Shown here: in pieces, positions 1-64,000 of the stretch
How the letters are laid out: each line of letters starts with the position of its first letter
Numbering within the stretch: the first letter of the stretch is position 1
Origin: Gammaproteobacteria bacterium
GTDB lineage: Bacteria > Pseudomonadota > Gammaproteobacteria > Steroidobacterales > Woeseiaceae
Length of the DNA stretch: 64,000 bases
Assembly: GCA_029884165.1 (NCBI GenBank)
Contig: JAOUIH010000001.1
Coordinates: forward strand, 62,001 to 126,000
Direction of reading: 5' to 3'
The notes under the pieces: model-generated
The model's input: the letters and a program-made list of their open reading frames with translations, nothing else
Database searches by the model: none
Told to the model about the DNA's origin: nothing
Position numbers and translations under genes: made by a program

Positions 1-72
1 CGTCATTAAATTGGCGCAGGATTTGGAGTAATGTGCCCGTTACCGGGCGCCCGGCAAGGAATTCGACGAACT

Positions 73-786
73 ATGCAACCAATTGATTTGACAGGCCACA
101 TCTCCAAGCGTTTCAACAAGGAGCTCGAGGAGCTCCGCAACAGCGTGCTGACGATGGGCGGGCTGGTCGAGACCCAGCTCAACAGCGCGATCGCGGCCAT
201 CGTGAGCGGCGACAGCGAACTGGGCCTTGCCGTGGCCCGGGACGACTACAAGGTGAACAACCTGGAAGTCGAGATCGACGAGGAGTGCAGCCGCGTGCTC
301 GCCACCCGCGCGCCGGCGGCGAGCGACCTGCGGCTGATCGTTGCCATCATCAAGACGATCACCGACCTGGAGCGCGTCGGCGACGAGGCCGAGAAGATCG
401 GTTTTCTCGCGTCCAAGCTCGCCGCGATGGACCGACCGTCGGATTCCTACCGCGAGCTGCGCAGCCTGGGGAATCACGTTCTGCAGATGCTGAAGGATGC
501 CATGGACGCATTCGCCCGGCTTGATACCGAGGCGGCCTACAGCGTGGTCCGCGAAGACGAACTCGTCGACGGAGAGTACGAAGCCATTACGCGCCAATGC
601 GTGACGTTCATGATGGAAGACGTGCGCAGCATCAAGCGCGTGATGAACGTAACCTGGGCAGCGCGGGCGCTGGAGCGCATCGGCGATCACTGCAAGAACA
701 TCTGCGAATACGTCATTTACATGGTCGAAGGCCGCGACGTGCGTCACACAGACATCGCGGACCATGACGCCGCCCGGGAGGAATGA
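73..786 (+). CDS. phoU: Phosphate transport/Pho regulon regulator PhoU
   Basis: 237-residue cytoplasmic all-helical protein that, in its family, links the PstSCAB transporter to the PhoR/PhoB two-component system and keeps the Pho regulon off when phosphate is plentiful. The two PhoU repeats are visible: the first has the metal-binding type motif DLERVGDEAEKI, the second ALERIGDHCKNI. I start it at ATG 73 because the family begins around MQPIDLTGHISKRF; AAGGA lies 12 bp upstream, and an in-frame ATG at 31 would add an unrelated leader. It is next to dsbB and separated from pstSCAB by dsbB and dapE, which is unusual since phoU normally follows pstB. Whatever lies upstream of base 1 (possibly phoBR) is not visible. 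Confidence 0.96.
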   Translation: MQPIDLTGHISKRFNKELEELRNSVLTMGGLVETQLNSAIAAIVSGDSELGLAVARDDYKVNNLEVEIDEECSRVLATRAPAASDLRLIVAIIKTITDLERVGDEAEKIGFLASKLAAMDRPSDSYRELRSLGNHVLQMLKDAMDAFARLDTEAAYSVVREDELVDGEYEAITRQCVTFMMEDVRSIKRVMNVTWAARALERIGDHCKNICEYVIYMVEGRDVRHTDIADHDAAREE

Positions 787-1302
787 GTGAGGCTGGCCAC
801 GGCAATCGCGAACCGGCGCCTCCTGAATCTCGCGGGCTTGCTTGCCTGCGCCGGCATGATGGGCTTCGCGTTGTATGTGCAGCACGTGCTGTACTACGAT
901 CCCTGCCCGTTGTGCGTGCTGCAGCGCATCGCGGTCATCTCGATGGGTGCGATCTTCCTGGTCGCAACCGTGCATGGCACGGACGGCGCGTTTCGCTGGG
1001 TTTACGCTGCGCTGATCGGTCTCGCGGGCGCGGGCGGAGCGGGGGTGGCCGCCCGGCACGTCTGGCTGCAGCACCTGCCGGCCGACAAGGTGCCGTCCTG
1101 CGGGCCGGGCTTCGACTACCTGGTCGACACGCTGCCGCTGGCAGACGCACTGAAAAAAATCTTCAGCGGGTCGGGCGAATGCGCGAACGTCGACTGGTCG
1201 CTCCTCGGTCTGTCGATGCCGGCCTGGGTACTGATCGCCGTCGTGCCGCTGGCTTTGTTCGGCATCTGGGCGAACGCTCGCCGGGCGCCGCGGCGCTGGT
1301 AG
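787..1302 (+). CDS. dsbB: Disulfide bond formation protein DsbB
   Basis: 171-residue inner-membrane protein that reoxidises periplasmic DsbA and passes electrons to quinones. Four membrane spans are visible. The first essential cysteine pair is C40-P-L-C43 in the first periplasmic loop, and the second pair is C105 and C132 in the long second loop, the normal DsbB arrangement. The GTG start at 787 follows the phoU TGA directly, so translation is probably coupled to phoU. An ATG at 783 opens a different frame and gives no DsbB sequence. The gene ends one base before the convergent dapE stop. Confidence 0.95.
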   Translation: MRLATAIANRRLLNLAGLLACAGMMGFALYVQHVLYYDPCPLCVLQRIAVISMGAIFLVATVHGTDGAFRWVYAALIGLAGAGGAGVAARHVWLQHLPADKVPSCGPGFDYLVDTLPLADALKKIFSGSGECANVDWSLLGLSMPAWVLIAVVPLALFGIWANARRAPRRW

Positions 1303-1303
1303 A

Positions 1304-2482
1304 TCAGGCCAGCAGCCGCTCCGCGATGTCGAGGTAAATCGCCGCCAGCCGCGGCACGTCCTCGAGCTCGACGTACTCGTCGACCTTGTGTATCGACGCG
1401 CTGACCGGGCCCAGTTCGACGACCTCCGCGCCGGCGGGCGAAATGAATCGACCGTCCGACGTGCCGCCACCGGTCGACAATTCCGGCGCCTGCCCTGTCT
1501 CCGCTCGAACTGCATCGACGACGGCCTCGATCAGCGGTCCCGGGCCGGTCAGGAACGGTTCACCCGACAGGTGCCAGTCGAGCACGTAGTCGAGTTCGTG
1601 CGCTCCGAAGATCTGCTCTACGCGATCGCGTATCGCCGCATGATCCCACTCGGTCGAATAGCGAAAATTGATGCGTGCACGGAGCTCGCCCGGCGTCACG
1701 TTGACGGCCCCGGAACTGCTCGAGATTTCGACGACCTGGAAGCTGGTCGGTGGAAAATGCGCGTTGCCCTCGTCCCAGACGATGTCGTGCAGCTCCGCCA
1801 AAACCGGGGCGAAACGGCGGATCGGGTTATCCGCCAGCTGCGGATAGGCCACGTGTCCCTGCACGCCGGTCACCAGCACGCGGCAGCTCAGCGAACCGCG
1901 CCGGCCGATCCGGATCGTGTCGCCAAGCGCGACGGCGCTGGATGGCTCGCCCAGCACGCACCACTCGATCCGCTCGCCGCGCTTTGCGAGATCTTCGATG
2001 ACGCGCCTGGTGCCGTCGCGCGCCGGACCCTCCTCGTCGCTCGTCAGCAGGAAGGCGAGGCTGCCGGGATGATCCGGATGCCTCGCCACGAAGTGCTCCG
2101 CGGCGACCACCATCGCCGCGAGGCCGCTTTTCATATCGGCCGTGCCGCGGCCGTACATCCGGCCGTGCCGCAGCGATGGGACGAAGGCATCCGACGTCCA
2201 GGCCTTCTCGTCGCCCGCGGGCACGACGTCGGTATGACCGGCGAAGACCAGCACCGGGTCGCCGCGGCCGTGACGGGCCCACAGGTTGTCGACGTCGCCG
2301 AAGCGCAGGTGCTCGCAGTGAAAACCGGCGGCTTCCAGCCGCGCCGCGAGCAGGCGCTGGCAGCCGGCGTCGTCCGGCGTGATCGACCGTCGTCGTACCA
2401 GCTCTGACAGCAGGCGAACCGCCGGGTCGTCGAGCAAGCCGCCGGCCGCCTCCCGCTGTACGTCTGTTTCTCTATCCGACAA
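1304..2482 (-). CDS. dapE: Succinyl-diaminopimelate desuccinylase DapE
   Basis: 392-residue M20-family zinc hydrolase that converts N-succinyl-LL-2,6-diaminopimelate to LL-diaminopimelate and succinate in the lysine/peptidoglycan pathway. Metal-site motifs are clear: GHTDVVP with H83 and D85, GRGTADMKSG with the bridging D116, SDEEG with catalytic E150 and metal-binding E151, and a late SASIHKVDE histidine. It is slightly longer than the roughly 375-residue family norm because of about 20 extra N-terminal residues; a later start is possible. It is divergent from pstS and convergent with dsbB. In many relatives dapE directly follows the ArsC/YffB-like gene and dapD, but here the pst operon lies between them. 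Confidence 0.96.
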   Translation of the reverse strand: MSDRETDVQREAAGGLLDDPAVRLLSELVRRRSITPDDAGCQRLLAARLEAAGFHCEHLRFGDVDNLWARHGRGDPVLVFAGHTDVVPAGDEKAWTSDAFVPSLRHGRMYGRGTADMKSGLAAMVVAAEHFVARHPDHPGSLAFLLTSDEEGPARDGTRRVIEDLAKRGERIEWCVLGEPSSAVALGDTIRIGRRGSLSCRVLVTGVQGHVAYPQLADNPIRRFAPVLAELHDIVWDEGNAHFPPTSFQVVEISSSSGAVNVTPGELRARINFRYSTEWDHAAIRDRVEQIFGAHELDYVLDWHLSGEPFLTGPGPLIEAVVDAVRAETGQAPELSTGGGTSDGRFISPAGAEVVELGPVSASIHKVDEYVELEDVPRLAAIYLDIAERLLA

Positions 2483-2661
2483 GAGTTTTCCGCCCTAAAA
2501 AGCTGATATGTATGACTATTAAACCCCTAGGCAAAGCAGGCGCCTGGGGCCGGCCCTCGCTGCAACAATTCGGTAACAATTCACCGTTAAGCTGTGCGCC
2601 GTCAGATCCCCGGACCGCTGTTTGTCCGCCGGGAACACCACGACCTTCGGAGGAATTCAAC
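2483..2661. promoter_or_regulatory. Divergent dapE/pstS regulatory region
   Basis: This 179-bp intergenic stretch must hold the promoters for dapE (leftward) and the pst operon (rightward). It contains the candidate Pho box at 2560-2577. GGAGG at 2649-2653 serves as the ribosome binding site for the pstS GTG at 2662. An in-frame ATG at 2512 would add about 50 residues without signal-peptide character ahead of the real export signal, so I treat that part as untranslated. Confidence 0.7.
2560..2577 (+). promoter_or_regulatory. Candidate Pho box upstream of pstS
   Basis: Two 7-mers, CTGCAAC (2560-2566) and CGGTAAC (2571-2577), are separated by the 4-bp A/T spacer AATT and followed by a second AATT, giving an 11-bp direct-repeat period. 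The established PhoB site is two CTGTCAT/C 7-mers separated by 4 A/T-rich bases; each half here matches 5 of 7. Position (85 bp before the pstS start) and architecture fit PhoB control, but the match is imperfect and untested. Confidence 0.5.
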
Positions 2662-3723
2662 GTGGCAAAGAAAAGCACAACAATCGCGCTGACGGCAAGC
2701 GCTGTGATTGCTGCGTTCACCACCGGTGTCGCGCTGGCACAGGCTGCGCGTGACTACATCTACATCGTCGGCTCGTCGACCGTCTATCCTTTCTCGACCG
2801 TCGTCGCCGAGCGCTTCGGCCGCGGCAGCGACTTCAAGACGCCAAAAGTGGAGTCCACGGGCTCCGGCGGCGGCCTGAAGCTGTTTTGCGACGGCGTCGG
2901 GGTAGGCTATCCCGACATTGCGAATTCGTCCCGGGCGATCAAGCAGTCCGAAATCGACGCCTGCGCCGGCAACGGTGTCAGCGAGATCGTCGAGGTCAAG
3001 ATCGGCTATGACGGCATCGTAGTGGCGAATGCCGCGGGCGGCATCGACATGGACCTGTCGAGGCGCGTCATTTTCCTCGCGCTGGCGAAGGAGGTTCCCG
3101 GCGGCGCCGAGGGCACGCTCGTGGCGAACCCGTACTCGACCTGGCGGGACGTCGATCCGTCTTTGCCGAACCAGAAAATCGAAGTCCTCGGGCCGCCGCC
3201 GACCTCCGGCACGCGCGACGCGTTCGTCGAACTGGCGATGGAGGGCGGGTGCTCGACGATACCCTGGATCAAGGCGCTGAAATCGTCCGACGAGAATCGT
3301 TACAAGGGAGTCTGCCATACGATCCGCGAAGACGGCGCATTCATCGAGGCTGGCGAGAACGACAACCTGATCGTCCAGAAGCTCGAATCGAACCCGAACG
3401 CCTTCGGTATTTTCGCCTTCAGTTTCCTCGACCAGAACGGGGACAAGGTGAAGGGCGCGCCGGTGGATGGGGTAACACCGACCTTCGAGTCGATTGCGGA
3501 CGGCAGCTATCCGGTATCGCGGCCGCTGTACTTCTACGTCAAGAAGGCGCACGTCGACGTGATCCCGGGCCTGCGGCAGTTCCTGCGCGAATTCACGAGC
3601 GAAAGGGCCTGGGGCGAGGAGGGCTACCTGTCCGATCGCGGCCTGATCCCGATGCCCGAGGACGAACGCTCGGACGTGGCCGGCGCGGTCAGGGATCTGA
3701 CGCCAATCAGCGGCGCTCGCTGA
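2662..3723 (+). CDS. pstS: Phosphate ABC transporter, periplasmic substrate-binding protein PstS
   Basis: 353-residue periplasmic phosphate-binding protein that delivers phosphate to PstC/PstA. GTG 2662 is chosen because it has a good GGAGG ribosome site 8 bp upstream and begins a typical Sec signal peptide (lysines, hydrophobic run, likely cleavage after ALA at residue 26). Phosphate-pocket motifs are visible: GSSTVYPF near the mature N-terminus, STGSGGGLK, and TSGTRDAF. It is the first gene of pstSCAB and is followed by a perfect hairpin before pstC, consistent with a binding protein being made in excess over the membrane subunits. Probably PhoB-regulated through the candidate box upstream. 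Confidence 0.96.
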   Translation: MAKKSTTIALTASAVIAAFTTGVALAQAARDYIYIVGSSTVYPFSTVVAERFGRGSDFKTPKVESTGSGGGLKLFCDGVGVGYPDIANSSRAIKQSEIDACAGNGVSEIVEVKIGYDGIVVANAAGGIDMDLSRRVIFLALAKEVPGGAEGTLVANPYSTWRDVDPSLPNQKIEVLGPPPTSGTRDAFVELAMEGGCSTIPWIKALKSSDENRYKGVCHTIREDGAFIEAGENDNLIVQKLESNPNAFGIFAFSFLDQNGDKVKGAPVDGVTPTFESIADGSYPVSRPLYFYVKKAHVDVIPGLRQFLREFTSERAWGEEGYLSDRGLIPMPEDERSDVAGAVRDLTPISGAR

Positions 3724-3747
3724 CGACTCGGCCGCTACAATACAAGG

Positions 3748-3779
3748 CCCGCAGGGCGGCCGGATGGCCGCCCTGCGGG
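3748..3779 (+). promoter_or_regulatory. Perfect 14-bp hairpin between pstS and pstC
   Basis: CCCGCAGGGCGGCC (3748-3761) pairs perfectly with GGCCGCCCTGCGGG (3766-3779) around a 4-base GGAT loop. No T-run follows, so it is not a standard intrinsic terminator. Hairpins after the binding-protein gene of ABC operons commonly protect the upstream mRNA or cause partial termination, giving more binding protein than permease; I infer that role here. Confidence 0.75.
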
Positions 3780-3811
3780 GAACCACCAGGCATGCCGCAG
3801 ATAGAAACAAA

Positions 3812-5200
3812 ATGGCTCTGACGACCATCGTGCTGATCCTGACGGGGCTTGCTGTCGCCGGCTATCTTGCCGGCGCCCGGCGCGCCTACGCCTCGGTCGG
3901 TGGTCCGTCGAATCTCCGCCGACTGCATTCGCTGCCGGGCTATCACGGCTTCTTCGTCGCTATCTGCTGCCTGCTGCCGGCTCTGCTGGTTCTCCTGCTA
4001 TGGGTCGTCGTGGAACCGCGCGCAGTTGTCGTGCTCGTGACCCAGGGGCTGCCCGAGGCGGCGCGCGGCCTCTCCGAGGGCGAACTGAACCTGCTGATAA
4101 ACAATATCCGCAACCTGGCCGCGGGAGACGTCGTGTCGGGGCAGGTCGACGCCATGCTGACCGACGCGGCGCTCCGCTACACCGAGCTAAGCCGGCTCGG
4201 GCGTACCCTGTCGGCCGTGCTGGTCTTCGGTATCGCCGTGCTCGGTGCCGTGCTGGCCTGGCGCAGGATCGGCACCGACTTCCGTGCCCGGCACAAGGTC
4301 GAGAGCGTCGTCACGGGTCTCCTCGTCGCCGCGTCGAGCATCGCCATACTGACGACGATCGGCATTGTCGCCTCGGTGCTGTTCGAAGCGATCCGGTTCT
4401 TCCGGGAAGTACCGCTCACGGAATTCCTGTTCGGCCTGAACTGGAGCCCCCAAACAGCGATTCGCGCCGACCAGGTCGGATCGTCGGGCAGCTTCGGCGC
4501 CGTGCCCCTGTTCGCCGGCACGCTCCTGATCACGGCCATTGCCATGGCCGTTGCCGCGCCGGTCGGCCTGATGACGGCGATCTACCTGTCCGAGTATGCG
4601 CCTCCGCGGGTACGCGACGTCGCCAAGCCGCTGCTCGAAGTATTGGCCGGCATACCGACCGTGGTCTATGGCTTTTTCGCGGCGCTCACCGTCGCGCCGG
4701 TCATTCGTTCCGCCGGTGAGGCAATGGGCCTGGCCGTCGCGTCGGAAAGTGCGCTGGCGGCCGGCCTGGTCATGGGCATCATGATCATTCCGCTGGTTTC
4801 GTCGCTGTCGGATGACGCCATCAAGGCCGTGCCGCGGGCCATGCGCGACGGGGCGCTGGGCCTGGGCTCGACGCGTTCCGAGGCGATGCTGCACGTTATC
4901 CTGCCGGCCGCTCTGCCCGGCATCGTGGGCGGCATACTGCTGGCTGTGTCCCGCGCAATCGGCGAAACGATGATCGTCGTCATGGCGGCGGGCCTCGCGG
5001 CCAACCTCACCGCGAACCCGTTCGAGGCCGTTACCACGGTCACCGTGCAGATAGTGACGCTGCTGGTCGGCGACCAGGAATTCGACAGTGCCAAGACGCT
5101 GGCCGCTTTCGCCCTCGGGCTCGTGCTGTTCGTCGTCACGCTTTGCCTGAACGTGCTCGGGCTGCAGTTCGTGCGCAAGTACCGGGAGCAGTACGAGTGA
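3812..5200 (+). CDS. pstC: Phosphate ABC transporter permease PstC
   Basis: 462-residue inner-membrane permease that forms the phosphate channel with PstA. The C-terminal two thirds is a standard binding-protein-dependent permease domain with the EAA loop region (PRAMRDGALGLGSTRSEAM). It is longer than the roughly 320-residue enteric PstC because of an N-terminal region with two extra membrane spans and a soluble segment, as found in several non-enteric gammaproteobacteria. I choose ATG 3812 (MALTTIVL); an upstream in-frame ATG at 3764 lies inside the hairpin. Its TGA overlaps the pstA GTG, indicating translational coupling. Confidence 0.95.
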   Translation: MALTTIVLILTGLAVAGYLAGARRAYASVGGPSNLRRLHSLPGYHGFFVAICCLLPALLVLLLWVVVEPRAVVVLVTQGLPEAARGLSEGELNLLINNIRNLAAGDVVSGQVDAMLTDAALRYTELSRLGRTLSAVLVFGIAVLGAVLAWRRIGTDFRARHKVESVVTGLLVAASSIAILTTIGIVASVLFEAIRFFREVPLTEFLFGLNWSPQTAIRADQVGSSGSFGAVPLFAGTLLITAIAMAVAAPVGLMTAIYLSEYAPPRVRDVAKPLLEVLAGIPTVVYGFFAALTVAPVIRSAGEAMGLAVASESALAAGLVMGIMIIPLVSSLSDDAIKAVPRAMRDGALGLGSTRSEAMLHVILPAALPGIVGGILLAVSRAIGETMIVVMAAGLAANLTANPFEAVTTVTVQIVTLLVGDQEFDSAKTLAAFALGLVLFVVTLCLNVLGLQFVRKYREQYE

Positions 5201-6483
5201 AGGGCGCAGAAGCACGTAAAGAGACCCGCCGCAAGGTGGAGCAGAGCCTTGGCCGGCGGCGGCGCAAGGAACTGTCGTTTCGAATCCTCGGCGTCGGCGC
5301 AACGGCGCTCGGTGTGACTTTTCTGCTCGTTTTCTTCGCGAGCCTGATCGCGCAGGGTGCATCGGCCTTCATGCAGACCTACGTCAGTCTCGACGTCGAG
5401 TTCTCGCGCGAACATCTCGTCCCGGACGGCGAACCGGACCTGCAGTTTGGTGATTTCGATGCGCTTGTCAGGGGTGCGCTGCGCGCGCAGTTCCCCGACG
5501 TCACCGGCCGCAGCGAGAGGCGCGAACTCGCCAGGCTCGTCAGCGTCGGGGCGGCGTACCAGCTCCGCGACGCGCTGGCCGACAAGCCGGAGCTGCTCGG
5601 CACAAGGCTCGCGGTATTCCTTCCGGCGTCGTCCGAGGTAGACATGCTCTTCAAGGGCAAAATCGACCGGTCGCTGCCGGAGGAACAGCGCAGGATCAGC
5701 GACCTGCAGCTGGAATGGACTGACCGCCTGGTCGCCGAAGGCCGGCTCGAGCGCCGATTCAATCGCGCGCTTTTCACGAACGGCGACTCCCGGGAACCGG
5801 AACTCGCGGGCATACGCGGCGCCCTGATGGGGTCCTTTTACATGCTGCTGGCGACGATCCTGATATCGTTCCCGATCGGAACCGCCGCCGCCGTCTACCT
5901 CGAGGAGTTCGCGCCACGTAACCGGTGGTCGGACCTCGTCGAGGTGAACATCAACAACCTTGCAGCCGTCCCATCGATCGTATTCGGCTTGCTGGGGCTC
6001 GCCGTGTTCATCAACTGGGCGGCGATACCGCGATCGTCGCCGCTGGTCGGCGGCCTCGTTCTTTCGCTGCTTACGCTGCCCGTGATCATCATCGCATCGA
6101 GGGCTGCCATCAAGGCAGTACCGCCGTCGATTCGCGAGGCGGCGCTCGGACTCGGCGCCTCGAAGATGCAGGTGGTCTCGCACCATGTTCTGCCGCTGGC
6201 GCTGCCCGGCATGCTGACGGGGGCCATCATCGGCATGAGTCGCGCACTCGGCGAATCGGCGCCGCTGCTGATGATCGGTATGGTCGCGTTCATCGTCGAT
6301 ATCCCGGCCGGGTTCACGGATCCGGCAACCGCGCTGCCGGTGCAGATCTACCTGTGGGCGGACAGTCCGGAGCGGGCCTTCGCCGAGCGGACATCGGCGG
6401 CAATCATCGTTCTGCTCGGGTTCCTGCTGGCAATGAACCTCGCGGCGGTTATCATGCGCAAGCGCGTCGAACGGCAGTGGTAG
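5197..6483 (+). CDS. pstA: Phosphate ABC transporter permease PstA
   Basis: 428-residue second permease subunit of the Pst transporter. The GTG start at 5197 overlaps the pstC stop (GTGA). One membrane span near residues 30-60 is followed by a roughly 160-residue charged, probably periplasmic, insertion, then five further spans with an EAA-type loop ([17 protein letters not shown]). The core resembles the roughly 300-residue enteric PstA; the insertion accounts for the extra length. It precedes pstB by 28 bp. Confidence 0.95.
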
Positions 6484-6511
6484 GGTTACCGGCCGCGAAC
6501 GGGTACGACTG

Positions 6512-7438
6512 ATGGCATCTCCGGAATTCAACAAGTTGCAGGCTATGGACGAGAGTCAGAACAAGCTTCGGCAGCAGGGAGGCGAAACGTCGGCCAGACC
6601 GACGACGAACGGTGCCGTCCGCCGCCCGCCGGCCAGCCGCGAGGCGGCGCCGGGCACGACGGTCGGGCAAGTGCGCGCGAGGAACGCGTTCCTGACGGCC
6701 GAAGACGTGAACGTCCACTACGGCGACATACACGCTATCAAGAACGTCACGCTGGAGATCGGCCGCAACGAGGTCATCGCGCTGATCGGGCCGTCGGGTT
6801 GCGGCAAGTCGACGTTCCTGCGCTGCCTGAACCGGATGAACGACACGATCGAATCGGCCCGCGTTACCGGGAGGATCATGCTCGACGGCCAGGACATCTA
6901 CAGCAAGGATCTCGACCCCGTCGCGCTGCGTGCCCGGGTTGGCATGGTGTTCCAGAAACCGAATCCGTTCCCGAAGAGCATCTACGACAACGTCGCGTAC
7001 GGGCCACGGATACACGGGCTCGCGGCCGATCGCTCCGAGCTCGACCACATCGTACACAAGAGCCTGGACCGGGCCGGGCTGCTCAAGGAAGTGAAGGATC
7101 GCCTGGACGAGCCCGGCACCAGCCTGTCGGGCGGCCAGCAGCAACGGCTCTGCATCGCACGTACGATTGCCGTGAATCCCGAGGTGATACTGATGGACGA
7201 GCCGTGCTCGGCGCTCGACCCGATCGCCACGGCCCGCATCGAGGACCTGATGGACGAACTGTCGGAGAACTACGCGATCGTCATCGTGACGCACTCGATG
7301 CAGCAGGCAGCGCGCGTCTCGCAGCGCGTCGCGTATTTCCACCTGGGTAACCTGATCGAGGTGGACGAGACCGAGAAGATTTTCACGAATCCCCGCACCA
7401 AGCTGACCGAAGACTACATCACCGGCCGCATCGGCTGA
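6512..7438 (+). CDS. pstB: Phosphate ABC transporter ATP-binding protein PstB
   Basis: 308-residue cytoplasmic ATPase energising PstC/PstA. Walker [10 protein letters not shown] is at residues 93-101, the ABC signature LSGGQQQR at 205-212, and Walker B VILMDEP at 225-231, followed by the switch histidine in VIVTHSM. Compared with the roughly 257-residue enteric protein there is an N-terminal tail of about 55 polar, low-complexity residues before the conserved [15 protein letters not shown] region. ATG 6545 is an alternative start that would shorten the tail. It is the last gene of the operon; phoU, which often follows, is instead at the left edge of the window. Confidence 0.95.
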
Positions 7439-7443
7439 GCCGC

Positions 7444-7794
7444 TCAGAGGCTGTCGAACATCTTGCGGTAGTTATCGGGCGAGAAGCCGACGGCGATAAG
7501 TTCCTTGCTATCGAGCACAGGCCGCTTGATCAGCGTCGGGTGCTCGAGCAACATCGCGATGGCGCGCTTCCGGTCCAGGGACTCACGGTCGACTTCCGGG
7601 ATGCGCCGCCATGTCAGGCTGCGCTTGTTGACGAATTTCTGCCAGTCCATGCGCCCCGTCCAGCGCACCAGCACCCGCTCCTCGACCCCGTCGTCTCGAA
7701 GGTCGTGATATTCGTGCTCGATGCCGTGCCGGTCCAGCCACTTGCGCGCCTTACGGCAGGTGTCGCAACTCCGGATTCCGTAGAGTTTCAGCAA
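7444..7794 (-). CDS. ArsC/Spx/YffB-family thioredoxin-fold protein
   Basis: 116-residue small protein with the ArsC/Spx/YffB thioredoxin-like fold. It has a C10-D-T-C13 motif in YGIRSCDTCRKA, a WQKFVNKRS segment and the IKRPVLDS element carrying the conserved arginine. Family members include arsenate reductases and Spx-type regulators. The genomic neighbourhood (dapD, and dapE beyond the pst operon) and the sequence fit the YffB group, whose substrate is not well established, rather than true arsenic resistance. It is convergent with pstB (5-bp gap) and lies 38 bp downstream of dapD on the same strand. Confidence 0.85.
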   Translation of the reverse strand: MLKLYGIRSCDTCRKARKWLDRHGIEHEYHDLRDDGVEERVLVRWTGRMDWQKFVNKRSLTWRRIPEVDRESLDRKRAIAMLLEHPTLIKRPVLDSKELIAVGFSPDNYRKMFDSL

Positions 7795-7832
7795 TGTCGC
7801 TTTCCTAGTGCGTCCGGACAGCCCGGGTCTCC

Positions 7833-8657
7833 TCAGCTCTCGACGTCTCGCAGCAGCTCGTTGAGACCGATCCTGGCGCGTGTCCTGTCGTCAACTCGCT
7901 TGACGATAACCGCACAATACAGGGAATGGCTGCCGTCTGCAGCCGGCAGGCTGCCAGGGACTACGACGGAGCCGGCCGGCACGCGGCCATAGCTGATGCG
8001 GCCGCTTGCGCGTTCGAATATTCGTGTGCTCTGGCCGATAAAAACGCCCATCGACAGCACGGATCCGCGTTCGACGACGACACCCTCGACGATCTCGGAG
8101 CGGGCGCCGATGAAGCAGTCGTCCTCGATGATGGTCGGGCTGGCCTGCAGCGGTTCGAGCACGCCACCGATGCCTACGCCGCCGGAAATGTGCACGTTGG
8201 ACCCTACCTGGGCGCAGCTGCCGATCGTGGCCCAGGTATCGACCATGCTGCCGGCACCCACCCGGGCACCGATGTTGACGAAGCACGGCATCAGCACGAC
8301 GCCCGGTCCGATGTACGCACCGTGCCGAACAATTGTGTCCGGTACGACGCGAACGCGATCGCGCTCGAAGTCATCCTGGCCATACTCTGCATACTTCAGC
8401 GGGACCTTATCGAAGTAGCGATTGTGGCCCGCGTCGATGGTAGAGCTGGCTCGCAGGCGAAAGCTGAGGAGCACGGCTTTTTTCACCCATTCGTTTACGT
8501 GCCAGTGCCCGTCGAGCGGTTCGGCGACACGCAGCGTCCCGTCATCGAGCAGCGCCAGCGTCGCGTCGATCGCTTCGCCGGTTTCGCGGCCAGCCTGCCG
8601 GGCCGGGTCGGCCCAGGCCGCGTCGATGATCGCCTGCAATCTGCGCGGACTCTGCAT
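7833..8657 (-). CDS. dapD: Tetrahydrodipicolinate N-succinyltransferase DapD
   Basis: 274-residue left-handed beta-helix acyltransferase that transfers succinyl from succinyl-CoA to tetrahydrodipicolinate, the step two before DapE. Hexapeptide repeats run from about residue 110 to 225 ([19 protein letters not shown] and following), with the conserved [13 protein letters not shown] segment before them. Start ATG 8657 (MQSPRRLQ) lies 5 bp after the glnD stop and gives the family length; an upstream in-frame ATG at 8714 would overlap glnD by about 50 bp. The aminotransferase gene dapC, often present between glnD and dapD in relatives, is not here. Confidence 0.97.
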
Positions 8658-8662
8658 GCGGC

Positions 8663-11329
8663 TCAGTTCCTCGAATCGATCCGTTCGACGAGCCGGCCGC
8701 TGAGCTCTTCGCACATCGTCTCGTCGAGCGGCTTGTCGTCCCTGTCGACGATATAAAAGACGTCCTCCGCGCGCTCGCCGATCGTCAGGATCTTTGCCGT
8801 ATCGATGTGTATGCCCATCTCGACGAAGACCTGGCCCACCGTGGACAGGAGGCCCGGGCGGTCGGCCGCGACGAGTTCCATCACCGTTCGACGCCGCGCT
8901 CGATCACGATCGAAATACACCGCGGTGCGCGTGGAGAACATGCGCGCCTGTCGCGGCGGCCGCCGCGTGACCCGGACCCCGCCTTCGTCGGCCGCCGTGA
9001 GGACACGGCCGAGCAATCGCCTGACCTTGTTCATCCGCGCTTCGTCAATTTCCACGCGCCGGTCCGCCTCCATGAAGATGTAGGTATCCAGGCTGAAGCC
9101 GTTCGCCAGCGGGACGATACGGGCGTCGGCAATCGTCATGCCGAGTTCGTCCAGTATCGCCGTGGCCATCGCGAACGTCCGCCGCTCCCGCGGCGTGTAG
9201 AGCATCGCTTCGATGCCGTCGCCATTGACCTGCTTGCGCAGCTCGACGAAACCGATACCCGACGCAGGGTCGGAGTCCGCGAGCACCTCGGTGTGCCAGG
9301 CGATCTCACTGTCGCGGTAGCGCAGAAAGTAATCCTCTGTCAGCAGCCGCCAGACGCGCTGGACGTCGGCATCGGCCACCCCGGCGGCGCCGAGCAGTTC
9401 CGCTGCGGCCTGTTTCTTCTCGGCGATCAGTTCCTCGCGGTCGATCGGATTTTCCAGGCCGGCCCGGAGCGCATGCGTCGTTAGTGTGTACAGGTCATGA
9501 AAAAGCGTGGCCTTCCAGGAATTCCACAGCTTGGGATTGGTGCCGCGCACGTCGGCGACGGTGAGCACGTAAAGGTAGTCGAGATGCGTCTGGTCACCGA
9601 CCAGTACCGCAAACTCATTGATCACGTTCGGGTCGCTGATGTCCTTCTTCTGGGCCGTCATCGACAGCACCAGGTGATGCCGTACGAGCCAGGCGACCGT
9701 GCGGGCGTCGTAGGCGCTCATGCCGTGCTCGAGGCAGAACGACTGGGCGTCGACGGCGCCCAGCTCCGAGTGGTCTCCGCCGCGTCCCTTGGCAATGTCG
9801 TGGAACAGGCCGGCGAGATAGGCGATCTCCGGCTTCTCCAGCGACTGCATCACACGGCTGCAGTGCGGATACTCGTGGTCGAAGCGCGTCAACGCGAAGC
9901 GCCGCAGGTTGCTGACCACGAACAGCGTATGCTCATCGACCGTGTAGGCATGAAACAGGTCGTACTGCATGCGGCCCACGATGCGCCCGAAGCTTGGGAT
10001 GTAGAGCCCGAGCACGCCGTACAGGTTCATGCGCCGAAGTTCGTGAGTCACGCCTTCGGGCGCTTTCAGGATGCTGAGGAACAGGCGGTGATTGCGCGGG
10101 TTCTGGCGAAACTCTTCGTCGATCAGGTCGAGGTTGCGCTTGATCAGGCCGACGGTCGTCGCGCTGACGCCTCGCAGCAGCGGGTTCTGCTGCAGCAGCA
10201 GGAACAACTCGAGCAGCGCGGAAGGTTCGCGTGCGAATATGCCGTCATCCACCGCCTGCAGGAACCCGTTCTTGATCTGGAAACGTTCGTTCAGCGGCTC
10301 GGGCTCGGCCGCGGGGTCCATCAGGATCGCTTCCTCGAAAAGCTGCAGCAGCATCTCGTTCAGCCGGCTGAGTTCCATGACCGTCCGGTAATAGCGCTGC
10401 ATCAGCTGTTCGACCGCGAGCGTGTACGTCGCGTCCTCGTAACCGAGCATTTTCGCGAGGTTCGTCTGGTGATCGAACAGCAGCCGGTCCTCGCGGCGTC
10501 CGGTGAGCACGTGGAGCCCGAAGCGCACCCGCCAGAGGAATTCCTCGCATTCGTGCAGGCGCTGCAGCTGGCCGGTCGTCAGGAACCCGCGCGCAACCAG
10601 GTCGTCAAGCGTCGCGACGCCGAAATGGCGCTTAGCCACCCAGCTGATCATCTGCAGGTCGCGGAGCCCGCCAGGGCTCCCCTTGACGTTGGGCTCCAGC
10701 TTGTAGGCCGTGTCGTCATAGCGGTGGTGGCGCTCGATCTGCTCCTTGCGCTTGGCCGCGAAAAATTCGGCCGACGACCACATTCGTTCCGGCGATACGG
10801 CCGCCTGCATGGCGTCGAACAGCTGCGCCGGCCCGGCCAGCAAGCGGGCCTCCATCAACGTCGTTACGACGGTGAGATCGCCGGCGGCCTCGGCGCCGCA
10901 CTGGTCGACACTGCGGACGCTGTGCCCGATCTCGAGCCCGACGTCCCACAGGGCGGTGAGGAAGGCGCCGATGGCTTCTTCACCGCCGCGTGGCAGCGCC
11001 GCCTCCGTCAGCACCAAGATGTCGACATCGGAGTAGGGGTGGAGCTCGCCCCGGCCGTAACCGCCGACGGCGATGAGCGCCAGATCGCCGGCGTGCGGGC
11101 CGCTATGGCTGCGCCAGAGCTCGCACAGCAGGCGGTCGATCAGCAATGCGCGCAGGCGAACGAGTCGCCCGACAGATTCCCCGGCTCGAAATCGCCTGGC
11201 CAGGCTTTGGTCGGCGGCTGCCAGGGCCTCCCGGTAGTGCCGGGGCGCCCCGGGGCCGCCTATGAGGGCCCGCTCGAACTCCAGGAGTGTCGGGTCGGCG
11301 GCCAGCGGGGCTGTCGCGCTCCGGGCCAT
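8663..11329 (-). CDS. glnD: Bifunctional uridylyltransferase/uridylyl-removing enzyme GlnD
   Basis: 888-residue nitrogen sensor that adds UMP to PII proteins when glutamine is low and removes it when glutamine is high. The nucleotidyltransferase motif [15 protein letters not shown] is at residues 89-103. A central HD hydrolase domain shows the [13 protein letters not shown] motif. Two ACT domains occupy roughly the last 190 residues and would bind glutamine. Length matches the family (about 860-900). It lies between map and dapD on the minus strand, with a 13-bp gap to map, so it is probably cotranscribed from map. Confidence 0.97.
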
Positions 11330-11342
11330 CGTGCGAACCCGC

Positions 11343-12107
11343 TCAGCGCTGACCGGCGCCGAGCGTCAGGACCTCGTGGCCGGTCTCGGTCACGAGCACC
11401 GTGTGCTCCCATTGCGCCGACAGCCTGTGGTCCTTGGTGACGACGGTCCACCCGTCCGGCAGCAGCCTTACGTGCCGCTTGCCCGCATTGACCATCGGTT
11501 CGACGGTGATGGTCATGCCGGGGGCAAGCGCGACGCCGGTGCCGGGCTGCCCGTAATGCAGGACCTGCGGGTCCTCGTGGAAATTGCGGCCTATGCCGTG
11601 CCCGCAGTATTCGCGGACGACCGAAAACCGGTTCTTCTCGACGTGCGTCTGGATCGCGTGGCCGATGTCACCGAGATAACTGCCCGGCGCCACCTGCTCG
11701 ATGCCGAGCCACATGCTTTCGAAGGCGACCTGCGCCAGCCTTTCGGCCTGGACGCCCGGCTTGCCGACGAAGAACATGCGGCTGGTGTCGCCGTGGAAGC
11801 CGTCCTTGATGACCGTGACGTCGATGTTGATCACGTCGCCGGCCTTCAGCACGCGGTCGCCCGGGATGCCGTGGCAGACCACGTGATTTACCGAGGTGCA
11901 GATGGACTTCGGGAAGCCGCGGTAGTTCAGGGGCGCCGGGATCGCGTCCTGGACCTCGGTGATGTAGCGGTGGCAGATCGCGTCCAGTTCCCCGGTCGTG
12001 ATACCCGGTTTGACATAATCTCCAATCATGTCAAGTACTTCGGCTGCCAGGCGTCCGGCAACACGCATTTTGTCCTGCTCATCAGGCGTCTTGATCGTTA
12101 CGTGCAT
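11343..12107 (-). CDS. map: Methionine aminopeptidase type I
   Basis: 254-residue metalloprotease that removes the initiator methionine from nascent proteins. All metal-site motifs are present in order: NHVVCHGIP (substrate histidine), NIDVTV and HGDTSR (aspartates), YCGHGIGRNFHEDP (histidine), TVEPMV and QWEHTVLVTE (glutamates). I start it at ATG 12107 (MHVTIKTPDEQDKMR); 44 upstream in-frame residues overlap the divergent rpsB promoter region and are not family-like. It is divergent from rpsB, the usual gammaproteobacterial arrangement. Confidence 0.97.
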   Translation of the reverse strand: MHVTIKTPDEQDKMRVAGRLAAEVLDMIGDYVKPGITTGELDAICHRYITEVQDAIPAPLNYRGFPKSICTSVNHVVCHGIPGDRVLKAGDVINIDVTVIKDGFHGDTSRMFFVGKPGVQAERLAQVAFESMWLGIEQVAPGSYLGDIGHAIQTHVEKNRFSVVREYCGHGIGRNFHEDPQVLHYGQPGTGVALAPGMTITVEPMVNAGKRHVRLLPDGWTVVTKDHRLSAQWEHTVLVTETGHEVLTLGAGQR

Positions 12108-12168
12108 AGTGCTCAGGGGGGAATGGCCGACCCGGCCCTCGATTCGGCGAAATTCCAGCAAATCTGCG

Positions 12169-12197
12169 TTGTTGGCCGTCGGGCGGTATGGTATAAA
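12169..12197 (+). promoter_or_regulatory. Candidate housekeeping promoter for rpsB-tsf
   Basis: A -10 like TATAAA (12192-12197; 5 of 6 to TATAAT) is preceded by TTGTTG (12169-12174; 3 of 6 to TTGACA) with a 17-bp spacer. It would give a leader of about 105 nt before the rpsB ATG at 12313. Leaders of this kind in gammaproteobacteria bind S2 for autoregulation, and complementary G/C-rich tracts at about 12248-12285 could fold. I cannot confirm the specific leader structure by eye. Confidence 0.4.
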
Positions 12198-12312
12198 GCG
12201 CGCGCCCAAGAGGCAACGAATCCACACGTATACCGACACATGGCACTGGGTGCCCCACCGAAAAAGGGGTTGTGCGATGGGGTGTACGGAGGCTTAACCC
12301 GGAGTATTTAGC

Positions 12313-13350
12313 ATGGCAGATATCACTATGCGCCAGATGCTTGAGGCTGGCGTGCACTTTGGTCATCAGACCCGCTACTGGAACCCGAAGATGGCGCCCT
12401 ACATCTTCGGCGAGCGCAACAAGATCCACATCATCAATCTCGAGATGAGCCTGCCCATGGCCAGGGAGGCCTACGGCTTCATCAAGGCCGTGGTGGCCGA
12501 TGGTGGCCGCGTCCTGTTCGTCGGGACGAAGCGCGCCGCCCGGGAGGCGATCAGCGCCCAGGCAGAGCGCTGCAGCATGCCCTATGTCAGCCAGCGCTGG
12601 CTGGGCGGCATGCTGACGAACTTCAAGACGATCCGGCAGTCGGTCAAGCGGCTCAAGGAACTCGAGGCGATGCACGAGGAAGGCCGTTTCGAGGGCCTGA
12701 CGAAGAAGGAAATTCTCGGCCTGCGGCGCGAACAGGAAAAGCTGGAGCGCAGCCTTGGCGGCATCAAGGACATGGCGTCGCTGCCGGACGTGCTGTTCGT
12801 CATCGACGTCGATCACGAGGACATCGCGGTGCGCGAGGCCCGCAAGCTCGGCATCCCGGTCGTAGCGGTCGTCGATACGAACTGCTCGCCGGAACAGATC
12901 GAGTATGTCATCCCTGGCAACGACGATGCCATGCAGGCGATCACGCTGTATTCGGCGCTGGTCGCCGACGCGGTTCTCGATGGCAAGGCCTCGCTGCCCG
13001 AAGTGGCGCTCGGTGACGACGAGTTCGTGGAACTCGACGAGGAAGGCAAGCCCCGGAAGTCTGGCGCGCGCAAGAAAAAGCCGGCCAAGAAGGTGGCGAA
13101 GACGACGCGCAAGCCGGCGCGCAAGAAGATCGAAGAGGCGGCGGCCGACGAAGCAGCCGACGAAGCAGCCGACGAAGCGGCCGACCAGGCAGCCGACGAC
13201 GCGGCGAGCGACGGCGCAGCGGCGGACGTAGCCGCGGCAGAGGCGGGCGCAGAGGAAGCGCAGCCCCGGCCGAAGAAGAAGGCGAAAAAGTCGCCGAAGA
13301 AAGCGGCCGCCGACGATTCGGACGACGACGAGTCGGACGAGAACGAGTGA
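12313..13350 (+). CDS. rpsB: 30S ribosomal protein S2 with long acidic/basic C-terminal tail
   Basis: 345-residue small-subunit protein S2. The first 235 or so residues are a normal S2 ([34 protein letters not shown], the [11 protein letters not shown] segment). The family usually ends near 240 residues. Here about 105 extra residues follow: a lysine/arginine-rich stretch, an alanine-aspartate-glutamate repeat (12-bp tandem repeats at 13144-13203), another lysine-rich stretch and an acidic end ([12 protein letters not shown]). It is divergent from map and followed by tsf after a hairpin. The tail is probably disordered; its role is unknown. Confidence 0.97.
13144..13203 (+). repeat. 12-bp tandem repeat, five copies, in rpsB tail
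   Basis: GCCGACGAAGCA at 13144-13155 is repeated at 13156-13167 (identical), 13168-13179 (one change), 13180-13191 (two changes) and 13192-13203 (diverged). It stays in frame and encodes Ala-Asp-Glu-Ala repeats beginning at residue 278 of S2. Slipped-strand copy-number change would preserve the frame. Confidence 0.9.
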
Positions 13351-13356
13351 GCGGCG

Positions 13357-13384
13357 CCGGTCTCGCGGAGGGACGCGAGACCGG
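13357..13384 (+). terminator. rpsB-tsf intercistronic hairpin (attenuator-like)
   Basis: CCGGTCTCGCG (13357-13367) pairs perfectly with CGCGAGACCGG (13374-13384) around a 6-base loop, 7 bp after the rpsB stop. It lacks a T-run. A partial terminator between rpsB and tsf is known in enteric bacteria; by position this hairpin may do the same or protect the rpsB mRNA. Confidence 0.55.
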
Positions 13385-13460
13385 GCCCGAAACCGGAACG
13401 GCCCGCTGTGCGACGGCATTGTCCGCACGCGCGCCACACCACAGCCGAGGAATTTGAGCG

Positions 13461-14336
13461 ATGTCCATAAACGCATCGATGGTCAAGGAACTTCGCGAGC
13501 GCACCGGCGCTGGCATGATGGAATGCAAGAAGGCGCTGGTTGAGGCCGGCGGCAACATGGATGAGGCAGTCGAATTGCTGCGGAAGTCGGGCCAGGCGAA
13601 GGCTGACAAGAAAGCGAGCCGAGTCGCGGCGGATGGCCGCGTGATCATCGCAGTCGACGGCAGCAAGGCGGCGATCGTCGAAATCAACTCGGAGACCGAC
13701 TTTGTCGCCAAGGACGAGAATTTCGCGTCCTTTGCCGACGCTGTGGCCAAGCTCGCGCTGGCCTCCGGAACCGAGGATGTCGCGAAGCTCAACGAGCAGA
13801 AGCTGGCCGACGGCCGGACGGTCGAGACGGCCCGCACCGACCTGGTCGCCAAGGTCGGAGAGAACATCTCGGTGCGCCGCGTGGCGCAGGTCCGCGCGGC
13901 CGACCATCTCGGCACTTACTTGCACGGCGGCCGGATCGGGGCCGTCGTGGCCATGCAGGGTGGCGACGAAGACCTGGCCCGCGACATCGCAATGCACGTG
14001 GCGGCCAGCAACCCGGCCTGCGTGGACGAGCGCGGCGTACCGGCTGATATCCTGGAACGGGAACGACGCATATTCGCGGAACAGGCCGCTGAATCGGGCA
14101 AACCTGCCGACATTGTCGAGAAAATGGTCAATGGCAGGATCGCCAAGTTCCTCAAGGAAATCACCCTGCTCGGCCAGCCTTTCGTCAAGGATCCGGATAC
14201 CTCGGTCGACAAGCTTCTGAAGAAGGCCGGCGCGACGGTGGCGAGCTTCGTGCGCTTCGAGGTTGGCGAAGGCATCGAGAAAAAGGAAGAGAACTTCGCC
14301 GACGAGGTGATGAAGCAGGTCAAGGGAGGCGCCTGA
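13461..14336 (+). CDS. tsf: Translation elongation factor Ts
   Basis: 291-residue guanine-nucleotide exchange factor for EF-Tu. The N-terminal UBA-like region with [15 protein letters not shown], the [15 protein letters not shown] core motif and the coiled-coil part are all visible. Length is close to the E. coli protein (283). A ribosome site (GAGGAA) precedes ATG 13461. It is the second gene of the rpsB-tsf operon. Confidence 0.97.
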
Positions 14337-14452
14337 CGCCTGCCAGGGCCGTCGGGACGGGTTGTTCCCGATCGACCCGAAACCGGTAGAATCGTGGCGG
14401 CTCGGCACGGTGCGGGCCGTCCAATGGACTCATATATAAAGGCCCAGCGAAT

Positions 14453-15175
14453 ATGAACGATGCCCCGGTTCTCTATCGACGCGTGTTGCTCAAGCTGAGC
14501 GGTGAGGCGTTGATGGGCGAGCTGGATTACGGCATCGATCCGAAGGTCATCCAGCGGATAGCCACCGAGGTGTCCGAGGTCCGCGCCCTGGGGATCGAGG
14601 TCGCAATAGTCATCGGCGGCGGCAATATCTTCCGCGGGGCGGGGCTGGCGGATGCGGGCATCGACCGGGTCACGGGCGACTACATGGGCATGCTCGCGAC
14701 CGTGATGAATGCGCTCGCAATCCAGGACTCGCTGGAATCGATCGGCGCGTTCGCCAGGGTCATGTCCGCGATACAGATTCACCAGGTTTGCGAGGACTAC
14801 ATCCGCCGCCGCGCGGTGCGTCATCTCGAAAAGGGCAGGATCGTGATACTCGCCGCGGGCACGGGCAACCCGTTCTTCACGACCGATACTGCCGCCAGCC
14901 TGCGCGCCATCGAAATCGGAGCCGACGTCCTGCTGAAGGCCACGAAGGTCAGCGGTGTCTACGATTCGGATCCCGCAAAGAATTCAGAGGCTTCGCTGTT
15001 CGATACGGTCTCCTTCGACAAGGTCCTGATCGACAAGCTGAACGTCATGGATGCCACGGCCGTCGTCATGTGCCGCGATAACAACCTGCCATTACGCGTC
15101 TTCAGCATGGCCGAGCCGCGGGCGCTGGTGCGTGCAATGAGCGACGGTTCCGTCGGTACACTGGTTACCGCCTGA
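14453..15175 (+). CDS. pyrH: Uridylate kinase (UMP kinase)
   Basis: 240-residue amino-acid-kinase-fold enzyme converting UMP to UDP, needed for all pyrimidine nucleotides and for UDP-sugars. Motifs: [11 protein letters not shown] (ATP site), [22 protein letters not shown] (UMP site) and [16 protein letters not shown] 116-bp gap follows tsf and contains a -10-like TAGAAT near 14390 but no convincing -35. frr lies 39 bp downstream. Confidence 0.97.
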
Positions 15176-15214
15176 TGACGGTTCGTAAACGGTTACAGAG
15201 CAGGGGCGAACAAG

Positions 15215-15772
15215 GTGATTGAAGACATCAAGAAAGACGCAACCGCACGCATGCAGAAGAGCGTTGCCGCTCTGAAGCAGGACCTGACCAAGATTCGCAC
15301 CGGCCGGGCGCACACGAGCTTGCTCGATCACATCACCGTCGAGTATTACGGTTCGCAGGTGCCGCTCAACCAGGTAGCGAATGTCAATGTCGAGGACTCA
15401 CGAACCCTGGCCGTTTCGCCGTGGGAGAAGAGCATGGTGCCCGTGATCGAAAAGGCGATCCTGACCTCTGACCTCGGGCTCAATCCGGTGACCGCCGGCA
15501 GCGTCATACGGGTTCCCCTGCCGCCGCTGACGGAGGAGCGCCGCAAGGACATGATCAAGCTCGTTCGGCACGAGGCGGAAGGCGGCCGCGTCGCAATCAG
15601 GAACATTCGCCGCGACGCGCTCAACAGCCTCAAGGAACTGCTGAAAGAGAAAATGATCGGCGAGGACGAGGAGCGGCGGGCACAGGACGAGGTACAGTCA
15701 CTCACAGACAAGCACGTTGCGGACATAGACAAGGTGCTGGCCGAGAAAGAGGCCGAGTTGATGGAGATCTAG
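15215..15772 (+). CDS. frr: Ribosome recycling factor
   Basis: 185-residue tRNA-shaped factor that, with EF-G, splits post-termination ribosomes. Length equals the E. coli protein. Conserved segments include [29 protein letters not shown] and [16 protein letters not shown] start with a weak ribosome site (CAGGGGCG). Fits the conserved order pyrH-frr-uppS. Confidence 0.97.
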
Positions 15773-15817
15773 GCGGAAGCGGATCCCCGTTTCGGTCGAA
15801 GGGAAAAGCAGGCAGGC

Positions 15818-16546
15818 ATGAGCAGCGACAGTATTCCGAGGCACGTTGCCGTCATCATGGACGGAAACGGGCGCTGGGCCGAGGGGCGGTCGAAGCCTCG
15901 CTATGCCGGTCACCGGGCCGGCATCGGTCCCGTTCGTGAGACGGTGGAGCATGCTGCCAAGCGCGGAATTGCCAGGCTGACTCTGTTTGCCTTCAGCAGT
16001 GAGAATTGGGGCAGGCCCCAGGACGAGGTCAGTCGCCTGATGGGACTGTTTCACGAGGCCCTGCAACGGGAAATCGACGAGTTGCATGCAAACCATGTCC
16101 GGCTCCGGTTCATCGGCGACCGCTCGATGCTGCGGTCGGGCCTGCGCCAGCGGATCGCCGATGCCGAGGCGCTGACGGCGGCCAATGATGGACTCGGCCT
16201 CAATATCGCGGTCGCATACGGCGGCCGCTGGGACATCGCTAACGCCGCGCGGCGGCTCGCGGAACGTGTGGAGAGAGGTGAATTGAAGGCGTCGGCTATC
16301 GACGAGGCCGAGTTCGCCACAGCGCTCTCTCTGACCGGCGAGCCGGACGTCGATCTGCTGATCCGTACCGGCGGCGAACATCGAATCAGCAATTTCCTGC
16401 TCTGGAACCTCGCCTACGCCGAGCTTTATTTCACGGATTGCCTCTGGCCCGACTTCTCGTCTCGGGAATTCGATGCGGCGCTGGCCTTCTTCGGAAGCCG
16501 GGAACGGCGCTACGGACATACCGGCAAGCAGCTGGGGGTCGCCTGA
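15818..16546 (+). CDS. uppS: Undecaprenyl diphosphate synthase
   Basis: 242-residue cis-prenyltransferase that extends farnesyl diphosphate with isopentenyl diphosphate to the C55 carrier for peptidoglycan and O-antigen. The pyrophosphate site IMDGNGRWA has D15; TLFAFSSENWGRP and the C-terminal DLLIRTGGEHRISNFLLWN motif are also present. It consumes isopentenyl diphosphate, so the cell must make this even though dxr is missing from its usual position a few genes downstream. cdsA begins 1 bp after its stop. Confidence 0.97.
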   Translation: MSSDSIPRHVAVIMDGNGRWAEGRSKPRYAGHRAGIGPVRETVEHAAKRGIARLTLFAFSSENWGRPQDEVSRLMGLFHEALQREIDELHANHVRLRFIGDRSMLRSGLRQRIADAEALTAANDGLGLNIAVAYGGRWDIANAARRLAERVERGELKASAIDEAEFATALSLTGEPDVDLLIRTGGEHRISNFLLWNLAYAELYFTDCLWPDFSSREFDAALAFFGSRERRYGHTGKQLGVA

Positions 16547-16547
16547 C

Positions 16548-17339
16548 ATGCTCCGACAGCGCGTGATCACGGCCATCGTGGCCGCGGCGATACTGCTGCT
16601 GGTCCTGTACGTACTTCCGGAGGCGCTGGCGCGGCTCTGCCTGGCGGCCATCTTCGTCGGCGCCGCCTGGGAGTGGTCGGGTCTGCTCGGGCTCGGGTCG
16701 CCGTTGGTCCGGTTCGTTTACGTCGGCCTGATAGGGGTTCTGCAGCTCGCGGCGTTCCTGCTGGTGCCGGCCTCGTTGAGCTATGAATTCGTCCTGGCGA
16801 TCGCTATCGCGTGGTGGCTCGCCGCATTCGCCTGGACCTTCTTTTATCCGACGCCGATTCCCGCCCCGGTCGGCTGGCTGGGAGGCGCGCTCGTGCTGGT
16901 GCCGGCCTATGTTGCGCTCGACTGGCTTTATGGCCAGTCATCGAACCTGCTGTTGTTCATGCTGATCATCGTCTGGGCCGCCGACAGTGGAGCGTATTTT
17001 TCCGGCAGGAAATTCGGTCACGTCAAGCTCGCGCCGGCTATCAGTCCCGGCAAGACCTGGGAAGGCGTCGTCGGCGGACTCCTTGCCGTACTGCTGGTCG
17101 CGGTCCTGCGGGGGCTCTGGACGGGCAACGACCTGGCTGTCCTGGTGCCGTTCTGCATCGCGGTCGCGCTGCTCTCGATAATCGGCGACCTGACGGTCAG
17201 CATGTTCAAGCGCAATGCAGGCGTGAAGGACAGCGGCACCATGTTCCCGGGACACGGCGGGCTACTGGACCGGATCGACAGCGTGACGGCGGCAGCACCC
17301 CTGTTTGCAGCCGGCGTGGCTCTGGCGGGACTGTCCTAA
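16548..17339 (+). CDS. cdsA: Phosphatidate cytidylyltransferase
   Basis: 263-residue polytopic membrane enzyme making CDP-diacylglycerol from phosphatidate and CTP, the branch point for membrane phospholipids. The signature is near the C-terminus: SPGKTWEGVVGG, then the MFKRNAGVKDSGTMFPGHGG stretch and DRIDS. ATG 16548 is chosen because it follows the uppS stop by one base and begins a hydrophobic segment (MLRQRVITAIVAAA). In relatives the next gene is dxr; here a 154-bp gap leads to rseP. Confidence 0.96.
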   Translation: MLRQRVITAIVAAAILLLVLYVLPEALARLCLAAIFVGAAWEWSGLLGLGSPLVRFVYVGLIGVLQLAAFLLVPASLSYEFVLAIAIAWWLAAFAWTFFYPTPIPAPVGWLGGALVLVPAYVALDWLYGQSSNLLLFMLIIVWAADSGAYFSGRKFGHVKLAPAISPGKTWEGVVGGLLAVLLVAVLRGLWTGNDLAVLVPFCIAVALLSIIGDLTVSMFKRNAGVKDSGTMFPGHGGLLDRIDSVTAAAPLFAAGVALAGLS

Positions 17340-17497
17340 TGGGAATGCGGACGTTCAGCGCCCGTTCACCCAGGCACGGCGAGTATGCCCGGGAACTGCG
17401 CCGTGCGGGCATAGTCCTATCCGGAACGCCGGCGGCCGTGCGTAAGGGTGCCCCCGATATGCAAAGATCGCTGTTTTTAAAAGGATTTTGCGAGTGA
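17339..17497 (+). CDS. Doubtful 52-codon ORF between cdsA and rseP
   Basis: A 52-codon frame fills the gap where dxr normally sits. Its ATG overlaps the cdsA stop (TAATG) and its TGA overlaps the rseP GTG (GTGA). The product starts MGMRTFSARSPRHGEY, is basic, has no membrane span and matches nothing I recognise, including Dxr. About 19 of its 51 codons after the start end in A or T, clearly more than in neighbouring genes, so it is more probably non-coding spacer holding a promoter and the rseP ribosome site than a real gene. Confidence 0.2.
   Translation: MGMRTFSARSPRHGEYARELRRAGIVLSGTPAAVRKGAPDMQRSLFLKGFCE
17392..17419 (+). promoter_or_regulatory. Candidate sigma-E promoter upstream of rseP-bamA-skp
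   Basis: GGAACTG (17392-17398) and GTCCTA (17414-17419) are separated by 15 bp. The established sigma-E consensus is GGAACTT and GTCTAA with about 15-16 bp. The same 15-bp spacing is seen in the stronger candidate before rpoE at 53387-53414. bamA, skp, lpxD and rseP are known sigma-E targets in enteric bacteria, which supports the call, but the -10 is only 4 of 6. Confidence 0.4.
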
Positions 17498-18849
17498 CAG
17501 ATGCGCTGACGAGCCTGCTTGCGTTCATCGTGGCCATCAGCGTGCTGGTCGCCGTGCACGAGTTCGGACATTACCTGGTCGGTCGCTGGTGCGGCATGAA
17601 GGTGCTGCGGTTCTCGATCGGTTTCGGCAGGCCGATCTGGACCTGGATCGGCGGCGCGGATCGTACCGAGTACTGCATTTCGACCCTGCCGCTCGGTGGC
17701 TACGTCAAGTTTCTCGACGAGCGGGAAGGGCCGGTCGATCCGGCCGATCGCAATCGCGCATTCAATAACCGGCCTGTCCCGGCGCGGATCGCCGTGCTGC
17801 TGGCGGGGCCGTTCTTCAATTTCCTGTTCGCCGTGCTGGCCTACTGGGTACTGTTCGTCAATGGCGTGCCGACCATGAAGCCGGCGATCGGCACCGTCGA
17901 GCCTGGTTCCTACGCCGACGAGGCCGGCCTCCTGTACGGCGACCGCATCATGGAGATCGCCGGCCGCAAGGTCGTCGACTGGGAAGGCGCGCTCGTCGGC
18001 CTGCTGGAGACCATGGTCAGCGAGAGCAGCATCGAGATGCGGGTCGAGGGCGCGGACGGCTCCTCGCGCGACGTGCGCCTGGATGTCGGCGACGATGCAT
18101 CCCGCCTGACGGAGCCCGGCATGCTGTTCGAGGGCCTCGGCTTCGTGCCGTGGCAGCCCCCGGCGATCGTCGGCGGCCTGTCGGACGACGGGGCGGCAAG
18201 GGCGGCAGGTATCCTTGAGGGGGACCGTATCACCGCGATCGACGGCGAGCCGATCGGCAGTTTCGGGGACCTGCAGCGCGTCGTATCGGCTCGCCCCGAC
18301 CAGGAAGTCGTGGTCCGGGTTCTCCGGGGCAGCGAGCCGCTCGACTTCGAGCTTACGCTCGGCGCTGACGAAAGGGATGGCGCAAGGAGCGGTCTGCTCG
18401 GGGTCAGCGTCAGCCAGTCCGTCTCCGACTACTGGTTCGTCCGGAAATACGGCGTCCTCGGTTCGGTATCCGAGTCGCTGCAGCAGACCTGGGCCTCGAC
18501 GGCTTTCACGGTCAACATGTTTGCGCGCATGCTGACGGGCGATGTGTCGATCAAGAACATCAGCGGCCCGATCAACATCGCCCAGTATGCGGGCGATTCG
18601 GCATCGGCCGGCCTGAACCAGTTCCTTCGTTTCCTGGCATTGGTCAGCATCAGCCTCGGCGTCATTAACCTGCTGCCGGTCCCGGTGCTGGACGGCGGCC
18701 AGATCGTTTACCAGACGATCGAGGGCTTGAAGGGCAGCCCGCTCTCGATGCGCGCCCAGATCGTAGGCCAGCAGGTGGGCATACTGGCACTGCTGCTCCT
18801 GATGAGTTTCGCATTCTACAACGATATCGCGAGGATCCTGGCCGAATGA
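17494..18849 (+). CDS. rseP: Site-2 intramembrane zinc protease RseP
   Basis: 451-residue inner-membrane protease that makes the second cut in the anti-sigma factor RseA to release sigma-E; it also removes signal-peptide remnants. The zinc motif H22-E-F-G-H26 lies in the first membrane span, the third ligand is in LLPVPVLDGGQ near the C-terminus, and two PDZ regions lie between (GTVEPGSYADEAGL and the ARAAGILEGDRI stretch). GTG 17494 is preferred because AAGGA ends 8 bp upstream; a TTG at 17488 is the alternative. Its target RseA is encoded at 54078. bamA overlaps its stop. Confidence 0.96.
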   Translation: MTDALTSLLAFIVAISVLVAVHEFGHYLVGRWCGMKVLRFSIGFGRPIWTWIGGADRTEYCISTLPLGGYVKFLDEREGPVDPADRNRAFNNRPVPARIAVLLAGPFFNFLFAVLAYWVLFVNGVPTMKPAIGTVEPGSYADEAGLLYGDRIMEIAGRKVVDWEGALVGLLETMVSESSIEMRVEGADGSSRDVRLDVGDDASRLTEPGMLFEGLGFVPWQPPAIVGGLSDDGAARAAGILEGDRITAIDGEPIGSFGDLQRVVSARPDQEVVVRVLRGSEPLDFELTLGADERDGARSGLLGVSVSQSVSDYWFVRKYGVLGSVSESLQQTWASTAFTVNMFARMLTGDVSIKNISGPINIAQYAGDSASAGLNQFLRFLALVSISLGVINLLPVPVLDGGQIVYQTIEGLKGSPLSMRAQIVGQQVGILALLLLMSFAFYNDIARILAE

Positions 18850-21269
18850 GGTTCGCGATGCGTGCTGATACGTGGCGGGGCCGCGCAAAGCGATTCCTGG
18901 TTGCCAGCCTGGTGGTGTTCGGCTGGGCGGTGACTTCGGCGCAGGCCCAGGAGAGCGGCTTCGTCGTGCGCGACATGCGCGTCGAGGGGTTGCAGCGTAT
19001 CTCCGAGGGCACCGTGTTCAACTACCTGCCGATCAACATCGGCGACAGCGTCGACGACCTGCGCATACAGGAAGCGATTCGCGCCCTTTACGGCCAGAAC
19101 CTGTTCGACGATATCGAAATGCGCCAGGACGGTGAGACGCTGATCATCGTCGTGCGCGAACGCCCGTCCATCGAAGATTTCTCGATCGACGGGAACAAGG
19201 ACATCAAGACCGAGGACCTCATGGAGTCGCTGCGCGGGGTGGGACTCGCGCGCGGCCGCACATTCGATCGGTCCGTGCTCGACAACGTTACGATGTTCCT
19301 GCGCGAGCAGTACTACGACCGCGGCAAGTACGGCGTCGTGATCGATACAGCGGTGACGGAGCGGCCGAACAACATGGTGCGCATCGCTGTAAATGTCAAA
19401 GAAGGCGACAGGGCGAAGATCCGGCAGGTGAATATCGTCGGCAACGACAACTTCGCCGAAGAAGATGTCCGGGCAAACTTCGAACTGGATACCGCCAACT
19501 GGCTGTCCTGGTTCCGCCAGGACGATCGTTACGCCAAGGAAGCCCTGAGTGGCGATCTCGAGAAACTGCGGTCCTATTACATGGATCGCGGCTATGCGGA
19601 TTTCCGGGTCGAGTCGACCCAGGTCGCCATATCGCCGAACCGCAAGGACATCTATATCACGATCAACGTCCACGAAGGCGAGCGCTACACGATTTCGGAA
19701 GTCAAACTCGTCGGCAAGATGGTCGTGCCGCGGCCCCAGCTCGAGCGGCTGATCCTCGCGAAGCCCGGCGACATCTTCAACCTGCAGATGCTCACGAGCA
19801 CTTCCGAGCTTATGGGCTACCGCCTGAGCGAAGAGGGCTATTCCAACGCCGAGATCGAGCCGGTGCCGGAACTCGATTACGAAACCAAGGAAGTCGCGGT
19901 CACGTTCTTCCTCGATCCGAAGAATCGCATGTACGTGCGCCAGATCAATTTCAATGGTGTGGACCAGGTCGATGACGAGGTCCTGCGGCGCGAAATGCGG
20001 CAGACCGAAGGTTCGTACCTGTCGAGCCGGCTGGTGGACCGTTCGAAAATACGGCTGCAGCGCCTGCCGTACGTCGAAAAGGTCGAGGTGGAGACGACCG
20101 AGGTGCCCGGCAGCCCGGACCTGGTCGACGTCGACTTCGATCTCGAATACCGGATGCCCGGCCAGTTCAGCGGCGGCATCGGCTATTCCGAATCGCAGAA
20201 GCTGATCCTGAACGGCAGCATCGTTCACACCAATTTTCTCGGGACCGGGAACCGCGTTGCGCTGCAGGCAAATTCCGGGCGCTTCTCCAAGCTGTACAGC
20301 CTGTCGCACACGGATCCTTACCGGACGATCAACGGCATTAGCCGCACCGTCGGAATCAACTACCGCGACATCACCCAGTTTACGTCAGCGACCTCGGACT
20401 TCTCGACGACATCTGCGGGTGCGACGCTCAATTACGGCTACCCTATCTCGGAATACCAGAGCGTGAGCTGGGGGCTGAATTACCAGCGCTCAGAGTTGCT
20501 GTCGTCGTCGAACAGCACGCGGCAGTCCCAGCAGTGGGTTGCCAACAACGGCAGTCCGTTCATCCAGGACGTCGGTAACGGGATCGTTTTCTTCGGCACC
20601 GAGTTCGATGCGTATGAACTGATGGCCGGCTGGTCGTACGACAGCCGTAACCGGGCGCTGTTCGCGGATCGCGGCAGTTCGCACCAGTTTTTCCTGTCGG
20701 CTACCGTGCCGGGAAGCGAAGTCGAGTACTGGACTGCGCGCTACAACTTCACGAAATTCCAGCCGCTGTTCGGCCGCTGGAACCTTATGGTGAACGCCGA
20801 ACTCGGTTACGGCGAGGCCCTGAACGCGACGACCGCCCTGCCGCCTTACAAGCAGTTCTATGGCGGCGGGCCCCAGTCGGTACGGGGTTACAAGGAGTCC
20901 TGGATGGGTCCGCGGGACAGCTTCGGCAGGCCCTATGGCGGCAACGTGTTGGTTGCCAGTCAAGTAGAGCTTATAATCCCTCTTCCAGACAAGTTTTCGA
21001 GCCAGGCTCGGGCCAGCCTCTTCTTCGATATCGGTAACGTCTTTAATTCCGGCGAAGTCGATTTTACCGACAAGCTGGGCAGCCCGGTCGAGTACAAGCC
21101 GGATTTCGACGAGCTGAGGACGTCAGTGGGCATAGCGGTTCAGTGGTTGGCCCCGCTCGGCCTGTTCAGGTTCAGCTATGCATTGCCGCTGAACGAGTAC
21201 GAAGGCAATGACAGGTTCTACGGGGACGAGATCGAGCGATTCCAGTTCTCGATAGGTCAGGCATTTTAA
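18846..21269 (+). CDS. bamA: Outer membrane protein assembly factor BamA
   Basis: 807-residue essential outer-membrane protein that folds beta-barrel proteins. A signal peptide (cleavage after AQA) is followed by five POTRA domains to about residue 420 (the first begins FVVRDMRVEGLQRISEG), then a 16-strand barrel ending in phenylalanine (FQFSIGQAF), the outer-membrane C-terminal signature. The barrel motif VRGY appears in PQSVRGYKE. ATG 18846 overlaps the rseP stop (ATGA); ATG 18858 is an alternative. Confidence 0.97.
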   Translation: MRFAMRADTWRGRAKRFLVASLVVFGWAVTSAQAQESGFVVRDMRVEGLQRISEGTVFNYLPINIGDSVDDLRIQEAIRALYGQNLFDDIEMRQDGETLIIVVRERPSIEDFSIDGNKDIKTEDLMESLRGVGLARGRTFDRSVLDNVTMFLREQYYDRGKYGVVIDTAVTERPNNMVRIAVNVKEGDRAKIRQVNIVGNDNFAEEDVRANFELDTANWLSWFRQDDRYAKEALSGDLEKLRSYYMDRGYADFRVESTQVAISPNRKDIYITINVHEGERYTISEVKLVGKMVVPRPQLERLILAKPGDIFNLQMLTSTSELMGYRLSEEGYSNAEIEPVPELDYETKEVAVTFFLDPKNRMYVRQINFNGVDQVDDEVLRREMRQTEGSYLSSRLVDRSKIRLQRLPYVEKVEVETTEVPGSPDLVDVDFDLEYRMPGQFSGGIGYSESQKLILNGSIVHTNFLGTGNRVALQANSGRFSKLYSLSHTDPYRTINGISRTVGINYRDITQFTSATSDFSTTSAGATLNYGYPISEYQSVSWGLNYQRSELLSSSNSTRQSQQWVANNGSPFIQDVGNGIVFFGTEFDAYELMAGWSYDSRNRALFADRGSSHQFFLSATVPGSEVEYWTARYNFTKFQPLFGRWNLMVNAELGYGEALNATTALPPYKQFYGGGPQSVRGYKESWMGPRDSFGRPYGGNVLVASQVELIIPLPDKFSSQARASLFFDIGNVFNSGEVDFTDKLGSPVEYKPDFDELRTSVGIAVQWLAPLGLFRFSYALPLNEYEGNDRFYGDEIERFQFSIGQAF

Positions 21270-21284
21270 GGATTGGACAGCAAT

Positions 21285-21824
21285 ATGAATTCTTTGACAC
21301 TACGTTTTCTTCGGGTTGCCGGTGCGCTGCTGGTTTGCGCGATGATGGCCCTGCCGGCAGGCGCTCAGGAGCTCAAGATCGGCGTTGTGAATATTCCGCT
21401 CCTGATGGATCGGGCGCCGCAGGCAAAGGCGGCCATGGAAGCGCTCGAGGAGGAATTCCAGCCGCGACAGCGGGAAATCCTCGCGCGCCAGAAAGAGCTC
21501 GAGGACCTGACTGCAAAGGTGCAGCGCGACGTCGCCGTCATGGGCGAAACCGAGCGGCGCAACGCGGAAAAGGATCTGCGGGACCTGCAACGGGAAGTGG
21601 CGCGGCTGCAGAATGAATTCCGCGACGACCTGAACCTGCGCCGCAACGAGGAGCTCGGCAATCTGCAGCGTTCGCTGCTGCAGGAGATCCAGACTTATGC
21701 GCAGTCCGCAGGTTACGACCTGGTGGTCGGTGATGGTGTCCTGTACGCGAGCAGCGCCGTAAACATTACGGACCTGGTGCTGAAGGCCATGGAGGCGAAT
21801 TACCAGGCCGCGGGCAATAACTGA
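21285..21824 (+). CDS. skp: Periplasmic chaperone Skp (OmpH)
   Basis: 179-residue periplasmic holdase that carries unfolded outer-membrane proteins to the Bam complex. It has a signal peptide ending in PAGAQ and a long charged coiled-coil (about residues 50-130, rich in E, R, K, Q), the tentacle region of Skp. ATG 21285 is preferred over an in-frame TTG at 21273. It is 15 bp after bamA and is followed by a hairpin before lpxD. Confidence 0.93.
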   Translation: MNSLTLRFLRVAGALLVCAMMALPAGAQELKIGVVNIPLLMDRAPQAKAAMEALEEEFQPRQREILARQKELEDLTAKVQRDVAVMGETERRNAEKDLRDLQREVARLQNEFRDDLNLRRNEELGNLQRSLLQEIQTYAQSAGYDLVVGDGVLYASSAVNITDLVLKAMEANYQAAGNN

Positions 21825-21846
21825 TTCGCAGCGGTTGACTGTACCG

Positions 21847-21870
21847 GCGCCCGCCGCTTGCGGCGGGCGC
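21847..21870 (+). terminator. Hairpin between skp and lpxD
   Basis: GCGCCCGCCGC (21847-21857) pairs perfectly with GCGGCGGGCGC (21860-21870), leaving a 2-base formal loop (a 4-base loop if the closing pair opens). No clear T-run follows. It may partly terminate or protect the bamA-skp message. Its position just before ATG 21875 argues that lpxD starts further down at TTG 21893. Confidence 0.5.
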
Positions 21871-21892
21871 TGTCATGTCAGGGAGCTTCGTC

Positions 21893-22918
21893 TTGAGGAT
21901 TAGCCTCGGAGAGCTGGCCACAAGATTCGGGTGCGAACTGGTCGGCGGCGAGCCGGATACTCCCGTCGAGCGCGTAGCCACGCTCGTCGACGCGGGCCCC
22001 GGCACAATCAGTTTTTACACCAATTCTGCCTATCGCAAGGTTCTCGGCGACACGCGGGCCAGTGCCGTGATCCTGAGCGCGCGAGATGCGAAGGACTGCC
22101 CCGTCGCCGCTCTGATCAGCAGGGACGCCTACGCGGTTTTCGCGCGGATCGCCGCGCTGTTGCACCCGGCGCCTCCGCATCGGCCCGGCATACACCCGGG
22201 AGCGGTGATCGACGAGTCGGTCAGCGTCCCGCCGTCGGCTTATGTCGGCCCCCTCGCGATAATTTCTGCCGGCGCCGTGATCGGCGAAAACGCATACATC
22301 GGCCCGAATTGCGTCGTCGGGGAGCGCTGTACGGTCGGGCCGGACTCGAAGCTCGTGGCGAGTGTCACGCTGGTCGAGGATGTGCAGATCGGGAAGCGCT
22401 GCATCATTCACCCGGGCGCAGTCATCGGCGGGGACGGATTCGGCAACGCGATGACGCCGGATGGCTGGCTCAAGGTTCCCCAGCTCGGAGGCGTTCGGAT
22501 CGGCGACGACGTCGAGATCGGCTGCAACACGACGGTGGACCGAGGGGCGATCGGCGACACGGTTATCTGCAATGGCGTCAGGCTCGACAACCTGATCCAG
22601 ATAGCCCACAACGTCAGGCTCGGCGAGCATACTGCGATCGCCGCGATGGTGGCCATCGCAGGCAGCACAGAGATTGGGGCGCGCTGCATGATGGCGGGCA
22701 AGGTCGGCGTGGCGGGGCATATCCGCATGTGTGACGATGTCATCGTGATGGGCAATTCCATGATTACGAAGGACGTCACGGAGCCCGGCCTGTATTCCGG
22801 GACCTTCGCCGCCGAAAAGGACCGGGACTGGAAGCGCCAGGTGGCCCGGTTCAAGCGCCTGGAGGAACTGGCCCGACGCGTTGCGCAACTGGAAAAGGCT
22901 GGCGAAATTGATGAGTAA
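21893..22918 (+). CDS. lpxD: UDP-3-O-acylglucosamine N-acyltransferase LpxD
   Basis: 341-residue left-handed beta-helix acyltransferase for the third step of lipid A synthesis, adding the second hydroxyacyl chain. An N-terminal uridine-binding domain (about 100 residues) is followed by hexapeptide repeats and a C-terminal helix. The catalytic-histidine region is visible as DNLIQIAHNVRLGEH. TTG 21893 is preferred: GGGAG lies 7 bp upstream and the resulting length equals the E. coli protein. ATG 21875 would add 6 residues but sits directly on the hairpin. fabZ overlaps its end. Confidence 0.95.
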   Translation: MRISLGELATRFGCELVGGEPDTPVERVATLVDAGPGTISFYTNSAYRKVLGDTRASAVILSARDAKDCPVAALISRDAYAVFARIAALLHPAPPHRPGIHPGAVIDESVSVPPSAYVGPLAIISAGAVIGENAYIGPNCVVGERCTVGPDSKLVASVTLVEDVQIGKRCIIHPGAVIGGDGFGNAMTPDGWLKVPQLGGVRIGDDVEIGCNTTVDRGAIGDTVICNGVRLDNLIQIAHNVRLGEHTAIAAMVAIAGSTEIGARCMMAGKVGVAGHIRMCDDVIVMGNSMITKDVTEPGLYSGTFAAEKDRDWKRQVARFKRLEELARRVAQLEKAGEIDE

Positions 22919-23366
22919 TAACGAGATGATCATAGGCGCCAACCGCATCATGCAGCTGCTGCCGCACCGCTATCCTTTCCTGCTGATCGACAAGATCATT
23001 GCCTGCACACCCGGTGAGTCGATCACGGCGGTCAAGAACGTGACGATCAACGAGCCGTTTTTCCAGGGGCACTTTCCCGGGAATCCCGTCATGCCCGGCG
23101 TGCTTATCATCGAGGCCATGGCACAGGCGGGCGGGGTGCTGTCGCATGTTACGGTCGGCGATATCGAACCGAAGCCGCTCTATTACCTGGTTGCCGTAGA
23201 CGAGACGCGGTTCCGCAAACCGGTGACGGCGGGCGACCAGCTCCTACTCACGGTCAGCGTGGACAGGGTAATACGCGGGATGTGGCGTTACGTGTGCAGT
23301 GCGAGTGTCGACGGCAGCGCGGCTGTCAGTGCACGAATCATGTGCGCGCCGGGTGCCAGTCAATGA
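22911..23366 (+). CDS. fabZ: 3-hydroxyacyl-ACP dehydratase FabZ
   Basis: 151-residue hotdog-fold dehydratase of type II fatty acid synthesis; it competes with LpxA for 3-hydroxyacyl-ACP. Catalytic H54 lies in [14 protein letters not shown] and E68 in VLIIEAMAQ, the same numbering as in E. coli. ATG 22911 overlaps the lpxD 3' end by 8 bp and its own TGA overlaps the lpxA ATG, so lpxD-fabZ-lpxA are probably translationally coupled. Confidence 0.97.
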
Positions 23367-24136
23367 GCATTCATCCGACGGCTATCGTTGCTGAGTCCGC
23401 GAAGCTGGCAGCGGACGTTGAAATCGGCCCGTTCACGATCATAGGCGACCAGGTCGAGATCGATTCCGGTACGCGCATCGACAGTCACGTTGTCATCAAC
23501 GGGCCGACGCGAATCGGCCGCGACAATCATATCTACCAGTTCGCATCGATCGGCGACGACCCCCAGGACAAGAAGTACGCCGACGAGCCGACTCGCCTGG
23601 AAATCGGCGATCGCAATACGATTCGCGAATACTGCACGATCAGCCGGGGCACCGTGCAGGACCAGGGCATTACGTCGATCGGCAATGACAACTGGATCAT
23701 GGCCTACGTGCACATCGCGCACGACTGTCGCGTCGGCAACAACACGATTTTCGCTAACAATGCGACGCTCGCCGGCCACGTGACCGTCGGCGACTGGGTC
23801 ATATTCGCCGGCTTTTCCGGAGCGCACCAGTTCTGTCACGTGGGCGCGCACAGCTTTCTCGGCATGTACTCGGGTACGAACCGGGATGTGCCGGCGTATA
23901 CGATGGTGGCAGGACAGCCGGCGGAACCGCGGGGCATCAATTCCGAGGGCCTGAAGCGGCGCAACTTCAGTGCCGAACAGATTCGTAATATCAAGAACGC
24001 CTACCGGGTCGTATACCGGAAAGGGCTGAAACTGACCGAAGCCATAGAGGAACTGGAAACGCTCGTCGCCTCTCAGCCGGAACTCAGGATCTTCATCGAG
24101 TCGCTGCAGGTATCCGAGCGGGGCATCCTCCGCTAG
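23363..24136 (+). CDS. lpxA: UDP-N-acetylglucosamine acyltransferase LpxA
   Basis: 257-residue left-handed beta-helix enzyme for the first step of lipid A synthesis. Hexapeptide repeats run from [13 protein letters not shown] onward; the catalytic-histidine region is VHIAHDCRVGNN, and AHQFCHVGAH with the helical C-terminus follows. ATG 23363 overlaps the fabZ stop (ATGA). Length matches the family (about 260). Confidence 0.97.
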   Translation: MSIHPTAIVAESAKLAADVEIGPFTIIGDQVEIDSGTRIDSHVVINGPTRIGRDNHIYQFASIGDDPQDKKYADEPTRLEIGDRNTIREYCTISRGTVQDQGITSIGNDNWIMAYVHIAHDCRVGNNTIFANNATLAGHVTVGDWVIFAGFSGAHQFCHVGAHSFLGMYSGTNRDVPAYTMVAGQPAEPRGINSEGLKRRNFSAEQIRNIKNAYRVVYRKGLKLTEAIEELETLVASQPELRIFIESLQVSERGILR

Positions 24137-24169
24137 GAGTCGCTGCGGCATGGAACAGTTGATCGGGCT

Positions 24170-25315
24170 GTGCGGGTAGGGCTGGTTGCCGGCGAGGCCT
24201 CGGGCGACCTGCTGGGCGCGGGCCTGATCGCGGCGCTCCGGGAGCTCGTACCGGATGCCAGCTTCGAGGGGGTGGCTGGTCCGCGAATGCAGGCGGAGGG
24301 TTGCGTGGCCTGGGAAGAGGCGGAGGTGCTTGCGGTCATGGGCCTGGTCGAGCCGCTCCGGGAGATCCCGCGCCTGCTGCGTCTGCGCCGGGAACTCGTG
24401 CGGCGCTGGATCGACTCGCCGCCGGACGTGTTCGTGGGCATCGATGCGCCGGACTTCAATCTCGGTCTCGAAAAGCGCCTGCGCGAGGGCGGCATCCCTA
24501 CGGTGCACTACGTGAGCCCGTCGGTCTGGGCGTGGCGGCAGCGCCGGGTCAGGAAGATCGCGCGCGCGGCCGACAAGGTGCTCTGCTTGTTCCCGTTCGA
24601 GAAAGACTTCTACGACCGGCACGGCGTGGCTGCGGAATTCGTCGGGCACCCGATGGCCGAGCGGCTGCCCGCCAACGCCGATCGCGCGGCCGAACGGCGT
24701 GCGCTGGGCATGGACGAGGAGTTCGTTGTCGCGATCATGCCGGGCAGCCGGCGCGGCGAGGTTCGCCGCCTGGGGCCGGTTTTCGCCGCCGCAGCCCGCC
24801 TGCTCACCGAGCGCTACCAATCGATCGGCTTCGTTGCGCCCATGGCCAACCCGGCAACACGCCGCCTGTTCGAGGATGCGCTCCAGCAAGCGGGCCTCGA
24901 GCGCCGGGTCCGACTGCTGGACAGCGATGCGCCGAAGGCTATCGTCGCCGCGGACTGCGTCCTGCTCGCGTCAGGAACGGCGACGCTGGAGGCTGCACTG
25001 CTCAGGCGGCCCATGGTGGCCGCATACCGCCTGGCACCGCTGACTTACTGGCTGGTGCGCCTGCTGCGCCTGTTCAAGATCAGGTACTTTACCTTGCCCA
25101 ACCAGCTGACCGACGAGCCGCTGGTACCGGAGTTGTTGCAGCGTGCCGCGAATCCGCAGGCACTTGCCGACGAGGTCGCCGCGCTCCTTGACGCACCGGC
25201 CGAGAGAGCCCGAATCGAGGCGGCGTTCGGCTCGCTGCGCGAGCGCCTCGCGCGCGGCGCGGACTCGGTCGCGGCGCGCGCGGTCCTGGAACTGGCCCGC
25301 GGCGGTTCCCGATGA
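24170..25315 (+). CDS. lpxB: Lipid A disaccharide synthase LpxB
   Basis: 381-residue GT19 glycosyltransferase joining UDP-2,3-diacylglucosamine to lipid X. Motifs: [16 protein letters not shown] at the N-terminus, [26 protein letters not shown] and [18 protein letters not shown] 24170 is chosen because ATG 24150 runs into a stop after nine codons in another frame. rnhB overlaps its stop. Confidence 0.96.
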
Positions 25316-25989
25316 GGCTACGGCAGGCGGGCCTTTTCGAGCGGCCCGGGCGACCTGTCGCGGGAGTCGACGAAGCGGGGCGAGGCCCGCTGGCGGGTCC
25401 GGTCGTCGCCGCGGCGGTCGTGCTCGACCCGGCCCGGCCGATCGAGGGGCTCGACGACTCGAAAAGGCTGTCGGCCCGGCGCCGGGAGGGGCTGGCGCTC
25501 GAGATCCGTTCAAGCGCGCTGGCCTGCGGCGTTGCGTGGGCCGACGCGGCGGAGATCGACCGGCTGAATATCCTGGTGGCAACGATGCTGGCGATGCGGC
25601 GCGCGCTGCTGTGCCTCAGGATGCCGGTAGAACACGTGCTGGTCGATGGCAACCGCATGCCCGACCTGCGGTTTTTCGGCTGGCGCCCGGACGGGGAAGT
25701 CATCGTCGGCGGCGACGCGTCGGTGCCCGCGATCAGCGCGGCTTCGATTCTCGCGAAAGTGGAGCGGGACCGCATGATGCAGCGCCTCGACCGTGTGTTT
25801 CCGGGCTACGGTTTCGCACGCCACAAGGGTTACGGCACCGCCGAGCATTTCGCCGCGCTGGCCCGACTGGGCCCCTGCAGCCAGCATCGGCAGAGCTTCG
25901 AGCCCTGCAGGCGCCATGCCGGCGGCGCCGCGACCGGCCCCGCAGTGGGATCCGCCGACAGGCGACGCGGACGGCCGGCAGGCTGCTAG
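25312..25989 (+). CDS. rnhB: Ribonuclease HII
   Basis: 225-residue enzyme that removes ribonucleotides from RNA-DNA hybrids. The catalytic start [15 protein letters not shown] carries the first Asp and Glu; [19 protein letters not shown], the [12 protein letters not shown] stretch and the [11 protein letters not shown] end complete the family pattern. ATG 25312 overlaps the lpxB stop (ATGA). About 25 low-complexity residues extend the C-terminus beyond the usual end. Confidence 0.96.
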
Positions 25990-26108
25990 AATTGCGGACC
26001 CGAACACGAGAATAGCCGGCGGCCCGACGCGTTGCCGGCCCCGTCGCAATTAACGATGAATCGACCGCAGGTACGCCGGGCATTAGCCGGAATCCGAGTG
26101 TAAGAGTG

Positions 26109-29100
26109 ATGAGCCAAGCGTTCGTTCACCTGCACCTGCATTCCGAGTATTCGATCGTTGACAGCGTCGTACGAATCCCCGCGTTGATGCGCGAGTGTGC
26201 GGCCGGGGGCATGCCGTCGGTCGCGCTGACGGACCAGGGCAACCTGTTCGGCCTGGTCAAGTTCTACCGGGCGGCACTGCAGGGCGGCATCAAGCCGCTG
26301 ATAGGCGTCGATCTGCGCATCGCGGACCCCGACGATCCGGCTAGAAGCGACGCCATCGTGCTGCTGTGCCAGAACCAGCACGGCTACCGGAACCTGACGC
26401 GGCTGGTGACACGCAGTTATCTCGAGGGACAGTACCGGGGCATTCCACGCGCGGACAGGCGCTGGCTCGATCGTGACAGCTGCAGCGGACTCATCGCGCT
26501 GTCCGCCGGCCGCGCCGGCGATGTCGGTCGCAACCTGGTCCACGGCCACGAGGACGCCGCGCAACGGCTGCTCGAGGGTTGGTTGGACGTTTTTCCGGAC
26601 CGTTATTACCTCGAGCTGATCCGCACCGGGCGCAGCCAGGAGGAGGACTGCGTGCAGCAGTCGCTGTTGCTCGCCAGCCGCTACTCGGTGCCTGTCGTGG
26701 CCAGCAACGACGTCCGTTTCCTGCGGCAGTCCGATTTCCCGGCGCACGAGGCCCGGGTCTGCATACACGACGGCCGCAGCCTGGCCGATGCGGACCGGCC
26801 GCGGCACTACAGCGACCAGCAGTACCTGAAGAACGCGGACGAGATGGCGGCGGTTTTCGGCGATATCCCCGAGGCGCTGACAAACTCGGTCGAAATCGCG
26901 AGACGGTGCAGCCTCGACCTGACGCTCGGCCAGTCCTTCCTGCCGCCTTTCCCCGTACCGGCCGGCCAGACGACCGAGCAACACCTGCGCGCCGAAGCCG
27001 GGCATGGCCTCGAGCTTGCATTGACGCGAAGGCAGGCCGGTGACGGTGCCGAGGCGGCCGACTATCGGCAGCGCCTCGCACGAGAGCTCGACGTGATCTG
27101 CCAGATGGGTTTCGCCGGCTACTTCCTGATCGTCGCCGACTTCATACGCTGGGCCAAGAAACAGAAAATTCCGGTCGGTCCGGGCCGCGGCTCGGGCGCG
27201 GGGTCGCTCGTCGCATACGTGCTCGGCATCACGGACCTGGATCCGATCGAACACGACCTTCTGTTCGAGCGTTTCCTCAATCCCGAGCGCGTATCGATGC
27301 CCGACTTCGACATCGACTTCTGCATGGAAGGCCGTGACCGGGTCATCGAATACGTCGCCGAACGCTACGGCCGGGAGCGCGTGTCGCAGATCATCACCTA
27401 CGGCACGATGGCCGCCAAGGCCGTCATCCGCGACGCAGGACGCGTGCTGGGACATCCTTACGGTTTCGTGGACCGAATCGCCAAGCAGGTTCCGTTCGAG
27501 ATCGGAATGACGCTCGACAAGGCCCTCGAACAGGACGCCGAACTCGCGGCAATGTACAAGGACGATGAAGAGGTTCGGGCGATCATTGACCTCGCGCGCT
27601 CGCTCGAGGGACTTGTCAGGAATGCGGGCAAGCATGCGGGCGGTGTCGTCATCTCGCCGAGCCGGCTCACTGACTTTACGCCGCTATATTGCGAAGAAGG
27701 CGGGGCCAACCTGGTCACGCAGCTGGACAAGGACGATGTCGAGGCCGTGGGCCTCGTCAAGTTCGACTTCCTGGGGCTGCGGACGCTGACGATCATCGAC
27801 TGGGCCGTGCGAATCGTAAACGAGCTCAAATCGGGCGACCCGCTCGATATCAGCAGCATCCCTATGCACGACGCGAAGACTTATGATCTGCTTCGGTCCT
27901 GCCAGACGACCGCGGTCTTCCAGCTCGAGTCTCGCGGCATGCGAGACCTGATCAAACGTTTGCAGCCCGATCAGTTCGACGACCTCGTTGCGCTCGTTGC
28001 GTTGTTCCGCCCGGGCCCCCTGCAGTCCGGCATGGTTGACGATTTCATCGCGCGCAAGCACGACGTAAACCAGGCGGACATCGACTACCTGCATCCGGAC
28101 CTGCGCCCGGTGCTCGAGCCGAGCTACGGCGTGATCCTGTACCAGGAGCAGGTCATGCAAATCGCGCAGGTGCTCGCGGGTTACACCCTGGGCGGCGCCG
28201 ACCTGTTGCGCCGCGCCATGGGCAAAAAAAAGCCCGAAGAGATGGCAAAGCAACGCGAGGTATTCGTGACCGGGGCGTGTGAGCGCGGCGTCGCCGAGGT
28301 GACGGCAACGCGCATCTTCGACCTGATGGAGAAATTTGCCGGGTACGGTTTCAACAAGTCGCACTCGGCTGCCTACGCGCTGCTTTCGTACCAGACGGCG
28401 TTCCTGAAGGCTCATTATCCGGCCGCGTTTATCGCGGCCGTCATGAGCGCCGACATCGACAACACCGATCGGCTCGTCATGATCAAGGACGATTGCCGCC
28501 AGCTCGGGCTCGAGCTCAGGCCGCCGTCGATCAACCGGTCCGCCTATCCGTTCAGCGTAGCCGGCGAGCGTTCGATCCTGTACGGGCTCGGCGCGATCAA
28601 GGGCGTAGGCCGCAGCGCAGTCGAGGCTGTCATTGCGGAACGGGATCGGAACGGAGATTTCCCGAACCTCACCGAATTGTGCCGCCGGGTCGAACTCGAC
28701 AAGGTCAACCGGCGCGCGCTCGAGGCGATGGTCAAGGCGGGCGCATTCGATGAATTCGGACTGAGCCGCCGCAGCCTGATGCAACAATTGCCGGATGCGC
28801 TGCAGAGCGCCGAGCAGGAGGCGCGTGCGCTGGCAGCCGGGCAGAACGACATGTTCGGCGTGATTGAAACCGCCCCGGCCGTGGCGGTGCCGCCGCCGAG
28901 GGACCTCGTCGAATGGAGCCAGTCCGAACTGCTGGCAAACGAAAAGGAGGCGCTCGGCCTTTACCTGACGGGCCACCCGTTCGACGCGGTCCGGGACGAT
29001 GCCCAGTTTTTCGTGGATGCGAAGCTCGCGGACATCGGCTCCGAGCCGCCGCCGCAGTCCAATGGCGAGAGGAATTATGGGCAGGCACGCCGCGAAGTGA

Positions 29101-29603
29101 CCGTTGCCGGACTGATCGTCGACCTGCGCAAGCGAGGCAACCGGTTTACTGTCGTGCTCGACGACGACACCGGTCGCCTCGAGGTCAGCCTGTTCACCGA
29201 GGCCTTCCAGGAGTTCAGACACCTGCTGTCCAAGGACGAGATCGTCGTGGTCGGTGGTGCGCTGCGTTACGACGAATTCATCGGCGGCTGGCAGGTGAGC
29301 GCGAAAAACGTCATGCATATCGACCGCGTCATCGAGAAGCGGGCGACGGGCATGATTCTGCACCTCGCGCCGAACGGCCAGGGGACGCAGATGCTCGAGC
29401 GACTCCACGATATCCTGCTGCCGTACCGTGCGGGGAAGTGTTCGGTCGCCGTGCAGTACACGGGCGCGTCTGCGAGCGCGCGGCTTCAGCTCGGTGCGGA
29501 CTGGAGCGTGAGGCCGAGTCGCGAATTGCGCGATAAGTTATCGGAATTGCTGGGAACAGGTAGCGTCCGGCTGCTCTACACACCCGGGCGGGATTTGATG
29601 TAG
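26109..29603 (+). CDS. dnaE: DNA polymerase III alpha subunit
   Basis: 1164-residue replicative polymerase. The PHP domain opens with [14 protein letters not shown]; the catalytic aspartates are D401 and D403 in [11 protein letters not shown], the same numbers as in E. coli; helix-hairpin-helix and OB-fold parts follow ([20 protein letters not shown]). ATG 26109 is chosen over the adjacent GTG 26106. It sits in the normal rnhB-dnaE-accA order with no intein or break. Confidence 0.98.
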
Positions 29604-29670
29604 AGTCCGGGTTTATGGCTTTCCGGGCGCGGTCATGTCCGTGTCCGCGCCGACGGAGCATGAGTCAGTC

Positions 29671-30630
29671 ATGGACTTGAAATTTCTCGATTTCGAACAG
29701 CCGATCGCGGAACTCGAGGCCAAGATCGACGAGCTGCGTTTCGTCGGTAACGACTCGGAAGTGAACATCAGCGAGGAAGTCGCCCGGCTGAAGAGCAAGA
29801 GCGAGAACCTCACGCGCAGCATTTTTGCGAAGCTCTCCGCGTGGCAGATCGCCCAGCTGGCGCGCCACCCGATGCGCCCCTATACGGCGGACTACCTGCA
29901 GATACTGTCGCCGGATTTCCAGGAACTGCACGGCGACCGCATGTACGCGGACGATCCCGCGATCATTGGCGGCGTCGGCCGGCTCGATGGCCGCTCAGTG
30001 ATGTTCATCGGTCACCAGAAGGGCCGGGACACGAAGGAGCGCGTGCGTCGCAACTACGGCATGCCGAAACCCGAGGGCTACCGCAAGGCGCAGCGCCTGA
30101 TGAGGCTGGCCGAGAAATTCTCGCTGCCGATCGTGACGTTTATCGACACCCCGGGCGCTTACCCGGGTGTGGGTGCCGAAGAGCGAGGCCAGAGCGAGGC
30201 GATCGCGCGCAGCCTTTACATGATGGCCCGTCTGCGGACCCCGATAATCAGCGTCGTCATCGGGGAAGGCGGCTCCGGCGGCGCGCTGGCCATCGGGGTC
30301 AGCGACCGGCTGCTGATGTTGCAGTATGGCGTGTATTCCGTTATTTCGCCGGAAGGCTGCGCATCGATACTCTGGAAGAGTGCGGAAAAGGCGGCCGAGG
30401 CGGCCGAGGCGATGCGAATCACCGCGGACAGCCTTAGCAAGTTCAAGCTCGTCGATGAGGTCCTGCCGGAGCCGCTCGGCGCCGCGCACCGCGATCCCGC
30501 GGCGACGGCGGAGGTCATTCGCGGTGCGCTCGTTCGACACCTCGACGCACTCGGCAGACTCGGCATTGACGAATTGCTGGAGCAGCGCCGCCTGCGGCTG
30601 GCGAGCTTCGGCGATTTCAAGGAAGCCTGA
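29671..30630 (+). CDS. accA: Acetyl-CoA carboxylase carboxyltransferase alpha subunit
   Basis: 319-residue subunit that, with AccD, transfers CO2 from biotin to acetyl-CoA to make malonyl-CoA. Length equals E. coli AccA. Motifs: [52 protein letters not shown] and [15 protein letters not shown] 29671 has GGAG 11 bp upstream; 12 upstream in-frame residues from ATG 29635 are not conserved. Confidence 0.97.
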
Positions 30631-30685
30631 TAGCGCGCTCTGCGCGCGGGCGCCGAATGCGCGCACGTGCGGGCGCTGATGCGAG

Positions 30686-32029
30686 ATGAGTTTCACTCCC
30701 AAAGAGCTGATCGGGCGCCTCGCCGGGACCGGCCAGGGGTTGCCGGAGCCGGCGCGCTACGTCGTCGCGTACAGCGGCGGCCTCGACTCGACCGTTCTGC
30801 TGCACGCGCTGGTGCGGGCAGTCGGCTCGTTCGCTTCACCGCCGCCGGTACTTGCCGTACACGTCGATCACCAGATGCATCCGGATTCTGCCGCCTGGGC
30901 AGCTCATTGCGAGCGATTTGCGGCCTCGCTCGGCGTACGCTACGAGTGCCGGCGGGCTCAGGTGGCGCTCGATGCCGGCGAGGGGCCAGAGGCGGCGGCT
31001 CGTACTGCGCGTTACGTCATCCTCGAGCACATGCTGGAGACCGGTGACTGGCTGCTGTCCGCCCACCACGAGAACGACCAGGCCGAGACCCTGCTCCTGA
31101 ACCTGATGCGCGGCAGCGGGCTCGCCGGTCTGGCCGGCATAGGTCCGTCGAGGCCGCTGGGCAGGGGCTGGCTGCTGCGGCCGTTGCTCGGGATTCCCCG
31201 GGCCGAACTGGAGCGCTACGCCGACGCCGAAGCCCTGGCCTGGGTCGAAGACCCGTCCAACGCGGAAAGCCGCTACGACCGGAACTTCGTCCGGCACGAA
31301 ATTCTGCCACTCCTTCAGACGCGCTGGCCGGCGGCGGCCGGCAGCCTGCGCCGCAGCGCCGAACTTGCGGCCGAGGCGGCGGCGCTGCTGGCGGAACTGG
31401 CCGAGGTCGACCTGGCGGCGGCCGGCGAACCCGCAAAGCTCGACCTCGGCATCCTGCGGGCGTTACCGGGGCCCCGGCAGCGGAACCTGCTGCGGCACGC
31501 GATCAGGCGCCTCGGTCTGCCGCTGCCACCGGCGACGCGCCTCAACCAGGTCATCGAGGAACTCGCCGCAGCTCGCGAGGACGCGCAGCCACTCGTGGCC
31601 TGGCCCGGGGCCGAGGTCCGCCGCTACCGCGATCACGCCTACCTGCTGCCGGCGCAGGTTTCCCCCGGCGCACCGGACGGCGAATTGCTCGAACCCGGCC
31701 GCGCGCCTCTTTCCCTGGGGGTCGGCCGGGGCAGCCTGGCACTCGAACCGGCCGGCGGCCCGGGAATCCGGCCGTCGGTGGTCGAGTCGGGATTGCGCAT
31801 AGCATGGCGCGAGGGGGGCGAGCGCCTGCGTCCCAAAGGACATGCGCAGACGCACAGCCTGAAAAAACTGCTGCAGGATGCCGGCATCGTGCCGTGGCAA
31901 CGTGCGCGTATTCCGTTGCTGTACAGCGAGGAGCGCCTCGTCGCCGTCGGCGACCTGTGGATCGCCTCCGAGTTCGTCTCCGAGGAAGGCTACCGCGTGC
32001 GCTGGCTCGAACGGCCTGCGCTGTTCTGA
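30686..32029 (+). CDS. tilS: tRNA(Ile)-lysidine synthase TilS
   Basis: 447-residue ATP-dependent enzyme that converts C34 of the AUA-reading tRNA-Ile to lysidine. The PP-loop SGGLDS is at residues 30-35; HENDQAETLLLNLMRGSGL, the linker and a C-terminal TilS domain (ERLRPKGHAQTHSLKKLLQD) follow. Length is normal. It lies between accA and pyrG and ends 226 bp before pyrG. Confidence 0.95.
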   Translation: MSFTPKELIGRLAGTGQGLPEPARYVVAYSGGLDSTVLLHALVRAVGSFASPPPVLAVHVDHQMHPDSAAWAAHCERFAASLGVRYECRRAQVALDAGEGPEAAARTARYVILEHMLETGDWLLSAHHENDQAETLLLNLMRGSGLAGLAGIGPSRPLGRGWLLRPLLGIPRAELERYADAEALAWVEDPSNAESRYDRNFVRHEILPLLQTRWPAAAGSLRRSAELAAEAAALLAELAEVDLAAAGEPAKLDLGILRALPGPRQRNLLRHAIRRLGLPLPPATRLNQVIEELAAAREDAQPLVAWPGAEVRRYRDHAYLLPAQVSPGAPDGELLEPGRAPLSLGVGRGSLALEPAGGPGIRPSVVESGLRIAWREGGERLRPKGHAQTHSLKKLLQDAGIVPWQRARIPLLYSEERLVAVGDLWIASEFVSEEGYRVRWLERPALF

Positions 32030-32085
32030 CGCGAGTCGCCTGCGCTGCTGCGCGTTGTCGGGAGGGCCACGTTCTGATACCTTGT

Positions 32086-32111
32086 ACCCCCGTTTTTGAT
32101 CAAAAGACGGG
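32086..32111 (+). terminator. Possible terminator hairpin after tilS
   Basis: CCCGTTTTTGATCAAAAGAC is the core of an imperfect inverted repeat: CCCGT pairs with ACGGG and TTTTGATCAAAA is itself a palindrome. It is about 60 bp after the tilS stop in the 226-bp tilS-pyrG gap and could end the preceding unit. The stem is A/T-rich in the middle, so its strength is doubtful. Confidence 0.3.
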
Positions 32112-32117
32112 TCTTAA

Positions 32118-34744
<2,627 letters not shown>

Positions 34745-34764
34745 GGCCGGAGGTTTTTCACTGA

Positions 34765-36105
<1,341 letters not shown>

Positions 36106-36125
36106 CCGGACGCGAGGGGAAGCGC

Positions 36126-36425
36126 TTGGGAAGCAGCCGTTGGATCAGCCTGGCATTGGCCATCGTCGGCATCGCCCTGCAGGGCGAGCTGTGGCTCGCC
36201 GACGACGGCTTCCGCAAAACGCGTGAACTCCGCCGCGCGGTCGACGAGCAACAGCTGCAGAACGAGGAACTCCGGGCCAGGAACTCGGCGCTCGATGCCG
36301 AGGTGCTGAACCTGAAGCACGGGCGGGAGGCTGCGGAGGAGCGAGCGCGCACCGACCTCGGCATGATCGGCGCCGACGAAACCTTCTACCAGGTCGTCCC
36401 CCCGGAACGGCCCGTCGGCGACTGA
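36126..36425 (+). CDS. ftsB: Cell division protein FtsB
   Basis: 99-residue bitopic divisome protein that works with FtsL and FtsQ. A short cytoplasmic start, one membrane span (about residues 7-24) and a coiled-coil (about 30-70, LQNEELRARNSALDAEV) are visible, followed by EERARTDLGMIGADETFY, typical of FtsB. The TTG start at 36126 is preceded by GAGGGGA at good spacing. Normally ispD and ispF follow ftsB; here truD follows after 8 bp. Confidence 0.92.
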   Translation: MGSSRWISLALAIVGIALQGELWLADDGFRKTRELRRAVDEQQLQNEELRARNSALDAEVLNLKHGREAAEERARTDLGMIGADETFYQVVPPERPVGD

Positions 36426-36433
36426 CGGCCCGC

Positions 36434-37453
36434 TTGGCCGACACCACCAACTACACGCTGCCGGACTGGCCGCGCGCCCACGGCGGCGTGAGCGGGCGGG
36501 CGCTGCTGCGCCAGCAGACGGCCGATTTCCGGGTCACGGAACTGCTCGGCTTCGAGCCGTCCGGCGACGGCGAGCACGATTTCCTGTACGTCGAGAAGAC
36601 CGGCCTCAACACGCCCGAGGTGGCCCGCGAACTGGCGCGCCATGCCGGCATCCATGTTGCCGCTGTCGGCTACGCCGGGCTCAAGGACCGGCAGGCCGTG
36701 ACCCGCCAGTGGTTCAGCGTGCAGTCTCCGCCGAAAAAGCCGCCCGACTGGCAGGCGCTGGCGCGCGACGGCGTCCGGATACTCGAGACCGGCAGGCACC
36801 GCCGCAAGCTCAAGCGAGGCGCGCACAGGGGTAATCATTTCGAGCTGGTCCTGCGGCAAATCGAGGCGGCCCCGGATAAACTCGACGAGCGCCTCGACCG
36901 GATCGCTAATCACGGTGTTCCCAACTATTTCGGCGAACAGCGATTTGGGCGCGATGCGAGCAACCTCGACCTGGCCCGGCAGTTGTTCAGTGGGCGCCGC
37001 TTGCCGCGCGAGCGCCGTTCGCTCGCATTGTCTGCGGCTCGCTCGCTGATCTTCAACGAGGTTCTCGCGGAACGGGTGCGCGCGGGCAGCTGGAACCGAC
37101 TGTTGCCGGGTGACGTCGCGAACCTGGATGGCAGCGGCAGCATCTTCGCCGTCGACGCACTCGACGAGGAACTGGAGCGCAGGGCGGAGGCCTTGGACAT
37201 TCATCCGACCGGGCCGCTGTGGGGCAAAGGCCGCCGGCCGGCACCGGCAGCCGAGGCCGCGATCGCTGCATTGCACGCCGAACTCGCCGAGGGACTGGAA
37301 CGATGGGTCGACGCCGCACGCCGCCCGATGCGCGTCCGGCCGACCGAGCTCCGGTGGCGCCACGAAGACGAGTCGCTCGTGGTCGAATTCGCGCTGCCAT
37401 CGGGCGCGTATGCGACAGCAGTCGTGCGGGAACTCGTTCGCTACGACGACTGA
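36434..37453 (+). CDS. truD: tRNA pseudouridine(13) synthase TruD
   Basis: 339-residue pseudouridine synthase acting on U13 of tRNA-Glu. The catalytic aspartate is D85 in YAGLKDRQAVTRQW, and VPNYFGEQRFGRD and LIFNEVLAERV segments follow. The TTG start has no clear ribosome site and may depend on coupling to ftsB, 8 bp upstream; the next in-frame start would remove conserved residues. It is convergent with the Smr gene, with one base between the two stops. Confidence 0.94.
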   Translation: MADTTNYTLPDWPRAHGGVSGRALLRQQTADFRVTELLGFEPSGDGEHDFLYVEKTGLNTPEVARELARHAGIHVAAVGYAGLKDRQAVTRQWFSVQSPPKKPPDWQALARDGVRILETGRHRRKLKRGAHRGNHFELVLRQIEAAPDKLDERLDRIANHGVPNYFGEQRFGRDASNLDLARQLFSGRRLPRERRSLALSAARSLIFNEVLAERVRAGSWNRLLPGDVANLDGSGSIFAVDALDEELERRAEALDIHPTGPLWGKGRRPAPAAEAAIAALHAELAEGLERWVDAARRPMRVRPTELRWRHEDESLVVEFALPSGAYATAVVRELVRYDD

Positions 37454-37454
37454 G

Positions 37455-38021
37455 TCAGGCCGTATTCAGCAGCACGTAGACCGCGCCGGTTCCGCCGTCG
37501 ACCTGGCGCGCGGATACGAAGGCCAGCACCGGCGACCATTGCCTCAGCCAGCTGTCGACCTTGCGCTTCAGAATGGGCCCGCCCTGACCCGAGCCTCTGC
37601 CTTTGCCGTGGATGATCCGGACGCAGGACCAGCCTCGCACTACCGCCTCTTCGATGAACTGCCGTAGTGCGGCGTTCGCTTCGGCGGCCGTCAGGCCATG
37701 CAGATCGATCTCGGCCTGCACGCTGAAACCGCCGCGGGACAGTTTACGCATCGTGCGGCGCCCGACGGACGGCCGTTCGAAACGCAGTGCGTCGCCCGAA
37801 CCGGCCTCGGACCAGTCGATGTTCGGCTGCAGGCTTTCCTCCAGCACGGCGCGCTGGTCGCGCCGCGAGAATTTCGCCTTCGGCGCTGCCTTTCGAACCG
37901 CGGGTTCGGGCAGAGCCCGCACCAGGGGCTGCACGCCGCGCATCGCTTTCCGGAAGAGTTCCACGTCCTCTTTCGAAATGTCCGCGTTCCGTTTGCCGCG
38001 CTGTCCCTTGCTCGAGCTCAT
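37455..38021 (-). CDS. Smr-domain protein (SmrA/SmrB-like)
   Basis: 188-residue protein with a C-terminal Smr domain: IDLHGLTAAEANAALRQF and the IIHGKGRGS motif. The N-terminal half is basic and probably disordered, with a short helix motif DVELFRKAMRGVQPL found in stand-alone Smr proteins. Family members nick nucleic acids; enteric SmrB cleaves mRNA at collided ribosomes. It is on the opposite strand, inserted between truD and surE, which are usually adjacent. Which Smr subtype it is cannot be decided by eye. Confidence 0.88.
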   Translation of the reverse strand: MSSSKGQRGKRNADISKEDVELFRKAMRGVQPLVRALPEPAVRKAAPKAKFSRRDQRAVLEESLQPNIDWSEAGSGDALRFERPSVGRRTMRKLSRGGFSVQAEIDLHGLTAAEANAALRQFIEEAVVRGWSCVRIIHGKGRGSGQGGPILKRKVDSWLRQWSPVLAFVSARQVDGGTGAVYVLLNTA

Positions 38022-38202
38022 GCTGGTCCGGTCTCGTCTTTACCCGTTCGGCGGCGCCCGCCGGAAGTTCCTTAGGCAGGCGGCGGCAGCCGCCGCATTG
38101 CGGCATTCCGGGGCGGCTTCCAGTATAGTTAGCGGGCTCCGGGCAGCCAAAGAAAAACATGTTTGAAGTTGAGATCCGCAGGTTAGCGAGTCCGGCACAC
38201 TT

Positions 38203-38946
38203 GTGAAGATCCTGGTCAGCAACGACGACGGCTACCTCGCCCGCGGCATCAATGTGCTGGCCGACGCGTTATCCCGGGTCGCCGACGTCGTGGTCGTCGC
38301 TCCGGACCGCAACCATTCGGGCGCGAGCAACTCACTGACCCTGCATTCACCGCTGCGTGTGCACCGGGTCGAGAACAAGCGCTATTTCGTCAATGGCACG
38401 CCGTCCGATTGCGTGCACCTCGCGCTCGCTGGCCTGCTCGACGAGGATCCGGACCTGGTCGTGTCGGGCGTCAACCACGGCGCCAACCTGGGCGACGACG
38501 TGATCTACTCCGGTACGGTCGCCGCCGCGATGGAAGGCAGGTACCTTGGCTTGCCGGCCATTGCGATTTCACTGGCCGGCCCGCGTCCGACGAACTTCGA
38601 GGCCGCTGCGCGGGTTGCGGTCGAACTGGTGCAGCGGCTCGAGCGCGACAAGCTGCCGGCCGATGTGATGCTCAATGTCAACGTGCCGGACCGGCCATAC
38701 GATGAGCTGAAGGGACTTCGCGCAACCCGCCTCGGTTTCCGGCACCGGTCCGAGCCCCTTATAAAGACCAAGGATCCGCAGGGCAAGACGATCTACTGGA
38801 TCGGGCCGGCCGGTCCCGGCCAGGATGCCGGCCCCGGCACGGACTTCGATGCGGTCGAAAACGGCTACGTCGCGATCAGCCCGCTCAAGGTAGATCTCAC
38901 GCGCCACGAGGCGGTGCCGCGCCTGGACGATTGGCTCAGGCGATGA
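38203..38946 (+). CDS. surE: 5'/3'-nucleotidase SurE
   Basis: 247-residue metal-dependent phosphatase acting on nucleoside monophosphates, linked to stationary-phase survival. The metal site SNDDGY has D8 and D9; [14 protein letters not shown] and [20 protein letters not shown] are the family motifs. GTG start at 38203. pcm overlaps its stop, and nlpD-rpoS follow, the typical stationary-phase group. The 181-bp gap before it, shared with the divergent Smr gene, contains a -10-like TATAGT near 38127 without a good -35. Confidence 0.97.
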
Positions 38947-39608
38947 ACGCCGGCTACTCGAGTATCCAGGGTATCGGCATGACCTCGGCGCGCACGCGCG
39001 ACCGGCTCGTCCATCGCCTGCGGGAGCAGGGCATACAATCGCCGGAGGTGCTCGCACGAATCCGCAACGTGCCCCGGCACCTGTTCGTTGATGAGGCGCT
39101 CGCCAGCCGCGCCTACGAAGACACGGCATTGCCGATCGGCATGGGCCAGACCATAAGCCAGCCCTACGTCGTCGCGCGCATGACCGAAGCGCTGCTCGCA
39201 CGAATCCCCGGCGGCAAGGTGCTGGAAATCGGCACCGGCTGCGGCTACCAGACGGCGGTGCTGGCACCGCTCGTCAAGGAGATATTCACGGTGGAACGTA
39301 TCCCCGAGCTCCTGCGCAAGACGCGCCAGCGCCTGCGAGAGCTCGATATCTACAATGTGCGCTTCCGTCGCGGCGACGGCTGGGAAGGCTGGCCCAAGTA
39401 TGCGCCCTACGACGGCATACTGGTCGCTGCCGCCGCCCGCGAGCTGCCCCGGAAGCTGCTCGAGCAGCTCGCGCCCGGCGGCGTGCTGATCATCCCGGTG
39501 GGTCCCGAGCGCCTGCAGGACCTCGTGGTCGTTACCCGGACCAACGACCACTATGAACAGCAGTCGCTCGGCGCGGTCAGTTTCGTGCCGCTCGTACCGG
39601 GCGCCTAG
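38943..39608 (+). CDS. pcm: Protein-L-isoaspartate O-methyltransferase
   Basis: 221-residue SAM-dependent enzyme that starts repair of isoaspartyl residues in damaged proteins. Motifs: [20 protein letters not shown], the [13 protein letters not shown] family signature and the SAM-binding [19 protein letters not shown] 38943 overlaps the surE stop (ATGA). Its TAG stop lies inside the first hairpin of the palindromic element that follows. Confidence 0.96.
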
Positions 39609-39761
39609 CAGGGTGTTGAAAAACACCCTGCTAGCGCGAGACAAGGATGTCTCGCCCGACGGCTCAAGCACGTAAGTGCTTGAGCCGTCGGGAGCGAGTC
39701 CGGACATGCACCGGACTCGCGACGTTGAAAGAGGTCTGGATGACCTTTTTCAACGTCCTGC
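39605..39761. mobile_element. MITE-like palindromic element with five consecutive hairpins
   Basis: The imperfect terminal inverted repeats are GCAGGGTGTTGAAAAA (39608-39623) and the complement of 39746-39761, which reads GCAGGACGTTGAAAAA; 14 of 16 bases match. Between them the DNA folds into consecutive stems: 13 bp (39605-39634, GAAA loop), 8 bp (39636-39655), a perfect 17 bp (39655-39692, GTAA loop), 10 bp (39694-39720) and 16 bp with one G-U (39721-39757). No protein-coding capacity. The structure suggests a small non-autonomous mobile or REP/MITE-type repeat; the first stem overlaps the pcm stop and may act as its terminator. No second copy is in this window, so mobility is inferred. Confidence 0.65.
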
Positions 39762-39890
39762 CAGGGGCAGCGGCGCGAGGCCCGGCAGGACGAGCGTCGG
39801 GGTCTGGGCTCCGCAGCAGCTTCCTGTAAAATCATTTGCCTGCAAAATATTCCTGAGACGATGAATCATCCATGACGAGGTGCTGTTAGC

Positions 39891-40475
39891 ATGCGGCTGT
39901 TCGGTCCGCTGTATGAGCGAGTCCTCTGCTGGTCGAAGCATCGGCATGCCGAGCGCTACCTGGCCGCGCTGAGTTTCGCGGAGTCGTCGTTCTTCCCGGT
40001 TCCGCCCGACGTGATGCTGGCGCCCATGTGCCTCGCGGACCTGTCGCGGGCCTGGCGCTATGCGGCCGTGACGACCGTGGCGTCGTTGCTCGGCGGCATT
40101 CTCGGCTACGCCATCGGCTACTTTTTCTTCGAGGCGATCACGCCCTGGCTCAGGAGCGCGGGCTACTGGGACGCCTACCTGAACGGTCGCGCATGGTTCG
40201 ACCGCTGGGGCGTGCTCGCGGTCTTCGTCGCCGGCTTTTCGCCGATCCCCTACAAGATCTTTACGATCTCGGCCGGTGTCGCCGTTTTGAACCTGCCCGG
40301 CTTCATCCTCGCGTCGCTCGTAGGCCGCGGCGCCCGCTTCTTCCTGGTTGCCGGCCTGCTGGTCATGGGCGGGGAGCCGATGGCCGGTGTCCTGCAGAAG
40401 TACATCGAGCGGATCGGCTGGGGGGTGGTCGCGGTCGTCGTCGCAATCATCCTGTACGTGATGACCAATGCCTGA
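39891..40475 (+). CDS. YqaA-type DedA/SNARE-associated membrane protein
   Basis: 194-residue inner-membrane protein with about five hydrophobic segments and the family motifs FAESSFFPVPPDVMLAP and GFSPIPYKIFTISAG. DedA/VTT-domain proteins are associated with lipid-carrier flipping or membrane homeostasis; the YqaA subgroup has no settled substrate. It commonly occurs between pcm and nlpD in non-enteric gammaproteobacteria, as here. Its end overlaps the nlpD start by 8 bp. Confidence 0.88.
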   Translation: MRLFGPLYERVLCWSKHRHAERYLAALSFAESSFFPVPPDVMLAPMCLADLSRAWRYAAVTTVASLLGGILGYAIGYFFFEAITPWLRSAGYWDAYLNGRAWFDRWGVLAVFVAGFSPIPYKIFTISAGVAVLNLPGFILASLVGRGARFFLVAGLLVMGGEPMAGVLQKYIERIGWGVVAVVVAIILYVMTNA

Positions 40476-41184
40476 TGCCTCCTCGAGAGCATCCGGACTT
40501 CCCGTTATTGCCGCGTTTTGCGCAGCCCTGGTCCTGGCAGGTTGCGGCGGGACGCGCTGGGACCAGGTGCCGCGCGAGGAGCACATCGTCCGCTCCGGCG
40601 AAACGCTCTACACGATCGCATGGCGCTACGGGAAGGATCACCGGGACCTGGCCCGCTGGAACCGGCTCGGCGACGGCTCGCTGATCTACCCGGGACAGGT
40701 GATCCGGCTGACGCCGCCCCCGGGCGGGTCCGGCAAGTCCGCTGCGACCCGCCCGGCGCGACCGGACAGCAAAGCGCCGCAACGGCCGGCGCCGAAGGCA
40801 CCCCAGGATCCGTCGCCGCCCTGGATCTGGCCGACGCGCGGCCCGGTCGTTGCGGGTTTCGGTGCCCGCCCGGGCAGCGGAACCGGGGTGCTGATCGGCG
40901 GAAAGCTGGGTCAGGCGGTCGTTTCGGCGGCCGATGGACGGGTCGTCTACTCGGGAAGTGGACTCATCGGCTACGGCAAGCTTATTATCGTCAAGCATAA
41001 CGAGACCTACCTGAGTGCCTATGGGCACAACGCCTCGCTCCTGGTCAGGGAAGGGGAATCTGTCCGGCGAGGGCAGCGCATTGCGACCATGGGCGAAGGA
41101 CCGGGGCAGGAGCCGCGACTGCATTTCGAGATCAGGCAGAACGGAGTACCGGTAGACCCGAGACCTCACTTGCCGGCACCCTGA
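40468..41184 (+). CDS. nlpD: NlpD-like lipoprotein, LysM plus degenerate M23 domain
   Basis: 238-residue lipoprotein. The lipobox LAGC has Cys26; a LysM domain (HIVRSGETLYTIAWRYG to YPGQVIRL) binds peptidoglycan; a proline-rich linker leads to an M23/LytM domain. That domain lacks the N-terminal His/Asp zinc ligands, and the final HxH is RLH, so it should be catalytically dead, like enteric NlpD, which activates the amidase AmiC at division. It overlaps the upstream YqaA-like gene and precedes rpoS by 72 bp, the classical nlpD-rpoS pairing. Confidence 0.93.
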   Translation: MPDASSRASGLPVIAAFCAALVLAGCGGTRWDQVPREEHIVRSGETLYTIAWRYGKDHRDLARWNRLGDGSLIYPGQVIRLTPPPGGSGKSAATRPARPDSKAPQRPAPKAPQDPSPPWIWPTRGPVVAGFGARPGSGTGVLIGGKLGQAVVSAADGRVVYSGSGLIGYGKLIIVKHNETYLSAYGHNASLLVREGESVRRGQRIATMGEGPGQEPRLHFEIRQNGVPVDPRPHLPAP

Positions 41185-41256
41185 TTCGATACCTGGCCAA
41201 TCTGCACGCACGCCCAGTGCGGCGCTCCGCAACCGGAAATGGCAAGGAGCGGCCAC

Positions 41257-42147
41257 GTGGGCGAGCGAATCAGCAGCACGACTGAACCCGGAATGCGCGA
41301 GACGGCAGCCGTCGGCGCCATCAGCCACGACGTTACGCGCATTTACCTGTCTGAAATTGGCGTTTCCGGCTTGCTGACGGCAGAGGAGGAGCTTGCCGTC
41401 GCGCGCCGGGCTCGCGCCGGGGACAGCGCGGCGCGAAACCGCATGATCGAATGCAACTTGCGGCTCGTGGTCAAGATCGCGCGCCGCTACCTGAATCGCG
41501 GGCTCCCGCTCCTCGACCTGATCGAGGAGGGCAATCTCGGACTGATGCATTCGGTCGAGAAATTCGATCCGGAACGTGGCTTCCGTTTTTCGACCTATGC
41601 TACCTGGTGGATACGGCAGTCGATCGAACGTGCCATCATGAACCAGGCGCGCATGGTCCGCCTGCCCATTCATAAACTGAAAGAAATCAATGCCTGCCTG
41701 CGGGCGGCCAGGCGATTGCACCAGCAGTGGGGTAAGCCGCCGACGGCCGCCGCCGTTGCCGAGTTCCTCGGTCGCGACCAGCAGACCGTGGAAGAACTGC
41801 TCGCGCTGCACGATCGGGTGGCCGTATGCGGCCAGGGGGGCGGCGACGACCCGGATCCGCTGGACTCGCTGCGCGACCGCAAGGAACGCGAGCCCGCGCA
41901 GCGGCTCCGCCAGCAGGAGCTCGAAAGCGCAGTGGACCGCTGGGTGTTTGCACTCGCCGACAAGCAGCGGGAAGTGCTCGAGTACCGCTTCGGACTGCAC
42001 GGCCGGCGGCAGCTGACGCTCGAGGAGATCGGCCGGGAAATCGGTGTCACACGCGAGCGCGTGCGGCAGATCCAGCTGGACGCGATGAAAAACCTGCGGC
42101 GAATTTTCGAGCGCAACGGGTTGTCAGGGGACAACCTGCTGGACTGA
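41257..42147 (+). CDS. rpoS: RNA polymerase sigma factor RpoS
   Basis: 296-residue stationary-phase sigma factor. Region 1.2 ([21 protein letters not shown]), region 2 ([41 protein letters not shown]), region 3 and region 4 ([21 protein letters not shown]) are complete. GTG 41257 is preferred over ATG 41239 because AAGGAG lies 7 bp before the GTG. Position after nlpD and the short N-terminus favour RpoS over other sigma-70 paralogues. Confidence 0.93.
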
Positions 42148-42162
42148 GCGAGCCGCGCCCGG

Positions 42163-42531
42163 TCAGTCGATGATCATGAGGGCTGCGGGGCGCCGCCCCT
42201 CGCCGATCAGGATGTTGAACGTCCGGCATGCGGCCGGCGTATCCATCACCTCGAGGCCGATGCCACGCCTGGCAAGCGCAAAGGTCAGCTCGCGGCGGGC
42301 GAAAGCCGGATGCCAGCCGGTTCCGATGATCACCACTTCGGGATCCGACTCGAGAAGTCGCTCCAGGTGTTCGATCCGCAAATCCGCGACGGGGACGGCC
42401 TCCACGTCCGGCAGGACGCGATCGATGGTCAGTGCAAAGCTGCTTTCGTAGAATTCTTCACCGATGCGGATGCGGCCGCGTTCGACCTTTCGGATCGTAA
42501 GCTCGGTCAAGGTATCGCGCGTGAATTTCAT
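42163..42531 (-). CDS. Mth938-like domain protein (DUF498 family)
   Basis: 122-residue protein of the Mth938/NDUFAF3-like family. Typical features are the VVIIGTGWHP segment, the RRGIGLEVMDTPAACRTFN stretch and a closing EGRRPAALMI. Eukaryotic relatives assist complex I assembly; bacterial function is not established. Start ATG 42531 is used because the longer open frame upstream is not conserved. It is convergent with rpoS and divergent from the RpfE-like gene, with a 150-bp gap in which I see no clear promoter. Confidence 0.88.
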   Translation of the reverse strand: MKFTRDTLTELTIRKVERGRIRIGEEFYESSFALTIDRVLPDVEAVPVADLRIEHLERLLESDPEVVIIGTGWHPAFARRELTFALARRGIGLEVMDTPAACRTFNILIGEGRRPAALMIID

Positions 42532-42681
42532 CGGAAGTCCTGTATCCTTGCCGGCCTCGACCGGCGGCCCCGCGCGGGCGGGACCGGTCCTCATGATACT
42601 AGCGGGGCTTTCCGGTTCAAACGCAGGCCGCGGGCGGTCGGCGCATACGCACCCCCGGTTCCGGACGAGTCCTGACGAGTC

Positions 42682-43665
42682 ATGACGAGGCAAACCCAGT
42701 TTCCTGAAGCCGTAATCGTGATGCCGGACGCCGGCCAGGGCCTCGTGCGTGACCCGATACAGAGGCGCTGGCTGTCCCGCTCGAACCTGTCGCGCGAGCC
42801 CGTCACGGTGTCGCTGCTGGACCGGGTCCGGCGGGCTACCGGCCAGCCGGACGCTGGGGGTCCGGCGGCCCTGCGGATCTGGGGACAGACCGGGGACCGA
42901 CCCGGGACCTGGCTGGCCGCCGCCGACCCCGTCTACCTGGAGCCCGGACTGAGGCGGATGCGGCTGCACCGGCTCCGGGCGGAGGAACTGCCGTCCTCGG
43001 ACCTGCGGCAGTTGTTCGACGAGCTCGAGTCGGTGCTCGGCGGTGACGCCGCCGGTTTTACGTGCCTCGGACGCGGCGGTTACCTGAGGAGCCACGTCGC
43101 GCTGCCGACGCCACCGCTGTCGCCGGAAGCACTGGACGGCCTGGAGCCGGAGGAGTTCCTGCCGCGTGGCGGCGAGGCCGCTACTTATATGAAGCTCCTG
43201 AGCGAGATCCAGATGACACTGCACGGATCAGACGTCGCCCGCCGGCGGGAAGCCGAGGGTCGGCGGCCAATCAATTCGCTGTGGATATGGGGAGGCGGAA
43301 CGGCGCCCGAAGTCCGAGCCCGCCCGATTGCGCCGCTGTTCTCGTCCGATCCCATGCTGCGCGGCCTCTGGCTCTCCGCCGACGCTGTTACGAAGGACTG
43401 GCCGGGCACGATCTCGGCCTGTGCCGATCTCGCGCCGCAGGGCTTTGTCGCCGAAGTCCCGGATCGCCGGGTCGGCGAGGACGCGCATGTCGGCAGGCTC
43501 GCGGAACTGCTGTCGGAAACGCGCCGGCTGCTGCGGGACGGGGCGTTGCGACGTCTGACGCTGCTGTTTCGAGACGGCCTGACGGCGCGCGTCGAGGGCC
43601 GCCACGGCTGGCGGGTGTGGCGGTCCGACTCGGCACTGCTGGGGCGGCGGGAGCCAGACGCATGA
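42682..43665 (+). CDS. RpfE-like/COG4255 conserved protein of unknown function
   Basis: 327-residue soluble protein. It resembles the family annotated as RpfE-type regulator or, loosely, phosphoglycerate mutase in Xanthomonas relatives, where it also lies before recJ. Visible conserved-looking parts are PEPTVSLLDRV-like start, EPGLRRMRLHRLRA, MKLLSEIQMTLHGSDVARRR, NSLWIWGGGTAP and a C-terminal RRLLRDGALRRLTLLFRDG. No phosphatase catalytic motif is evident to me. ATG 43662 of recJ overlaps its stop, so the two are coupled. The function is not known from sequence; the family assignment is from memory. Confidence 0.7.
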   Translation: MTRQTQFPEAVIVMPDAGQGLVRDPIQRRWLSRSNLSREPVTVSLLDRVRRATGQPDAGGPAALRIWGQTGDRPGTWLAAADPVYLEPGLRRMRLHRLRAEELPSSDLRQLFDELESVLGGDAAGFTCLGRGGYLRSHVALPTPPLSPEALDGLEPEEFLPRGGEAATYMKLLSEIQMTLHGSDVARRREAEGRRPINSLWIWGGGTAPEVRARPIAPLFSSDPMLRGLWLSADAVTKDWPGTISACADLAPQGFVAEVPDRRVGEDAHVGRLAELLSETRRLLRDGALRRLTLLFRDGLTARVEGRHGWRVWRSDSALLGRREPDA

Positions 43666-45359
43666 CCGGGCGGCAACGGCCGTTCCGGCGGCGCAAACCG
43701 GCCGACATCGCCGGCCTGGCGGGACTCGACCCGGTACTGGCGGGCCTGTACTCGGCCCGCGGCGTACGCTTCGGCGAGGAACTGGATTACAGCCTGGCGA
43801 AGCTGGCCCCGATCGGCTCGCTCGAGGGCGTCGAGGTTGCGGTCCGACTGCTGCTGCTGCATCGCAATCGGCGCATCGTCGTCGTCGGCGACTTCGACGC
43901 CGACGGCGCGACGAGCACCGCACTGGTGTTGCGTTGCCTCAGCGGATTCGGATTCGGCGATGTCGGCTACCTGGTGCCGAACCGCTTCGAATACGGCTAC
44001 GGCCTCACCCCGGAAATCGTCGACGTCGCTGCGCAGCGGCGGCCAGACCTGCTGGTCACGGTTGATAATGGCGTATCGAGCGTCGCCGGCGTCGAACGGG
44101 CCAGGGAACTGGGCATAAAGGTGCTGGTTACCGACCACCACCTGCCGGGCCGTGACCTGCCGCGGGCCGCGGCGATGGTGAATCCGAACCTCCCGGGCAG
44201 CCGGTTTGCCAGCCCCAACCTCGCGGGCGTCGGCGTGGCGTTCTACCTGATGGCGGCTCTCGGGCGCGCGCTGGAAGACAGCGGCGTCGCCGGGGCGGCC
44301 CGCTTACCGGCGCGATTCCTCGACCTGGTGGCGCTGGGCACCGTGGCCGACGTCGTGCGCTTGGACCACAACAACCGGATCCTGGTCAGCCAGGGCCTCG
44401 CACGGCTGCGAGCCGGCCAGGCTGTGCCAGGCGTGCTGGCACTCATGGCCCAGGCCGGTCGCAGCGCCGCTCGTGCGACCAGCAGCGATCTCGGCTTTGC
44501 GGCAGGGCCGCGACTGAACGCCGCCGGCCGTCTCGAAGACATGTCAATCGGCATCGAGTGCCTGCTGACCGACGATCCGGCACGGGCAGCGCAGCTCGCC
44601 GCCACGCTCGACCAGATCAACCGGGAGCGACGCGAGATCGAGTCGGTGATGCGCGACCAGGCATTCAGTGCGATGAAGTCGATACGGGACTCCGGGCTGC
44701 CGAACTGCGTATGCATATACGACGAGTCCTGGCACCAGGGTGTCGTCGGACTTATCGCCGCGCGCGTGCGCGAGCAGTATCACCGGCCGGTAGTCGCGTT
44801 TGCGCGGGAGCGGGCGGGTGAACTGAAGGGCTCGGTTCGATCGGTACCCGGCGTACATGCGCGCGACCTGCTCGAAGCGGTCGCGACTCGTCATCCCGGG
44901 CTGATCGCCCGTTTCGGCGGTCACGCGATGGCCGCCGGCCTGTCGCTGGCCGAATCGGATTTCGACGCCTTCGCTGCCGCGGCCGACAAGGAGCTGCTGC
45001 TGCGGCACCCGGACGCCGACTTCAGCGGCGCGATATTGACGGACGGCAGTCTGCCGGCGGACGCGCTCACGCTGCGCTTCGCGCAGACGCTGCGCGAAGC
45101 CGGACCCTGGGGCGCGGGCTTCCCGGAGCCGGTATTCGAGGGCGACTTCCGCGTCGTCGAGCAACGAACCGTGGGCGAGCGACACCTGAAGCTCCGGGTT
45201 CTGGCCGGGGAGGGCCAGGCGCAAATCGACGCGATCGCCTTCAACCAGCAGGATCCAGGCATCCGCGGCAGGGCCCGGCTCGCCTACCGGCTCGACGTCA
45301 ACGAGTACCGGGGAGTCGAGGCGCCGCAACTGGTGGTCGAGCAGATTACCCCGCTGTGA
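43662..45359 (+). CDS. recJ: Single-stranded-DNA-specific exonuclease RecJ
   Basis: 565-residue 5'-3' exonuclease for recombination and mismatch repair. Phosphoesterase motifs in order: VVGDFDADGATSTALV, TVDNGVSS, VTDHHLPG (the DHH motif), and the DHHA1 signature RFGGHAMAAGLSL; a C-terminal OB-fold follows. ATG 43662 is used; the frame is open for 600 bp upstream but there it only mirrors the neighbouring gene in another frame. Confidence 0.97.
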   Translation: MTGRQRPFRRRKPADIAGLAGLDPVLAGLYSARGVRFGEELDYSLAKLAPIGSLEGVEVAVRLLLLHRNRRIVVVGDFDADGATSTALVLRCLSGFGFGDVGYLVPNRFEYGYGLTPEIVDVAAQRRPDLLVTVDNGVSSVAGVERARELGIKVLVTDHHLPGRDLPRAAAMVNPNLPGSRFASPNLAGVGVAFYLMAALGRALEDSGVAGAARLPARFLDLVALGTVADVVRLDHNNRILVSQGLARLRAGQAVPGVLALMAQAGRSAARATSSDLGFAAGPRLNAAGRLEDMSIGIECLLTDDPARAAQLAATLDQINRERREIESVMRDQAFSAMKSIRDSGLPNCVCIYDESWHQGVVGLIAARVREQYHRPVVAFARERAGELKGSVRSVPGVHARDLLEAVATRHPGLIARFGGHAMAAGLSLAESDFDAFAAAADKELLLRHPDADFSGAILTDGSLPADALTLRFAQTLREAGPWGAGFPEPVFEGDFRVVEQRTVGERHLKLRVLAGEGQAQIDAIAFNQQDPGIRGRARLAYRLDVNEYRGVEAPQLVVEQITPL

Positions 45360-45406
45360 CGGCGTGGTAACATGCCGCGTTTTGCGCGATCGCTTTCGGT
45401 CAGTCC

Positions 45407-46502
45407 ATGGAAACCAGCCAGATCAAGTACCACATTGTCGACCTCACTGAACGCCTGCAGGCGTTAAGGGGGTATCTTTGACTACGATCGCAAAGCGGAG
45501 CGCCTCGTAGAAGTACAACGCGAACTCGAACAGCCGGATGTATGGAACGAGCCGGAGCGAGCACAGGCTCTCGGCAAGGAACGATCGCAACTCGAGAAAG
45601 TCGTCGAGACCATTACGGAGCTCGATGCAGGCCTGCGCGATGCGAGTGAACTCCTGCAGCTCGCCATCGAAGAGGACGACGAGTCGACTGTCGGCGAGAT
45701 CAGCGCAGACCTGGGCAGATACGAGGCGCGCGTCGGCGCGCTCGAATTCCAGCGAATGTTCAGCGGCGAAATGGACGACAGCAACGCCTTCCTGGATATC
45801 AACTCGGGGGCTGGTGGCACAGAGGCGCAGGACTGGGCCGAGATGCTGCTCCGCATGTACCTGCGCTGGGCCGAGGAGCACGGGTTCGAAGCCGAAGTCA
45901 TCGAGGCATCTCCCGGCGAGGTTGCCGGGATCAAGAGCGCGACCGTCAGGGTCGAGGGCGATTATGCCTACGGCTGGCTGCGCACCGAGACTGGAGTACA
46001 CCGCCTCGTACGCAAGTCGCCGTTCGACTCCGGCAATCGCCGCCATACGTCGTTCGCATCGGTGTTCGTGTCGCCGGAGGTCGATGATGACATCGACATC
46101 GAGATAGACCCGTCCGACCTGCGCATCGACGTATACCGCGCCAGCGGCGCCGGCGGTCAGCATGTCAACCGCACCGAGTCTGCCGTCCGTATCACGCATC
46201 TGCCAACCAACGTCGTCGTCCAGTGCCAGAATGATCGGTCGCAGCACAAGAACAAGGCGACGGCGATGAAACAGCTGAAAGCCAAGCTCTACGAGCTGGA
46301 GCTGCAAAAGCGCCGCGCGGAGGCATCTGCCCTGGAAGATACGAAAGCCGACGTAGGCTGGGGCAGCCAGATTCGTTCGTACGTGCTCGACCAGAGCCGG
46401 ATCAAGGACCTGCGCACCGGCGTAGAGACCGGCAATCCGCAGGCCGTACTGAACGGGCACCTCGACGAATTCATCGAAGCAAGTTTGAAGCAGGGACTGT
46501 AA
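45407..46502 (+). CDS. prfB: Peptide chain release factor 2 (programmed +1 frameshift)
   Basis: 364-residue RF2 that reads UGA and UAA stops. Translation starts at ATG 45407 and runs 24 codons to CTT TGA (45476-45481); ribosomes slip +1 and continue with GAC at 45480, then [13 protein letters not shown]. The GGQ motif is in [15 protein letters not shown]. The frameshift site is the classical self-regulating one: low RF2 gives more slippage and more RF2. recJ is 47 bp upstream and lysS starts directly after the stop. Confidence 0.97.
45464..45482 (+). promoter_or_regulatory. prfB programmed +1 frameshift site
   Basis: TTAAGGGGGTATCTTTGAC contains the internal Shine-Dalgarno-like AGGGGG three bases before the slippery CTT, then the in-frame UGA followed by C, a weak termination context. 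It matches the classical prfB recoding signal. Confidence 0.97.
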
Positions 46503-48011
46503 GTGACCAACGACAACGACAGGCCGGGCGACGAAAACGAACTCATCGCGGAGCGGCGCCGCAAGCTCGATGCACTGCGCGTAGCGGGTATCGCCTACCC
46601 GAACGACTTCCGTCGCAATGCGCTGGCCGAGGAGTTGCACAGAACCTACGGTGGCCACGACGGCGGGCACCTGGTGAAGGAAGATGTGCACGTCAAGGTC
46701 GCAGGCCGCATGATGGTAAAGCGCGTCATGGGCAAGGCGAGCTTCATCAAGCTGCAGGACAGGAGCACGCAGATACAGGTGCGACTCGAGCGCGACCGCC
46801 TGGCCGAGGGTCTTTACCAGGACTTCAAGAAATGGGATGTCGGCGACGTCCTCGGCGTGTCCGGCACGCTGTTCAAGACGCAGACGGGCGAGCTGACAGT
46901 CATGGCGGACGACATCCGGCTGTTGACGAAGTGCCTGCGGCCGCTGCCGGAGAAGTATCACGGCCTGTCGGATCAGGAGACGCGCTATCGCCAGCGATAT
47001 GTAGACCTGATCATGAACGAGCAGAGCCGTGCCGTATTCCGTATGCGCTCGCAGATTGTTTCCTACATACGCGCCTTCCTCGATTCGCAGGACTATCTCG
47101 AGGTCGAGACGCCGATGATGCAGGCGATCCCTGGCGGAGCCAATGCTCGACCGTTCAAGACGCATCACAATGCGCTGGACATGACGCTGTACCTGAGAAT
47201 CGCCCCCGAGCTGTTCCTGAAAAGGCTCGTCGTGGGTGGTTTCGAGCGGGTCTACGAGATCAACAGGAACTTTCGAAACGAGGGCGTATCGACCCAGCAC
47301 AATCCCGAATTCACCATGCTCGAGCTGTACCGGGCATATGCCGACTTCGAGGACCTGATCCAGATGGTCGAGGCGTTGCTCGGCGGCATGACCGAGGCGA
47401 TACTCGGGACCACTACTCTGGTTTACCAGGGCCAGACGATCGATTTCGCCGTGCCGTTCGGGCGCATGAGCGTCGAAGATGTCGTCTGCAAGTTCAATCC
47501 GCAGCTCGATCGCTCGCGGATCCGGGACAGGGAATACCTCGCCGGCATCGCAGGCGAACTCGGTATCAAGGTCGAGCCGAATTACGGGGCCGGCAAGCTG
47601 CAGATCGAGATCTTCGACAAGACCGGTGAAGCGGCGCTCGTTCAGCCGACATTTATCACTTCTTACCCGACCGAGGTTTCGCCGTTGTCACGGCGAAATG
47701 ACGACGATCCGTTCGTTACCGACCGGTTCGAGTTTTTCGTGACCGGTCGCGAGCTGGCGAACGGTTTCTCGGAACTCAACGATCCCGAAGACCAGGCCGA
47801 GCGATTCCGGGAGCAGGTTCGCAACAGGGACGCCGGCGACGACGAGGCAATGGCGTTCGACCACGATTACATACGCGCGCTCGAATACGGTCTGCCGCCG
47901 GCAGCAGGTCTCGGGCTCGGCATCGACAGGCTCGTCATGCTGTTGACGGACTCGCCGTCCATTCGTGACGTGCTGCTGTTCCCGTACATGCGGCCCGAGA
48001 TATTCGAGTAA
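46503..48011 (+). CDS. lysS: Lysyl-tRNA synthetase, class II
   Basis: 502-residue enzyme charging tRNA-Lys. The N-terminal OB-fold anticodon domain ([19 protein letters not shown]) is followed by the class II core: motif 1 around [10 protein letters not shown], motif 2 [20 protein letters not shown], and motif 3 [17 protein letters not shown] start immediately after the prfB stop. The prfB-lysS pairing is standard. Confidence 0.97.
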
Positions 48012-48021
48012 CTGCGATACG

Positions 48022-48834
48022 TCAGGCGCCGTCCCACGGCAGCGGCAGCGGTTCTGCCCGGCCGGCGCCCAGCCGGAAGGACCTGCCGTGCAGTTCGATC
48101 GGGAGCAGCGCAAGCATCTCGGATCCGGCGGCGGTGACTACTTCGCCAACGTCACCGGAGTCATCGCCCAACCGGTCGCCGACGATCGGCGCGTGGTCGC
48201 TGACCCGGAAGCGCGCGAGGCGGCGCTTGACGCTGCCCAGGTGCTCGGTACGCGCAACGACTTCCTGGCCCGTATAGCAGCCCTTCGAAAAGCTGAGCGC
48301 GCCCACCCGGTCGAGATTGAGCATGTGCGGCGTGTAGCGCTCGCTGGCAGCGGCACCGATATCGGGCAGCCCCGCCGCGATGCGGCGGCGGCGCCATTCG
48401 TCGGCGGCGAGCGTTGCGCGGCCGCTCAGTGAGCGCGCGACGTCGTCCCGCCGCCCATAGATTTCGAACCAGGCGTCATTCCGCTCGTGGCTGGCCACGG
48501 CCGCGCCGGGCAACCGGGCGGCTCGGCCGCGGGCGGCAACGCAGGACCAGTCGTCACCGGCTGCGGCGATTTCCACCCTGGCGCGCAGCCGGTACATGCC
48601 GAGCCGCCCGACCACTGCTGCTGCCATGTCCGCCGGCACGGCGAATCCCACCCGGTCCTCGAGACCGAGCAGCGTGCCGGTCACCAGCACCCGGCCCCTG
48701 GCATTGCACCAGGCGGCCGGCAGCGCGCCGCCCGCTTCGAGCAGCCCCAGGTCCTGGGTGAGCTGGCCCTGCAGGAACTCGACACGATCCGCGCCGGCAA
48801 CGGTCACTATGCGATACGGGTTGTTGGGGGTCAT
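48022..48834 (-). CDS. ygfZ: Folate-binding iron-sulfur repair protein YgfZ
   Basis: 270-residue GcvT-like folate-binding protein needed for the activity of some iron-sulfur enzymes. The family signature KGCYTGQEVVAR is clear. ATG 48834 (MTPNNPYRIV) is chosen; 20 upstream in-frame residues overlap the divergent promoter region. It is convergent with lysS and divergent from the succinate dehydrogenase locus, whose SdhB carries three Fe-S clusters, a plausible functional link. Confidence 0.93.
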   Translation of the reverse strand: MTPNNPYRIVTVAGADRVEFLQGQLTQDLGLLEAGGALPAAWCNARGRVLVTGTLLGLEDRVGFAVPADMAAAVVGRLGMYRLRARVEIAAAGDDWSCVAARGRAARLPGAAVASHERNDAWFEIYGRRDDVARSLSGRATLAADEWRRRRIAAGLPDIGAAASERYTPHMLNLDRVGALSFSKGCYTGQEVVARTEHLGSVKRRLARFRVSDHAPIVGDRLGDDSGDVGEVVTAAGSEMLALLPIELHGRSFRLGAGRAEPLPLPWDGA

Positions 48835-48903
48835 TGTTTCAGTCTGTAACACAAACGGCGGAGCGCCTCTGTACCTGCCGGCGTACTCTGGCATACTGCC
48901 GCC

Positions 48904-49086
48904 ATGTCAAGACTGGTGCCAGTGCGGGCCGACAGGGTCGGTTCCGAAACAGAAGTGCGGGCGCATGATAACCCGCCGGTCGAGAACGACAAGCTCAACC
49001 GGCCGAAGGAAATCGGCGGGCGACCCGGTCCCGAGCCAACGCGTTACGGGGATTGGGAGAAGAACGGTCGCTGCATCGATTTCTGA
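48904..49086 (+). CDS. SDHAF4-like succinate dehydrogenase assembly factor (DUF1674)
   Basis: 60-residue protein whose C-terminal half, PKEIGGRPGPEPTRYGDW followed by EKNGRCIDF, is the DUF1674/SDHAF4 signature. In eukaryotes SDHAF4 binds flavinylated SdhA before SdhB joins; here the position 32 bp before sdhC strongly supports the same role. The N-terminal half is variable and charged. ATG 48904 is the only good start. It is easily missed because of its size. Confidence 0.88.
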   Translation: MSRLVPVRADRVGSETEVRAHDNPPVENDKLNRPKEIGGRPGPEPTRYGDWEKNGRCIDF

Positions 49087-49118
49087 CGACCATGCCTCGG
49101 AATTGAACGGGTCCCGAT

Positions 49119-49493
49119 ATGAATAACAGCGCGCGGCCTTTGTCGCCGCATCTCCTCGTATACCGCTGGCCGATCACGATGGTGCTTTCGATCCTGCACC
49201 GTATGACCGGCGTTGCGATGAGTCTTGGCCTGGTCGTGCTGGCAGCATGGCTGCTCGGTGCCGCCGGTGAGCCGGACGACTACGGTTTCGTGGCCGGACT
49301 GCTCGGTAGCTGGCCAGGGCGCCTCGTCCTCATCGGCTTCAGTTTCGCCTTTTTCCTGCACCTTTGTAATGGCGTACGTCACTTGGTCTGGGACGCCGGC
49401 TACGGATTCGAAAAGAGCCAGGCCGATCGTTCCGGCGTGCTCGTCGCGATACTGACGGTCCTGCTTACGCTCACCTACTGGTGGCTGCTGTGA
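49119..49493 (+). CDS. sdhC: Succinate dehydrogenase cytochrome b556 subunit
   Basis: 124-residue membrane anchor of complex II, three spans, helping bind haem b and ubiquinone. Motifs: [28 protein letters not shown] and the haem-ligand region [17 protein letters not shown]. It begins the sdhCDAB run; its TGA overlaps the sdhD GTG. Confidence 0.96.
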
Positions 49494-49870
49494 GCCTCCG
49501 TTCGCCCCTCGGCAAGGTCCTGGGATCGGGTTCCGCGAAAGAGGGCGCGGACCACTGGTGGGCGCAGCGCCTTACCGCGATTGCCCTGGTCCTCCTCGGC
49601 GGATGGTTCCTGCTGGCGCTGATGCAAATCGGCGACTTCGGTTACGAGGCGGTCCGGAACTGGATCGGCCGGCCGGTCACGAGCATATTGCTGCTGCTGC
49701 TCAGCGCCACGCTGGCCTATCACTCGCTGCTGGGAGTGCAGGTGGTCATCGAGGACTATGTACACGGCCCGCTGAAGATTGTTTCGCTGGTACTCAGCAA
49801 GTTCGCCCATGCGGCGGTTGCCGCAACGGCAGCCTTTGCTGTCTTGAAAATAGCATTCGGTATTGCCTGA
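49490..49870 (+). CDS. sdhD: Succinate dehydrogenase membrane anchor subunit SdhD
   Basis: 126-residue second anchor subunit with three spans. The haem/quinone region [19 protein letters not shown] carries the conserved histidine and the DY pair. GTG 49490 overlaps the sdhC stop (GTGA); GTG 49481 is in frame and three codons longer. Its TGA overlaps the sdhA ATG (TGATG). Confidence 0.95.
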
Positions 49871-51657
49871 TGAGTGACTACGAATTTGTCGACCACAGCC
49901 ACGACGTCGTCGTAATCGGGGCGGGCGGCGCCGGTCTGAGATCTACTTTCGGTCTGGCGCAGGCCGGCTTCACGACCGCGTGCATTACGAAGGTCTTCCC
50001 CACACGCAGCCATACCGTTGCCGCGCAGGGGGGCATCAGCGCGGCGCTCGGCAACATGGGCGTCGACGACTGGCGCTGGCACATGTACGACACCGTCAAG
50101 GGTTCCGACTGGCTGGGCGACCAGGATGCGATCGAGTACATGTGCAAGGAGGCGCCCGATGCCGTCATCGAACTCGAGCATTACGGTGTGCCGTTTTCGC
50201 GGACGGAGCAGGGGCTGATCTACCAGAGGCCTTTCGGCGGCATGACCACCCACTTCGGCGAGGGCATAGCCCAGCGCACCTGTGCGGCGGCGGACCGAAC
50301 CGGGCATGCGATCCTGCACACGCTCTACCAGCAGTCGCTGAAACACGACGCCGAATTCTATATCGAGTATTTCGCGATCGACCTGATCATGGACGACACG
50401 GGTGCGTGCCGCGGCGTCGTAGCCCTCGATCTTGCGACAGGACGCTTGCATCGTTTCCGCGCGCACCAGGTCATCCTTGCGACGGGTGGATACGGCCGGG
50501 CCTATTTCTCCTGCACCTCCGCACATACCTGCACCGGTGACGGCAACGCCATGGTGCTGCGGGCCGGCCTGCCGCTGCAGGACATGGAGTTCGTGCAATT
50601 CCATCCGACCGGCATTTACGGCGCAGGTTGCCTGATTACCGAGGGCGTGCGGGGCGAAGGCGGGTACCTGACAAACGGCGATGGCGAGCGATTCATGGAG
50701 CGCTATGCGCCGAACGCGAAGGACCTGGCGTCCCGCGATGTCGTCAGTCGCTCGATGACGATCGAGATTCGTGAAGGCCGCGGTGTCGGCAGGGACAAGG
50801 ACCATATCCACCTGCACCTCGAGCATCTCGGTCCGGAGGTCATCGAGGAACGCCTGCCCGGTATCGCCGAATCGGCCCGCATATTCGCCGGCGTCGACGT
50901 TACCCGGTCGCCGATACCGGTCTTGCCGACCGTGCACTACAACATGGGCGGAATACCGACCAACTACCTCGGTGAGGTCGTGACGCTGAAGGACGGCGAT
51001 CCGGAGAGCGCCGTACCCGGCCTCATGGCCGTAGGGGAGGCCGCCTGCGTCTCCGTTCACGGGGCCAACCGGCTGGGCTCGAATTCACTGCTCGACCTGG
51101 TCGTATTCGGGCGCGCCGCCGCGAAGCACTGCGCGGCGACGATGCAGCCGGGTGCCCGGCATGCGCCGTTGTCGTCCGATGCGGGGCAGAACAGCGTTGA
51201 CCGGCTGGACCGGCTGCGCAACGCCAGGGGGTCGAGGCCGACCTCGGAAATCCGGCTCGAGATGCAGAAGCTCATGCAGAACCATGCGGCCGTTTTCCGT
51301 ACGGGCGAAACGCTGGAAGAAGGCGCGCAGCTGCTGCGGAAGACGTATGCGAGCTTCGACGATGTCGCGGTAAGCGACCGGTCGCTGGTCTGGAATACGG
51401 ACCTGGTCGAGACGCTGGAGCTCGAGAACCTGCTGCAGAATGCGGTAGCGACGATCGAGTCGGCGGCGAACCGCAAGGAAAGTCGCGGCGCGCACGCGCG
51501 CGAGGATTACCCGGAGCGCGACGACGAAAACTGGATGAAACACACGCTGTGCTGGGTAGGCGGGCCGGGTACCGTGTGCTTCGACTATCGGCCCGTGCAC
51601 CGGGAGACGCTGACCGACGAGGTCGAGGCGATTCCTCCCAAGGCGCGGGTCTACTAG
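49870..51657 (+). CDS. sdhA: Succinate dehydrogenase flavoprotein subunit
   Basis: 595-residue catalytic subunit oxidising succinate to fumarate with covalent FAD. The FAD-binding start is [19 protein letters not shown]; the flavin-linking histidine is in [15 protein letters not shown]; the active-site stretch [20 protein letters not shown] follows, and [18 protein letters not shown] is near the C-terminal third. ATG 49870 overlaps the sdhD stop. Covalent flavinylation would be assisted by the SdhE encoded at 52487. Confidence 0.98.
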
Positions 51658-51697
51658 GGCGGTCCCGATCGGGTACCAGACTTTGCAGGAGTGAAGC

Positions 51698-52480
51698 GTG
51701 GCGCAGTTTCGATTACCACCGAACTCGCGTATCCGGAAGGGCCGGCATTTTGCCGCGCCCGAGGGTGCCGGCAACGTGCGGCGATTCGTGATCTATCGTT
51801 ACGACCCTGACAGCGGCGAGAATCCGCGCATGGATACCTATGACGTCAACATGGACGGCTGCGGGCCGATGGTGCTCGACGTCCTGATCAAGATCAAGAA
51901 CGAGATCGATCCGACGCTGACATTCCGGCGTTCCTGCCGCGAGGGAATCTGCGGATCCTGCGCGATGAACATAGACGGCGGCAACACGCTGGCCTGCACG
52001 AAGGCAGCCGACAGCATCAGCGGTGATGTGAGCATCTATCCGCTGCCGCACATGAGTGTGGTCAAGGACCTCGTGCCGGACCTGACGAATTTCTATGCGC
52101 AGTACGCGTCGATCAGGCCGTGGCTGCAGGCGAGGACGCCGCCTCCACCGGACCGCGAACGCCTGCAGAGCAAGGAAGAGCAGGAACTGATCGATGAACC
52201 CGCCGCCTGCATCCTGTGCGCCTGCTGCTCGACCAGCTGCCCGAGCTACTGGTGGAACAGCGACCGGTATCTCGGTCCGGCGGCACTGCTCGCGGCCTAT
52301 CGCTGGCTCGTCGACAGTCGCGACGAGGCGAAGGGTGAGCGCCTGGACGAGCTCGAGGACCCGTTCCGACTGTACCGCTGCCACACGATCATGAACTGCA
52401 CGAACACCTGCCCGAAGGGGCTCAATCCGGCACGGGCCATTGCCGAGACGAAAAAGATGCTGCTGGAGCGGCGGCACTGA
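51698..52480 (+). CDS. sdhB: Succinate dehydrogenase iron-sulfur subunit
   Basis: 260-residue subunit passing electrons from SdhA to ubiquinone. The 2Fe-2S cysteines lie in [17 protein letters not shown] and the following NTLAC; 4Fe-4S and 3Fe-4S ligands are in [17 protein letters not shown] and [20 protein letters not shown] start 51698 follows CAGGAG at good spacing, 40 bp after sdhA. Its stop codon lies in the loop of a hairpin that abuts the sdhE start. Confidence 0.97.
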
Positions 52481-52486
52481 GCCGCC
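52470..52486 (+). promoter_or_regulatory. Hairpin over the sdhB stop, abutting the sdhE start
   Basis: GGCGGC (52470-52475) pairs with GCCGCC (52481-52486) around ACTGA, which contains the sdhB TGA. The sdhE ATG begins at the next base. A ribosome finishing sdhB would open the stem, so sdhE translation may depend on sdhB translation. The stem is short and the idea is untested. Confidence 0.4.
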
Positions 52487-52735
52487 ATGGAACCGCATGA
52501 TCGCGATGTGAGGGACGCGCGCTTGCGCTGGCAGTGCCGCCGGGGCATGCGGGAACTCGACGAATTGCTCCTGCGCTATTTCGAATGCATCTATCCAGCG
52601 TCGGACGAAGACGAAAAGTCGGCATTTCGTGAACTATTGGCGCTGTCCGATCCGGACCTCGTCGTGTATCTGCTGGGCGGTGCATCCACCGGACAGCCCG
52701 CCACCGACCGCGTCCTCGGGCGCATACGCCGCTGA
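52487..52735 (+). CDS. sdhE: FAD assembly factor SdhE (SDHAF2 family)
   Basis: 82-residue small helical protein that promotes covalent FAD attachment to SdhA. The signature is clear: RLRWQCRRGMRELDELLLRYFE (shown here in two pieces, RLRWQCRRGMREL and DELLLRYFE) and later LLALSDPDLVVYLLGG. The RGxxE-type motif (RRGMREL) needed for flavinylation is intact. It follows sdhB by 6 bp and overlaps the CptA-like gene. Confidence 0.95.
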   Translation: MEPHDRDVRDARLRWQCRRGMRELDELLLRYFECIYPASDEDEKSAFRELLALSDPDLVVYLLGGASTGQPATDRVLGRIRR

Positions 52736-53141
52736 ACTCGAGCTGTCGGATCGCGCTCGCCGCGTCGTACGGCTGTCCGGCTTCGCGCTCCTGATTGCCG
52801 GTAGCCTCATCGCCTGGCAGCTGCCGCTGCCGGCGTGGGGCAAGCTGCTGGTGGCCGCCGGCTGGATCGCCGACTGCAGCCACGCACTGGTCCGCCAGTC
52901 GAGGGGCGTGGCCCGGCTCCGGCGACTCCGGGTGCGGGCCGACGGCAGGATCGACGGCGTGGCGCCGGACGGCCGATCGGTCGAGCTCGAGCTCATGCCT
53001 GGCAGCCTGCTGCTGGACCGCGCCGGGTGGCTGCGGCTGCGCCGCGCGGACGGCGCCGTTCACGGGGAGCTGCTGCTCGCCGGCGAGCAGGCAGCCGAAG
53101 CCTGGCGCAAGCTGTCTATTCTTTGGAGGCTTGGATGCTAG
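52680..53141 (+). CDS. CptA/YgfX-like membrane protein
   Basis: 153-residue protein with two adjacent membrane spans (about residues 35-70) and a soluble C-terminal part. The segment ELELSDRARRVVRLS before the spans and GVAPDGRSVELELMPGSLLLD resemble the YgfX/CptA family, which pairs with SdhE in enteric bacteria and has been described as a toxin-like or accessory protein. GTG 52680, overlapping sdhE by 56 bp, gives a family-like N-terminus; the start is not certain. Confidence 0.7.
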   Translation: MHPPDSPPPTASSGAYAAELELSDRARRVVRLSGFALLIAGSLIAWQLPLPAWGKLLVAAGWIADCSHALVRQSRGVARLRRLRVRADGRIDGVAPDGRSVELELMPGSLLLDRAGWLRLRRADGAVHGELLLAGEQAAEAWRKLSILWRLGC

Positions 53142-53386
53142 CCTGATACCATGCGATGTTCCGCAGGCGATTGCTGCCGGCGGCTGCCCAGGTCGATCCG
53201 GCGCAATTGCTTAATGCCTGATTTTTCAAGAAAAATCCCAAGCGGCCGGGAGCCGCTGTCACGCGGTGTGCGGCCAGCGGCGGAAAGTCCGGACGAGCCG
53301 GCGCTGGCGTGCCGCGCGAATCACCGGTCCGGCGCGTTAACCCGATCACAATTTCGCATAACCGGTATGAATCCCGCGGTCCTGCG
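53142..53386. other. Intergenic region between cptA-like gene and rpoE
   Basis: The full cptA-rpoE gap is 319 bp. This part has two small hairpins: GATTTTT/AAAAATC (53220-53237, CAAG loop) and AGCGGC/GCCGCT (53241-53257). Neither is a convincing terminator. A 106-codon frame at 53151-53471 has no recognisable product and I do not call it. The sigma-E-like promoter lies just downstream. Confidence 0.6.
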
Positions 53387-53414
53387 CGAACTTTCAAATC
53401 CTGCCCCGGTCTAT
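53387..53414 (+). promoter_or_regulatory. Candidate autoregulatory sigma-E promoter of rpoE
   Basis: CGAACTT (53387-53393) and GTCTAT (53409-53414) are 15 bp apart. The sigma-E consensus is GGAACTT and GTCTAA; 6 of 7 and 5 of 6 match. The predicted start would be about 40 nt before the rpoE ATG. rpoE operons are typically transcribed by sigma-E itself, so position and sequence agree. Confidence 0.7.
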
Positions 53415-53460
53415 CCCGGTGACAGCGGGCATGCGGGTGTGCGCACCCAGGCCGTCCCGG

Positions 53461-54036
53461 ATGTCGGCTGAGTCGAGCGACGCGCAACTGGTCCGACGGG
53501 TCCAGAAAGGCGACAAGCGTGCGTTCGACCTGCTGGTGCTCAAGTACCAGCACAAGATCGTCAACCTGGTAATGCGCTATGTACGGGATCCGGATCAGGC
53601 ACTCGATATTACGCAGGAGGCATTCCTCAAGGCGTATCGAGCCCTGCCGCGTTTCCGGGGCGACAGTGCGTTTTACACCTGGCTGTACCGGATCGCGGTG
53701 AACACGGCGAAGAATTATCTCGCTGCCCAGCGCCGACGGCCGATGGACGTCGACCTGGACCTGCAGGACCCGGAGCAATACGACCTGCACTCGAAATTGA
53801 AGGACACCGATACGCCCGAGGGCGTAACGCTGAGTCGCGAATTGAACCTCGCGGTGCAGAAGGCGATCGAGGGCCTCCCCGAGGACCTGCGCACGGCGAT
53901 CGTGCTGCGGGAGCTCGACGGGATGAGTTACGAGGAGATCGCTCAGGCCATGGAGTGCCCGGTCGGTACGGTCCGGTCGCGAATATTTCGCGCCCGGGAT
54001 GCAATAAGCAAGAAAATTGGCCATTTGATCGATTAG
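53461..54036 (+). CDS. rpoE: RNA polymerase sigma-E factor
   Basis: 191-residue extracytoplasmic-function sigma factor for envelope stress, the same length as E. coli RpoE. Region 2 (VQKGDKRAFDLLVLKYQHKI, DITQEAFLKAYRALPRF) and region 4 (DGMSYEEIAQAMECPVGTVRSRI) are very close to the enteric and Pseudomonas AlgU proteins. ATG 53461 gives the standard N-terminus. The downstream rseA-rseB-rseC genes control it, and RseP is encoded at 17494. Confidence 0.97.
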   Translation: MSAESSDAQLVRRVQKGDKRAFDLLVLKYQHKIVNLVMRYVRDPDQALDITQEAFLKAYRALPRFRGDSAFYTWLYRIAVNTAKNYLAAQRRRPMDVDLDLQDPEQYDLHSKLKDTDTPEGVTLSRELNLAVQKAIEGLPEDLRTAIVLRELDGMSYEEIAQAMECPVGTVRSRIFRARDAISKKIGHLID

Positions 54037-54077
54037 ACTGACGCGGGCCCCGGGTCCGATAAGAAAGACGGTGAATA

Positions 54078-54722
54078 ATGAATGAGACCCTGAATTCACA
54101 GCTCTCTGCCTTCGTCGACGGGGAATTGCCCGAGCGGGAAGCGGAACTGTTCCTGCGCCGCCTGGACCGGGACGACGCGCTGTGCGCCGAAGCGAGCCGT
54201 TACCTGCAGATCGGCCGGGCCATGCGCGGCGAGCCGCAGTTACCGGGCATGCGCGAACTGGCGGGACGAATTGCGGCCAACATCGAGTTCGAGGACCTGC
54301 CGGCGACGGGTACGGCCGGCCGGCTGTCGACCCGCCTGCTCCGGCCCGCCGGCGGCGTCGCCATTGCAGGCGCCGTTGCTATCGTGGCTCTTGTCGGGCT
54401 GCAGAACCTGGGGACCGATACCGGCCCCGGTTCGAGTGTCGCAGCGGCCGAACTTGCCGCAGTGGCCATTGACGAGGCGCCGCTCTACACGGAGCCACCG
54501 GTCGCCGAATTCGTATCGGACCGGCCCGGTGAAATGCTGAGCCGTTATTACCGCCATCACGGCGAACGCTCTGCCGACATGGGCGCCAGCAACATCCTGA
54601 CCCGGCTCGTAACGCTGGAACTCCGGGAAGGCGAACTCGTCCGGATAGCCCCCCCGACGGGCGAGCCCGGCGCGACAGAGGCCGAAAAAACGCCAATCGA
54701 AATTCCGTCCTCTACCGAATGA
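54078..54722 (+). CDS. rseA: Anti-sigma-E factor RseA
   Basis: 214-residue single-span inner-membrane protein holding sigma-E inactive. The cytoplasmic anti-sigma domain (LNSQLSAFVDGELPEREAELF) is followed by one membrane segment around residues 93-112 and a periplasmic tail, the target of DegS-type and then RseP cleavage. ATG 54078 is preceded by a weak site. Its stop overlaps the rseB ATG. Confidence 0.93.
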   Translation: MNETLNSQLSAFVDGELPEREAELFLRRLDRDDALCAEASRYLQIGRAMRGEPQLPGMRELAGRIAANIEFEDLPATGTAGRLSTRLLRPAGGVAIAGAVAIVALVGLQNLGTDTGPGSSVAAAELAAVAIDEAPLYTEPPVAEFVSDRPGEMLSRYYRHHGERSADMGASNILTRLVTLELREGELVRIAPPTGEPGATEAEKTPIEIPSSTE

Positions 54723-55711
54723 CCGGCGGCCTTGCAGTGAACCAGATGCTGCGCGCAACCCTGATCCTCGTCGGCATGGTGGGACTGTTTCCCGGGCCGG
54801 GCGCGTCGGCGCGTGCCGAAACGCCGGCGTCACCGAACGACTGGCTCGATCGCATGTCGGCCGTCGTCAATACCATGAATTTCGAGGGCACCGTGATTCG
54901 CCGGCGCGAAGGTCAGTCGCAGGCGCTCAAGGTCGTGCACAAGGTCGTTGACGGCGTCGTCAACGAGAAAGTCATTACGCAGGAAGGCAACGGCCTCGAG
55001 ATCATACGTAACGGCAACGAGGTGCATTGCATTTTGCCCGACAGGAAATCGGTGCTGGTCGAATTCTGGAACGACGACAGCACGCTGTTTTCGACCTTGC
55101 CGAAAAGTCAGCTCCGCTTCGGCAGCGAGTACGACCTGTCGATCGTGCGCGAGGAAAGGGTAGCGGGACGGAATGCACTCGTGCTCGCCGTACGCCCGCA
55201 CGATGGGTATCGCTACGGCCACCGTATCTGGCTCGACCAGGAAACGGCCTTTCCCCTGCGTACCGAACTCGTCGGAGGCGACGGCGCGTTGCTCGAGCAG
55301 CTCAAGTTCGCGGACATACGGCTCGATTCGGACATCGCGCCGCAGGCGCTGCAGCCCTCGATGAACCTCGACGATTTCACCTGGTATACGGAGCCGGCGA
55401 GGCCGGAGATCGAGGAGGTCGAGTCCGAGTGGGTCTGCGACGACCTGCCGGCAGGCTTCCGTCTCCTGTCGGAAACTCGCGAAACGCTCCCGGGCAGCGA
55501 GACGCCCGTGACACATATCATGTACGGGGACGGGCTCGCGACGGTATCGGTATTCATTGCGGCCCCGACCGATGAGAGCGTCGCCGGACGGGCAGCCGTA
55601 GGCGCATCGAATTCCTACAGCGTGGAACTCGACCAGGCAGCCGTCACCGCCATCGGCGAAGTGCCGCTCGCCACCGTTCGCCGCATCGCAGGCGGAATGC
55701 GATTGCGCTAG
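54719..55711 (+). CDS. rseB: Sigma-E regulatory protein RseB/MucB
   Basis: 330-residue periplasmic protein that binds the RseA tail and shields it until displaced by lipopolysaccharide. A signal peptide (about 35 residues, ending SARAE) precedes the LolA-like N-terminal domain (MSAVVNTMNFEGTVIRRREG) and the C-terminal MucB domain (LPAGFRLLSETRETLPG). ATG 54719 overlaps the rseA stop (ATGA). Confidence 0.94.
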   Translation: MTGGLAVNQMLRATLILVGMVGLFPGPGASARAETPASPNDWLDRMSAVVNTMNFEGTVIRRREGQSQALKVVHKVVDGVVNEKVITQEGNGLEIIRNGNEVHCILPDRKSVLVEFWNDDSTLFSTLPKSQLRFGSEYDLSIVREERVAGRNALVLAVRPHDGYRYGHRIWLDQETAFPLRTELVGGDGALLEQLKFADIRLDSDIAPQALQPSMNLDDFTWYTEPARPEIEEVESEWVCDDLPAGFRLLSETRETLPGSETPVTHIMYGDGLATVSVFIAAPTDESVAGRAAVGASNSYSVELDQAAVTAIGEVPLATVRRIAGGMRLR

Positions 55712-55739
55712 CCGCAGTGCCGGATGCCCGGAGCAGGCT

Positions 55740-56174
55740 ATGAGCTACCCCCTGGGGACCATCGTTTCCATATCTGCCGACCTGGCGGTCGTTTCTGTGG
55801 ACGGGATGCCCGCCTGCGCTCGCTGCGCGGAAGGGCGCGGCTGCGGGGCCGGTCTGTTCGGCCAGGGGCGTGCAGCACGGCTGGTGGATGCCCGGATCCC
55901 TGACGGTCTCGGCGTCGCCGTGGGCGATCCCGTCCGACTCTCGGTGCCGCCCAGTGAGTTGCTCGCTGCGAGCCTGCTGGCCTACGGTGCCCCGCTGGCC
56001 GGGCTGGTCCTCGGGGCCCTGGCGTCGGTGGCGGTTCCGCAGAGCGCGGGCGACTCGGCCGCGATCCTGCTGGCCCTCCTGGGCCTCGTCTCCGGTTTCG
56101 CGATCGGCCGATGGCGGCTGCGCCGGGTCGCTTGCCCGCGCCGTTTCCGGCCCGTCGTCGAGCGGTCGGCATGA
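55740..56174 (+). CDS. rseC: RseC/MucC-family protein
   Basis: 144-residue inner-membrane protein with two spans and the family cysteine cluster CARCAEGRGCGAG (C26, C29, C35) in the N-terminal domain. RseC mildly affects sigma-E control and in some bacteria assists redox maturation of SoxR; its exact job is not settled. Its end overlaps the following glutaredoxin-like gene. Confidence 0.9.
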   Translation: MSYPLGTIVSISADLAVVSVDGMPACARCAEGRGCGAGLFGQGRAARLVDARIPDGLGVAVGDPVRLSVPPSELLAASLLAYGAPLAGLVLGALASVAVPQSAGDSAAILLALLGLVSGFAIGRWRLRRVACPRRFRPVVERSA

Positions 56175-56422
56175 GCCGGCCCGCGATCCGCGTGTACAGC
56201 CGGCCGGGCTGTCACCTCTGCGAGCAGTTGCTCGAGGAACTGCTGCCGCTGCTCAGGGGGCGGGCCGACGTCGAGGTGCTGGACATCGATGCCCGGTCGG
56301 AGTGGGCCCTGGCCTACGGCACAAGGATCCCGGTGGTCGAACTCGACGGCGAATTCCTTTGCCAGTTTCACCTCGATGCGGCGGCCGTGACTACGGCGCT
56401 GGAGCGCCGCGGGATCCGCTAA
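56171..56422 (+). CDS. Glutaredoxin-like protein (DUF836 type)
   Basis: 83-residue thioredoxin-fold protein with CHLC in [16 protein letters not shown] and the cis-proline [10 protein letters not shown]. The family's substrates are not established. ATG 56171 overlaps the rseC stop (ATGA), so it is translated with the sigma-E regulators. In many relatives a DegP/MucD protease gene lies here between rseC and lepA; this small redox gene is in that place. Confidence 0.88.
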
Positions 56423-56451
56423 AGCGCAGCCCGCGACAGCCCGTAAGCGTA

Positions 56452-56457
56452 TATACT
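56452..56457 (+). promoter_or_regulatory. Possible -10 element upstream of lepA
   Basis: TATACT, 5 of 6 to TATAAT, lies 30 bp before the lepA ATG in the 64-bp gap after the glutaredoxin-like gene. No good -35 is present at 16-18 bp, so this is weak. Confidence 0.2.
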
Positions 56458-56486
56458 TCGCGGCTGCCCAGCGCCTCAGACAGCTC

Positions 56487-58277
56487 ATGGACCATATCCG
56501 GAACTTCTCCATCATCGCCCACATTGACCACGGCAAGTCCACGCTGGCCGACCGGTTCATCCAGATCTGTGGTGGCCTCGAGGCTCGCGAGATGGCGAAC
56601 CAGGTGCTCGACTCGATGGATATCGAGCGCGAGCGGGGCATCACGATCAAGGCCCAGAGCGTCTCCCTCCAGTACAAGGCGAAGGACGGCCGTACCTACG
56701 AACTGAATTTCATCGATACGCCCGGCCACGTGGATTTTTCCTACGAAGTGTCCCGATCGCTGGCTGCCTGCGAGGGAGCGCTGCTGGTCGTGGACGCGGC
56801 GCAGGGGGTCGAAGCCCAGAGCGTCGCCAACTGCATCACGGCGATCGACCAGGGACTCGAGGTGCTGCCGGTCCTGAACAAGATCGACCTCGATGCTGCC
56901 GATCCCGATCGTGTCATCCGCGAGATCGAGGACATCATCGGCGTAGAGGCTCAGAACGCCGCGAGGGTCAGCGCGAAGACCGGGGAGGGCGTAGCAGAAC
57001 TGCTCGAGCAGCTAGTGGCCGTCATCCCGCCGCCAAAGGGCGACAGAGACGCGCCGCTGCAGGCGTTGATCATCGATTCCTGGTTCGACAATTACGTCGG
57101 CGTCGTATCGCTGGTGCGGGTGGTCAACGGATCGCTGAAGAAAGGCGCCAAGTTCACGGTGATGTCGACCGGCCGCTCGTACAACGCAGATCGCGTGGGC
57201 AGCTTTACGCCGAAGATGACGGACCGCGATATTCTCGAGACCGGCGAGGTCGGATTCGTCATTGCCGCCATCAAGGACATCGACGGAGCGCCGGTCGGCG
57301 ACACGCTGACCGGGGCATCCAATCCCTGCGCCAAGCCGTTGCCGGGATTCAAGCAGGTGCAGCCGCGCGTGTTTGCCGGCCTGTTTCCCGTCAGCGCTGA
57401 CGACTACAACGGTTTTCGCGAAGCGCTGCAGAAGCTGCGTCTGAACGATTCATCCCTGCATTTCGAGCCGGAGACGTCGGCCGCTCTCGGGTTCGGCTTT
57501 CGCTGTGGTTTTCTCGGCATGCTGCACATGGAAATCGTGCAGGAGCGGCTCGAGCGCGAGTACGATCTCGACCTGATCACGACGGCGCCGACCGTGGTGT
57601 TCGAGGTGGTGCTGACCAGCGGCGAGATCATCAAGGTCGACAATCCTGCGAAGCTGCCGCCGCAGAACGAGATCAGCGAACTGCGCGAACCGATTATCAC
57701 TGCCAACATCCTCGTACCGGAAAAATTCGTCGGTAACGTGATGAAGCTCTGCATCGAAAAGCGCGGCGTACAGAAGCAGGCCCGTTACACCGGGACCCAG
57801 GTGTCTATGGAATACGAGATGCCTCTGTCAGAGGTCGTGCTCGATTTCTTCGACAAGCTCAAGTCGGTCAGCCGTGGATTCGCCTCGTTCGACTACCATT
57901 TCGAGCGTTTCGAGGATGCCCCGCTCGTTCGACTCGATATACTCATCAACAAGGACCGCGTGGACGCACTGTCGGTCATCGTGCATCGCGCGAATGCCCA
58001 GTGGAGAGGCCGCGAACTCGTCGAGAAGATGCGCGAGCTGATTCCGCGGCAAATGTTCGATGTCGCGATCCAGGCCGCAATTGGCAACCAGGTGATCGCG
58101 CGAAGCACAGTGAAGGCGCTGCGCAAGAACGTGACCGCGAAATGTTATGGTGGCGACGTTACCCGGAAGCGCAAGCTGCTGGAGAAACAGAAGGCCGGCA
58201 AGCGACGCATGAAACAGATCGGTTCAGTCGAGATTCCGCAGGAGGCGTTCCTTGCCGTTCTGCGCGTAGAGAAATAG
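56487..58277 (+). CDS. lepA: Elongation factor 4 (LepA)
   Basis: 596-residue translational GTPase related to EF-G that acts on stalled or initiating ribosomes. The GTPase motifs are [17 protein letters not shown] and NKID; domain II, III and V and the LepA-specific C-terminal domain ([40 protein letters not shown]) are complete. lepB follows after 14 bp in the usual lepA-lepB order. Confidence 0.97.
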
Positions 58278-58291
58278 GAGTTGCCGAAAGA

Positions 58292-59053
58292 ATGAACCTT
58301 GCTTTGATACTGGTGGTGCTCACCGCTCTGAGTGGGGCAGTCGTCGCCTACGACAAGTTCGGTCGCCGCAGGAATTCCGACCTGATTCGGGATGCCGACA
58401 GTCCCAGGGAAAACATCCTGGTGGAATATTCCCGGTCGTTTTTTCCCGTCCTGTTGTTCGTACTCGTTATCCGGTCATTCATCTTCGAGCCGTTTCGCAT
58501 CCCGTCGGGTTCGATGATGCCGACGCTGTTGCAGGGCGATTACATTTTCGTCAAGAAATATGCCTACGGGCTGCGTCTGCCGGTCCTTGAAACCAAGATC
58601 CTGGAGACGGGACAGCCGGAGCGCGGTGACGTCGTCGTGTTTCGCCTGCCGTCGGATCCGAGCGTCAATTACATCAAGCGCGTAGTCGGCCTGCCCGGGG
58701 ACGAGGTCGTCTATCGCGGCCACGAACTGACCATCAACGGCACGCCGGTGACAATGGCCCGCGATTCGGCGGACGCGAGCCACGACGGTATTCCGCGCTT
58801 CATCGAGACACTGGGCGAGCGGGAGCACGCCATACTGATCGCGCGGCCCGAGAACACGATGGCCGACGGCGTCTATGTCGTGCCCGAGGGCACCTATTTC
58901 GTGATGGGCGACAACCGGGACAACAGCCGTGACAGCCGCTACATCGGACCGATTCCGGAGACTCACCTGGTCGGCGAGGCAGTCCGGATCTGGATGCACA
59001 TGGACGGCCTGGAGTGGCCGAGTTGGGGGCGAATCGGCACCAGGATTCAATAA
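58292..59053 (+). CDS. lepB: Signal peptidase I
   Basis: 253-residue inner-membrane serine protease that cleaves Sec and Tat signal peptides. Two N-terminal spans, catalytic Ser74 in IPSGSMMPTLL, catalytic Lys129 in VNYIKRVVGLPGDEV, and the GDNRDNSRDSRYIGP box are present. It is shorter than the 324-residue E. coli enzyme, as in many non-enteric bacteria. ATG 58292 gives the membrane start; the upstream open frame overlaps lepA. Confidence 0.95.
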   Translation: MNLALILVVLTALSGAVVAYDKFGRRRNSDLIRDADSPRENILVEYSRSFFPVLLFVLVIRSFIFEPFRIPSGSMMPTLLQGDYIFVKKYAYGLRLPVLETKILETGQPERGDVVVFRLPSDPSVNYIKRVVGLPGDEVVYRGHELTINGTPVTMARDSADASHDGIPRFIETLGEREHAILIARPENTMADGVYVVPEGTYFVMGDNRDNSRDSRYIGPIPETHLVGEAVRIWMHMDGLEWPSWGRIGTRIQ

Positions 59054-59159
59054 TGTGGTGCGAGTCACTGATTTTGCAGGTAAAATCACGCGAGAATCAG
59101 GACGGCATTGGGCGCAATTGAGCAGATATGGAGCCATGCGGCGATACCGGGGTGACAGC

Positions 59160-59579
59160 ATGACGGGCAATTTAAGGGGCAGGCGGAACATGGGCACGGT
59201 GCGGGGCTTGCGTTTGCGCGCTCGCCAGGCCGGCATGACGACGCTCGGCTTCATTATCCTGGCGGCGTTCATCGGCCTGTTCGCTTACGCGGCGATCCGG
59301 CTGACGCCCGTTTACCTCAATTACTTCAAGGTCGTCGGCGTGGTCGAGGGCGTGCTGAAGGAATTCGACGGCCAGAACCCGACCCGGGCTGCGATCCGGA
59401 CGTCGATTGCGCGGCGTTTCGACGTCGAGAGCATCTCGGAAATAAGCGCCCGCGACATCAAGGTCACCCAGGAAAACGCCGGTTTCCTCGTCGAAGCCGT
59501 GTACGACGACACGGAGCCGTTCATCGCCAACGTGTCTTTCACCGTGCACTTCGACAAGAAGGTACTGGTCCGCCGTTGA
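59160..59579 (+). CDS. DUF4845-type membrane protein
   Basis: 139-residue protein with a single N-terminal membrane span (about residues 26-48, MTTLGFIILAAFIGLFAYA) and a soluble domain. This small gene lies between lepB and rnc in many non-enteric gammaproteobacteria and matches the DUF4845 pattern (LTPVYLNYFKVVGVVEGVL). Its function is unknown. ATG 59160 follows GGGGTG; ATG 59136 and ATG 59190 are alternatives. The 106-bp gap before it shows no clear signal. Confidence 0.75.
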   Translation: MTGNLRGRRNMGTVRGLRLRARQAGMTTLGFIILAAFIGLFAYAAIRLTPVYLNYFKVVGVVEGVLKEFDGQNPTRAAIRTSIARRFDVESISEISARDIKVTQENAGFLVEAVYDDTEPFIANVSFTVHFDKKVLVRR

Positions 59580-59680
59580 CCGGGAACGCTGCGGCGATCC
59601 CGCGAATCGCATAAACTCCCGTCCTTGAACCGGGGCGGCCGCATGGCCGGTCCCGTTGCCGTTCGTACCGGGAAACGAGA

Positions 59681-60361
59681 TTGGACAAGACCGCCCGCTG
59701 GGTGAAATCACGTTTCGGCTACACGTTTGCCGAGGCCGGCCTGCTGGCCGCTGCGCTAACGCATCGCAGTGCGGACGGGCCGAACAACGAGCGGCTCGAG
59801 TTTCTCGGTGACGCGGTCCTCGACTGCGTGATTTCCGACATTGTCTACAGGCGCCGGCCTGCGGCAAACGAAGGCGAGCTGAGCCGGCTCCGCGCGTCCC
59901 TGGTCAGGGATGCGACGCTCGCCGAAATCGCCGATGCGCTCGGCATCAGCGACTACCTCATCCTGGGCACCGGCGAGAAAAAGTCGGGCGGTCACCGGCG
60001 CAACTCGATCATGGCCGGTGCGCTCGAGGCGATTTTCGGAGCGGTTTATCTCGATGCCGGCTTCGCTGCGGCTGACCGCGTCATTCGCCGGATATACGCG
60101 CCATTGACGGCCGAGCTCCCGGACTCCGAGGAACTCAAGGACGCCAAGACGCGGCTGCAGGAACTGGTGCAGTCCGACGGCCGGGCGCTGCCGGTATACG
60201 AACTCGAGAAGGTCAGCGGCAAGGCGCATCGGCAGACCTTCGAGGTCAGCTGCAGCCTGGAGGCTGACGGCCTCAGGACGGTGGGCAGGGGCCTGAGCCG
60301 ACGCGACGCGGAGCAGCAGGCGGCCGCACGCATGCTCGACAAGCTGGACCCCGGGGAGTGA
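59681..60361 (+). CDS. rnc: Ribonuclease III
   Basis: 226-residue double-strand-specific RNase that processes rRNA and regulatory RNAs. The signature NERLEFLGDAVL carries E40 and D44, the second catalytic region is GALEAIFGAVYLDAGF, and a double-stranded-RNA-binding domain occupies the last 70 residues. TTG start. Length equals E. coli Rnc. Its stop overlaps the era GTG. Confidence 0.97.
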   Translation: MDKTARWVKSRFGYTFAEAGLLAAALTHRSADGPNNERLEFLGDAVLDCVISDIVYRRRPAANEGELSRLRASLVRDATLAEIADALGISDYLILGTGEKKSGGHRRNSIMAGALEAIFGAVYLDAGFAAADRVIRRIYAPLTAELPDSEELKDAKTRLQELVQSDGRALPVYELEKVSGKAHRQTFEVSCSLEADGLRTVGRGLSRRDAEQQAAARMLDKLDPGE

Positions 60362-61266
60362 ACGCCGTGTCTTCCGGAATGCATCGCTGCGGATTCGTGG
60401 CCGTCGTCGGCAGGCCAAACGTCGGCAAGTCGACGCTGATCAATGCGATCGTGGGTCGCAAGGTCAGTATCGTTACCCATAAGCCGCAGACGACCCGCCA
60501 CCGGATCGTCGCCGTGCATACGCGACCCGACCACCAGATCCTTTTCGTCGATACGCCGGGCCTGCATCGCGATGCGGGCAAGGCAATGAACCGGCTGATG
60601 AACCGGACGGCGACGAGTGCCCTCAAGGACGCGGACCTCGTGATGTTCGTCAGCGAGGCGGGGCGCTGGACCCGGGAGGACGACGATGTGCTGGAGAGAG
60701 TTCGCGAGTCCAACGTGCCCGCGATGGCGCTGCTGAACAAGGTGGACAATATCCACCCGCGGGAGCGGCTGCTCGAACTGATCGCCGAGCTGTCGCGCCT
60801 GCATTCGTTCGTGGAAATCGTGCCCGTTTCCGCGCTCCGCAAGTCGAATATCGAACGACTCGCCGCGCTGATTCCGCGCTACCTGCCCGAGTCGCCGCCG
60901 CTGTTCCCGGCCGACATGTTGACCGATCGCAGCGATGCGTTTCACGTGGCCGAGTCGATCCGTGAAAAGCTGACGCTGATGCTGCACGAGGAACTACCCT
61001 ACGGGCTGACCGTTCAGATCGAGCGCTACGAGCGGCAGCCGGAAGGCATCGCGGTGCATGCGATCGTGTGGGTCGAACGCGAGAGCCAGAAGGGAATCGT
61101 GGTCGGGAAGGGGGGGCAGGTATTGAAGCGAGTCGGCACGGCGGCCCGGCTGGAACTCCGCCAGGCGCTCGGCGTGCCGGTGCACCTCGAACTGTGGGTC
61201 AAGGTCAAGGAGAACTGGGCCGACAGCGAGAAGGACCTGCAGGCACTGGGCTATGAGTCGCCCTGA
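60358..61266 (+). CDS. era: GTPase Era
   Basis: 302-residue GTPase needed for 16S rRNA maturation. G motifs: VGRPNVGKST (residues 17-26), DTPG, NKVD; a C-terminal KH RNA-binding domain with ESQKGIVVGKGGQVLKRVG. GTG 60358 overlaps the rnc stop; GTG 60367 and ATG 60379 are possible alternatives. rnc-era coupling is typical. Confidence 0.96.
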   Translation: MNAVSSGMHRCGFVAVVGRPNVGKSTLINAIVGRKVSIVTHKPQTTRHRIVAVHTRPDHQILFVDTPGLHRDAGKAMNRLMNRTATSALKDADLVMFVSEAGRWTREDDDVLERVRESNVPAMALLNKVDNIHPRERLLELIAELSRLHSFVEIVPVSALRKSNIERLAALIPRYLPESPPLFPADMLTDRSDAFHVAESIREKLTLMLHEELPYGLTVQIERYERQPEGIAVHAIVWVERESQKGIVVGKGGQVLKRVGTAARLELRQALGVPVHLELWVKVKENWADSEKDLQALGYESP

Positions 61267-61293
61267 ACCGGCAGCGCCGGGGAACGCGCGGCG

Positions 61294-62040
61294 ATGAGTG
61301 GCCGCAAGCGCGTCGAGGGCCAGCCCGCCTGGTTGCTCCACTATCGTCCGTTCCGGGACACCAGCCTGATCCTCGACCTGATCACCCGCGATCACGGTCG
61401 GCTGTCCGTGGTGGCCCGCGGCAGTCGTTCGGCAAGGTCCCGGCTCCGCGGCATCCTGCGGCCGTTTCTGCCGCTCTCGATATCATGGGTCGGGCGTGCC
61501 GAACTCGGGACGATGACCGGGGCCGAAATGAACGGGCCGCCGGTCAGGCTGCTCGGGGACGCGCTGATGTCGGGCTACTACCTCAACGAGTTACTGCTGA
61601 AGCTGGTGCCGCGCCATGACCCGCAGCCGGAAATCTTCGAGGCATACGCTGCGACGATATTCACGCTCCAGTCGGAGCCCGCAGTCGCGCGACGGCTGCG
61701 CGAGTTCGAACTCGAACTGCTGCGCCTCCTCGGCTACGCCGTCGACCTGGAATCCGACTCGGGCGGACGTGCGGCGCTGCGCGCCGATCTGCTGTACGAG
61801 TACCGCGTCGAGCAGGGCGCCGTGCCGGTCAGCCAGCGAGACGGACCGATGATCTTTTCCGGTGCCGAGCTCCAGGCGGTTGCGCGGCGCGACTTCGATC
61901 GTGCGGAGGTGCTGGCATCGGCCGCGCGCCTCCTGCGGGGTGTAATCGCGTATCATTTGGACGGGCGCGAACTGCTCACTCGCAAGGTGCTGCGCGACAT
62001 GCGCAGGACGGCGGGCCCGGAGGCAGGCCGCGAAGACTGA
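61294..62040 (+). CDS. recO: DNA repair protein RecO
   Basis: 248-residue recombination mediator that loads RecA with RecR. The N-terminal OB-fold begins AWLLHYRPFRDTSLILDLITR and continues GRLSVVARGSRS; the helical part contains SGYYLNELLLKLVPRHDPQP. The zinc-cysteine cluster of some RecO proteins is not evident, as in other gammaproteobacteria. It follows era by 27 bp. Confidence 0.95.
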   Translation: MSGRKRVEGQPAWLLHYRPFRDTSLILDLITRDHGRLSVVARGSRSARSRLRGILRPFLPLSISWVGRAELGTMTGAEMNGPPVRLLGDALMSGYYLNELLLKLVPRHDPQPEIFEAYAATIFTLQSEPAVARRLREFELELLRLLGYAVDLESDSGGRAALRADLLYEYRVEQGAVPVSQRDGPMIFSGAELQAVARRDFDRAEVLASAARLLRGVIAYHLDGRELLTRKVLRDMRRTAGPEAGRED

Positions 62041-62082
62041 CGAATTGCGGCGAACCCTGCCGCAACGACTGGGGAGTTTTGC

Positions 62083-62811
62083 TTGAATCCGATACACCTG
62101 GGCGTCAACGTCGACCATGTTGCGACGCTCCGGCAGGCGCGCGGTACGGTGTACCCGAGCCCGGTCGAGGCTGCGCTGCGAGCCGAATCCGCCGGGGCCG
62201 ACAGCATCACCGTGCATCTCAGGGAGGATCGGCGCCATATCCAGGATGCCGACGTCCGCAAGCTCCGGGAGGCGATGCGCACGCACATGAATCTCGAGAT
62301 GGCGGTGACGGACGAAATGATCGGCATCGCCTGCGACATACGGCCCAGTGATTGCTGCCTGGTGCCGGAACGCCGCGAGGAACTGACGACCGAGGGCGGC
62401 CTCGACGTGGCAAGCCAGGTCGAGCGGGTGCGCGATGCCTGTCGCCGCCTGGCCGCGTGCGGCATCCGGGTGTCGCTGTTCATCGATCCCGACGAACGCC
62501 AGCTGGATGCTGCCGCGGCGGTCGGGGCGCCGGTGGTCGAGCTGCATACCGGCGCGTATGCGGAAGTCGACGGCGATGAACAGCGGAAGGAACTCGAGCG
62601 CGTCGTGCACGCGGCCCGTTACGGTCACAGAAAGGGGCTGACGGTGCATGCGGGCCACGGACTCCACTACGAAAACGTGAAACCGATCGCCGGGATCCCG
62701 GAGATCGTCGAGCTGAACATCGGTCACGCGATTGTTGCGCGGGCGGTATTCGACGGCATGGACGCCGCCGTGCGCGAGATGAAGCGGCTGATGCAGGAGG
62801 CCCGGCGATGA
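62083..62811 (+). CDS. pdxJ: Pyridoxine 5'-phosphate synthase
   Basis: 242-residue TIM-barrel enzyme for the last ring-closing step of vitamin B6 synthesis; its substrate is 1-deoxy-D-xylulose 5-phosphate (DXP) plus 3-amino-2-oxopropyl phosphate. Motifs: [30 protein letters not shown] and [18 protein letters not shown] start. Because PdxJ needs DXP, the DXP synthase should still be present in this genome even if dxr is gone. Confidence 0.97.
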
Positions 62812-62824
62812 GCCGGGGCAAGGC

Positions 62825-63211
62825 TTGATCTTCGGCGTCGGGACGGACATCGTCGAGCTTGCCCGGGTCCAGCAGACCTATGAGCGTTTCGGGCGGCATT
62901 TCGTCGACAGGCTCCTGATGGAGGAAGAGCGCGAACTCTTCGAGCGCAACAAGTGGCCGGTTCGTTTCCTGGCGATGCGTTTTGCCGCGAAAGAGGCGAC
63001 GGTCAAGGCGATGGGCACGGGTTTTGCGCACGGCATGTGGATCCGCGACGTCGGCATAGTCAGCAACGACTGGGGCCGGCCGACCGTGATCTGGTCTGAA
63101 CGCGGCCAGGAAGTGTGTCGCCGGCTCGGCATCGGCGAGGGTCATGTGAGCCTGAGCGACGACGCCGGGCTGATACTCGCGTTCGCCGTCGTGATGAACA
63201 GGCAGGATTGA
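62825..63211 (+). CDS. acpS: Holo-[acyl-carrier-protein] synthase
   Basis: 128-residue phosphopantetheinyl transferase that activates ACP. The magnesium site is in FGVGTDIVEL (D8) and the catalytic region is FAAKEATVKAMGTG. TTG start, 13 bp after pdxJ; the pdxJ-acpS order is standard. Confidence 0.96.
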   Translation: MIFGVGTDIVELARVQQTYERFGRHFVDRLLMEEERELFERNKWPVRFLAMRFAAKEATVKAMGTGFAHGMWIRDVGIVSNDWGRPTVIWSERGQEVCRRLGIGEGHVSLSDDAGLILAFAVVMNRQD

Positions 63212-63213
63212 GC

Positions 63214-63987
63214 ATGCATTGTTTCGCCTTCGATATCGAGACCGTGCCGGACGTGGAGTTCGGCCGCCGTTTCCTCGGCCTGGACGGCATAGGCGACGAG
63301 GAGGTCGGCAATGCGATGACCTTCCTGCACCAGCAGCGGACCGGCAGCGACTTTCTGCCTTTGCACCAGCACCGCGTCGTCGCGATTTCCGTTGCGCTCC
63401 GGACCGCGAACCTGTTCAAGGTCTGGAGCCTGGGCGAAACCGATTCGGACGAGGCCGAACTCGTGCGCCGTTTTTTTGACGGCATCGAGCGGTACTCCCC
63501 GGATCTCGTTTCCTGGAATGGCTCGGGCTTCGACCTGCCGGTGCTGCACTACCGGGCCCTGAAGCACGGTATACAAGCGCCGCGCTACTGGGAGACCGGC
63601 GACCTGGACCGGGACTTCCGCTACAACAACTACCTGAGCCGCTTCCACTGGCGGCACATCGACCTGATGGACGTGCTGTCCGGGTTCCAGGCGCGCAGCC
63701 GGGCGGGTCTCGACCAGATTGCGCTCATGCTGGGCTTTCCGGGCAAGCTTGGAATGAGCGGCGACCAGGTGTGGGACCGTTGGCGCGAAGGCGGCATCGA
63801 GGAAATTCGCAATTACTGCGAAACCGATGTGCTGAACACCTACCTGGTTTACTTGCGCTTCGAGTTCATGCGCGGCCGGCTCGATGCGGCCGGTCTCGAG
63901 CGCGAATTCGACCTGGTACGACAGACGCTCGCGGAGTCCGACGCGGCTCACCTGCGCGAGTTCGCGGCTGCCTGGTCGAAAGCCTGA
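63214..63987 (+). CDS. Predicted 3'-5' exonuclease, PolB-like
   Basis: 257-residue DnaQ/PolB-type exonuclease. Exo I is FAFDIETVPD, Exo II VSWNGSGFDLPVLHYRA, and a late RNYCETDVLNTYLVYLR fits Exo III. This family (predicted exonuclease related to the PolB proofreading domain) is stand-alone and poorly studied. ATG 63214 begins 3 bp after the acpS stop, so it is probably in the same operon. The last 13 bp of the window hold nothing readable. Confidence 0.88.
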   Translation: MHCFAFDIETVPDVEFGRRFLGLDGIGDEEVGNAMTFLHQQRTGSDFLPLHQHRVVAISVALRTANLFKVWSLGETDSDEAELVRRFFDGIERYSPDLVSWNGSGFDLPVLHYRALKHGIQAPRYWETGDLDRDFRYNNYLSRFHWRHIDLMDVLSGFQARSRAGLDQIALMLGFPGKLGMSGDQVWDRWREGGIEEIRNYCETDVLNTYLVYLRFEFMRGRLDAAGLEREFDLVRQTLAESDAAHLREFAAAWSKA

Positions 63988-64000
63988 GGCGGGGTCTGGA

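Follow-up and report, generated by a model that had tools for sequence, protein, structure and literature searches.

Apparent exchange of the MEP pathway, dxs included, for a mevalonate operon in a gammaproteobacterial family that retains the genes for DXP-dependent vitamin B6 synthesis

A gammaproteobacterial genome and the GTDB family to which it belongs, probably Woeseiaceae, yield no MEP-pathway genes in our searches, the DXP synthase gene dxs among them, and carry mevalonate genes; they nevertheless keep the DXP-dependent branch of vitamin B6 synthesis formed by PdxA and PdxJ. These observations are best accommodated by a scenario to which, taken as a whole, we assign a probability of roughly 0.85. 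The ancestor of the family would have come to depend on a mevalonate operon, and the MEP pathway including dxs would have been lost; ispD–ispF and dxr would have been cleanly deleted in place, joining ftsB to truD and cdsA to rseP. IPP and DMAPP would now be made by way of HMG-CoA synthase, a fused HMG-CoA reductase/mevalonate kinase, a GHMP kinase, diphosphomevalonate decarboxylase and a type 1 IPP isomerase, and the PdxA–PdxJ branch would have been retained by purifying selection, with DXP arriving as a small flux from a source other than DXS.

Two closed junctions mark the sites at which MEP genes reside in relatives (Table 1); both lie in the window, by which we mean the whole 64,000-nucleotide stretch of DNA analyzed (positions 62,001 to 126,000 of contig JAOUIH010000001.1, assembly GCA_029884165.1). 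At the first, the window reads eno, ftsB, truD, surE, and the 8 bp separating ftsB from truD hold no gene; the corresponding spacing in E. coli is 1189 bp and is occupied by ispD–ispF. The eno–surE stretch was read in about 30 genomes, with the ftsB–truD distance as an approximate measure: all eight MEP-positive genomes of the taxonomic order in which it could be measured hold ispD and ispF within 1167–1381 bp, and 15 family genomes have values of −22 to +27 bp (the source genome of the window included, together with G005, a family genome of 100% completeness on a single contig). A first-pass annotation of the window had flagged ispD and ispF as missing from a conserved block, and both the gap and the expected order are genuine, eno–ftsB–ispD–ispF–truD–surE being the arrangement of E. 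coli and of the eight relatives. Because the junction is closed in all 15 family genomes in which it was measurable, one of them a single contig, chance and gaps in assembly can be excluded as its cause. Four further loci yielded no truD either between ftsB and surE, over an interval of 612–1098 bp (L189 in G038, L193 in G075, L194 in G053 and L197 in G060).

Table 1. Features of the window at the two closed MEP-gene sites and at pdxJ.
Feature	Position	Strand	Support or size
cdsA, CDP-diglyceride synthetase, left side of dxr site	16473..17339	+	37% identity to E. coli CdsA over 277 aa
Closed junction, site of dxr in MEP-positive relatives	17340..17487	.	148 bp
rseP, right side of dxr site	17488..18849	+	38% identity to E. 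coli RseP over 450 aa
eno, enolase, left flank of conserved block	34825..36105	+	PF00113 E 5.8e-126, PF03952 E 8.8e-55
ftsB, cell division protein (DivIC/FtsB)	36126..36425	+	PF04977 E 1.4e-18; 41% identity to E. coli FtsB
Closed junction, site of ispD–ispF in MEP-positive relatives	36426..36433	.	8 bp
truD, tRNA pseudouridine(13) synthase, TTG start assumed	36434..37453	+	PF01142 E 4.5e-62; NCBIfam TruD 424 bits, over cut-off
surE, right flank of conserved block	38203..38946	+	PF01975 E 1e-64
pdxJ, pyridoxine 5′-phosphate synthase, DXP consumer	62083..62811	+	NCBIfam PdxJ 406 bits; 65% identity to E. coli PdxJ

The second site tells the same story for dxr, as had likewise been noticed at first pass. 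The window order here is tsf–pyrH–frr–uppS–cdsA–rseP–bamA, and the 148 bp between cdsA and rseP contain no dxr. Five MEP-positive relatives (L027, L029–L032) have the order cdsA–dxr–rseP; cdsA–rseP without dxr is the arrangement of the window, and was also seen in two family members and one genome of another family (G062).

From three genes gone at two loci the annotation had proposed loss of the whole MEP pathway, a proposal that profile searches support. The genome set comprised the source assembly (4.28 Mb, 296 contigs, 94% complete) and 48 other genomes of its GTDB family (n = 49 together), plus 31 genomes that belong to the same order but to other families; ispF, dxr, ispG, ispH and dxs were searched for in all of them and ispD in the source genome alone. 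None of ispF, dxr, ispG, ispH or a true dxs was found in any of the 49 family genomes, the source genome and the single-contig genome included, a pattern for which gaps in assembly offer no explanation. The source genome also yielded no ispD, its two matches to the IspD profile belonging to other proteins: GlmU (TIGR01173, 612 bits, encoded beside glmS) and a MobA-like protein. No displaced copy of ispD, ispF or dxr was thus found elsewhere in the source assembly, and a genome-wide comparison of the two pathways finds ispD, ispF, dxr, ispG, ispH and dxs absent and HMG-CoA reductase (HMGR) and mvaD present. Among the 31 genomes of other families, 13 carry MEP genes and 18 lack ispF, dxr, ispG, ispH and dxs, with HMGR in 18/18; a dxs above the cut-off is confined to these 13 MEP-positive genomes, all of which have it, such that the order divides cleanly. 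Gene content therefore supports the view that the family as a whole would have lost the MEP pathway and would use mevalonate instead. As to its name, the records with the mvaD closest to that of the source genome share 61–64% protein identity with it, as is seen within the family, and two of them (L097 and L120) are labeled Woeseiaceae.

The family forms one clade in a four-protein tree (support 93), which makes the loss no younger than the family itself. Repeated loss of the MEP pathway within the order, in place of a single event, has in our estimation about even odds: the mevalonate families f15 and f6+f13 are placed among MEP-positive ones in the four-protein tree, and family f4 contains both MEP-positive and mevalonate genomes, although backbone support is only 28–84 and the AU test does not reject one clade of all mevalonate families (p = 0.397).

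The proposal that isoprenoids in the family would come from mevalonate is well supported by the genes present. An operon with the order mvaD, GHMP kinase, HMGR–mevalonate kinase (MVK) fusion (~750 aa) and idi-1 was observed in G001, G005, G007 and G026, with an HMG-CoA synthase (HMGS) gene facing the operon and ispA divergent on its other side. HMGR, MVK, MvaD and Idi-1 of G001 pass curated cut-offs, MVK doing so inside the fusion, and two further G001 proteins are clear homologues that fall below their NCBIfam cut-offs, namely HMGS (165 of 360 bits) and the second GHMP kinase (PMK, 111 of 166 bits), the latter being probably a phosphomevalonate kinase. Of the 49 family genomes, 46 have HMGR and 45 have mvaD, and those without one or the other are at most 84% complete. 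The source genome has both; its mvaD lies on a 3.7 kb contig that carries ispA and mvaD and breaks off early in the kinase gene that comes next. No fused HMGR/MVK gene turned up in this assembly, and it presumably sits in the unassembled part, the sole HMGR found there being a stand-alone protein on another contig, nearer the NADPH type.

Stand-alone HMG-CoA reductases of this kind (~416–426 aa, outside the operon) are carried by several family members, for instance at L045 (contig C214 of the source genome, G000, 3667–4917) and at L054 (contig C58 of G007, 8193–9473); the upstream neighbour is alike at these two loci, and a PEP-utilising-type protein lies downstream in the source genome. The HMGR/MVK fusion gene at L047 spans 8529–10775. 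Three MEP-positive genomes (G051, G056 and G057) have an HMG-CoA reductase too, of ~390–450 aa, yet show no mvaD match.

Two more ambitious readings of the operon were rejected. The fusion is no novelty, since the same two-domain protein occurs in several other phyla (in Calditrichota and Acidobacteriota MAGs, in Cryobacterium and in Virgibacillus), at ~42–53% identity to our query and with no difference of architecture seen. The idea that the mevalonate operon took over the very site of dxs is contradicted, for the loci seen, by the differing neighbourhoods of ispA and dxs: in most MEP-positive relatives ispA directly precedes dxs, followed by folE2 and thiL/rib genes (L254–L260), whereas in the family ispA adjoins the mevalonate operon, divergent from mvaD and with dinB after ispA (L046, L047, L056).

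A swap of the MEP pathway for mevalonate is by itself a known kind of event, of which this family is a family-wide instance. Within the Gammaproteobacteria, mevalonate replaces the MEP pathway in Coxiella and Legionella (PMC9997736, PMC9803151), and a survey of 4,400 bacterial species counted 541 that have mevalonate genes while their MEP genes are missing or incomplete (PMC10663253). Coxiella burnetii, Legionella and Piscirickettsia salmonis resemble the family in possessing mevalonate genes and no MEP pathway; they are, however, host-associated pathogens, whereas family genomes are mostly of 3–5 Mb and keep PdxJ and PdxA. Legionella furthermore lacks a canonical PmvK and, for the most part, HmgS according to a review (PMC13001223), whereas the family operon includes HMGS and, in addition to MvaD, two GHMP kinases. 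Our literature search found no paper on Woeseia and mevalonate or on PdxJ without dxs, which does not show that none exists.

The interest of the case lies instead in the missing source of DXP, dxs being gone while the DXP-dependent B6 branch is kept. The first-pass annotation had reasoned that PdxJ requires DXP and that dxs should therefore remain; the need for DXP does look real, but the retention of dxs fails, and this failed prediction is the most informative part of the case. No DXS exceeded the TIGR00204 cut-off in any of the 49 family genomes, and the best match of the source genome to the dxs model is a transketolase (939 bits against TIGR00232; 74 bits against the dxs model, with a cut-off of 466). 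On the side of demand, pdxJ sits in the window in its usual rnc–era–recO–pdxJ–acpS order, PdxJ is present in 46/49 and PdxA in 45/49 family genomes, and PdxS, the DXP-independent alternative, is present in none of the 49. All 14 catalytic and binding residues of PdxJ that were checked, those for DXP in E. coli among them, are identical to the E. coli enzyme across 13 dxs-less genomes (the source genome included) and 8 dxs-bearing ones, and PdxJ dN/dS is 0.06–0.18 where dS was computable, with dS near saturation. With PdxJ and PdxA retained and PdxS missing, the vitamin B6 route seems to lack nothing but its DXP source, and because the DXP-dependent branch is kept under purifying selection, the cell would still have to obtain DXP.

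The family has no ThiG, the second DXP consumer, and thus probably scavenges thiazole; ThiG does occur outside the family in five dxs-less genomes (G052, G055, G063, G068 and G076, with ThiG loci at L087, L089, L091 and L092), which seem to need DXP for thiazole as well. In these five genomes, and also in G067 and G079, PdxJ is more divergent (E 1e-77 to 1e-84, compared with ~1e-100 elsewhere).

Since vitamin B6 demand lies far below isoprenoid demand, a weak side activity could suffice for DXP, which would most likely be supplied in small amounts by an enzyme that is not DXS. That PdxJ, and ThiG in some relatives, might be fed without DXS by a natural and undescribed DXP synthase or by a retuned central enzyme is a proposition that we believe and doubt in equal measure. 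E. coli offers a precedent, albeit in laboratory mutants: without DXS, trace DXP is still made, and one change in aceE or ribB is enough to lift it to a level that permits growth, such that these dxs suppressors obtain DXP through altered central enzymes (Perez-Gil et al, 2012, PMC3424233). A bypass of this type would be recognised by changes at AceE Q408, L633 or E636, or at RibB G108 or D113; another candidate source would be the MTA–isoprenoid shunt, whose marks are a RubisCO-like protein and a cupin-type methylsulfurylase. Within the DNA stretches searched, no YajO, AceE or RibB from a dxs-less genome of the order was found, and the neighbourhoods of pdxJ, pdxA and thiG, when read, showed no thiamine-diphosphate enzyme.

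Matches to the dxs profile of ~300–400 aa in G017, G032, G050, G055 and G079 turned out to be split transketolase-type proteins, rejected as a general source of DXP because few genomes have them and their genes lie in clusters for polysaccharides or sugar transport. Split transketolase pairs, with N- and C-terminal halves encoded by neighbouring genes, were seen in a few genomes beside an aminotransferase gene within polysaccharide clusters (L239, L240, L241 and L242).

Our preferred scenario could be stated more sharply where DXP is concerned, by invoking a dedicated, undescribed synthase, not recognisably homologous to DXS, common to the dxs-less lineages of the order. Such an enzyme would fit the family-wide conservation of PdxJ and PdxA without dxs or PdxS and the ThiG of the five dxs-less genomes. 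It would also find company among the Dxs-less MEP bacteria, most of which have no known substitute, the survey counting 172 such species (Marshall et al, 2023, PMC10663253); these resemble the family in apparently needing DXP without Dxs, but keep the MEP pathway, whereas the family has lost it and seemingly needs DXP for vitamin B6 only. We nonetheless consider a dedicated synthase rather doubtful, in that no candidate lies beside pdxJ, pdxA or thiG and promiscuous flux from a known enzyme fits the same pattern.

Less plausible again, and in our judgment distinctly unlikely, is that the family imports vitamin B6, with PdxJ and PdxA persisting as idle remnants or serving another reaction. The missing dxs would agree with uptake, as would the probable scavenging of thiazole in a family without ThiG, and in Piscirickettsia salmonis, where DXS is missing as it is here, the absence was interpreted as a cofactor requirement, that is, as auxotrophy (PMC5732189). 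Remnants are, however, expected to decay, and PdxJ has kept every residue checked and is under purifying selection across the family, with PdxA retained alongside it; most family genomes are, moreover, unlike the small genomes of host-dependent bacteria in size. A dxs that is present after all, either too divergent to detect or missed by assembly, is highly improbable: the source assembly is indeed fragmented and incomplete, and proteins of the transketolase fold do give weak matches to the dxs model, but no family genome passes the cut-off (the single-contig genome included), the best match of the source genome is a transketolase, and dxs is found in exactly the 13 genomes with MEP genes.

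Our preferred reading, of a mevalonate-dependent family supplied with a little DXP by an enzyme other than DXS, bears on a wider question, given that many bacteria seem to lack DXS yet keep enzymes that use DXP. In this family vitamin B6 is the one visible use left for DXP, and several near-complete genomes and clean MEP-positive relatives are at hand for comparison, making the search for a DXS substitute a simple question of complementation or gene content. The case would also caution against equating a missing dxs with vitamin B6 auxotrophy.
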